Part shown: positions 1-64,000 of the stretch, one piece after another
Position numbering within the stretch: position 1 is the stretch's first letter
How the letters are laid out: every line of letters starts with the position of its first letter
Assembly (NCBI RefSeq): GCF_000003815.2
Contig: NC_049989.1
Span: 7,202,734 to 7,266,733 of the forward strand
Length of the DNA: 64,000 nucleotides
From: Branchiostoma floridae
Lineage: Eukaryota; Chordata; Leptocardii; Amphioxiformes; Branchiostomatidae
Direction of reading: 5' to 3'
Made by a program: the position numbers and the translations under genes
The notes under the pieces: model-generated
What the model saw: only the letters and a program-made list of their open reading frames with translations
The model's database searches: none
Told to the model about the DNA's origin: nothing

Positions 1-72
1 ACAGAGGCCACCTGTCTATAGTGGCCAAATTTGTCCGGTCCCTTGAGTGGCCGCTATAGACAGGTTTGACTG
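1..72. repeat. Truncated right end of a MITE
   Basis: These 72 bases are identical to positions 44964-45035, the right part of a complete 161-bp MITE at 44875-45035. The terminal motif CAGGTTTGACTG is followed by TA. The window edge cuts off the left part. Inner complementary motifs (CCTGTCTATAGTGGCC and GGCCGCTATAGACAGG) can fold back on each other. Confidence 0.8.
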
Positions 73-1498
73 TATATATATATAGTAGACGTTACCCAAG
101 TGTCAGGTGTTATTTTCTATTGGTTACAAGCTACGTTATCATTAATTCATTTAGAAATTGGTCACTTTACGAACTAATTGGAAAATTGAATTACACATGT
201 ATTGATAAAATTTGATACATTATCGATAAGTATTGCCCACAAGGTTAGATGAAGTCGCCATAGTTTAAATTAATAAATTAATAAAGTGGATACCATTTTC
301 GGAAAAGAAGGCAGCTCCAGACCTATAGAATCACGATCTTCACTCTTGCCGTGTCTCAAGTGATGTACCTTTCATTCTCACAAATGATTGGTCACGATTG
401 TCCATACCATAAATACCATCATCTGTAGTTGATTGAAATTGGATGCCCCGATCCCCAGCCCATTCAAGCAGATGCGAAAGTAGGCAAATCACTTTAACGT
501 TTTCTGACCGGGCGACGTTTCTGCATTTCTCCATTGTTAGAAAAGCCATCCGGTCTGAAAACTGTACAATTTTCTAACCACCCAAACATCTGCTTGGAGT
601 TTAGCGTTGTCTGACCTAGGAAGTAAATGCCACAGGGGTCACGAGGGGTCATGAGGCTTCTATGACAACACGCACGCACCATCCATGATTTGATTGATTT
701 ACTGGTCTTCTATGTACAAAATCTGCGGAAATAAGAGTCTATTTCTCACTTGCTATGATATCTAGCTTTGGTGATGACGTAAGGCTGACAGAATATGGTC
801 TGCTCTGGTGAGAAAAGCTCAGTTTAAGCATGTTGTTGTCGGAAGATCCATGGTTACAACCGGTTTGACAGGTAAGCCCCCCTCCCCACACACTTTCAGT
901 TTATATACTCTGTAAAAAATACTCGGCATTATAAGATGAAAGAAATTTACCCAAAAGACACATTATGTGTGCCTTTTTTATATAACGTAAGTTACATTTG
1001 ATTGTGTTAAATCCGGAAACAAACTACAATTTACACAAATGATATTACACAATACACAATACACCCTATTGATAGACTTCTATGACACATTGGTATAGTG
1101 ATACAGTGACTACACAACTGCTTTACAAAATCAGACATAACTGAGGGAAGACGTGGATGACACTAAGATCACTTTGGGGTAAATATATGTCATTGAGAAA
1201 TGTAAACAATGGAATGAGACACCATATTTAACCTAATCATGACAGGTTAGGGTAAATATATTTAGGTAATGAAAAGGCCATGATTATAAAAGTAAAATAT
1301 TACTGCAATAAATTCTATATTAAGTTACAATGCACAGATTTGAGATGAGAGCAGTACTAGTATATGATTTAATAACAAATCCATTGTTATGGAAAAGCTC
1401 AATAAATGAAGAAATTATGATAAACATTTGCTATTGCAGTAGTATATTCTTTTCATATTGTTTGATGATTTCTGTCCAGTGTGTGAATCAGAGTGAAG
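73..1498. other. Upstream region of the STAND NTPase gene
   Basis: No coding exon is recognisable. A good acceptor (TTTCTGTCCAG, ending at 1479) lies 19 bases before the ATG at 1499, so the 5' UTR is probably spliced. A candidate donor is ACAG|GTAAGC with the cut after 871. The promoter was not identified. Confidence 0.4.
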
Positions 1499-4400
1499 AT
1501 GGGTTGTGGGGCGTCGACAAACTATCAGTACGAGGTGAACCTCACCTGGGAACAGGTGAGCCGCACCGTGGACACGCCCAGACCCAAGGACGACAAGCTG
1601 GTCCTCAGGCACTCCAACTGGAAAACTGTCCGCATCTTCGTCTCATCAACCTTCAAGGACTTTCACTCGGAGAGAGACGTTCTCGTGAAGGAGGTGTTTG
1701 CAGACTTGAGACATTGGTGTGAGAAGAGGAGGCTACATCTGGTGGAATGTGATCTAAGATGGGTAAGAAAATTGAGAAAAATTGAAACAAGAGCAGAAAC
1801 AGACAGAAACAATATATACAAAAATATCCAGGATTCAAAGCCGCGCTGATCCCGGTCAGTTTAGCAGTCCTTGAATCACTGTTACACTTTCTTCTTCTTG
1901 TAGGACAATCTTATGAGTTGCATATGATATGTGATATGTTTTTAAGAGCAGATAAGCATATACAATGTTTATCAGCAAAATGTAGACATTCTAGGCTGTA
2001 ATGTACATGTATTTACTTTTACACAGGGTATTCCCAAGGATACAACAACAGAGTTCACACTGAGGACATGCTTGGAGGAGATTGACAGGTGCTATGAAGA
2101 CAACATCATGCCTTTCTTTCTCAACATGACCAGGTATTATTCAAATAATTGTTAATTGTTCTTTGTACACATTTTAGATGTCAAAACTTTCCAGTCTAGA
2201 AATGACTATTACACTGTTGTTAATCAACGTTGCCCTCAAGGAAAAGGAGTTGGTTTGTATGTCTGTCTGCTTGTGTGTCTGCACTGCAGTTTCTGTATGT
2301 TCAGCCAGATGTTCTTTACTCTAACTACCTTTGTCTGTCTTCAGTGAGAGATGTGGTTGGATCCCGGGTGTCCAGGAGGTTCCTCCACAGTTTGCAGCAG
2401 AGTATCGCTGGATCCACGGCCTGTCTGTCACAGAGATGGAAATCATGCATGGAGCGTACAGGAAAGGCAACCCAAACTGTGAGTGGACTTAATGATGTTG
2501 TTTATTTCATGCTCACGAACAATGCAAGTAAGCACAGAAAGTATGCATAGAAAGGCAGACTTTTAATCCAATACCTCAGAAAATACATTCTCTTATAGTC
2601 TGTTAAATCTTCGAATAAGGATTCACTTATGAATCATATAAGGGCAAAGATAAAACACCTAAATTTCTTGTAGTTTTTACATGATTCCAGACTACAGCAA
2701 TTTTATCTCTGTTGTAAATTCCTTCCAGCCCTGTTCATGATCAGAGATGGTTCTTTCCTGGAGTCTGTACCTGAGAAACATCATAAAGACTTCATCGACA
2801 TCACACCTGAGGCTCCCTTCAAACTCAAGATGCTGAAGAAGATGTTACAGGACAGATTTGATGTATGTTACCCATTTGTAGTAATCTTATCTTTTCTTTT
2901 CTTTAGTGAAAACAAAATTTTCTTCTCGTCAGCTATTACAATGCTTCTACATCATTTTTCCTTCACATCAACCAAATTGTAAGTGGGCCCATTCAAGTTT
3001 TGGATTCAGTACAATAAAAGAAATAACCAGAAATTTCAAGGGATACTCACCTGTTCTCACCTGCCTCCAGCCCAGCCAGGTGTACCAGTACCAGTGTGAG
3101 GTCGCAGGGGTCAACTCAGAGGGCAGAGTTCAACTTAAGGGGCTGGAGAACTTCAGTCTGAAGGTACCCCAGGAATAGTTTAATGTCGGTTTAAGTTGAA
3201 ATACTCAGATATTTTGTACAATTTGTACTATAGATTGTGCTGTAGAACTTATTGGAAGGTTCAGTCTTTACTGATGATCTGTATGTTTATCATTAACATG
3301 CCTGATCATCTGTGTTTTTCAGGTGTTTGAGTTCTTCACACAGAGGGTAGGGGAGCAGTACCCGCTGGAGGAGGTACAGACGGACCCGTACAGACAACAG
3401 GAGGAGGCTCATGAGGTAAAGGGGAGGGGGGTAGTGCATGTACATCTATTTAAGATAGTTCTTATGGAAAGATTTGGAAGCAAGTTGACAACTGTCACAG
3501 CAATCGATTTTTGTATCAAAATGTCATTTTCTTGTGCTGAAATGCTGGTATATGGCCCAAAAGTTGACAATTGTACCATTTAAATGAATGCGTTTTATTA
3601 CATATGTATGCCATTGTGCCATTGTGTTTTCAATAAACATGCAAATCACACAATTGAAAAATTTTTTTGTAAAAATTGTTTGAAACAAAGGCAATTTTGT
3701 TGATGTTGTATATCTATGTTAGATGCATAACACATACTTTATCAAGGTTCCATTGTCATGTACTACATTGTATATGATTTTACCAGGCCTACATGAAGAA
3801 TAAGGGAGACCTTGTGTTGGGGAGGGACTCCATCCTACAGGAGATCCAACTTTACATCACAGAACTGGGGGTGGACTATCCCATGCTGCTGGTGGGGGAG
3901 GCAGGGTCCGGCAAGTCAGCCATCATGGCCAGGGTAGCAGATGTGGCCACAACAAAGGCTCTGAACAAGGAGATACCTGGGTAGGTATATTGGAGGGATG
4001 TTTGACATATAGTGTGCCATCTACAGTCATGTGTGATATTCGGAGAGGTTTTTCCCCATGTTTACTGCCAGTTGCCTTTGTGGCAACATGAGGGCAGTCC
4101 AAGTAATTTCTACTTTGAAATGGTTCAGAAACATTAGGAAATAAAGTAAAAGGTTAAGATTGAAATAGTGTGTTAGGAGGAAAACTTTAATCTGATTTTA
4201 TTTATTCAATAAAACTGCGTCTACCAAGAGGTAATAACCCTAGATCTAAGTAACAGATGACAAATAAGGTGGTGTCGTCTAAATAGTGGACAAAACTGCT
4301 CTGTGTCCATCAACATACTAGTTAATGAATCCATTTATGATTTACCAGTATACCTGGAGGAGGGTTGACTGATTAACAGAAAGATGCTGTTTTTTGTGTC

Positions 4401-7400
4401 CATTCAGCGGAGGAGACACAGGCTGGCATGTGTTCTACCACTTTGTCGGAGCAATCCCAGGGTCCACTGATCTGGAGACTGTTCTGAAGAGGCTGCTGAG
4501 GGAGCTGGACATTGTCAATGTAAGTCTGAATGGGAACACTACAAGTACAAGTGTCAAGCATCCATTTTATTTACACAGGAACCACATACAGTATCACCAA
4601 AGTGGCAGTTTTCAAAGGGCCATCATGAAGAATACATAATATCAAAAGCATTCAAAGTAACTTAAACTACATCAGATTGCAGTAAAACCCAAAGCAGTTG
4701 CTCAAGGGACTGGCCGAGTTTGACCACTATATGACAGGTGGTCAGTATGAAGAAAAGGCTGATGAATTGACCACTAGCAATTGGAGTTTGTGGTCTTGCA
4801 ATCCAAGTGACGGATTCCAGTGTTCCGGATTCAAAGCCCAAGAACTCACATTAGTTGAGAACACATACACAACTTTACACTTACTTCTGACTCTGATATC
4901 CAGGATACCACTATGCCCAAAGACATGGAGTCCACAGTACAGCTGACATGTGGGGTTCTGTCCAGTCGAACCACCAGGCCCACCATCATCATCATCGATG
5001 CTGTCAATCAGGTTAGGCATTCTGGGATATGTAACTTACAGTTCCTTGTTTGATGATGGTAGGGATGTTCACCAATTGTCTGTACCTGTATCTGTATCTA
5101 TATAGCTGGTATAACCGCCCTTCTGTGTAATGCACCAGCTTTGCAGGCACAGCAGCAGCTGGTTATATTACACTAAACGACCTGTCACACCTAACTTTTG
5201 CACATCTATCTGCAAATTTTCTTTAAAATTATGCAGCAAAAATGCCCTACTGTGCTTGGTGATAACAAATTCCACTGTAGTTCTGGAAAAATATGAAATT
5301 TTGAACACATCAATCTTAGGTTGGTAACTCTAATACGTACATATACTTGAAGGCATGACTATTCCTTGTTCTTTTTTGAGCTGGTATTAACTAGAGATAC
5401 ATATCAGTCATACAAAAGGTTCTGATCAGCATTTGATGTCTAATTCTTCCTCACCCAGATGGATGAAGACCCCCATGCTCAGAGTGTCAGCTGGTTGCCA
5501 AGGAAACTGGCCCCTCAGGTCCGAGTGGTGTTGTCCATGATTGACAGCACCCCACAGCACCGTGCGCTCACCGAGCGGCAGAGGAAACCACAGGAGGTCA
5601 GGGTGACTGCACTCAGCAAGGAGGACAGACAGGTAATGTGGAAGTTATCTTGTAATACATACAACCTTCTTTGTTCTTACTCTTATTCTTCTTATTTTAT
5701 CTACCCCACATCACACCAGGGCTGCGTACCTACTTTGAGGTGCAGGTACAGTAGTTAAGGTGCTGGTCCGAGACCTGCACTTGTATCTTAACAAGTTTGA
5801 TCAAGCATATGTAAGTTAAACATGTAACCAACTGTCTTTTTCAGCGATAAATTGTCATCTTTGTTTGGGAATTCATATATTTGAATTTCAAAACAATTTC
5901 TTGGAAGTTAAATAAATTTTCAGGTGCAAGATTATCACAATTGTCACCTTGATTCGGGAGTTGCTTGTCAGTAATCTTAAAATATGGTGTCTACTAGTGC
6001 TTTAGTTTGGTTAGGTACAGGTACAGGTAGTCAGGTAAACAGTTGTTTAGGTCCAGACTTGTGCCTAAACAGTTTTACATGACTTACAGGTACAGTTATG
6101 GGTATTTAGGTACACAGCCCTAATCACATACTATTGCAGCAACAAATAGCTTTACACCTTCTCATTTTTGTACTTTCACCCTCTTACAGGAAATTGTGCG
6201 AGCCATGTTGGACAAGTACAACAAGCGGCTGGACCAGCACCAGATGAACAGCTTGCTGTCCAAAGAATCGTCCGACAACCCGCTCTGGCTGTCTGTGGCC
6301 TGCGAAGAGCTCCGTGTTTATGGCGTCTTCGAGAAAGTTTCAGACAAAATCAACAGTTTAGCTGATGGTTTGCTTAAGTAAGGGGAACTTATTTCTTTTT
6401 GAAAACTATTTTCTCCAAATGCGTAAGTTTGAGAATAATTGGTAGCTTTAATTTCATGTGTAAGTACCTTTTTCATGAGAAGAATTTTAAGAGGCGTCAT
6501 GTTTAAAGTCATTGGACTTTATTTTTGTGAGTGATGTTTTGTCTGTGTCCAGTCTGTTAGCTCAGGTACTGGAGAGGTTTGAGAGAGAGTACGGGGGGAC
6601 GTTACTGGTGGCCACCCTGTGTCTGCTGGAGACGTCAGCAAAGGGCATGCTGGAAGTGGAGCTGCTGAGGCTGCTGGGAAATGAGGAGAACCTCCTCCCT
6701 CCTGAAGATGGAAGCCAGATAGGTTTGTTGATTTCTCTGCTTGTTTATTTGTTTGTGATTTTTTACATTCAGAGCTTAAATTGGCATTTATCTAACAGTG
6801 GGGTTCAAGTGGCACCAAACTGTCCATGCCAAATGGGTCTGACCCTTTTGGCATAGTAGTTACAGCATTGGGTTTGTTAGCTGGTGGCCCGGGTTCAGTG
6901 CAGGTTCAAATCCAATGGAGCTAGGAGCCTGTTTCTATACTCGTTTCTTACATATTACGTTAATTGTGTTAAGGAGGTTTAACTATTTCTTCAACGTATA
7001 CAGATTTAGAAGCTAGAGAGGAGCTGCCAGCTGGCCAGGTGGCACCGGTCAGGTGGGCAGGAGTGTACCGAGCACTCAAGCCGTTCCTCAGGCCATTCGG
7101 GGACAGTGGGGAGGGACGGCTGGACTTCTACCACCGGTCACTCAGCAAAGCTGTCAGGAGAAAGTAAGTTTTACTGGTGATGGAGCTAGAAAGGGTTATG
7201 GTTTTCCCTTCTGCTTGGAGATTAGGTGAGAGGAAGGATGAACAAATGAAATAAGAAATAGACAATTTTTGAAATAATGAAAATAAATCAGTGTGGAAGA
7301 GAAAAAGGGAAGAATGTCATAAAAAGAAGAATGTGATGAAAAGGCAATAAAGATAACATTAGTTCACCTTTATCCCATGGGTAACCTATATCCGTTGTGC

Positions 7401-10400
7401 TGCTAAACAGGGTATCCAGGGATATCAAGTCAATGGACAATAGTTTCAAATTGTGATATTTTTCAAATATTGCAGTTTTAAACCACCATCTGTCGACTTG
7501 ATGCCTCTAAATACATTGTTCTTAAAAATAACGGATAAAGGTTACCCTACGGATAAAGGTGAACTCGCGTTATAAAGTAAAAGATAAAAAGTAAAGAAGG
7601 TGTTATTACCAGAGGCAGTGCTTTGAGAACATTGTGACCAGACTGAATGTAACTGTTGTGAATCTACAGATACTTTAGTGCAAATGATGATGAATACACA
7701 GCTTTTATTGACATGTAGTGCAGATAAAAGAACTGATTGACTTGACTATTGTTAATCTATGGATAGATACTTTGGATCAGATGATGATGAAGAAGACAGT
7801 ACAGACAGCAGGTGGAGGTACAGGTGGTGGCATCACAAACTCGCCAACTTCTTTGACTCGTGTGAGAACATCGACAGAAGGGTGGAGGAGTACCCCCATC
7901 ACCTGGTGCAGCTAGGTGCCCAGGAGCGCCTGGCTGAGTGCCTGACAGAGTGGGATATGTTTGACAAACTCTACCACCCTGAGTGGAGTGCACAGCTGCT
8001 ATTATATTGGAGAAAGGTATAAAAAATTCATCCAACTTTTATCTGCTTTAGTGCTGTTGTAAACATTTTATATATTTGTGTATTATATTTTTTGCATCCA
8101 AATGTTACTTCTAAATTTTATTGCAGAGAACATTTTATGAGAGGAATCATTTTAACACACTCGTTTTTTTGACATCCTGATTATTCAGGCAGGTGGATAT
8201 GACACCATGGACAGCCGTTACAGAAAGGTCCTGGATGAGATAAAACAGGACCCAGAGGTGTCCGTACAGGAAGTTGTGCTCAGGCACGAGAAGGTGGCCA
8301 GAGTTCTGTAAGTAAACAATCCAGTAGTGTGTACTCAAGTTAAGCATGACTTTTTTGACAAATTGTGAACACATTAAACACAACAAAGGTTTGATACTTT
8401 TTGAGAGCTTTCAAGACACTCTCTGTCTCTTCTTCATCCCAGTTATCAGATCTCATCTTGGAGTTCTGCTGTATCGTGACTGATGATGTTCTCAGAAGCC
8501 TGAATTGTGTATTCTTAAAGTTTTTGCACATTGTCCCTTCAATATACATGTATACTTAAGAGAAGAGAAAGAAGACATCAGGGGATTTGATTTGTTTTAT
8601 TCTAATTATCAACAAACTACTAAATGCACATGAATGTGTATTTTGTAGGGTATAAAGTGAAACTTTTTCACAAATTTTCTGAGCCATCAAGCTTACAAGT
8701 CAGAAGTTAGTGTGTTATTCACATTGCTTATCTTCCTCATTGTCCAGCCTACAAGCAGGTAAGCTAGAAGAGGCGAAGGGTGTTATACAGTACGCACTAG
8801 AGCGAGAGGAGTCGGAACTGGGGGCCAGGCCTGAGAGGATGACAGAGCTGTACTATGTGGCTGGGCTTATCTATGATGAGGTCAGATTCTGTTACTTGGT
8901 CTTTTACTTTTTTTCCGTTACTTAAGTCATGAAATCATGACTATTTTCCATTGCTTCATTTTACACTTTTTTGGCAAGGTTACTAGTATTTGGTCAAATT
9001 GACAAGTTTACTGAGAATTAGCATAGTTACATACATGTATACAAATCTTAAGTGAAAATAATACCTAAAGACAAGGCATATGCCACGAACACTTTTTCAC
9101 TTTAGCCTAAAGTGAAAAAGTGTTCGTGGCATATGCCTTTAAGTTATCAATAGCAAGAACAGCAGCATTCAGTCAAAAAGAAATCATGAAATAAAATGTG
9201 CAATGTTTCATGTGCAGCACTACATACCAAGATCAACATGTACCTTACCCTCTCTCAATAAGATATGCAAATTGCCTTGGACCAAACTTGGAGTTTGATT
9301 TTAAACTTTCATCATTCTTCCCATCTCGCTACAGATTGTGAAGTCTGTAGAATTTGTCAACAGAGAAACTATGAACGACCTCCGACCCTGCATGGACTAC
9401 TTGCGGAAGTCGATCGCCCTGCGGGAGCAGTTGGAAGGAGATCACCACAAGGTGAGGACCTCACTGTGACAGGTCAACAAACTTGGAAGAATTGAGAAAA
9501 TAATCTTATTTGGAAAACATGTGTCTTTATACTGCAGATAACTTCATGATGTTGGTAGGTCATAGTTCATAGTAGAGTTTTCTTTACTAGTTATTAACTC
9601 TACTATCCCATGTGTCTTTCCAGCTATACTCACCTGTAACAAATTAACTACTAGGGTATGTAATGATGTCATCATTCTAGATGATGTAAACTTCACTTTC
9701 AGCTACACATATTTTACAGATGAGAAAAATCTTGAGTTGCACATCCTCATATCTTCAAGACAATCCATGTAGGCCACCTCAAGTTACTGTGTTTAGGTTA
9801 CAGACAGACAGACAGACAGACAGACACAGTTACCAAAGCGTGTCCTTCTGGCAAAGGTAATAATAACATAGAGAAATATTGATATTAGTTATTATTATTA
9901 TTACAGTATCAAAGAGCATTTGGCCTGGTGAAGCTGGCCTTTGCCCTGAACAACTGGTCGGACTGTGGAGGAGACACCAGCTTCTCTCGCTCTAGTGCTG
10001 CAGCAGAGGGCTTCCAGGTGGTGGGAGAGGCCATCAGGATTCTCAGGGAGGTCAGAATATATACTTTGTACCTTATTTTTGAGTTTCCAGTCATCACAAC
10101 ATCAAAGATACCCTGATCTTTGGTCATTGAGTGCTCATTGTAGCTGATTGACTGTGCCAGTAATTCTCTTATTGGTTGGTCTTGTGCAACTTTGCAATTG
10201 GTTGATCATGTACAACTCTGATTGGTTGATACTGTGCTACTAAAGATCGGCATGATATTGTGTGACTTTGTGATTGGTTGGCCATTCTATAGTTAGTTTG
10301 CTGGCTGTAACTTTATGATTGGTTGATCCAGTGTAACTCAACAGTTAGTTGATCTTGTACAACTCTGTCATTGGTCCAGGTTGGTTTTTTGCAACTCTCT

Positions 10401-11629
10401 GATTGGTTTTCCTTATGATTGGTTGGTTTTATGCAAATCTGATGTGTTGGTCTTCTCTCCTTCACATCCAGTTAGGAGACAACGGACATCTGGCAGAGGC
10501 TGTGATGACTAAAGGCATCCTCATGCCACGTTACAACACACAAAGTCAAATGGATGTGAGTACACTCATCAAGTCTTGTTCTATTAAATCATAATTCCAG
10601 AGAAAAACACATACCAAATCTCTATTAGGTATAGTCTGTATAATTATGTGAGGTTGACTTAATTGATGAAAAACTTATTTTCTTTTCTAACCCAGCTGTA
10701 TGAGGAAGCCTTAGAGCTTAGCCAGCAGGCATATGGAGAGAACAACACCCTGAGCTCCCGGATCTATGGGAACATGGGCATTGCTTATGAGACTATCGGT
10801 CAGCTCAGGAAGGCCTACAAGTACTTCCAGCTGGCTGCTCAATGCACAGAGGAGGTAAATGTCTTAATTCTGGAAATGGACACACATCATAGACCACCAA
10901 ACTTCTTCCATCATAAGTGGTAATGATAAATCCAACCATGTTGAAAAATATGCCTTAAAAGGTAGATGTAACGCTAGTTCACCTTTATTCGCCGAGTAAC
11001 CTATATCCGTTGTTTTGAAAAATTTTCAGGGATATTAATATCACTCGATGGACGATGGTTAAAAATTGTAATACTTTCAAAATAGTGCAATTTTGAACCA
11101 CCAAACATCGACTTGATTCCTAAATATCATCTTTCTAAGAACAACGGATATAGGTTACCAAACGGATAAAGGTGAACCGGCGTTACATTTTCTGCATTTG
11201 ATTAGGTGCATCTACAACGTATGCTGTCAAAATGTTTCCAAATGATGGTGGTCATTACGAATTTATGTCTCTGATAATCATGATGTGATGTAGTTGATGT
11301 TCTACTGTTGTGTGTAAGGGCTGTTAGCCTGGTTTCTAAAATGATGTTCGTCTTGCGTAATACAACAACAGGTGTTTGGCCCCGACCATCCCAAGACCTT
11401 GCAGAACAAAGCAGTACTGGAGGAGGACACATACAGAGCCGTGGCCAGACAGATCCAACAGGAGGCTGAGAATGGGGGAGGACAGGGGGGCGACGATGAC
11501 TCAGATGGATTCTTTGATGATTTAGACAGTGATGAGGACAATGCTGAGGAAAATGTGCAGGAAGACAATACTGAGGAAGACAATACTGAGGAAGACAATG
11601 TGCAGGAAGAAAGGCAGGAGCAGCAGTAG
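1499..11629 (+). CDS. STAND/NACHT NTPase with DUF4062 and TPRs (TTC41/NPHP3/TEP1-like)
   Basis: Twenty-one coding exons, all with matching phases: 1499-1762, 2027-2133, 2345-2478, 2729-2862, 3071-3163, 3323-3415, 3787-3980, 4408-4519, 4904-5011, 5459-5632, 6190-6377, 6553-6722, 7004-7163, 7767-8016, 8189-8307, 8748-8880, 9335-9451, 9907-10050, 10472-10555, 10696-10854, 11372-11629; 1064 residues. The ATG at 1499 gives MGCGAS, a myristoylation plus palmitoylation signal. Residues 46-60 (IFVSSTFKDFHSERD) open a DUF4062 domain that continues through SVTEMEIM. Walker A GEAGSGKS is at 312-319 and Walker B TIIIIDAVNQ around 404-413. TPR-like helices follow, the clearest at 927-979. The last 45 or so residues are acidic with EDNTE/EDNVQE repeats. 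Similar proteins are TTC41, nephrocystin-3 and the middle of TEP1. TROVE and WD40 domains of TEP1 are absent, so TTC41/NPHP3-like is the better label. It probably acts as a membrane-anchored switch or scaffold (inference). Introns 3416-3786, 3981-4407 and 5012-5458 hold nothing recognised. Confidence 0.88.
4680..4800 (-). repeat. Diverged copy of the CAGTCAAACCTG MITE
   Basis: Read on the minus strand, CACCTGTCATATAGTGG and AGTCCCTTGAG align with the MITE copies at 1-72 and 44875-45035, about 80% identical over 40 bases by eye. It lies inside an intron of the STAND NTPase gene. The outer ends are not clear. Confidence 0.45.
5718..6121. repeat. MITE-like element with GGGCTG termini
   Basis: The left end AGGGCTGCGTACCTA and the right end TAGGTACACAGCCCT are inverted repeats with one mismatch. 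GTACAGGTA-like short repeats lie just inside. The 404-bp element occupies the intron between exons ending at 5632 and starting at 6190. No transposase is encoded. Confidence 0.55.
6852..6915 (+). repeat. tRNA-derived SINE fragment
   Basis: A perfect pol III B box (GGTTCAAATCC, 6903-6913) lies about 40 bases after an A-box-like stretch (TAGTTACAGCATTGG). No complete tRNA cloverleaf could be drawn. It lies in an intron of the STAND NTPase gene. Confidence 0.4.
7354..7572. repeat. TA-flanked MITE, copy 1
   Basis: The element has inverted ends (TAACATTAGTTCACCTTTAT and a near-complement ending GGTGAACTCGCGTTA) and inner inverted motifs AACCTATATCCGTTG and AACGGATAAAGGTT. A second copy of almost the same length lies at 10969-11185 in another intron of the same gene. 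Confidence 0.7.
7670..7714 (+). other. Candidate 45-nt cassette microexon in the STAND NTPase gene
   Basis: A good acceptor (CTACAG) precedes ATACTTTAGTGCAAATGATG, which resembles the start of the annotated exon at 7767 (ATACTTTGGATCAGATGATG). A GTAGTG donor follows 7714. The segment is 45 nt and phase 2 on both sides, so inclusion would add 15 residues in frame. Without the donor the frame stops 2 nt later at TAG. It could be a real microexon or a decaying duplicate of the exon start. Confidence 0.4.
9073..9139. repeat. Perfect 33-bp inverted repeat
   Basis: The left arm 9073-9105 begins AAGGCATATGCCACGAACAC. The right arm 9107-9139 is its exact reverse complement, with one base (C) between them. 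As RNA it would form a 33-bp hairpin. It lies in the intron between exons 8748-8880 and 9335-9451. Confidence 0.95.
9800..9826. repeat. (GACA)n microsatellite
   Basis: About six GACA/CAGA units lie in an intron of the STAND NTPase gene. Confidence 0.9.
10110..10440. repeat. Degenerate tandem repeat rich in GATTGGTTG
   Basis: About ten loosely spaced units of the form (G)ATTGGTTGATC.TGT.CAACT, roughly 25-35 bases each, fill most of the intron between exons 9907-10050 and 10472-10555. Each unit contains an inverted CCAAT pentamer. Confidence 0.7.
10969..11185. repeat. TA-flanked MITE, copy 2
   Basis: The ends TAACGCTAGTTCACCTTTAT and ATAAAGGTGAACCGGCGTTA are inverted repeats with two mismatches. 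Inner motifs AACCTATATCCGTTGT and ACAACGGATATAGGTT are also complementary. It is the same family as 7354-7572 and lies in the last intron of the STAND NTPase gene. Confidence 0.75.
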
Positions 11630-13055
11630 GAGGACCAAGACTGTCTAAGGCCACACTGACGTAATTTTATAGATAACATCCTCTAGAGACCCCAAAACTA
11701 ATGTGCAAGGGCAAAAAAGGAAAATCCAGCAAAGAAAATGCTGCTAAACCACAGGGATAAACATCCAGTCCATTCTTTCCCAGGCTTGGTGTGTCTTATA
11801 TTCACCTCCAGTAAGACTGTAAGAGACCATTGTTGCCATTTCCCTTTGACCAGGGATGCTATTGGGTGACATGTGGCTACAACTGGCAAAAATTCATGCG
11901 TCCACGGATGTCATCTATAAAATTAAGTCAGTACTGTCTAATTGCAGTCTGTGCATGTGCAATCATTAAAGATTTTTTTAGGATAGTTGACATTTTTTTA
12001 TTCAAAGCTTTACCGAAGGAAAGTTAGAAATGGTCAAGATATTGTAAGTGGAAAAAAGTACAGAGGGCAGCTTTACATTTGGGCTTCTGTTGTACGTTAT
12101 TTTTTATATGCCATTTTGGTATATTGACCTGCATATATATGATGGTTTTCTTAACTATCACAACACTAAATTGCCAGTGCAATGGAATTGGTTCAGCACA
12201 GAGAAAAAAAGTTAGGACACAGTTGTTATTTGAAATGTAACATGAGAAATGAAAGATGGAATCATGTACAAACCTCTCTCTATGATATTCTTTGAGCAGT
12301 CCAGTGCAGTCTAATAGATATGTGCACGTACATATGCAAATATTCACTCTAGGTTTAGTGATTTGATTTTTGTTACCAACATCACGTGTTCTCAGGGTGT
12401 GCAGTACTAGTAGAACATGTACATGTACATTGTAGTTGCATGATACAAAGTTTATTTATATTGATTTGTTAATGAGGTATTGAAGGATACACATGTATAA
12501 AGCCACACTGATGTTTTAAAGATTGTCACATTTTGCATATTTTCCTTTAAGCATGGACACTTTTTTGTACAGTACCTATTTTTCTACTGTTACACTCAAG
12601 AAGAGAAGAACTGTACAGCATCATAAAAGGAAACATGGTGATACATGTATGTAGGGCACTGATGTTATACATGTATAGTACAAAATAGTACTGTAACATT
12701 AATTTTGTCAACAGTTTTTGTGTCATTTAGATGAATCACTTTATGTTAGTACTTATGGTCACCTATGGATGATCATCCATATTGTATATTTCATCCTTTT
12801 GAAAATTGGTGTAATCAGAGCTCGATGTGTCCTCTGTGGTCTTTTCTTTCCTTTTGATACCTTGAAAGTGTGCTCAGAGGGATAACCTCTCTCTCTCTCT
12901 TGTAAGAAGAACTGCCTTTGCACTTCTATATGAGTTCTTTTCCTCATTTCAACATGTCTGAAAAGAAAGTAAGAGATACCGACAATGGAAAAGCTATGAA
13001 AAGTAATTATTTTTTTGTGTTATACGATGAACAGCTTTTGACTAACAGAGCCTTT
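11630..13055. other. 3' UTR of the STAND gene and intergenic spacer
   Basis: No coding exon was seen. A possible ATTAAA poly(A) signal lies near 11966. The rest is AT-rich with short ACATGTACATGT runs near 12417-12430. Confidence 0.35.
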
Positions 13056-13290
13056 AGTGGCAGCAACACTCATTGGTGGCAGCAACACTCATTGGTGGCA
13101 GTTCTACATAGGTTTCCATCCAAAACTCTTTTTCCCCCGTTTCTGTATATTGACCTGCAGTCTGTAACAAAGCAGCTAGGTGGCGTCACTGAGTGGTCTC
13201 GCATCGCACAAATTACCCTGCAGTCTGTCATTGAATCGATAGGCGGCGCCTTTGCTACGTAAAGTTGACCCGGAAGCAGATTGGACCACG
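13056..13290 (+). promoter_or_regulatory. Putative MRPL18 promoter
   Basis: A 19-bp direct repeat (GTGGCAGCAACACTCATTG, near 13057-13095) carries two inverted CCAAT boxes. An ETS/GABP-type CCGGAAG (13270-13276) is followed by another inverted CCAAT box (13280-13284). GABP sites are typical of nuclear genes for mitochondrial ribosomal proteins. There is no TATA box. The ATG is 170-180 bases downstream. Confidence 0.45.
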
Positions 13291-13455
13291 TTGGTAGCAC
13301 AACATTTCATACATTTTGGTCAACTTTTGACCTACAATCTTGAATTTTTCTTCGTTTGGAAATACACATTGAACTCTCACGTGGACCCCGTAAATTCCTT
13401 GGACTACAAGAACATATTCACTAGCCTGATTTGACTCACGATTTTGTTTGAAATT

Positions 13456-16400
13456 ATGTCTGCGTGCGTGAACTTCGTCAGGAGCTCGTTTTTGCGACCC
13501 GCATGTCCTTCATCACTTGCTGTCCGATCGGCGACGGTTTTTCGACAAGTTCTGAGTTCTGACGGGTTACAGAGTTCTCAGCATCATTGCTCCACATTAA
13601 GACCAACTGCAGGTAAGCATTTATTAAGAATACTTTATTGACAGGAGAAAAATGTTCATGGTATTCTAGATGAGCGAGGCTATTGACACACCCAGTGTGT
13701 CAATAGCCTAACAGGCTATTGACACACTGAGTGTGTCGATAGCCTGTTTAGGCTATTGGCACACTCGCCCGTCGTGGTGAAGCGCTCTATCGGCCGATTC
13801 CAAGGGGAATCCGGTGGCCCCACCTCGTTTGCTGGCAGAATCGTGTGCCTCAGTAGTTAAGACACGTTGTACGCTAGGTAGAGCTCTTGATGAGAACTAA
13901 AACCAGGAAATTTTTGGATGAAAACTTAAGCAGAATGCGACCCCGGCCGACCTAGCCGGCGGATGTCGCTCAGTGAGGTCAAGGGTCGTTTCCGTCAGCG
14001 AAATTCCCTACGATTGCTCTATTAGCAATCCTACCATGAGTGTGTCGATAGCCTGTTAGGCTATTGACACACCCAGTGATAGAAACCACTAAAATGAGGA
14101 AATCTTACGATTATATTTGACAATCAACACTCTGAAAAATACAAATGGCATCCTGTGTCCATTATCAACCCAAAATACGATCTTTTTCACGTGTTTACGG
14201 CACAATTTTAAACATCGGAATCTGCTATCATATAGGGTGCTTAAAAGCTTTACTGTCACCGCATGTGATCATGGCAGCCATGTTGGATCGGTTAGGAACA
14301 CGTTTTCAGCTGTGTTTACCGCGACGAATTCCTGCCGTATTGGAGAATTTGCGGCCTCAAAACTTATATCACTAAGGAAGCGAAGTTATAGTTGTTGTTT
14401 TACCTCCATTATTTTTAATGTGAAAGAAATATTCTTCCGAGTCGCTGCCGATAGCGCCGGAACCACACGGCCACATGTTTTGTGGTCAGTGTTATTTTTG
14501 GTTTATATTGTTAACAGAAACTTTAAGTTTATATATAAAATATTCTTATATCAAATGGATGTTTAAAAAGGGACAAGAAAAATTGAAAAAAAAAAAATTA
14601 AAAAAACTCCGGCGCGGACTCGAACCGGGTCGGAGCTGGTATCATGAATTCCCGGGTCAACGCTCTATCCATTACGCTATGTCATACATACACGATGAAG
14701 TCTGTATTATTAGGTATCCAGATGTAGGGCATAACTTGAATACGTCCGTTCATTCCAAGATTCAAAGATTCCAATGTCTAATCTTCCGAACAATGTCTAA
14801 TCAACTGTTGCTTGTGTAAAATATTGCCGGAAAGGCATGTTACAAGCTCTGATTGGCTGACTGGCATCTCGGTGTGTCAATAGCCTGTTTGGCTATGGGC
14901 ACACTGAGTGTGTCAATAGCCACAGCGATTCTAGAAATAACACCTTTTGATTTTGTGGGGAGGGGGGCGTCCACAACAGAACGCTGATACAGATTTATAA
15001 TTTGAGAGATGACTGTCGTTTGACCTAATGTACATATTATAGTTTTACATTCAGGAAAATATTTTCCGTGCAGCTGGACTTTTGTGCACAGAATATTTTG
15101 ATCTCTATTGGAGTTTTTCATTTTTATAGTAATTGCACTGCATGATGCAGGCTCCTGGCTGTAGTAAATTATTATCATTACATAAAATGTGTAACGTGAC
15201 ATGTTTCCATACCCACATTTTGTCGTCAAATGTTTAAGCCACTGCAGTGAGATCACTAGCAACCCAGACCCCAGACCATGGAGTACCAGACACGGAGGAT
15301 AATGACATCATCAATCCAAACTTCATCAACCGCAACCCTCGCAACCTGGAGCGGATGGGCCTGGGGAGGAAGGAGCGGGGATGGAAGACAACCTGGCCCA
15401 AAAAGGAGTGCTGGCATAGGTACGTGATTGTGACATGTCTCTGTAATTATACAGTACTTTCTATCCAGCCTACTAGACCACGAATACGGTCAAAACTAAC
15501 CAAGGTACATGTAGTTGTAGACAGGATTATTAACTAGAAAGGCCGCATTTTCAAAGGAAATGCAGGATGTTTCTGAAGGAAATAGACAAGAAAAATCGTT
15601 AGAAAAGGAGTATAATATTATAAAAAGCCAAACGTGATCATGAAAATGTTGGATAACGGTAAGGTAATGGAAGGTGCTGTAACTTATATGTCTTAAAAGA
15701 AAAAATAAGAATAGATTTTAAAAAATGTCTGAGGGTGGACACCAACCTCCGTCCTTCTGTGCACGTAGACGGTAGCTTTGCCGGCTGAGCTACTTGAACC
15801 AGCATTACATAATGGCAATTTTTTTTTTTTTTTAGCCTACGTCACGGTAACCATCCTGAGTATTGATTGGCTGAAATGGGAGAAACAAAAAGAACACAGG
15901 CTAGTAGGCCAGTAAAAACAATACTGCCAAGTGTCTCAATGTAAAAAGTAAACTGACAGCCAAACAGTGGCATTAGCCAGGTTGTCAACATGTAGAGGTG
16001 GCCACTTTGCACAGGTTTAACTGACACTTGTTCCTGTAAAAGTTGATGATCTCAACCCTAATTTTGTAGAAAACAGACTTTAAGGGAATAATTGTTTTTT
16101 TATTTCTCAAAGGTGTCATTTTGTGAAGAGTAAACGTTACGTGACTGGGTATGTTCAGCACCACAACGGACACATTGTTGCATCTGCCTCATCCTTTGAG
16201 TGGCCAATAAGGAAACACCTCTACAGCACCAGGTAAGTTTCCTATAGCTTACCATGGGAATGATTTTGCTTTCATGTTCCACCAAGTTGTGGAGTGAGAG
16301 GGGCACACACCCTCAGAGTTAGTGACCATCTCTTTCAGAAAATGCCTTGAAGCAACAACAAAAGCTGTGTATGGGAATGAAGGATATCCCTCCAGCTATA

Positions 16401-19374
16401 ACTTATGAGAACAACTGAGTTCCAGTTTCTTCATTTTCTTCAAACTCTCCAGTTGTAGTAAATCTTTTTTTTGGCATAGCAACATATTTTTGGCATAGCA
16501 ACATGGTCCACAGAATGCTTAGACAGTGAATCTGTGCCAAAGGATGCAGATTACTTTCCGCATGGAAGATTACCCGGAAAACTCGGGCTCAAAATCAATT
16601 TTTACCCAAAACACATCACATCTGTCTCTTTTCCGCCACATTACTGTCTATCCTGTAATGTACTCTCATGTCCCTAATAAACGTACCGGGACGTTTATTT
16701 TTTTCAGCCTCACAATCCACCCGGTACGTTCTTATTTTGGACGGTACGTTTATTTTTTTTCTGAAATTGGGGCTTTGCTTAGCCAGGACCCTCAAAGAAT
16801 TGAATTTTGGGGGTTTTCTGCCCATATTTCCGCGGTATTTATGCTCAAAATTCCCTATTTTTCGGGCGAAACGGCGCGGATTTCCATGAGCGTGTACGTA
16901 CGCGGTACTCTTTCGGTGATTTCGGTCGATCTCGCTATGACGCTACGAAGTATTATGTTGTTCTTGGGGGGAAAATAAAACACCACACTGACGTTTTGAA
17001 ATACAATTTTTACATAAATAACTTTTAGTTTTAATTTAGTAGTAGTTTACAGTCTCTGTTTACATCGTAAACCAGCACCTTGCACGAGGAATTTCCCGCC
17101 GGTCTTGTGGTTCCATGCGCTTTCGGCAGCGAGGCGGAAGAGTGATTCGTTCACATACTATACTGGACGTAAAAATAACAACTATAACTTCGTTTCCCTT
17201 GTGATATGAGTTTTGACGCCGCAAATTCTCCCAAACGACAGGAATTCGTCGGTAAAAACAGCAAGTTCATAATCATTTCTAAGCATCAAACCGCCACAAC
17301 TTTCCTTTGTAGATGCATGTGCCATTATGCCGAGATGGTCACGTCGAAATAAAACTTTCTTAACATAGGCTTATTTCTTTGACAAAAATCAACCTTAGTC
17401 TACTTTTCACATAAATAACTTTTAGTTAATAGATTTTAATCGTTTTATACCGTAATCACTGTATTTTATGCTATACATCAGAAATCTTGTTGCGATATTT
17501 TACCTTCGTAAAAGTGGAGTCGTCCACTGACCCCTAGTGACCTTGTTTACAGCTGCAGCGACGCCATGATGGAGAAAAACCGAAAGACGGAGATGATTTT
17601 TGGCCCGCGGAATACGAAAATTGGGACAGCTTACATGCATTTCAAGAACCTAAAACATCAGATACATGAACGGACGGTCTTTTTGTAAAATCTGCCCATA
17701 TAGCCTTCCAGTCTGCACAGAAATGACGATGTAGAGAAGGGTAGAAGTGCAAAGAGTCTGAGATGAGAAAAAAACGCCACGTGAATTCAACAACACTTCG
17801 CATAAAATCACATAATTTTGTATAATGTTTTCTTTATTCAATTGGTCTCCTTCATAAAGAGTCCAAGTTGAACCGACATCTTGCTGATGTAGTACAGAAA
17901 AAAAAAACATTATCCCCTCGTGGATAATTTACTATTTAGCGCAGCGTAATGCGGCCGGCCACGCGTCCGTGACGGCAGTGTTGGCATAGCGGCCGGACTG
18001 AAAATCGTCTGGCCGCGACCGCATTCGACAGGTGACCGCTATAGACTAATTTCTTAATGCTTAGGTCAACGGGAAAAATCCAAGGGACCGACGAAAACCG
18101 ACCGCATGGCCAGTTACGTGGCCCCTCAGTTACGTGGCCCCTATACTCAGGTGACCCTAAGGCAGGTTTCACTGCGAATTTCAACTTACCTTTTATTAAA
18201 AAATTGAGAAAACATCATGATTCGAACAAGATATCTATAGTTCTTCAGCTCATCATTTATAGAACTATATATATTAAACTGATGTGGTTCTTAGGCATAA
18301 ATGAATAAAAAGACCTACCTGCTTATCATCTCCTTTTCTTTGGACAGAAGTAGCATGTTCACAGTTAATACATGTCAATTTGGTAATTTTCCGGGGGGTA
18401 TGTTTATTCCGGGGGGTATGTTTATTAGATATTGACGATTTGTCCGGGGGGTATGTTTATTCCGGAAGGTATGTTTATTAGGGACATGAGAGTATTATAA
18501 CTTAAGCCTAGATCCTCAAAACCCTTTCTACACCTTTATTGCCATGCACTTTGAACCCTGCCATTGAAGAATTGGAATGTGCACCCTTAAATATATCAGG
18601 ATAGCCTCAATCTGTAGCTTCTTCTTTGACTTTTCTAGTAAATTTAGTATCCCAGCCTTTGTCTACTTGAATATCAAAGGTGTTCCAGTGCTGAAATCTT
18701 GTTTCAGTGACGTTTCTGCAGCGGAGAACATCGGCCATGTCCTGGCGCAGCGGTGTCTGGAGGCAGGGATCCACTTCATGGAGTTTGACGATGTTCCTCA
18801 CAAGTTAGAGTCTGAAACGGTGAGGGGGCCATCTTGTACAGTTTTGTAGCACTTTATGCTGCATAGATCAGTCTAATGACAATTCAATGATTTAAAACAC
18901 TTAGGTTGTTAATTCTCAGACTTAATAGTCTGATCAGAATATCTGTCTCTTAATACATGTGATTCAATGAACAGATTTCTGTGAAATTTTCCTCTTGTCA
19001 GAATGTCTTAAGTGGGTTTATTCACTTTCTTACTCCTTAAGAGCATAATGTATTGCACTGCACTATTCGCTTTTGAATCTTGATGTCCTTTCCTAAGAGT
19101 TATTCCTTTATTCCATGGTGTATTTATTCTCCCGTGATTCTTCCAAGCTTCATATGTCAATACTAACTCAGGTGTTCAAAGTTAATTGTTAATACCCCCG
19201 GTGTTAATACACTGTTTTTTTACCCCACAGGTACAGAGATTCCAACAGGCCATGGTAGATGGAGGAATAAATCTGTCAGAGCCAAGAAGAATTTACGAAC
19301 ACAAACATCTGTTCAAGGAAACAGATTACGATGCAGAAGATTATAACATGAAGGAAGCAGAGATTGAACAATAG
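13456..19374 (+). CDS. MRPL18: Mitochondrial large-subunit ribosomal protein uL18m
   Basis: Five exons with consistent phases: 13456-13612, 15248-15419, 16113-16232, 18708-18819, 19231-19374; 234 residues. The N-terminus is rich in Arg, Ser and Ala with few acidic residues, as in a mitochondrial targeting peptide. The core matches animal MRPL18: NRNPRNLERMGLGRKERGW, then VQHHNGHIVASAS, then RKHLYST, then ENIGHVLAQRCLEAGIHFM, then GGINLSEPRRIYE. The family binds 5S rRNA in the bacterial ribosome, and the mitochondrial protein belongs to the 39S central protuberance. Human MRPL18 is about 180 residues; this one has a longer presequence and about 24 extra, mostly charged residues after RIYE. Introns 1 and 3 are loaded with repeats, listed separately. 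Confidence 0.95.
13678..14079. repeat. Palindromic 31-bp units with an insertion
   Basis: The palindrome GGCTATTGACACAC..GTGTGTCAATAGCC occurs intact at 13678-13708 and 13714-13744. A third unit starts at 13751, is broken by about 275 bases, and resumes near 14037 (AGTGTGTCGATAGCC). A further half unit follows at 14059. The insert has a tRNA-like stretch (CTCAGTAGTTAAGACACG). The cluster lies in MRPL18 intron 1. Confidence 0.7.
14275..14475 (+). repeat. Interspersed repeat, forward copy
   Basis: This stretch of MRPL18 intron 1 (for example CGACGAATTCCTG, GAGAATTTGCGGC, CGAAGTTATAGTTGTT) matches the reverse complement of 17080-17260 in intron 3 at roughly 75-80% by eye. No protein is encoded in a sustained frame. 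Confidence 0.65.
14614..14690 (-). repeat. tRNA-like pseudogene or SINE head
   Basis: On the minus strand a perfect A box (TAGCGTAATGG, 14679-14669) is followed 42 bases later by a perfect B box (GGTTCGAGTCC, 14626-14616), then a T run. The D-arm text resembles tRNA-Arg (AATGGATAG). The acceptor stem does not pair with its 5' partner and no sound anticodon stem forms, so a functional tRNA is unlikely. Confidence 0.55.
14868..14921. repeat. Second cluster of GGCTATTGACACAC palindromes
   Basis: A half unit (TGTGTCAATAGCC) and a nearly complete unit (GGCTATGGGCACACTGAGTG followed by TGTCAATAGCC) match the palindromes at 13678-14079 in the same intron. Confidence 0.7.
15745..15835 (-). repeat. 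tRNA-derived SINE fragment
   Basis: On the minus strand an A box (TAGCTCAGCCGG) is followed by a degenerate B box (GGTTGGTGTCC). A run of 15 T/A lies at the plus-strand right end. It lies in MRPL18 intron 2. Confidence 0.4.
17060..17290 (-). repeat. Interspersed repeat, reverse copy
   Basis: The minus strand contains CGACGAATTCCTGTCGTTTG, GAGAATTTGCGGCGTC and CGAAGTTATAGTTGTT in the same order as 14321-14400. The two copies are inverted relative to each other in introns 3 and 1 of MRPL18. Confidence 0.65.
17975..18175 (-). repeat. Diverged copy of the CAGTCAAACCTG MITE
   Basis: On the minus strand CAGTGAAACCTG, GTCGGTCCCTTGG and CTATAGCGGTCACCTGTCG appear in the order seen in the intact MITE at 44875-45035, with an internal duplication (GGGGCCACGTAACTG twice). 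It sits inside the 16662-18493 element. Confidence 0.5.
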
Positions 19375-19551
19375 AGCAATCTATAGATCTGTTACTAACG
19401 ACAATAGATGTAGACAACAACATTTTTGATAAACATGAAAGATGCTTGTAGAAATCAGCAACAAATTTAAAAACTGGATGGTATAAATGATACATGACAC
19501 GTATGACTATGAAAATCTAAGAGTGTTCAAGAATGTACGTGTATTGCCAAG

Positions 19552-19557
19552 AATAAA
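19552..19557 (+). terminator. MRPL18 poly(A) signal
   Basis: AATAAA lies 178 bases after the MRPL18 stop codon. Confidence 0.75.
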
Positions 19558-20856
19558 ACTGGATGTATTACAACCAGTATATCAAGTTTGTTTCCTATTG
19601 CCGTTAACATTAATCCATTAAAAATAAGGCATCTGACTTCTCAGTTATTCAAGAGGATAATTTATTCTATTTATAGACTCTAAAGCTTAAAAATGTTTGG
19701 TTTCTGAAAAACTATCACTTTCACAGCTTTCAGGCTTCTTGCATCTGGTAGCTAGGGAAGACAGGGAATGTCTGTGTACATGTATGTCTTGCTCAAACCT
19801 TTTAACAGCCTTTTCCACTGTTGGTGTTAAGACTTGCTTGAGCCTTGAATACAAGGGGGAGTTAAGATTGATGAGTTCAGGCATTGATGTCCTTCTTGCT
19901 TCGTGCATCACTGTTCTTTCGAGGATACAACAGGTAACACAGCTTTCATTAGGTAGGAGAATACTTGTAGGGTATGGTGATGTAGTGTTTCAGGATCCCC
20001 ATTGTGGATCACAAGGTTGTGGGTTCAAATCCCAGCCTAGCCATCAGAGTTCTGCACCCTTGTAGCAGAACCACATTGAGGCACATCAACCACCACTATC
20101 ATCACAACCTCCACTTAACAGAGACAGGTATGCAGCAGTATGTACTTCACGGAACATCGAGTGCCTGTAAGGTCTCCTGTACCAAGTGAGAGGTGGCTCG
20201 ATTCTGCAGAGAATCTGGTGAGTGCATATTTTGTGTTGGAACAAGATTTAGAGTTGATCTCCAAGAAAATGCTGAAACTATGAAAGGCAAAATCAATTAC
20301 AATGTAATGCAAGAAACATAACATTTTTCTTTTGGGTGGGTGGGGGTTGGGGAGGTTCACTTAAGTATGGTAGGTGGCTTACCCAAAATTCGGTCCCGAA
20401 GTGATGCACATGTAAGTTTTCTTTGCACCTCACAATTTTTAAAACAACTAATTAAGTAACTTGCAATCCTTATCACACCATGACACTGAATAATACATTT
20501 ATACTTTAAGATATATTTCAACAGAAAATTATCTAGGAAAGCGCCTCTCTTAAAATTTTGACTTCTGACATTACTTTACAACGTTTTCTGTAACACTAGT
20601 ATTTGTGTTAGAACCTTTAACATCCAGGACACAACATTGCATCTGATGATAGCTCCTTAGCAACCACATCATGTCATTTTTGTTTACACCCATGCATGCA
20701 CACACATGGAGCTTATAAGATGGGCTGCTAACATGGGAATGCATGCGTATGTTTCCTATTCATTTCTGATGACAACACGAAGTCTTTTTGTTGAGATGCC
20801 ATGCCGGCCACGCTTGCAAGAGTTGCACAACAAGTTGTAAGTTCTATTCATGTAGT
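19558..20856. other. Intergenic spacer with a tRNA-like SINE
   Basis: No gene is visible between MRPL18 and MVP here. A SINE-like unit around 19976-20045 (+) has a perfect B box GGTTCAAATCC (20022-20032) within TGTGGGTTCAAATCCCAGCC. The A box is weak. Confidence 0.45.
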
Positions 20857-21060
20857 TGACTCATGCCGAAGCCACTTGCGTAGCAGTGTTGGGGATTTAA
20901 CCCAATTATCAACTCGACCAATGACGTCGCGAGTTTGCGACCATGTGATGAAAATCAGCAACTCCTATTGGTGAGTATCAGATAGATTACCTGCCACGCC
21001 CCCATAGTCGTAGCTATATCACTTCCTTGTTGGGCGTGTGGGACGGAGCTGTGTTGCTGC
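20857..21060 (+). promoter_or_regulatory. Candidate MVP promoter
   Basis: Clustered motifs: AP-1 TGACTCA (20857-20863), CCAAT fused to a CRE-like TGACGTCG (20918-20929), an inverted CCAAT box (20966-20970), a GC box CCACGCCCCC (20994-21003) and ETS-type ACTTCC (21021-21026). There is no TATA box. The MVP ATG is at 23215 and has an acceptor (TTATTCCCAG, ending 23185) 30 bases upstream, so a spliced 5' UTR starting in this region is plausible. A candidate donor is CTGCAG|GTTTGA near 21070. This is motif reading only. Confidence 0.3.
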
Positions 21061-23184
21061 GACGCTGCAGGTTTGAACAAGTTATATTACTCTCCTTGCC
21101 ACGTTTCTGCGGTAGATTTTACAGTAGCATTGTCATAAGGTATCCAAGACCATTGCTCGGGATAGGGCATGGATCTAGCTTGCAGCGCTTTGTGGCAAAC
21201 GTCCATCTATGTACCCGCCTTGTTCGACCATTTTGTAGCTTTTCAAAAGAGGAACAAACTGGTTCTGGTAGACATTCATTAGACATTCCGGTATTCTGTA
21301 TGCGAACGGTTCCTGTTTCGTGTCATTCTAACACTAACCTCCGCTGATGCCTGTAAATGCCATGTCATAAGTATAGAGACCCTTCTTATGACTTTGTTGT
21401 GTTGTATAAACTAAGGATACCCTCAAGAAAATTGCAAGTGATTGCATGGAACCTGCTAGTGTTTAATAGTTCAAGAAGAACATAACACAACTTATTTCTT
21501 GACGGGAATCGGTAATTTTATTATCCTAAAAGTGAACAAATTGTCAGATCTTCAATGACCCATCTATTCTTGCAGAACTGTTATATTAAATCATGTGGCA
21601 GATCAGCATGGCTTAGTAGTTAGTAATCTTATCATAAAGCTCGATGACGTCAGTGTGACGTCAAATGTTTTTCACCCCAGACTATTTGCTTTGAGAGATT
21701 TTTAAGGGTGTTGCATATGTTGATGCAATAGCTGTTTCACCTTGTGAACCTTGTGAAAATTCCATTAAAAATGTTTTTAAAAAGCCCCAGAGCATAAGAC
21801 AAAAAATGAGGTTATCTAATTCTAAGGAGGTTATAACCTCTGTGGATTTTAATCCAAAGGAAGATCTTTTTAGGGATTTCTAGGATGGATATATAATAAT
21901 AAATGATTGAATGAAAATACAACTGGGAATGCAAAGCATCAGATGTTGAGAAAATCATCAAATGTTTTCTGTAGCCATACTAATGTACTTAGAACTTTGT
22001 CTGTCAAGATCCACTCAGCTCACAAAGGTCACAGACTGACATTAAGAACTGTTCGGTCATTGACGTGCTACTGTTCATATGCAAATTATCCCCCTACATA
22101 TGCCTAAAGGCTAGGGGCAATGTTTTGGTCATAACTTCACATTTATGGGGATAGCCTCATTGTCTTAAGTATGGAATATTAAAAACAGCAGATATGAATA
22201 TCTCATGACCAGAGAAGGAAAGACAGATATGAATGAAATAGAATAAGCAGAAGCTTTGTGAATCAATATAATCTGTGCAATCATTATCCCTATGTCAATC
22301 TATTGATTCATACATTTGGTACAATTTTTAAGGATAAGCAATGATGCACTCCTAACTACACATGTAGTCTACTCTAGAAAATTTTGAATATTCCTAATAT
22401 TATTTTCCTACAACCATCAGCTAGTTAAGTTTGAAGGAACTGGGAACATGGGGAGGTAAAAAAAAGGTAATGTTTGCCCTACCTGTACAATGTATGACAA
22501 ACAGGTGATATTTGTTATTTGTAAAGACCAACCCCGCCCACGCACACCTTTGTGTAAAGACCCCTGGTCACAGATCCTGATTGTATTCAGACACAAAGGT
22601 ACGGCTTTGTGCATGCCATTCCAGGTCTCTGTAGTGTGCAGTAACTGGGGAAGAATTAGGTTGGTCAAGCATCATTGGATATAGATTCAGGCCAGTTGGT
22701 ACAAGGCTACCTTGGTAGGGCAGGGTTACATGTGCTAGCCTCAGATCCAGCCATATTAGCATAATTATCCTCTCCCAACTGTCAGTTGAGGAGCAGCCAC
22801 ACTCATAAGGCCGGATTTCAGGCTATATCAGGTGCAGCTTTGGGGTGTATGATAAAATGATATTTGTTTACATCTTGAGGTAAACTTTCTGGTATGAAAC
22901 AGGTAATACCATGCAAACTAAGGTAAACCCATGGTTACTGTTGTGTTGTGTAGTATTATCTCCAGTCACTACCTTCTTTTCGAAAGCATAATTATGACAG
23001 ATGTGTATAATGACAAATGTAATTTGTGTATACAATGAGATATGATGTATGTTGATGATATTTGGGGACAGAACATACATGGTAAACTACAAGCATAATC
23101 ATATTTCTCCCAGGATGGAATTCACAGTTTGTTTAAATTTGTCGCATCACATTATCTGATATGTCAAAACTCTTTTTATTCCCA
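21061..23184. other. Spacer or 5' UTR intron upstream of the MVP start codon
   Basis: No coding exon with family resemblance was found. Open frames here, including one of 106 codons at 21027-21347, show no recognisable domain. Confidence 0.3.
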
Positions 23185-23214
23185 GTATCATAATCTGGAC
23201 AACGATCAGCAACA

Positions 23215-26200
23215 ATGACGGAGAGAAAGCAGGGTCGGTTTTCAGGAGGGAACTCGGAGGAGTCCATCTTCCGCATCCCTCCATTCTACTACATGCACGT
23301 ACTGGACCAGAACCTCAACGTCACCAGGACCGAGGTTGGGCCCAAGACATACATCCGACAGGACAATGAGAAGTATGAACATTCACAGTACAATTAACAT
23401 TAACCCTAAAGGCATCGAGTAAGCATGTATCAGCCCACACCCACTTTTGACATTCATTTGCGTCATCAATACGTTGAGAACTACATTTTGTACACAAGCT
23501 GTATTAATTCTTGACTACAAAAGTGTAAAGCTAAATGACAATTCTTCGTATCCAGATCAATGATAAAAAACATAACATTTTGAAGTAAAAGGTCCATGTT
23601 TCTAAAGAATTGCATGAATTTGTATACTGAATAATTTATTGTGTAATAACATTACATTGTTCTGCAGTCAATACCATTTTGGAAATGGGGTTTGATGAAT
23701 AACATTTTTGAACTGGGAAACCTTGAGAAAACTTTGTTAATAAAGGTTTTTGTTCCATGATGCCCCATGTTGGCATGGCATAGGCTGGGTACAATATCAT
23801 GTTCCTTTTTGGGAATTGTGCCAAATTGTAAGGGGTAACTCTTAGTGTGTAGCCTAGGAATATGATACTAAATGTGTTATGAAAAAAAAGGGTGATTTTG
23901 TATTAAAATCCCTTATACACAATACCACCTATTTTCTTCATAATAAAAACCTGACGTTGTGTATGTATATGCTTTTTGCTCAAATTTAGTCATTTAACAT
24001 TATACATTATCAATAAGAAGATAAGAAAATGTTGAAAATATCTTACCAACTGACATTATTGTGAGCTGAAATATGTTTGTTTATTTTGCTGTCTCCAGAG
24101 TTGTGCTTCCTCCAGAGAAGATGATCACGGTGCCGCCGCGTCACTACTGCGTGGTGGAGAACCCCGTGGTGCGTGGCGAGGACGGCGCGCCCGTGTACGA
24201 CACCAGCGGACAGGTGAAGCTGGTCCACGCAGACCTGGAGATCCGCCTGGCACAGGACCCCTTCCCACTCTTCCCTGGAGAAACACTCAAACAGGTGGGT
24301 TTATACTATATGGCACAGGACCCCTTCCCACTCTTCCCTGGAGAAACACTCAAACAGGTGGGTTTATACTATATGGCACAGGACCCCTTCTTACTCTTCC
24401 CTGGAGAAACACTCAAACAGGTGGGTTTAGAGGAAGGAATCATGAAGGAAAGCAGATGTACATGTTTTGTACAACCACAAACTACTGTATCTATTTCACC
24501 CTTCTCTTAGTCCTAAGCATAGCAATGCATTAAGCCATAGAATGCCCTGTACATTTTAAAAGTACCTAAGCACATTGGTTCTGACTAGAATTGTCCAACC
24601 AGAAGTTCTAAAGGAAGCCAGGACCAACTATTTTCTACCTGAGTCAATATGTATAATCAAAGGTATCATGAGGAACTATAAATTTGACACCCCTTTAATT
24701 TGACACTTTTGAGTACCTGGTGCCACTTAAAATCCAGCAGGGCAATGCTAAAATCTGTTAATTGCATAATTTCTGAGATGGGCAAAGTACCGATGGGCAA
24801 AGGACAACATCATTGTAATGTGATGTAGAATCACCCTTTGTCCCCTTCCCAAAGGTTGTTGTGCAAAAGATCAGAGATGGCCCGGTGAACTTCAGGTTAA
24901 AGGTTACCAGACAAAGATGATAAAATTGAACAACAATACTTGTGATGCATTGACTTACAGAAATGTAATGCAATGAAACTTTGGACCATTGGAATAATCT
25001 ACTATAATCATTTACAGGTGACTAATGTCATATATGAAAACTTTTATGTCTGCAGTTCAGTATACAGTAATATCAATCATTTTTATACATTTTTTTAGAC
25101 TCGTTAAAAAAAGAGAACACATTTTTACACTGGTGAATACAAATACATGTTGTATACTTTCTCCCAGCTGTCTATCCCCATTACCTACAAACTCTGTTCC
25201 AAAAGGCTCCCAGGGCAGGGAAAACATTGACAGATACATTTTGTTCATGATTGCTCCCCCTTCCAGAATGTGACGGCCCTGAAAGTTGTCTCTGCGGACA
25301 CTGCCCTGAGGCTGCGGGCAGTGCTGGACCTGGAAGACCAGACTGGACAGAAGAGAGTGGCAGGAGATGAGTGGCTCTTTGAAGGACCAGGTAAGATATG
25401 CATTATGCAATAGACAGTGGCAGCAAACAGTTGAATCATTAGAAATGCTACCTTAAGAGCACTCACAAATTCTAGAAGATTTACTAAATACTTGTTGGGT
25501 ATACTTTCAAACTGTGTCACAAATTCCTGCATGTAATTCAAAGATTGAGAATTGGCCTTGTTTTAATGTCCCTTACCATTGATTTCTTCTCATGTCACCA
25601 CGTCTTATGATGGATCTCTTCCTTTCCAATAGGCACTTACATTCCAAGGAAGGAGGTTGTAGTGGATGAGACAGTCCGTGCGACCGTGATTCTGCCTAAC
25701 CAGGCCATCAAGCTGAGGGCTCGCAAGGAGACAGAAGACCGTGATGGCAACCACAGGGTCACAGGTGACATTACAAACTCTAACTCAGATTGTTTTAACA
25801 TCTCAAGACATATTGAAATCATCTCAAGATTTTGCACAAAATTTCAAGTTGTTTAGAAATAAATTCTATCATTAACGAAGCACAAAGACATCTGCAAGGA
25901 TCATGATAACATGGACGGCTGTGAGGAAATATCAGATTCATATTACCGGTAAGCATATGGCTTAACAAAGTCTTTGATGCAAAAGGTTGAAGCATTAGTT
26001 CAAGAGACACAATATGAGTTTAAGATGACTGATGTTTTTACTGAAGCCTGCTGATGATAGTTCATACTATAGTTTTCCTTTTTGTCCCCGCAGGTGAGGA
26101 GTGGGTGGTGAAGAAGGTGGGAGCTTATCTGCCTGGTGCATATGAGGAGGTGGTTGATGTTGTGAACGCCTACGTCCTGACAGAAAAGGTATCTTGGAAA

Positions 26201-29200
26201 CAGATTGTCTTCAAACTATACTTTTACTATGTTAAGAATCGTATTCGATATTTTGTATGTACATACAATCAGTTAATCTTCATATGTTAGAATTTAGATT
26301 ATTTACCTGTTCTCAATCACTTAATGTATTTGACTTTGTTCACCTGCAGTTAGACCCATGGGCATGAATTTGCAATAAACTTTCATTAAAGATTTGGAGT
26401 GTAATGTCAAATAAAAACAGAATTGTGAAAAAAAATGTGACGTATGTAAGCCAATTGGTATCAGTCATTTCAATCTTGTAGCTGCAGAATTTTTGTCAGA
26501 GAATTTGTTGCTGGTTTACTTCTTTCACTCAACTACTATCACTGCTGACCATGAGTTTTCTAAATGTGTTTTACAGAAAGCCCTGCACATGAGAGCACTG
26601 CGGACCTTCAAGGACTTCAAGAACCAGACCAGAAAGAGTGGTGAGGAGTGGCTCATCACCATGCAGGACACCGAGACTCACATCCCTGATGTTTATGAGG
26701 AGGTAGGAGGGTCGAACACATTTAGCCATTGGAACTGTAGTTATGATGCATGTTTGACAAATAACATTACAAGCCATACAAATATCAACGCAAATGTGGG
26801 CTGCCTAATGCCATAACCAATACAACTGCAAAAGGCTGCCTTTCGTTGGCAAGCAAAATGTGGAAACGACCTTCAGTTAGACAGTATCTAGGACATAAAA
26901 TGTAAAAAATAGAAAATATGAAAATCAAGCTGATGAGTCTAGATTCAGTGTCCATGTTTGTTTCACAGGTTGTTGGAGTGATTAACATCACAACCCTGAG
27001 CAACCGCGAATACGCCGTGATCGTGGACCCTGTAGGGGAGGATGGGAAACCCCAGTTGGGTCAGCGGAAGCTTGTTAAGGTCAGTCTCTATATTGTACAC
27101 GTCTTTTCCGATAGTGAAAGAATTCCTCCTTATGTTACGAAGGTTTGACTAGCTGTGAGCTAGTTTGCATGTTTGTGTCTGAGAAAAAGTTAAAAGCATT
27201 TCCCTTATCTACATCATCAAACAATGTCAACTATCTTTCATCAAAACACTATATCAAACATTAAGCGTTTGGTGACAAATTCATAATGTGTTGAATTGTT
27301 TTTCTTCATTAGGATTAAGAAAACCCCAAGGAAAAGCTATATGTCATCAACCAAGATGTTTTTGTATGTTTCAGGGGGAGAAGTCGTTCTTCCTGCAGCC
27401 AGGAGAGACCCTTGAGGACGGGATCCAGCCCATGTACATCTTGGAAGAGGACGAGGGTCTCATCCTTAAGGCTAATGAAGCCTTTAAGGACATGGATGCT
27501 GTAAGAACAAATTTGTTGTATATGACTAATTTCAAAAAGTGATTTCAAGTTTTATCAGGTGCAATATCAGGATTTCACCTCAGCGACAGGTGTTTTTCTG
27601 TGAGGTATTTCATAGCAAGTCTGTTTTACTCAGAATGACGATGAAGAAGCTGAAGAAGTGTCGTCCGAACCTGGCGCCAAGAAAACACTGGTGACTACAG
27701 CAGCTGAATCTGTAGCTTGGCTTGAGTTTGCGGTGTAATGGCATGGAAAAAACTCATAGTACTTGACTGGATTAGTAATGGCAAATCATGTAACTCTGTT
27801 TTGATTGCTTCCAGTGTCCTTTGGGATCATCAAATGGTGCTATAATTCAATCCTGTTTGCCTGGTGTTCTTCAATTTATTTTTTTTACACTTACAGTCAA
27901 ACTTTTATGCTTCATTGATTTGCCATGTTCTGCCATGTGTTTGGTGTCAAGTGATGATAAGAATTGTACAATCTCTGATTCTTTTAGTCTATCAAAACTG
28001 ACAAGAATATTATAATGCCTGTAGATTGCTGTGGACTTACATTATCTGTTTAAGGTTTGTTAGTGAAAAATTGCTGTGAATCAGCTAACGTATAATCACT
28101 AACAGTGCACATTTTACCCAAGCCATTTTGATAGTGCAATGGCATGCCAATCACTGCTTGTGATTCCTGCAGCCTCCAACGTTGCACTTCTACTGCTTTT
28201 TCCATACTACTTTTGACATGCTGTTATCCATAAATAGAAATCTATCATTTTGACCAGAGAGTGAAATTTTCTTTGCAGCAGAAGGACGGAGTAGAGCGCA
28301 AACCTGGTGACCGCTGGATGATTCGCGGCCCCAAGGAGTACGTTCCCCCTGTGGAGGTTACCGTGGTGATGAAGAGGAAGGCCATTCCATTGGATGAGAA
28401 CGAGGGAATCTACATCAGGAATATCAAAACTGGCAAGGTGAAAAATTTTTGCATTCGAGTAGTTGCTCTAAAGTTTTGACTGTGCTGTCCATTGTGCTGA
28501 TAAGGAATCAACTAGTGGTGTAATTTTACATTTTTAATGCCATTATTTCAATTCAATTTCACTGCCACTATTAATGTGGACATTTTCAAATTTCTAGATG
28601 ATACTAAAACTGTCTACCAACAGTAAAAAGCTGAATGTAGAGTATGTGCTGGAAAGAAGCTGCCATATAGAGGTGCTGCAGGGCAACTGTATTGATTGTT
28701 TTGCTTGCCTGAAGCATGACGTATGACCTTTGACCTTGCAGGTCCGTGCGGTGTGCGGACAGACCTACATGTTGGACCAGGACGAGGAGAGTTGGGCTAA
28801 ACAGCTGCCACCAGCAGTGGAGTCTCTCCTCACACAGAACTTGGTGGGTACATACTAAAATTCTGCAAAGTGAAATAGTCAAACTTGAAAAGAATATTGC
28901 AGAAGAAACTGGATGACAATATCAGGAACCCAGGTGTGACATGTTCTCAAATGGCTTGTGCAGAGAAAGCCAGTTTTGCATGCATGTAGTTGGTATGACA
29001 AGCGGTTCAACATGCCAATTGTGTGCGACTGGGCAGTGCTCATTCTTAGGAACAGCTAAAGTACAAGATATAGATGGGGAAACAAAGGAATGAATCTTAA
29101 TGGCAATTCATCAGGTCACTTCAAATCAGCTAAGTCAAGATGATGAAAGTTGAAATTTTCTTTCCGACATATGTGTAGGTGAAGTACACTTATCAAAATT

Positions 29201-32200
29201 CTAAGTGATGCACTTTACTGTCATTGATCATATTGTCTACCAACACAGGTGAGCTAATTCATTCTAATACCAGTGAAATCTATTCCTTTGTTACCCCACT
29301 ATATAGGTGCTAGACTCAGGCAGGCCTGCATTCGGGTCTATGATGAACATATGCCCTGATCTAGGGGAAATTCAACAGGAAGTTCAAGTTCAAAAACAGC
29401 AGAGGTCTCAGCCTCGTTTCCGACCTGCTGAAGTTGGCATGGCTGTGCAGGCCTACTCTAATGTTGGGATTGTAAGTTTTATGGTAGAGTGTAACATGCA
29501 TGGGTGCAACTTAGAAATTACTGTGGCCTTTTTTAACTGCTCTCAATATCATCTCTGTTTAAGTGTTTCCAAAATGACGAGATGTATGTGTGCAAAAAAA
29601 CACATGCTTTTTTCTTCTTGCTACACACATGCTACCTAAGGTTTAATCTTGCAATAGCCGGAGTATAGCTATAGATAAAGCTGCACAGCACTAGTTTTTG
29701 CTGTACTACCAGTATGATTAATGTGGGGAGTACAGCAGACATCTATCTGCTAAGCAATCTACCATTAAGGGGATTGTAGAAACATTTAGTTGCAAGGTTT
29801 TGCTGTTCTTGTAGAGCACAAACCTCTGTGATTTATGTTAGACTCTGAACTGTTCTGATTTTCACCCCTTTTCCTATTCAGGATCCACTTGCGGATCGAA
29901 GCGACCGTGGGCCCCGCCCTCGTCCGGATCAGCCACGCGACAAAACCAAGGTGGTGACCTTCCGCGTGCCTCACAATGCTGCTGTCCAGATCTACGACTA
30001 CAAGGAGAAGAAAGCAAGGTATGTGATATCCTTTCATTGCTTGTTAATGAAGCACTGAGCCACACACATAAGCTTGTGGACATTTGTACAAACTTAGTAT
30101 GCATGAAATAACATTATATGTTAGATCATTATAGCTAAATATTAACCCCTGACACTCCTCCCAACTCCACCTTCACAAAAAGCAGCCCTGACAGCCAAAT
30201 GGAGCACTATCGAGTTTAAATAAAGGCACAAACAAATAAGATATATCAGATGGACAGATATGAATGCCATATAGTATTTTCCATTTACAGTTATAGTTGA
30301 TATTCCTCAAAAGTAGTCGTGCCTGATATCAAAGTGCTAAATCTCTGGATACCTCACTGACCATGGATTGCGGACTATATTCCAGGGTTATATTTGGTCC
30401 TGAACTGGTGCTGCTGGGTCCTGATGAACAGTTCACCCAGCTCAGTCTGTCTGGAGGGAAGCCCAAGCGACCCAACGTCATCAAGTCCCTGTGCCTGCTC
30501 CTGGGGCCTGACTTCTGCACTGACATCATCACCATAGAAACGGCTGACCACGCCCGCCTACAGCTGCAGATGAGCTACAACTGGTAGGGGATTCATGACC
30601 TGCCCATTCCTTTATAGAAAATGGAACCTTCTTGCTCCCATTATCTACCTGCTCCAACTAACTATCAAGTACATTAAGCTGAATTTAGTAGCCATTGGTC
30701 TCACCATGGTGTTCCCATATTTTCCTGCCTACAGCCTAGCTTTAACCCTCTCAGCACGAGAAGCCACTATCATGGCTTTCCCATAGGACGCGAGAAGCCA
30801 CGATCGTGGCTTCAGGTTTAATTCCGGCGGGAAATTCAAACTGACTACTGTGAAATGGGAAATTTGGCAGAGTCTGCCAATCAGGATGCTTGTATCTTTG
30901 ACCAACCAGAAGGGATGTAGCATTTGAGCCCTGTTTCTGAGGCCTCCAGCGTGTGTTTTGGCTTCAGTTTTCTACAGGTTTATTTAGTAAATTTAGCAGA
31001 AATGGAGACAGTTTGGTGGATAATTTTGTTGGAGGCTTACAGGAGTGATGACAGGGAAATCCTTGAGGGACAGCAAGGCAAACACCCAGCTGTTTTTGTT
31101 GAGATCAAATGAGCTGATATCACCGTGTCTAATGAGTTCTACATGCATGCTTCCTTGTTGTTTTTCTTGGGGCATAAGGAGGTCCAGGTCAGGTCAGATA
31201 GGTCACTGGTCCAAATTGACATTTTATATACTCTGATACCTGTTTCTCTACCCAAGTCATAGTAAGTGGATTTATTTGACTCCCTGATATGTGTAGAACA
31301 TCCAGAAAAATAATTTGCCATTTAGCACAAGGCATATTCATTATTTTAATAGTACAACTACAGGTGTGGGGAGGGGGGCACAACTGTTTATTGGGGTGAA
31401 CATTTGTTTATCAACACTGAACTTATTTGAAATCATGCTTTGATTTTTAGTTTTTGGTCATTCTAACAGCATACCAGCATTGTGTATGTATGGTTGAGTA
31501 TTTCTACATAGTTTCATGATAAATGACACAAAAAACTCAGCCCCTAGCCAAATGTTTTCTTTTGTGAAACTTTTTTTGGGAGTGTTGCAAATGTGTTTTT
31601 GAGTGGTTTCCACGACGATTGCTGTCCTCAGATTGATGGTACGATATTTATTTTGCTTGTTTTGGAAAGGCCATTCTGTGAGCTTTCCAGCAATATATAG
31701 TTTTCCTAGTCTACTCCTTACATAACAGCTGTAATAATAATACACAAAAAGTACTAATTGACACCTGTATAGACTGGAATTATATGTCGTATATGGTATA
31801 CAGGAAAAAATTTTATGACGTGTTGAGAGGGTTAAGCTACTAATGATTGGTCTCATCTCAGTGTTCTTTTCTTGTGACCTCCAGGCACTTTGACGTCAAG
31901 GACAAGACAGCAGATGGCAAGAAAATTTTCAGCGTCCCAGACTTTGTTGGTGATGCCTGCAAAGCTGTTGCCTCCCGTGTCCGTGGTGCTGTTGCAGGTG
32001 TTCAGTTTGATGATTTCCACAAGGTACTATAGGTCAGACATCGAAGTTAGGGCTGCCCATTGACAAGCATGTTGAAATACACTGAATGAAGGCTTCAAAA
32101 AAGTACTAACCCATAGTTCAATCTTTAAAATTCTTCTCCACCAGAAAGTCACTTGGGTCTAGTTTATAAGCATTCAAAGAAAACAGAGGGTTGTTTGGCT

Positions 32201-35200
32201 CATTCTCGGAGAAAAGCTCGCTCTATGAAAGAAACCTCACCTTTGACCCATTTTCCCTCCTGATACAACCAGTAGCACCCTATAACTAAAACCTGTCCTT
32301 ACACCAGCTGAACTGCTGAACTGAACAAATTTTGACCCAAACAGGAAAGCTTAGACCCTACCTGTCTCTTCTAACTCAAAAAGTCTCCAGATTGGGCAAA
32401 AATTTTCAAGGAAAAGAAGGATTTTCAAGGATTTTAAGTCACACCCAAATCGTCTTCCCATTTTTTGCCCTCTACCGCGCAACGCAACTCTGACGTCAGC
32501 CCTACTGGGTACCCGAATAAGGGAGTTGAGGAAAAATTATTATCCCAGCTGATACAGGGAGGGGATGCGATAGTGTTTCCCAAAGATGAACTGTATTGAT
32601 TGCTCCCTTGGGAATTTAGAGCCAAATCTATACCCAGTGCACCACAGCTTACCCCATGCAATAAGGCATGTAAAGCAGTGGGGTAGTGTACCAAAAGTCA
32701 TGTGACTTTTCCAAAATCCATAGGTGTTTATCTCTTAGCAAGTCTTAATAACTACTAACCATAGTCAGTTCTACATCTCTGATGTAAAATTGCAACTTTT
32801 CAATAGAGGGTTTTCTTTTTTTACAACTTTTTTTACTAGTTTTCATACAATGCTGTTTCAATGAAACTGGCAAACTGTACACACAAAACACAACATTACA
32901 CAGCTGAAATGTCCCTACATACAGCAAAATCCTGTTTAATGGACTGCAAGTATTGCCCTGTACTACATTCAGGAGTATTATTTGCAATAGCTCCTCTTTT
33001 TAGGGTCTCATGGTCTCATAACACAGTAATTATCCGCGACCCCCGTCCCCAAAAGTAGTTCGGGTTAAAATAGTGCATCGCGGTACTTGCAAAGGCCGTA
33101 TTTATTCTTCCGTGCACGACAGCGAGGTGGAATCTGTGGTGAATAGTAGAGGAATACATCGGCGTTCATATTGTATAAGTTGGATTACGTCGCTTTTTCG
33201 GCCGGCGGGAATTTGCGCCTTGATATGTTACCGGCACTTCCTGTTCGCCGCCTGCAGTTCCATGACCTCCGCTGGGGGTCAAATCAAAGTGTCTGTTATA
33301 GAAAAACGAGCCGGCAAATCTATGCTCATCTTCAGATATTTTGTAGCTTGTACCCTCAACTTCAACATACTAAATTCTTGTGAATTGTATCTGCACCCTA
33401 CTATAGGTTTTGAGTCGTCGAACCACCTCACTTTGGGGTCCTTAACCATGTAAATCCCCATACCCGAAAAACTGTGTTCTGAGACCTTCATCCACAGCGT
33501 GAATTCCCCAGGGACGGACAAGCACATTAAATTTGACCGATATGTTGGTAATTGACCTCGGCTGACTTGAACTGTAACATTTTTGTTACCGTCTGACCCG
33601 CCGTTACCATGGCAACGGCCGCCTAGACCGTTCCCTATGCTTAAGTATAGGACTTAGTGCGGTCTAAAGCCCGCTCGACTCCCCCCCCCCCTTTTTCCGC
33701 CCTAAAAAAGACAAACCCCCAACCCCAATCACTCAGAACGGTAGAATGTGGTCTGGCAAGCTCCTTATAACAGAAAAAGTCAACCAGAATATCAAGTTTG
33801 TTGAGATAATGAGACCAATTGGCGGCCCCTCAGATAGTCCTTGTACAGTGCCGACACCTGTGCTAGGCGCCAAAGTGCAAAGTTGGCCATATCTCAGGAA
33901 CCATTTGGATTTCTGCTCTAAAATTTGGTACGGTTTTGTATCTTGACTAGTTTTATTGTATGAACGTAAAGAAATCCAAGGTCAAGTTGGCTTAAGGTCT
34001 CATAACACAGTAATTATCCGCGACCCCCGTCCCCAAAAGTAGTTCGGGTTAAAATAGTGCATCGCGGTACTTGCAAAGGCCGTATTTATTCTTCCGTGCA
34101 CGACAGCGAGGTGGAATCTGTGGTGAATAGTAGAGGAATACATCGGCGTTCATATTGTATAAGTTGGATTACGTCGCTTTTTCGGCCGGCGGGAATTTGC
34201 GCCTTGATATGTTACCGGCACTTCCTGTTCGCCGCCTGCAGTTCCATGACCTCCGCTGGGGGTCAAATCAAAGTGTCTGTTATAGAAAAACGAGCCGGCA
34301 AATCTATGCTCATCTTCAGATATTTTGTAGCTTGTACCCTCAACTTCAACATACTAAATTCTTGTGAATTGTATCTGCACCCTACTATAGGTTTTGAGTC
34401 GTCGAACCACCTCACTTTGGGGTCCTTAACCATGTAAATCCCCATACCCGAAAAACTGTGTTCTGAGACCTTCATCCACAGCGTGAATTCCCCAGGGACG
34501 GACAAGCACATTAAATTTGACCGATATAGTAGGGCACATTATGATTGACAGGTCCTAATTGGTAAGGCATACAATTACATGGGACTAAATCATCATCAAG
34601 TCCATCATTTTCATTGAATTCATACCACTTTTGTAGTAATCTATGCTATCTGAGTTATTCCTGACAGCTTCCAATACATGCATGCACATACTTTATGCTG
34701 CAAAAAATCACAAAATATCACATTTTTGCTACATTTTTGGAAAATTCATGCACAAAACTGGGTCCACACTTGACAAAACCTCTTGTATACGATATTGCAA
34801 CATGGTTTCAGCAAATCTGAGACAGCTATATGGTTCAAAAGGCCTCAAATGCAAAATGGGGGTGGGGGGCAGTACAGGTCAGACATCGAAGTTAGGGCTG
34901 CCCATTGACAAGCATGTTGAAATACACTGAATGAAGGCTTCAAAAAAGTACTAACCCATAGTTCAATCTTTAAAATTCTTCTCCACCAGAAAGTCACTTG
35001 GGTCTAGTTTATAAGCATTCAAAGAAAACAGAGGGTTGTTTGGCTCATTCTCGGAGAAAAGCTCGCTCTATGAAAGAAACCTCACCTTTGACCCATTTTC
35101 CCTCCTGATACAACCAGTAGCACCCTATAACTAAAACCTGTCCTTACACCAGCTGAACTGCTGAACTGAACAAATTTTGACCCAAACAGGAAAGCTTAGA

Positions 35201-38200
35201 CCCTACCTGTCTCTTCTAACTCAAAAAGTCTCCAGATTGGGCAAAAATTTTCAAGGAAAAGAAGGATTTTCAAGGATTTTAAGTCACACCCAAATCGTCT
35301 TCCCATTTTTTGCCCTCTACCGCGCAACGCAACTCTGACGTCAGCCCTATAGGTTTGATTTAAAAGGTTGTGGAGACTTGATTTCGTGTTGAGGAAAAGG
35401 AGGTGTGGTGAAAGTTTATGGTGGAATAAAGAACCAGTGCATCTAAATGCAAAAACTTTGTAAAAACATAAAACCACAGTGAATATTGACGATTTACTTT
35501 TTTTTTTCTGAAGGTTCTACATTATGGAGCATCTTTTTCTCCCTTGTGATGTTTCATAACAATTATGAAATGTAACCTCGATGAATCCAATTATCATTCC
35601 AGAACTCTGCACGTATCATCAGGGCATCAGTATTTGGTCTGGATGAGAACAACAAGGTCCGCGATGTGTGAGTAACCTTATTTGTTGTTGCTTTTTTTAC
35701 TTTACTGATGTGTGCCAAAGGTACGTACAGCAACAGCTATGGAGTAATTTTGGATTGTCATTGAATAAAGGAGCTTACAGATTCAAGTTACACCTTAACA
35801 AACTGATGATAATCACTGAACATTGCCCTTTGTCTGGTACAGTTTCAAGTTCCCCCAGAACAACCTGGTGATCACCAGTGTGGACATCCAGTCAGTGGAG
35901 CCCGTGGACCAGCGCACACGTGACTCCCTGCAGAAGTCCGTCACGCTCGCCATCGAGATCACCACCAACTCCCAGGAGGCCGCAGCCAGGCACGAGGCCG
36001 AGCGCGTGGAGCAGGAGGCCAAAGGTCGCCTGGAGCGGCAGAAGATTCATGACGAGGCAGAGGCGGAGAATTCACGTCGGGATCTGCTGGAACTGCAGGC
36101 CAAAAGGTTTGTAGTTTTTCCTGTAGTGTGAAAGCTTCTTGATCAAAGCTGGTGTGTTACGATGAAGGGCAGTTACACCGGCTATACAGACTGATACAGA
36201 TATAGAGTTAGACTCTTGATTCAAGCCTGCATAAATGTTCACTACTATTGTGTAGCATCTACCAAGTTGTCAATGATTTTTAGGATTTGTGTTTCCTTGC
36301 ACAGTGTGCCTGACTGTTACTGCTCTGATTCTTTTCATGGCAGCTCTGTTTATAACAATTAAATAGAATATCTGTTTTTGACAAAAATTTAAACAACATA
36401 CACACAACTAAAGTTCAATTAGCTTGGGGAAGCTTTCGAGACAAACTCTGTCTCTTTGTCAACCCGAAGATCTCATCTAGGAGTTCCTCTGTCACATTAC
36501 GGTTGAGACTATTTGATATAAATGTGTTTTCTTCCTTCCGTAGTGCTGCTGTGGAGAGCACCGGCCAGGCCAAAGCGGAGGCCCAGTCTCGCGCTGAGGC
36601 AGCCAGGATCGAAGGCGAGGCAGCTGTTGAGCAGGCAAAGCTCAAGGCACAGGCCTCAAAGATTGAAGCTGTAAGTTTTTACTACTTAGGCCATCAAAAC
36701 CTTTTTTTTTTAGTTTTTAACTGTCATTCAACACCTCGAATTTTTGGTCACACATTCGTCAACCTTTATCGGGAGTGGTGAAGGTATACATCCTCGAGTA
36801 AAGAATCGTAGATGCCTGGAAGCGGTATTGGCCCCCGTCTCTGTTAAGTGTCAGCTGGTGTGCTCTTATGTATATGGCCTCCTTTAGGCCACACCAATTT
36901 TATTAGTTGGTTCTCGGAATCGCCGCTTCAAAAAATCTCAAAATGAAAAAAAAAAAAAATTAATTTTAGCCTCTGTCTACGTCCCAGACGTGTTGCCAAA
37001 AATGAAACTGGAAAAAAAAACCCTGAAGGCTGCAGTTTTGTAAAATGTTGCTAGATGTCGCTAGCAGTTACTTGGTCATGTGACGTATATTAGCCAATCA
37101 AAAAACATTTTCTGTTTATTATGAGAAAATGGCGCCTTAGCTGAAAAAGACAAGTTCTGACGGGCCGCTGGCATGGCCGGTGGATTTAGTAGATAGAGTA
37201 GAGTTAGAGTTAGTAAAATAGAGTAGAGAGTACATCAGTAGGGGGAGAGATGTCTGTGGAACCGAAAAAGCCACTATTTGTGGTATGCAGAGTTTTCAAG
37301 GGTGAGAACAAACTTCTGGAACTTGTCCCAGCTTGTTAGCTACAGCTACAGTATTGCCATTTTTGTTTGTATTTCAAGAAGATGAACATTGTTGTACTCA
37401 GTAGAACAGCTGGGAATTATTGCCAGGCACAGTTTCAAGTTCATGTATGAAAGTTGCTAGAGTTCCCCATGGCCAAATTGGAACTTGTTCAAGCTGGTTT
37501 CAGCTACAGTATTGCCATTTTTTTTTTTTTTTTTTTTTTCAAGAAGATGAACATTGTTGTAAGTAGAACAGCTGGGAATTATTGCCAGGCACAGTTTCAA
37601 GTTCATGAATAAAAAACAAAAAAAATGAATACTGCAATTTCACTGTTTTCTGTCCAATTTTAAGAGACAAAGCAGAATTGTACATATCATATACTGACAT
37701 TTGCCATTCTGTTAAAGAAATCAGTAATCTTCTAAAATAGGTGGAAACAAGATCATAGTCTTTGAAAATAGCAATATATGTTGCAGTAGTGTAGTGTCTC
37801 TGTTTTGTTTCTCAGTATGACAAGACGGCCCCCCAGTTCTGGCTTTCCTGTCAGCATTTTTTTTTTTTTCGCCCTGTCGCTTCATATTTTTCATGAAAAA
37901 ATCCGAGAACCAACAGATTAAATTGGTATGGCCTTACCCCCCTCACGAAGTAATCTGTGTTGAATGACAGTTAAAAACTTGAATCATACCAACACACATT
38001 AGCTTCATGTGAACACTTTATCTTAAGAATGACATCTGTTGCATCTGTAAAAATATCACGTTTCAATGGTCATTTACTAACTGTAGCAGTTTACACCACT
38101 GTCTAAAAAATATCAGCCTAGTGAGTGCACTAAATTTGATCACATCTTGATTCTGTAGGAATCTGAGCTGGAGCGCCTGACTACAGCACGTGAGGCCGAG

Positions 38201-38811
38201 CTCAAGTACTTGCGGGAACAGAACGACATGGAAGTGGCTAAGCTGAGGGAAATGGCTGACATTGAGACACAGAAGTTCAAGAACCAGGTGGATGCCATCG
38301 GCGCCCAGACTATCCAGTCTATTGCCCTGGCCGGTCCGGAGCTACAGGTGAGGGTTTTTGTGTGCTCCTGCCCTTTGTTATCATGTAGAGGGTATTTTTT
38401 TCTTTGGCTACATATTTGTTTACATGTGGACAATGGTTTGAGGTTGTAGCTGTGCCTAATATTTGGTATGACATGGGTAGGTCTTGCAATCGCAAAGATG
38501 CACCACATTTTTTGGCCTTCGGGCAGCTTACCATGTTTTCCTTTGCCTTCTTTTTTTGTCATACAAAAATCTTCTTCTGGCTTGACACACTCTACCAGGT
38601 GGTATAATCATCTACACCATCACTGAACATGTTTTTTACCCATCCACAGGTGAAGCTTCTGAAGGGCCTGGGCCTGACCTCTACCCTGATCACAGATGGC
38701 TCTTCTCCCATCAACCTCTTCAACACTGCAGGGGGTCTGATCGGAGCCATGGGCGGGGAGACCAGGGGCCCTATTTCTCGCCGCCGCCACTCCGATTCCT
38801 CTGATGAGTAG
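23215..38811 (+). CDS. MVP: Major vault protein
   Basis: Twenty coding exons with consistent phases: 23215-23372, 24099-24294, 25267-25390, 25633-25764, 26094-26188, 26577-26702, 26969-27079, 27375-27500, 27634-27690, 28279-28437, 28742-28843, 29307-29471, 29882-30018, 30386-30583, 31885-32023, 35603-35667, 35843-36106, 36544-36670, 38159-38347, 38650-38811; 943 residues (human about 893). MVP forms the shell of the cytoplasmic vault ribonucleoprotein. Diagnostic stretches are [33 protein letters not shown], repeated vault motifs such as [19 protein letters not shown] and [19 protein letters not shown], the shoulder sequence [30 protein letters not shown], the charged cap helix and the cap-ring sequence [19 protein letters not shown]. 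Exon 12 adds 55 residues (463-517) not seen in human MVP, and exon 9 is short and acidic. Exon 2 ends in a tandem triplication, listed separately. The exon 9 donor (CTG|GTGACT) is the least certain junction. Confidence 0.96.
24251..24439 (+). repeat. 63-bp triplication across the MVP exon 2 donor
   Basis: Three tandem copies with an exact 63-bp period begin at 24251, 24314 and 24377. Copies 1 and 2 are identical; copy 3 changes CCCA to TTAC within the phenylalanine-leucine stretch. Each copy contains AAACAG|GTGGGT, so there are three equal donors (cuts after 24294, 24357 and 24420). The period is a multiple of three and has no stop codon. The first donor gives the length expected from human MVP. 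Confidence 0.9.
30742..31835. mobile_element. piggyBac-type MITE in MVP intron 14
   Basis: TTAA at 30742-30745 and 31832-31835 flank inverted ends CCCTCTCAGCACG and CGTGTTGAGAGGG (one mismatch). TTAA target duplication and CCC-starting ends are piggyBac hallmarks. GAGAAGCCAC is repeated just inside the left end. No transposase frame is present in the 1.09 kb. Confidence 0.75.
32031..35349. mobile_element. LTR-like element in MVP intron 15
   Basis: Identical 474-bp direct repeats, 32031-32504 and 34876-35349, bound 2.37 kb of internal sequence. TATAGGT flanks the outside at 32028-32034 and 35348-35354, a possible target duplication of 5-7 bp. Right after the first repeat comes TGGGTACCCGAATAA, in the place of a primer-binding site. 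Just before the second repeat is a purine-rich AATGGGGGTGGGGGGCAG, in the place of a polypurine tract. No gag or pol frame is visible, so if it is an LTR retrotransposon it is non-autonomous. The repeats do not show classical TG...CA ends. Confidence 0.6.
33012..34527. repeat. Inner pair of identical 532-bp direct repeats
   Basis: 33012-33543 and 33996-34527 read the same (offset 984), starting GGTCTCATAACACAG and ending GACCGATAT, with 452 bp between them. They lie inside the LTR-like element. Open frames of 126 and 70 codons occur in both copies simply because the DNA is duplicated. They could be LTRs of a second nested element or one internal duplication. Confidence 0.8.
36712..37979. mobile_element. 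1.27 kb inverted-repeat element in MVP intron 18
   Basis: Perfect 23-bp inverted ends (AGTTTTTAACTGTCATTCAA... at 36712 and its complement ending at 37979). Diverged inner complementary blocks include ACCAATTTTATTAGTTGG near 36894 and CCAACAGATTAAATTGG near 37911. An internal direct repeat of about 128 bases occurs at 37319-37445 and 37480-37607 (shared ACAGTATTGCCATTTTT and GAACAGCTGGGAATTATTGC). No transposase frame. Confidence 0.65.
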
Positions 38812-40247
38812 AAAGCATGGATGAACCCTCGTAAAATAGTTTTATAAGACATGTAATGCTGCAGTAACTGTTGAGCTCCATGGAGGTGTATGAAAATGGT
38901 TTGTTACTTTACCACAGAAATGAATACTGGATAGAATGGACTTTTTTTAAAGAAATACTTTCAAAAAGAACTTGGTGGTAAAGAGGGAACAGAACACCCT
39001 TACCAATATATGGCTGCAATCCCTACCTATTGGATAGGGGAGGGGATAGAACTGTATATTTGAAGTGTTTCTTACATTACTCAACATGTACAATGCAAAT
39101 GCTGTGCTAGGGAGTTATCAAAGTTAGGGAGGGGGCTAGAAGTAAAACCATTAAAAACTATGGAAGAGAGACCTGTGCAGGATGTGTGTTTTTTCACTCC
39201 AAGAAACAAGTCCGAAATAGACTTAAACATGCATAAGGCAGCTGTATTTTGACCACCAAAGAGATGTACTGTAAGTAAGATACTAGTACTATTGATAATC
39301 CCATTTCTATGGTGAAAAGTGTTGAAGAAACATAAAAAACAAAAAAATATGCACCAATCTGGCTTATGTCGTGTTGTTGATATTCTATCATGATTGGGTG
39401 GAGTGTGGTTCTGATGATATGTAGGTTTGATGTAAAACAAGTTGGCTGTCACTGATAATTGTTCTACTTAATATGTTTATATGATAAAAACACCACAAAT
39501 GATATAAAGTTTTGAATAAGTAGATTTATATTGAACAGCTTATCAAAAGTCTTCAGATTGAAATTATAGGACATGTATGTAACACTGCTACAGATCTAGT
39601 TTTAGAAGCTATTCCTTGCTTCTTTGTGCAATATTACTACGGTGTTAACTTCTGCACTGTATTACTTTTTCTACATTTTGTACTTTTGATAGTGGTTTTC
39701 TGCACTTTTGCCAGTCATTTAAGATACTTTTTTGTGCAGGTTGATTACATTTCTGTTTCTGTAAGTTCAAGTTCAACAATGTTCTGTTTATCTTGACAAT
39801 AAAGCTTCACAAAAGAAAGGCATATCTTGTCTTCATGGCAATAGTCATGATAAACGCTGACCATATGCAACTAAAACTTTGGTATAGTTTGATAAACGTG
39901 ACGTTATGGAAAAATAATATACATAACTGCCAACAACAAAATGCAAACATGTATGACCCACTAAATGAAGATGTTGCTTACAAAAGGCATTAGGCTGTGG
40001 TAAGAATTGGCAGCTTTCTTTTAATTCAGTATAAAGATTTTCTCTATTTATATTGAGACAAAACAAAATGTTGACAAATCCTGTGTTGTTGACTTGAGAC
40101 TTGAAGACTGCCAGAGAATTTAGGATATGTCCAGAAGTTGTTTATCATTTTTACATATACATCTTAACATCATAGTAATACTATAACTCTGTCATGAGAA
40201 ACCATTAGTCAGTGGCAATAACAAGGTCCAACCACAGCCTGAACATT
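38812..40247. other. MVP 3' UTR and convergent spacer
   Basis: Non-coding on both strands as far as I can see. A possible minus-strand ATTAAA poly(A) signal for the small gene lies at 40025-40020. Confidence 0.4.
39798..39803 (+). terminator. MVP poly(A) signal
   Basis: AATAAA lies 987 bases after the MVP stop codon; no earlier AATAAA was noticed in the 3' UTR. The next gene (minus strand) ends about 200-450 bases further on, so the two are convergent. Confidence 0.6.
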
Positions 40248-41341
40248 TCACCAGCCCTCGTCTCCGTCAAGTGAGGCTTCTGAGAGTGTCGGGAGTTCAA
40301 CAGTGCCTTTCGGTCTCAACAACTCCGGAGTGACGGGTCTGACTAGTAGCGGAGGTGCGTTCGGGTCTAAGGAGATGGAACTTCGTGGTGAAGCGAAGGG
40401 GCCGGCCTCAAGGCCCTTCCCGCCAAAAGCATGGTCACTTGCTGATCTGCATACGAAAGATTAAACGTTTTGATAAAAAAAGTCCTCTTCCTCGGACTTC
40501 CAAACTATGGAACTCTCGATGACAACTATTTGCCTCCTGTATGCAATCTACAGGCTTTCAAAACCAGTGTTCACCTCAAAATGATTTTCATCATGCATTA
40601 TATTCATTGTGTAGAAGTGATCAAATAGCATTGCATTAAACAAAACCGTTAGTTTGGCAGTAGGTATCGTAAGATTTAGGATTCAAGTGTTTTGTGTTTG
40701 TAGAAATATATCTCTGCGTCCAAAGCAAAACCGATATCTCTCATAGTTTGTAGAGAAATAAGGAAAACCATTGAATTTATTGTGCGTACTTGCCCCATTG
40801 GGCTAAGTATAGGTCGCAAAATATTGCTTACGATATATTTTGTACATTCCAGCTAGTCTTGAAAACTCTGGATACAGAAATTTAGTATGTGAATTTGCCT
40901 TCTTGTCTATGTGTAATCATCGTGCCATGGATATATAAAAGAAAATATTGCAACGTTACATTTATAGTTTTGTTTGTTTCCCCCTTCCTTGCCCCTGAGT
41001 AGTTATGTTGGGTGGCAAAGAAAAAGTATGGCAAGTATATCTAAATGCTAAAGAAATATTAATTTGTCACTATTGCTTTTAGTGTATCGAGTAAAAACAA
41101 GAGTCGTTTGTGCGTACCCTTCATCTTGTTCTTCGGCGATTGCGGCCACCCCTGGAGCAATGGAAGACCGTCTTCGAGACCTCCTTCTCACCCTGTTCAT
41201 TCTTTGCAGTTCCTCCTGTGCGGAGATAGGGATATCCTCGTCTTCGTCCACCATCACTGTGATCATCGGAGTTTGTGAAATTGTTTCTGCCCGTTTTAAT
41301 AGATGAATAGAGGAGGCTCGTTTTGAGATCGTACATCCCAT
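40248..41341 (-). CDS. Small acylated protein A (MGCTISK N-terminus)
   Basis: Two exons on the minus strand: 41341-41118 (ends GG, donor GTACGC, phase 2) and 40446-40248 (acceptor ATGCAG, in frame to TGA); 140 residues. I do not recognise the family. The start MGCTISK fits N-myristoylation at Gly2 with palmitoylation at Cys3. Basophilic kinase-type sites follow (KRASS, KRAET, RRRSRRRSS), then SSIAPGVAAIAEEQDEG. Exon 2 is rich in Pro, Ser and Leu (PFASPRSSISLDP, PVTPELLRP) and ends GDEGW. Three codons upstream is an in-frame ATG (41350), but the second gives the acylation motif. The gene converges with MVP. A relative lies at 47237-46242 on the same strand. A membrane-attached kinase substrate or adaptor is an inference only. 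Confidence 0.6.
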
Positions 41342-41613
41342 TTTGATCACGTGTCGGCAAAAGGTTTGTTGACAAGTCTGCCCATGTTAAGTCCTCAAGA
41401 TTTTCTTTTGGGGTCGTTGTGCCCTTGTGGAATGTTTTGAGATGTTCGCGACTAAGGGTAACAAGTAATGCGCTACACTGTTTCGTCATATTTGTTTGTG
41501 ACGTTTTGAGACATGTTCCGTGGAAAACTAATCTTCAAGCAGATGTTGGGACGAGAATCAGTATCTAACAACTACTTGTTGGAAACCTTTTTTCGATAGT
41601 TTTCCTTTTGCTT

Positions 41614-41623
41614 CTATATATAG
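41614..41623 (-). promoter_or_regulatory. TATA-like box upstream of small gene A
   Basis: CTATATATAG is palindromic and lies about 275 bases upstream of the ATG of the minus-strand gene, which would leave a 5' UTR of about 250 bases. An X-box half site GTTACC lies at 41462-41457 (minus). Confidence 0.25.
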
Positions 41624-43097
41624 AGCATTAGATTTGTGAAATTCTTTATGTCATTTACAAATCGTTCTTTCGTGTGTTAATCTTCATGCAGACTTTACTG
41701 GAAGTACAAGAATTTCGAAAATCTTCTAGAATTCAAATAGCTGAGGAATTTATCCGCTGTGTTTATTCTACTACTACAGACACTGTCCTCTTGCTCAAAT
41801 ATTCCTCGATTATTTGATCTCAATACTCAAAACATAGTAGCGGCCGCGGTTTTCCGCAGCATGGGCTTAATACGTCGGCTATGCTATGAGTCCTTTGTTT
41901 GGCTACATTGGTTGGAAAATACTCAAAAGCTTAACCTTTACTTCAAAAGCACATGAAAAACAGAGCAAATTGTTACACATGTTAACGTTACCAATTCAAA
42001 AGTACCTAGTCGCAATTTCAGTTTTTGGCATGCGGGGAATGGCCACATGACTGTCCTTGTCAAGCTGCCAAAGTAAAATATATGGACATAATGTTGGTCT
42101 CTAGAGCTATCTTTTCAGCATAAGCAGTTGTTAATACCGTTACAACGTATGGTATAAAAGGTGGCGTTCTACGGTAAACCGACAGGGCAGTTGTTCTTGG
42201 GGTCAGCTGAGGACACAAGGGTTACCTACGGTCAACGGAGGGTCACCTCAGTTCTATGACGTCTCCATTTTGACTTCTATGACGTTCAGAGTTACCAGTC
42301 TGAGAACAAAATAAGCACGCCAAAACTTTACCAAGTCGTCTCCAGGGCCCCGATTGAAAGACGATGTTATTCCGGTAAGAACCATATTTGTTTGTCTTGC
42401 AACATCATATGTGTATGTAGCCAACCGTTACACTATCCTAGGAGAAGAATTACATGGTGAGAGTGTTGATTATAGAATGTTGACGCCTTAGCCGGTTGAT
42501 ACCATCTTGAAACCTTCTGACTCGCAAGTTTAAGAAGTTCAACTGATATTGATCTAGCCATGCCAGATGATATGAGGTAGAAAACAACTAAATCTATGTA
42601 ACAGTTACACCGTGCAATATCGATAGTCCCTGGAGCAAGCGTATTTGTAATCGCATAGTCTTTTTAGCGAATGCCCACGAACGCCCACTCTGGAGAAGTC
42701 CGCGCTGCACCAATGAGAGTTAGTGGCATATTTCTACATAACGCCAGTTGTATCTAGTAGCAATGGGCCCTGGTGCGAAAACATGTATTACCGTATTGTA
42801 TCAGTAACACGAATTTCTGAAGAGCTTGGCACAAACATGAACGAAGGACATTGTTCGATTACAGTTTTCATCATCCAGAATATATGTAATCCTACACCAA
42901 ACTTTTTTCTTCCTTCGGAGAAAGATCGATGTTTTCTGAAAGCTTCTGACCACATCGTCTATTCGTCGTGAGTGATAGATTTATTTTGTATGTTCATATT
43001 TTCAAACAAGACTTCGGAGGCCTCTGTGTCGAGTTGAAGGCTAGAAATTCTGTACTGGTATTGTCACTTTGGTCTGCCATAGGTCTTGACTCATGAC
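41624..43097. other. Spacer with an isolated TATAAAAG box
   Basis: No coding exon is supported. A canonical TATAAAAG at 42153-42160 (+) is followed by two TGACGT half-CREs (near 42257 and 42281), which could mark an unannotated plus-strand promoter. No downstream exon could be tied to it. Confidence 0.3.
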
Positions 43098-43218
43098 TAT
43101 TCTCCAAGCAGAGGTTGGGTCGCGGGGTGGGATAGTAGTGGCCGGGAGGGGAGCGAGCCGGTAAAAATGCCGGCCACTACTACAGTATCCCCTCGACCCA
43201 ACCTCTGCTTGGAACATA
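43098..43218. repeat. Fold-back MITE with CCAAGCAGAGGTT ends
   Basis: The arms TCCAAGCAGAGGTTGGGTCG and CGACCCAACCTCTGCTTGGA are perfect inverted repeats. The inside (GTAGTGGCCGG...CCGGCCACTAC) is also complementary, so nearly the whole 121 bp folds. Same family as 62518-62740 and the fragment at 51827-51845. No target duplication was recognised here. Confidence 0.75.
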
Positions 43219-43449
43219 GGTCATCTCGATGTTCCACCTGTGACTGCCATGTGAAGTTGGGAATGAAGTTCACTCTTGACATTGCCATTACTGCCTTCTC
43301 GGTAACGATGTCCGACATCTCTTCATAAACGGGTACGTAACTTGTCTGAAGCAAATGCCATTGGGGAAATCCGTCGTACTTGGTTTGACGCTGCAGCTGA
43401 TATTTTGAATTCCAATTCGCAATTCTATATATACACCTTGTTCGATCTT

Positions 43450-44141
43450 GTTGTAAGTGTGCGTAAGACTGAGTACATGTGCTACAATGCAGACCCGGGT
43501 AGTCCACTGCAAGTGTATGGAGAAACCATCTCACAGGTTCAAGACTTTAAGTATCTTGGCTCTATGATGACTTCTTCAAGTAGCGCAGACCTCAAGAAAC
43601 GCAGAGCTCTAGCTTGGGCCGTCTTCTGGAGGCTAGAACACCTTTGGAGGAGCGATCTCCTTCCAATAGCAACCAAAGTAAAGCTCTTTATGGCTACATG
43701 TGTAACTGTGCTTACCTATGGGTGTGAGTCATGAGTGATCACACAGGACATGGAGAACAAGATCAACTCCTTCGCCACCTCATGCTATCCTATCATGTTG
43801 AGCATTAAAAGGATCGATAGAGTACCTAACAGCACAATCTATGATATGACCAAAACAAAGCCGCTGATACAACTAGTGCGCCTGAGACAGCTGAACTTTC
43901 TCGGACACGTTCTGCGTTTGCCTGAGGATGAGCCTGTCAGTCTGTATGCACTTTACGTCCCTCCTCATGGCAGACGTAGACGGGGACGCCAGCCAACTAC
44001 TTATCTACAGTACGTCCAGCGACTAATGGGAGACCATCATGGCCAGATCACCCCCAGGCAGCTTCGCCAGCTCGCTGCTGATAGGCGGAACTTTAGAAGG
44101 CTTGCAGTCGCCTGCGCTGCAGCCGAACGATGATGATGATA
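43450..44141 (+). pseudogene. LINE remnant (RTE-like reverse-transcriptase C-terminus)
   Basis: A frame from about 43450 reads KTEYMCYN, then FKYLGSMMTSS, LTYGCES, RLRQLNFLGHVLRLPEDEP and a C-terminal RRRRGRQP block, the usual order after the reverse-transcriptase palm in RTE-type non-LTR elements. A TGA at 43732-43734 replaces the tryptophan codon usual after YGCES. The frame ends at 44133 and is followed by GATGATGATGAT, like the microsatellite tails of this class. The 5' part is missing, so the copy is dead. Confidence 0.75.
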
Positions 44142-44341
44142 TACACCCTGTGGATGGATCGTATTTGTATTAATAAATGAGAAGTAATGAGTGTACACAA
44201 AAGACGTGGATGTGCGTCGAAGATTAATGACATTTGTACTGTTCATAAATCACGTGCTTTGACCAATTCTCTAAAAGTATAAGAATCATTGTATCACATA
44301 CCAATAACATCTGTGAATCTTCCTCAAAGTTTTTTTCTACT

Positions 44342-45494
44342 TTACTTTAAAAACTTGATATTCAAGATAATCTTCCAGCTACCATTAAAAAAACCACATC
44401 TTCTACATTGAATAGTACTTATGTTGTATGTTTGGAAAGAGATACAGATAAAGAAATACTATTGCGTCATGCCAATAGCCAAATTTTACGAGAGAACGGC
44501 TTCCAAATTGTAAACATAAACTCAAATCAACAAATTCCAGAATTTGGCATCATTGACATGCGCTTCCAAAAATTTCTATTAGGCATTCATGCCAAAGCCT
44601 CAAACGATGGTGTCAGGGGAGAATTAGGAACCTTCCCAGCTATGATTGATGCCGAAATACGACTTGTAAAACATTGGCATGGTTTAGTTAATTTGCCAGA
44701 AGATGCTCTTCTTAGCGAGGCATACAATACCGTTTTACTCGGAGAACATGATTGGATTGTCCACGTAAAAATTATCCTCAATTACCAAGGCTTTGGACAC
44801 ATATGGCTGAACCTGAGGTCATACCACATAGACACAACGACCACTCAGTTACGACAACGTTTACAAGATATATACAGTCAAACCTGTAATAGGGGCCACC
44901 TCTACAAAGTGGCCACTTTTTGTCGGTCCCTTGGGTATTTTATCTACAAGTTGCAACCTCTATACAGAGGCCACCTGTCTATAGTGGCCAAATTTGTCCG
45001 GTCCCTTGAGTGGCCGCTATAGACAGGTTTGACTGTACGTGCAAAATTGGCATTCCTCTATTCGAAACAATTCCAAACTCTCCTCTCTTTCTACATTGAA
45101 CAAGCATTACAAGCAAGAAAATTACATTTCAACCATAAAGAGCCTTGACATTCGTAGGGCAATCACACAAATCAGAATTGGCTGTCACAAATTAAGTATA
45201 GAAACCGGGAGATTCCAAAAAATCCCTATAGATCAGAGGGTTTGTCCATTCTGTCCAGAGCTAATTGACGACGAATATCACTTTATGGTTGTATGTCCCA
45301 AATATTCTGATATACGAAATTCTCTGTACACAAGGCTGTCATCTTATACACAAGGATTTATCTCGATGGACCTGAAGTGCAAATTCAAATACATCATGAC
45401 ATGTGACAATCCCTGCATGACAGATATAGGAAAATATATCAAAGAAGGTTTAGACATTAGAAATTCCTCCAATGATTGTAAAAGCCTCCAATAA
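44342..45494 (+). pseudogene. Second LINE remnant, split by a MITE
   Basis: The frame (44408-44874, resuming at 45038-45494) has KFLLGIHAKASNDGVRGELG, AEIRLVKHWHGL and, near the end, CPFCPELIDDEYHFMVVCP, a CxxC...HxxxxC finger found at the C-terminus of many non-LTR retrotransposon proteins. The 161-bp MITE at 44875-45035 interrupts it; flanking codons are in frame once the MITE and one TA are left out. The reverse-transcriptase domain itself is missing. Confidence 0.65.
44875..45035. repeat. Intact 161-bp MITE
   Basis: Inverted ends CAGTCAAACCTGT and ACAGGTTTGACTG with TA on both sides (44873-44874, 45036-45037), a Tc1/mariner-like target duplication. Two diverged internal units each contain GGCCACCT...GTGGCCA...GGTCCCTTG. 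It is inserted in the second LINE remnant, hence younger than it. Related copies: 1-72, 4680-4800, 17975-18175. Confidence 0.8.
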
Positions 45495-46241
45495 CTGTAA
45501 GAAACTTATCCCATACCACAACTTCTGTATTAGTTAGATAAGCGTTAAGTTATAGAACTGTAGTTATGTAGATGCCATACTTTGTACCCCGTACAATTGT
45601 TGTGCAAAAAAACTATACATGTTTATTATTAGTGGTCTTCAATAATCCAAATGCCAAGATGCCAACGCAAACAAGGTGTTTAAAATTCAATCAGATTACT
45701 CAGATTGACGTGACTTTTCGGGTTTTCCTTTTCAACTATTCTCACTAAGTTACGTTCACTTACACTGATCTATTTATTTCTTGATAGTTGCACACAACAT
45801 ATACACCTATTCAAGACGACTGCTCCCACTGAAAAGTGTCACTTTAATTCTATATCCCTTACGTTATAACGCATGAATATATTAAAACGTTACAACAGTT
45901 CGACTGTTCTGCGCGTTATCACTCTCAGCTGATCAATATTGAATATTGAGTGGATATGTCACTTTGGTTCTAGTTCGTTTTTTACAGTTTTGTTATAACG
46001 CACAGTGTTTCGGCATTGTATCAACCTCAGTTGATCAAAATTCAATATTGAGTGAATAGTGACATTTTCATTCTCCTGCTATAAAAAAAAACACGCCATT
46101 CTGATGTAGTGTAGCAGATCATACATTTACACTTTGTGTGTCAAGGGCAAGAAAATACCACGATAGGTCCATTACAAAATATTATCGAAATCAGTTCCAC
46201 TTTATCGGTACAGTTTTCTCCAGATCTGCTGTTCTGATAAA
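45495..46241. other. Spacer; 3' side of small gene B
   Basis: Possible AATAAA for the minus-strand gene B at 45778-45773. The sequences TCAGCTGATCAATATTGAATATTGAG and TCAGTTGATCAAAATTCAATATTGAG (about 45927 and 46028) form an imperfect direct repeat of roughly 100-bp period that also contains TTATAACGCA. No coding exon. Confidence 0.35.
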
Positions 46242-47237
46242 CTATGATCTTTGGGGGTCCCGCCTGTCGCTGTGATGAGATGATCTGCTCTGGTCGGAGA
46301 CATCTTCCCCGTAAGCGATGTTCGCGCTCTCCGATGAGCCAAAATCCCAGCTGCCGGCCTCCCTGGTAGACAAAGGGAGGTACGTTTGGTTATCATTTCG
46401 GTACGGCGGTTTTTTCTGCTCATGTGGATAGATATCTTGCCTATAACCTCATCTCCTCACTGTCCTTCTTAATCCGCTCCCAACGATCGCTATTCCGCCA
46501 ATAACTTGCCTAACCCCTGCCATTGAACAATAATGCTTTGGACCAGCAACCTTTATGCTTAGGCTACATTTCCAACCCATGGCCCGGCCTGGCTGTTTGC
46601 CGAAACGAAAATTTTCTTCAAAAACATGCACAAATTGTGCTCATGTCTGATTATTCTTACGTTTTACATGCTTTGTTTTTTTTTTGTATATCAAATTTTT
46701 CGTTTCGACCTAAGCATAAGCGGGACTACTACGTATCACACCAGACCGCCATGACATTCAAAAGACGCTATTGAACATATTTAACAGCTCAAACGTGAAC
46801 GAATTGTCCAAAACAGACGGCGGGAATGGGAATCTTTGTCTTTCCTATCGTAGTGAAAATTCAATGAGATGCCATGATCAGCCTGTGTCACACTCCCTTG
46901 TGTCAGGCTCATCGTGTAACGTTACGGGATCCAGAGTGGTCCAGGGGCCTTCCGTGCCATGGCCGGCCCAGCCCTTAGTGTACTAGTTGAGCAAGTAGGT
47001 AGAAATAGGACGCTAACCACTTCCATACATGTATACGTATGCTACGTTGCAGACCTACTCTTCATCAGGATCGTCTTGAATTGTATCCAGTCCCGGCACC
47101 ACCGACGCTCTCCGGGCCGTCCGTTTGGGTTGTCTCCGCCGAACCTCTTCCGGTGAGCTAGAAGGATTGCTTTTTGAAGATTGCTTGCCTCCTTGCTGCT
47201 TACTTTTCTTTTTAATCTTTGACGGGACAGAACCCAT
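46242..47237 (-). CDS. Small acylated protein B (MGSVPSK N-terminus)
   Basis: Two exons on the minus strand: 47237-47059 (ends GA, donor GTAGGT, phase 2) and 46362-46242 (acceptor CCTTTGTCTACCAG, in frame to TAG); 99 residues. Reading on through the donor would stop at once (TAG), which supports splicing there. The family is not recognised. MGSVPSKIKKKSKQ is a myristoyl plus polybasic membrane anchor of the Src/MARCKS type. RRASVVPGLDTIQDDPDE contains a kemptide-like PKA site. Exon 2 is Ser/Asp/Arg-rich (WDFGSSESANIAYGEDVSDQ, then HHSDRRDPQRS). The RRxS[IV].PG[VL]..I motif and the phase-2 intron two residues after DE match small gene A, so the two look like diverged paralogues. Confidence 0.6.
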
Positions 47238-47338
47238 GTTTTTTCCCTATTAGTGCAGTGATGTATGTTCCCTTGTTTGATTGTGACGTAATAAATGTTG
47301 TTTTTCCGTCATAGAATAACGTAGACAACGTCATGAAT

Positions 47339-47351
47339 GTGACATGGCAAC
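47339..47351 (-). promoter_or_regulatory. X-box-like motif upstream of small gene B
   Basis: GTGACATGGCAAC (minus: GTTGCCATGTCAC) is close to the RFX X-box consensus GTNRCC-(0-3)-RGYAAC, about 100 bases upstream of the ATG of gene B. CRE-like TGACGTAA lies at 47284-47291. This is a motif match only. Confidence 0.25.
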
Positions 47352-47706
47352 GAGCAGCATGCAGGAGAAATCCAGAGCATTTTAGTCGTTACTTTAATGT
47401 CCGGCTGTCATAAAGTTTTTATGCTCTTAACAGAGTGCCCAGCCAGGGGGCTCATGTAGCATACGGTAATTCGTGTCGACCTCCGGACTTTCTTTTTCCT
47501 TGTTGTGCCAATACGGCCTGTGTGCTGTCTCCGTGTGAGGCGAGAGTCGTTCCAAATATGCAATGTCCACTTTCTGTTCTCCTTCAAACCATGTATTATC
47601 ATCTTGTTGACATGTTCTAGAACAGCGTTTCGTCGATCTAACCGTCGAAGAAGAACGGAATGATGAGCGCCCCCAACATTACTAAAAATCATAGTTGCTA
47701 CAATCT

Positions 47707-47764
<58 letters not shown>

Positions 47765-48101
47765 GCAGACGTTTGTATTCGATCGTTTGCTGTTTAGAAC
47801 TTCTAAGATAAATGACCAGTTTTGGGTTGCTCCTGGCGACTTGTACCTGCACTGCACGTATATCCAGTGCGTTCACCTTTCATGACCTTTACGAATTCTA
47901 GGGTGATCACTCATTACCAGGTGATGACACCAGGTGCTACATCTCTGCATAACAATGAGGATTAATTTCAGCGTCGTGTCGAGTGGGCAGTGCATGGTAC
48001 AGCCAACATCACCGTAGATTTCTTCAACGGTTTAAGCGCCCACTCCACCTCTCCACAGGAACATCTTGCTGTGTACCGTCGTGTCATTTTGTGGCCCAGC
48101 C
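47352..48101. other. Divergent spacer between small gene B and the protease, with (CA)n
   Basis: A (CA)n dinucleotide run of about 53 bases occupies 47709-47761. Genes on the two sides are divergently transcribed. Nothing else was recognised. Confidence 0.5.
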
Positions 48102-58882
<10,781 letters not shown>

Positions 58883-59127
58883 CGTGTACTAGACTTCAAC
58901 CTTTGAAAGCAGTTCGAAGGGGCCGGGGAAAATCCAGATCCTTATTATTGAAATAACCAAGTCTGACATCAGAACATTACCTATGAACTAAGATTTAGAT
59001 AGAATACATGTATTTTGAAAGCAATATAGAGATTGTCAAATATTTTCAATTATCTTGCAGCGTGCCAAAGTATGGCGAAAAGAACATGATTTCGGCAAAA
59101 CTGTATGCTTGGACAATAATTCGTTGA

Positions 59128-59133
59128 AATAAA
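59128..59133 (+). terminator. Protease poly(A) signal
   Basis: AATAAA lies 246 bases after the protease stop codon. Confidence 0.65.
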
Positions 59134-62100
59134 GAAAGCCTAATGTGAACAGCCAATATGTGTACAACAATTGGTAGAAAAATATTCCAGGATTTATAAA
59201 ATGGACATAAATGTGTATCTATATGCTCTACGAATTTCGATGCGTACCCAAATCAAGTGCTACCTTTACCTCTGACTATGTCCATTATGTGCGGTCATCC
59301 TTTTTTATTTCATTTTACATTGTTTTATTTAATTTTCTCTGATCTCCACGTCCTGTCAAGTATTTCAATCTCTTTATTTGCTAAATGTATGTCTTTAAAA
59401 ATTACACTGATGTTTGGGAACATACGATATTTCGCCTGTGGTCTGATTTCGAGGCTACACTATCAGAAATCACCGAATGTCCGGATTTCAAGGCTAACTA
59501 ATATATCCTACATGACCCGCCTAACAGAGGAAACGTCTACACAAAGGAAATGATTGATTACCTTTAGAACAATCCTCCTTTTTAATTTTTGGGTCCGAGT
59601 TATTAGTTTTAAGACTCGCGGCGGGCAACCCTGAGGGCACATGTGGGAGGGGAGGGGTCCAGGTGCCACAGTAGGTACATTGATGGTGGGCAGGTGTGCT
59701 GAGGTTCCTTACACACCTGTGACTCCGAGGTGGAAGGTCGCCCTGGATGAAAGAACAAGCGTCAGTCAGTCGGTATGGAAGGTTATAGGTTAAGTGAAAA
59801 GTACCGGTTTGTCAGCTAATTTGCACACAGTCAAAAACAACTTGAACTATATTGTTGTTATTGTTGGCAAGACATCAAAATCCTTCGTGGTTTCTATATT
59901 TTGGCATGAAAAGACCGTCAAAAAAAATCAAAGTCTGTAAGAAATGTTGTCGTCGTTAATAAAAATTGGACTTACTGAATACTGATCGTGCAATGTGCAT
60001 CTTAACTAATTTCTCAATGATCACTTTACTCTTCGGTATTTCGTTGGTCTTATAAAGTAAAAACATTCAGACAGTCAAAGCTTAAGCAATTTTGTTGTAT
60101 CGTCTAAACATTAGAACTGCTACACTAGAATCTAACGCATGTCCATGTGAACGCCCCTCAACATTGACATCACCTTTGAGATACGAAAAGACGGCGGATG
60201 TCAAATTTTACGCTACTTATAAGATCAAAGCCGCAACAGAAAACTCCACTTGCAAAAGAGTCAATGAAGGTTCTGTTCATGATGCACAGGTTTACGTCAG
60301 CGTTCTTCGGGCGACAATACAGGATGACTAGTGGATAATATTTGGGCTTTTAGGGCCGGCGATTTCGGCCTCACGAAAGAAAGGCAGAAAGGTTGGAAAT
60401 CTTATAATTGAGTATCACCACGGGGAGACCATAGTTTAAGGCTTCTGGCTGGATGTACACCTATAATGTAGCTGATATAATGATGGTGGCTTGGTTCGGG
60501 ATCTTGCGCTTATAAAGTCGGTAACTCTCTGCACCAAATTTTCATATAAGCTAATTTCAAGCCAAAATACATAGTTGGTTAGGTCTAACTACTGATCAAG
60601 GAGGTTTTATCAGAAGAGGTTTCATAAAACCTCCTTAATTGTAATGATGCTCCAGACAAATACACAGACCTCAAGTACATACACGTACAAGTGTCAACTT
60701 TACAAAGGCAAGAAATGGTTACAAGACAGTTCAAGGCCATGACAGCTGTGTAAACTTATTCAACTCATTGATACCTTTCACAGGATTCTCCCATCTTCTG
60801 CGAACACCAGGAGACAAGGAAAATCCCCAGTGATCTGGGTGTCCAGACTCCAGCTGTGCACGGCTTGAGCAGTTTTTAATTATTTTGGATTATCAATTTT
60901 ACGGTCAATGTGTTCTGACACAGGGTCTATCACTCTGCCGTCAGACGACGTTTTCCCAAACCCCTCCGAACAAAACCCAGACCCAGTAGTCTCCTGTAAT
61001 AACCACCGTCAGGCTCCTAACACAGCCTTCAAAGGAACTACATCAAGCCACAGGCCAACACCTCAAGATATTAGTAATTGGGCGAGCTTTTAAAGGCAAG
61101 CTGACGCAAACCTCCTACTAAGATTTAATTCATTAAGCCCGAAATAAAATTACTTCCTCTGTGCGTTTCTGACAGGAAAGTTAATCCACATGATTAACGA
61201 TTTGACATGTCCGATGACATGAATAATTAGAGGGCAGTGCTGGGCCCAATTATGTTCAGATGAGGGAACGGGGACGTGCCTTATTTGCGGAGAAAGTTTG
61301 TGGCTTTGTGAAGGGGGACGGGTCGCTTTGTGTGCACCTGTTGAAAAGATGAGGTAATGCTTGCGGCTAATTTGGCGATGCGTCTGTGGTTTGACGAGAG
61401 CTAGTCGAGCATAACTGTGTTTTTTATTCAAAGTATGAGACGGGGGTGGCTTGGGACACTTGTACAAAAGGGGAGTTAGTGCAGATATATGTTCGATAGT
61501 GATAGAAGATGTGTTTTAGATTGTTTATTGGCAACGGAAGGAACACTGAAGAGATCTGAAGAGCCACCGGCTTATCCGAAACGCAAACCTGAATTGAAAA
61601 CGTTTTCGTCACTCCTGCCCCATATACGCACCAGGACGGGCTATATCCCGTATCAGACAGGAACTGCGGATTCTTGATCCTCTAAAAGTGGTGTCAGCCT
61701 CAGTTAACCAAACACGGTCCTCTCACACTAAGTGCGACATGTTTACCAACATATAATGTATCAAAGTCGGCGTTACGTAACGTTATGCATCCATTTTGAG
61801 CAACCAATTCCGATGGAAATTGTTACAGAACTCATTCGTCATCTTGTTTCCTATTATTGATTTTCATACGAAGGATATATGATATACTAAACTCTTACGG
61901 AAGCACCTTGGCATATCAGTATTTGATATTTGCCGATGAGAACACTGATCCGGATATCGTCTGCAGGTGACGTCATGCTCGGCAAATGTCGTCAATCTCC
62001 GGCCTAATATAACGGCGGGTCTCGCCTGATTAGAAGGTTGCGACAAAGAGGCAATGATAGAGGACATACGGACAAAAGAAGACGCCAACACGATGACTTA

Positions 62101-62517
62101 CTTTCGAACTACATGCCACGTCTAGTATATCTCTTCCTTCCAAAATTATAACTTTGTGTAAAAAAGGAAGGAACTAGAAGATGACCGGTGTCTTCTGTAC
62201 ATAATTGCAAGGCCATTTCCGAAGTTGCGTTCCGATGCGGTCTGCTCATCATAGTAATTAGTACTCGTGATTAGTAACTAACCACAGGTTAGGCGCAGAG
62301 GGACCTTTCACGTCAAGCCACGTATGTGAGAAATGCTCTTTCCAAGCCACAAAAAAGAGAAAGTGACTATTAGTGCTCTGGTTCAAACCTCTAAAAGTAG
62401 AGACTTGTATGGAGTGACGTACGTTAGAAAGGCGGTATTGTACCCGGTCTATACCAGTGCGTGAGCTAGCTCAAGCCACGCGCTTGCACGTTGCGCATGC
62501 TGCTAACCGAGCATAAG
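59134..62517. other. Intergenic region, no gene recognised
   Basis: No coding exon with family resemblance on either strand. A perfect 13-bp stem hairpin lies at 60598-60636 (AAGGAGGTTTTAT...ATAAAACCTCCTT). The stretch 61150-61330 is unusually free of repeats and includes TAATTAG and TTCATTAAGC homeodomain-like sites; regulatory use is a guess. Confidence 0.35.
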
Positions 62518-62740
62518 ATACTCTCCAAGCAGAGGTTAGGCTCCGGCTGTTTTCTTAAGTTTTTTTTTTTTTTTTAAGTTTTTTTTTAATCGTTTTTATC
62601 GGTCGAGCTTTCTATTTTGTATTGTATCTTGCTGTATCAAAACCTAACTGGCTGGCGTACTTCAAGAAAAATGACAAAATAGAAAGCCCGATAAAAACGA
62701 CTAAAATAAACAGCCGGAGCCTAACCTTTGCTTGGAGAGT
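62518..62740. mobile_element. Fold-back MITE with an 8-bp target duplication
   Basis: AGCATAAG is duplicated exactly at 62510-62517 and 62741-62748. The arms (CTCCAAGCAGAGGTTAGGCT and its complement with one mismatch) continue inward with CGGCTGTTT and CGTTTTTATCGG...CTTTCTATTTTGT complements. An 8-bp duplication suggests mobilisation by an hAT-like transposase. No open frame of note. Confidence 0.8.
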
Positions 62741-64000
62741 AGCATAAGCATGGTCATCGCTAGCTGGTCATCGTTATTAGCCGTCGAGTGACTATGGGCC
62801 AGTAACAGCCCCAATCTGACCCAGCTCACAGGGTACCTACTCTTCTTTAGTCGTGTGCTGGGTTCTTTAACGACCTGCATGAATTTGACGCCTGAGCTAA
62901 GGCTCTCCCATGCACGAGACTGAAGGCTTAAAGGAGTTCTAAACTCCACAAGAGAGGGGTGGTAAAAACTAGTCATGTTGTTTGATATCATGTGAACAAT
63001 TGGCCGTCTTGGTGTGCACATCGCCGAAAATATTCACGATGAAGGGAGTGTCTATAGACTATACGTCCAGGAAATGTATGCGGGTAGGGTTTACATGGGT
63101 TTAGTGAGTTATCGTCGCCTCGATAATTCACCACAAGTTAAATTCTGATAAAAGGTTGCTGATTGATATCATTGATACATAATCTATTGGAAAATAACAC
63201 TCCCTTCTGGAGTTTAGTGTCCCTTTAACTTCCGTCTAAGATACGATTGGATCGCTGAAGCAACCCTCACACAGGCCTGAGCGGGGTTCGAACCTCATCC
63301 CTCTGGATCAACCGAATTTGATCCATACTGATGTAAGCCAATGCACCAATTGATGATCCTTAGATGAAGTAACATGGCGTTATCAGACAATTTGTTCCAT
63401 TCTCTAGCCTCAACTGTCGTGTTGAGATCATTTAGGGTATCAAAGAGTCAACTTGAAATGTTACTGGCACTGAAATACCTACATATAACCGTTATACTAA
63501 CAAGGATCATGTACATTTGTAACCTTACCGCAAGATATGGATCCAAGTCCATTATAGCCAGTGATCATTGTTTATGTGCTAATCCTGGATGAATTTGCTT
63601 GTTGTTGTTTTTTTCAATGATTATCGTTTTTCCATGGAACAAAAACAGAAAACAAAAGAAGATGAAGATTGAACTGTGTCAATCAAAATGTTATCAACGT
63701 GGGTGGGAAGACTTAAAAGCAGGTAGATACAACTGTGATAAGGTAAAAAAGATGTTGTCACACCTGGTTTTAGGGTAAAGATAGTGCCATCAGGCTGACG
63801 CAGTACATGTACAGGTACGCAAACATGTTTGTTGTTGATAAATGCCTAATGAACTGTAAGCAAACAATGCCATTTGTTTTCCAGAATTCCAAACAAACAA
63901 ACAAGACAAAACAACACCACGCCCTCCTCTTTGCGCAGTTTGCAGGTGAGGCAAAAAGATCTTACCTCCCGAATGACAATGTAAAACCGGTATGCCTACC
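62741..64000. other. Intergenic region with a tRNA-like SINE
   Basis: Around 63262-63345 (minus) a B box (GGTTCGAACCC) and an A-box-like TTGGTGCATTGG suggest a tRNA-derived SINE. No gene was recognised up to the window end. Confidence 0.35.

Follow-up and report, generated by a model that had tools for sequence, protein, structure and literature searches.

A putative tandem pair of small two-exon lancelet genes with a myristoylation-type N-terminus and a shared RRxS motif

MARCKS and MARCKSL1 (PF02063) combine a myristoylation-type N-terminus, a probably disordered chain, and a basic patch that contains phosphorylatable serines, and MARCKS acts as an electrostatic switch. A phosphorylatable Ser next to acidic residues also occurs in the regulatory subunit RII of PKA, whose autoinhibitor site reads RRxSV followed by acidic residues; RRxS is the consensus of PKA and other AGC kinases. 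A third related layout is that of the PP2A-B56 (PPP2R5) binders KIF4A, RepoMan, NHS, and AIM1, in which a basic patch precedes a hydrophobic-xx-Ile-x-acidic core and more acidic residues. To our knowledge, all four are large, and none begins with an MG lead.

Here, we analyze a 64,000-nucleotide stretch of Branchiostoma floridae DNA (the window) in which two putative genes, about 5 kb apart on the same strand, encode proteins of 140 aa (gene A) and 99 aa (gene B) with features of all three systems (Table 1). Both models were rebuilt from the sequence, and translation and splicing reproduced exactly the coordinates, splice sites, and lengths of the original prediction. In each gene, exon 1 leaves two bases over, and an in-frame stop lies upstream of the start (41389 in A, 47249 in B). 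Exon 2, which had been described as lacking an ATG, indeed encodes no in-frame Met in either gene before the stop codon, which ends at 40248 in A and 46242 in B. Downstream of the B stop, ATTAAA is found at 45848 (393 bases) and AATAAA at 45778 (463 bases).

Table 1. Features of the two putative genes (positions within the window)
Feature	Positions	Strand	Description
Gene A exon 1	41118..41341	-	MGCTISK lead, acidic stretch, basic patch, RRSSIAPGVAAIAEEQDE motif, phase-2 donor
Gene A intron	40447..41117	-	671 bp, GT...AG, GC 0.35
Gene A exon 2	40248..40446	-	65 residues beyond split codon, then stop
Gene B exon 1	47059..47237	-	MGSVPSK lead, Lys/Ser-rich basic stretch, RRASVVPGLDTIQDDPDE motif, phase-2 donor
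Gene B intron	46363..47058	-	696 bp, GT...AG, GC 0.45
Gene B exon 2	46242..46362	-	39 residues beyond split codon, then stop

The two leads fit the NMT-substrate rule MGxxxS/T/A/C/N at the N-terminus, as given in PMC9584500, and we consider it probable that A and B, if they are real genes, are N-myristoylated. The Ser of RRxS (S60 in A, S45 in B) is a predicted phosphorylation site and lies in an Arg/Lys patch (residues 45-62 of A, net +8; residues 29-47 of B, net +5, preceded by residues 1-28 with net +7). In A, Ser59 also follows the Arg pair and is a second candidate site. Both proteins are probably mostly disordered. The AlphaFold2 model of A has a mean pLDDT of 56, no residue at or above 90, and helices at 9-14, 16-19, and 40-58; since its input alignment had two rows, the low pLDDT is not proof of disorder. 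In contrast to the effector domain of MARCKS, which PMC5964646 describes as lysine-rich, the patch of A and B is Arg-rich with an RRxS site. Moreover, A and B are much shorter than MARCKS, and neither matches PF02063 even when E values up to 5 are allowed. When the whole genome was searched with the PF02063 profile, nothing was found, but control genomes gave no match either, so that a lack of MARCKS in this genome is not implied.

The relationship between A and B is most evident around the RRxS motif. The core RRxS[IV].PG[VL], reported earlier as shared, is present in both proteins and occurs nowhere else in the six frames of the window, in which the lead pattern MGxxx[ST][KR] occurs four times. 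The intron splits codon 75 of A and codon 60 of B, that is, 15 codons past the RRxS Ser in both, which confirms the common phase-2 intron place relative to the motif. Among 172 ungapped offsets of A against B, the one that matches the introns has the top score (65; runner-up, 19), and the anchored score was reached by none of 20,000 shuffles of A in each of four ranges tried. As a single comparison, BLASTP of A against B gives 16/41 identities (E = 2e-5). Outside the lead and core the proteins differ much, and the likeness of their second exons is weak; an FG lies equally far past the junction in both, a match that is weak alone (equalled by 359 of 20,000 shuffles).

Different codons are used at 12 of the 16 identical aligned core residues (also counted as 11/15), as expected if the duplication is old and selection has preserved the protein; a recent copy of the DNA or a repeat artefact is excluded. 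Taken by themselves, these codon differences would also fit a chance likeness. None of the five direct-repeat families between 40200 and 47300 (repeats of at least 20 bases) links the coding exons of A and B. The paralogy put forward originally is well supported by strand, spacing, the shared lead and core, and intron phase and position, and the best reading of these sequence features is that A and B would be an old tandem duplicate pair.

Our preferred explanation, to which we assign a probability of roughly 0.4, is that A and B are genuine genes that arose by an ancient tandem duplication and encode small, mostly disordered switch proteins; the narrower claim that both are real protein-coding genes is likely. 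The gene models, motif, intron position, and charge layout are read from the sequence, and we infer from there how such proteins might work. After removal of the Met, the N-terminal Gly would be myristoylated, providing one weak membrane anchor. A may in addition be palmitoylated on Cys3, a modification known in G-alpha proteins that start with MGC. The Arg/Lys patch would add a second attachment by binding acidic lipids electrostatically, and this binding would weaken once PKA or a kinase of similar, basophilic preference phosphorylated the Ser of RRxS[IV]. The same phosphorylation would free or change the adjoining acidic PG[VL]xxIx[DE][DE]xDE, the putative partner-docking part. The mechanistic precedent is the MARCKS electrostatic switch as presented in PMC5964646 and PMC10940682. 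Provided that the genes are real and their products N-myristoylated, a phospho-switch of the proposed kind has a somewhat better than even chance of being correct.

Alternatively, A and B could be divergent members of an already known family of small myristoylated animal proteins, the vertebrate representatives of which have changed too much for Pfam to connect them. This is rather unlikely, with arguments on both sides. Small disordered proteins diverge fast, and our search for relatives covered Pfam families, PDB sequences, viral and genome contigs, and this genome, so that relatives in other eukaryotic proteomes may exist. Furthermore, the sole Pfam match of A, to PF16643 (cNMPbd_u2; 14.2 bits, cut-off 27, E 0.06), covers the motif region (residues 48-79). 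However, no Pfam family was found above its cut-off for A, B, or the four pieces tried, and B lacks even the weak PF16643 match. The same searches separate the pair from PKA RII, since no cyclic-nucleotide-binding domain is found by Pfam in A or B. Among PDB sequences, A has one chance-level match (AlphaRep, E 0.36), and no match was found for B, the A/B alignment, or the B motif region, the latter even at E 10. The earlier statement that no family with this layout is known therefore holds within Pfam-A and the PDB sequences, and its support is limited to these. No occurrence of MGCTISK, MGSVPSK, RRSSIAPG, RRASVVPG, or two variants was found in the open-access literature, and the few papers listed for lancelet and myristoylation together concern, judging by their titles, other subjects. 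Genome-wide searches recovered only the own locus with A exon 1 (E<=0.001), with B exon 1 (E<=10, two candidates scored), and with the A core (E<=10). Since A does not find B in this way, other diverged copies are compatible with these searches. Nearer the locus, three patterns and two-row profiles revealed no third tandem copy within the window or the adjoining 100 kb to either side.

A less favorable reading, which we regard as improbable, is that A and B are not genes, or that one or both have decayed, so that what we see are open frames that arose by chance and share a motif by coincidence, or duplicates that have fallen silent. Codon usage, which is equivocal, speaks for this reading. With a reference of 400 Pfam-matched codons, the score of A is equalled or exceeded by 38 of 350 long stop-free stretches and that of B by 48 of them, and the correct frame of B scores below one of its wrong frames. 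With a 559-codon reference (Pfam-matched residues, added residues beyond the matches, and one unmatched vault-region ORF), 9% of the stretches reach A and 17% reach B, and two wrong B frames score better. The donor sites are likewise mediocre: they match 6 of 9 consensus positions, a score shared by 16% of all GTs, and each exon 1 contains a better, 7-of-9 GT (41191 in A, 47203 in B). The pyrimidine fraction of the acceptors is 0.69 in A and 0.81 in B. Finally, the pairwise similarity of A and B is by itself not exceptional within the window. In an all-against-all comparison of window ORFs of at least 30 aa, the exon-1 pair ranks 72nd with composition adjustment (66 pairs higher in bits) and 51st without it (50 higher), and it is missing when low-complexity sequence is masked; the pairs that outscore it are, by eye, mostly repeats or repeated domains and a few chance-like ones.

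Against a chance origin stand the matching intron offset, the step in GC between exons (0.49-0.59) and introns (0.35-0.45), and the rarity of the joint signature. The window has two open frames in which MGxxx[ST][KR] precedes RRxS[IV], compared with a mean of 0.002 per simulated window and two copies in 0 of 1,500 simulated windows (order-2 Markov), for a signature that was assembled after the data were seen and whose halves are both textbook motifs. On its own, the lead is nothing unusual (a mean of 1.8 copies per simulated window), and two copies of the looser pair MGxxx[STAGCN]...RRx[ST] turn up in 87 of 1,500 simulated windows; therefore, the strength lies in the specific combination of motifs. 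In real flanking sequence, three signature patterns slightly looser than the simulated one were found 0 times in 200 kb (about 2.5 kb of it N).

About as improbable, in our judgment, is that the core is a PP2A-B56 docking motif. Tethered to a membrane, A and B would then recruit PP2A-B56 or inhibit it as decoys, and with the kinase site just upstream, kinase and phosphatase would act on one spot. This reading is compatible with the switch explanation, to which it adds the identity of the docking partner. The core lies on the LxxIxE layout (V-A-A-I-A-E-E-Q-D in A, L-D-T-I-Q-D-D-P-D in B), with six residues between position 1 and the last Arg in both proteins. According to PMC10970375, the B56 motif is [LMFI]xx[ILV]xE, with binding strengthened by acidic residues at positions 2, 7, 8, and 9, and PMC7108865 describes, for several B56 binders, a basic patch on the N-terminal side of the motif, at most about 15 residues away. 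Of these helper features, which are not required in all ligands, A and B have acidic positions 7 and 9 and the nearby N-terminal basic patch. The genome itself contains B56 exons (23 matches, all on one contig, C1). However, neither protein fits the strict consensus: A has Val at position 1, although the KIF4A motif CSPIEEE shows that this position is not strict (PMC7108865), and position 6, at which Glu is described as invariant (PMC10970375), is Asp in B. In addition, the motif is short. More remote still is a family of PP2A-B56 recruiters, either specific to lancelets or deeply conserved yet uncatalogued, that would be anchored by a lipid, gated by a kinase, and built on one 25-residue membrane cassette, which would comprise the basophilic kinase site, the ligand of the B56 acidic patch, and the LxxIxE-like core.

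A viral or prokaryotic origin (105 pattern matches in viral contigs and 115 in genome contigs, 0 confirmed in either) and first exons of longer domain proteins (in the spliced models the second exons end in stops, and ten ORFs at 38-50 kb have no Pfam family above cut-off) were rejected.

Being short, probably disordered, and split into two exons of which the second lacks an ATG, genes such as A and B are prone to be overlooked by gene finders. If expressed, they would constitute a small protein family without a Pfam model above cut-off, in which one short chain would compactly unite a lipid anchor with a kinase site and a docking motif of the phosphatase type. Every element is familiar, and the pair would extend known biology without overturning it.

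Translation of the exons of A and B, two candidate paralogous genes, exactly reproduces the coordinates, splice sites and phases of the original prediction. The serine of the RRxS motif (S60 in A, S45 in B) lies 15 codons ahead of the codon split by the intron (75 and 60, respectively) in both genes. Therefore, the intron position is identical and gap-free relative to the motif, as had been claimed. Each ATG is preceded by an in-frame stop, and GC content is 0.49-0.59 in the exons and 0.35 and 0.45 in the introns. Both donors match 6/9 consensus positions, a level reached by 16% of all GTs, and a GT with a 7/9 match lies inside exon 1 of each gene. Codon usage is equivocal. Using 400 codons of Pfam-matched residues in the window as a reference (major vault protein, trypsin, TSP1 and DUF4062 pieces), we found that the score of A is equalled by 38, and that of B by 48, of 350 long stop-free stretches, with one wrong frame of B outscoring the right one. 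For a 559-codon set extending partly beyond the Pfam matches, the values are 9% (A) and 17% (B), and two wrong frames of B score better.

Coordinates of the gene models and of the tandem array in the window
Feature	Position	Strand	Remarks
Gene A, 140 aa	41341-41118 + 40446-40248	minus	exons translated
Gene B, 99 aa	47237-47059 + 46362-46242	minus	exons translated
Introns	A 671 bp, B 696 bp		GT...AG, phase 2 in both
Tandem array	50402-50898 (feature 50402-50913)	+	~44-base unit, 11 copies, in TSP1/trypsin gene region

The two chains, otherwise very different, keep an MGxxxSK start and a cassette of ~25 residues, which runs from an Arg-rich patch through RRxS[IV], x and PG to [VL]xxIx[DE][DE]xDE; in both, FG starts eight residues past the final Glu. 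A six-frame scan of the window shows four occurrences of MGxxx[ST][KR] and two of RRxS[IV].PG[VL], each of the latter in frame downstream of a different MG lead. When 1500 windows are simulated with the trinucleotide statistics of the window itself, the lead alone appears 1.8 times on average, and the lead with RRxS[IV] downstream in the same open frame 0.002 times (at least one in 0.2%, two never); a looser pair, MGxxx[STAGCN] with RRx[ST], reaches two in 87/1500. None of the three signature patterns was found in twenty 10-kb pieces of flanking chromosome (~2.5 kb of which is N), and a common-core profile built from A and B returned only A and B themselves below E = 1.

Among 172 ungapped A/B offsets, the highest score, 65 from its best 34 residues, belongs to the one that superposes the introns, and the next best scores 19. 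The intron-anchored score is reached by 0/20000 shuffles of A, and the part after the junction is weak by itself (equalled by 359/20000). As plain pairwise similarity, exon 1 of A and B is unremarkable, being outscored by 66 pairs of window ORFs with composition adjustment and 50 without (by eye mostly repeats, some seemingly chance), and the pair is absent from the list in a masked comparison. Since codons differ at 12 of the 16 identical aligned core residues and no direct repeat of at least 20 bases connects the coding exons of A with those of B, a recent DNA copy is ruled out. Judged from sequence, A and B probably form a genuine tandem pair of small protein-coding genes that belong to no Pfam family, and the original observation of the pair is sound.

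Neither protein has a Pfam-A match above the cut-off. Below threshold, A matches PF16643 (cNMPbd_u2) at 14.2 bits against a cut-off of 27, whereas B matches nothing. Whole-genome searches (513,431,437 bases, 431 contigs) with exon 1 of A (E<=0.001) and with exon 1 of B or the A core (both E<=10) recovered only their own loci. The first search stage let through one or two candidates and the A query missed B, so diverged copies may still exist elsewhere in the genome. PDB sequences gave no convincing match to A or B, and no relatives were confirmed in viral and prokaryotic contigs. An AlphaFold2 model of A from a two-row alignment has a mean pLDDT of 56 and three low-confidence helices, with the one predicted at 40-58 running through the basic patch.

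In the neighbourhood of A and B, the plus strand carries a gene for major vault protein and a TSP1/trypsin gene region. Two Rfam mir-2060 matches in the window overlap the tandem array. The first 17 bases of mature bbe-miR-2060c-3p, as printed for Branchiostoma belcheri in an excerpt of PMC5650284, occur exactly four times in the array, and nine copies with <=3 mismatches lie in it or at its end; the mir-2060 miRNA family may be derived from, or itself be, a minisatellite. The Rfam matches and the exact copies support assignment of the window to a lancelet. In the interval separating A from B, the other strand has open frames at 43342-45494 (+) that by eye resemble decayed non-LTR retroelement pieces and have no Pfam match above the cut-off. 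A short repeat at 44891-45011 (two 46-base direct copies, 76% identical) recurs at the left end of the window (2-91, translated match) and is possibly a small non-autonomous element. At 32023-35167 (+), nested direct repeats with 300-base copies 99% identical (33007/33991, spacing 984; 32023/34868, spacing 2845) could reflect recent duplication or an assembly artefact. Another ORF containing an MGCG start, at 1493-1846 (+), matches DUF4062 (25.5 vs cut-off 24.7 bits) and, below the cut-off, a nephrocystin-3 domain.

Both N-termini, MGCTISK (A) and MGSVPSK (B), conform to the N-myristoylation rule as excerpted from PMC9584500. Net charge is +8 over residues 45-62 of A and then -4 over 65-75, and +5 over 29-47 of B and then -7 over 50-61. 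It is reasonable to regard A and B as predicted lipid-anchored phosphoproteins. In the MARCKS myristoyl-electrostatic switch, according to excerpts of PMC5964646 and PMC10940682, a lipid chain is combined with a basic patch bearing a phosphorylatable serine. By analogy, the predicted lipid chain and the basic patch would keep unphosphorylated A and B on the membrane, phosphorylation of the serine in the patch would release or reorient them, and the acidic segment would be the docking part. The likeness to MARCKS is functional, in the layout of lipid and phosphorylatable basic patch, rather than one of family membership. The acidic part also comes near the LxxIxE layout with an N-terminal basic patch of PP2A-B56 ligands (excerpts of PMC7108865, PMC10970375), but Val occupies position 1 in A and Asp position 6 in B, so strict LxxIxE membership fails. 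B56 exons are present in the Branchiostoma floridae genome; several adjacent exon sets on one strand of contig C1 (10.97-11.07 Mb) suggest that two or three PP2A-B56 genes lie there in tandem. Every component of A and B belongs to a known kind, and the favoured reading, on the analogy drawn here, is that the two proteins would operate as a myristoyl-electrostatic switch of the MARCKS kind.
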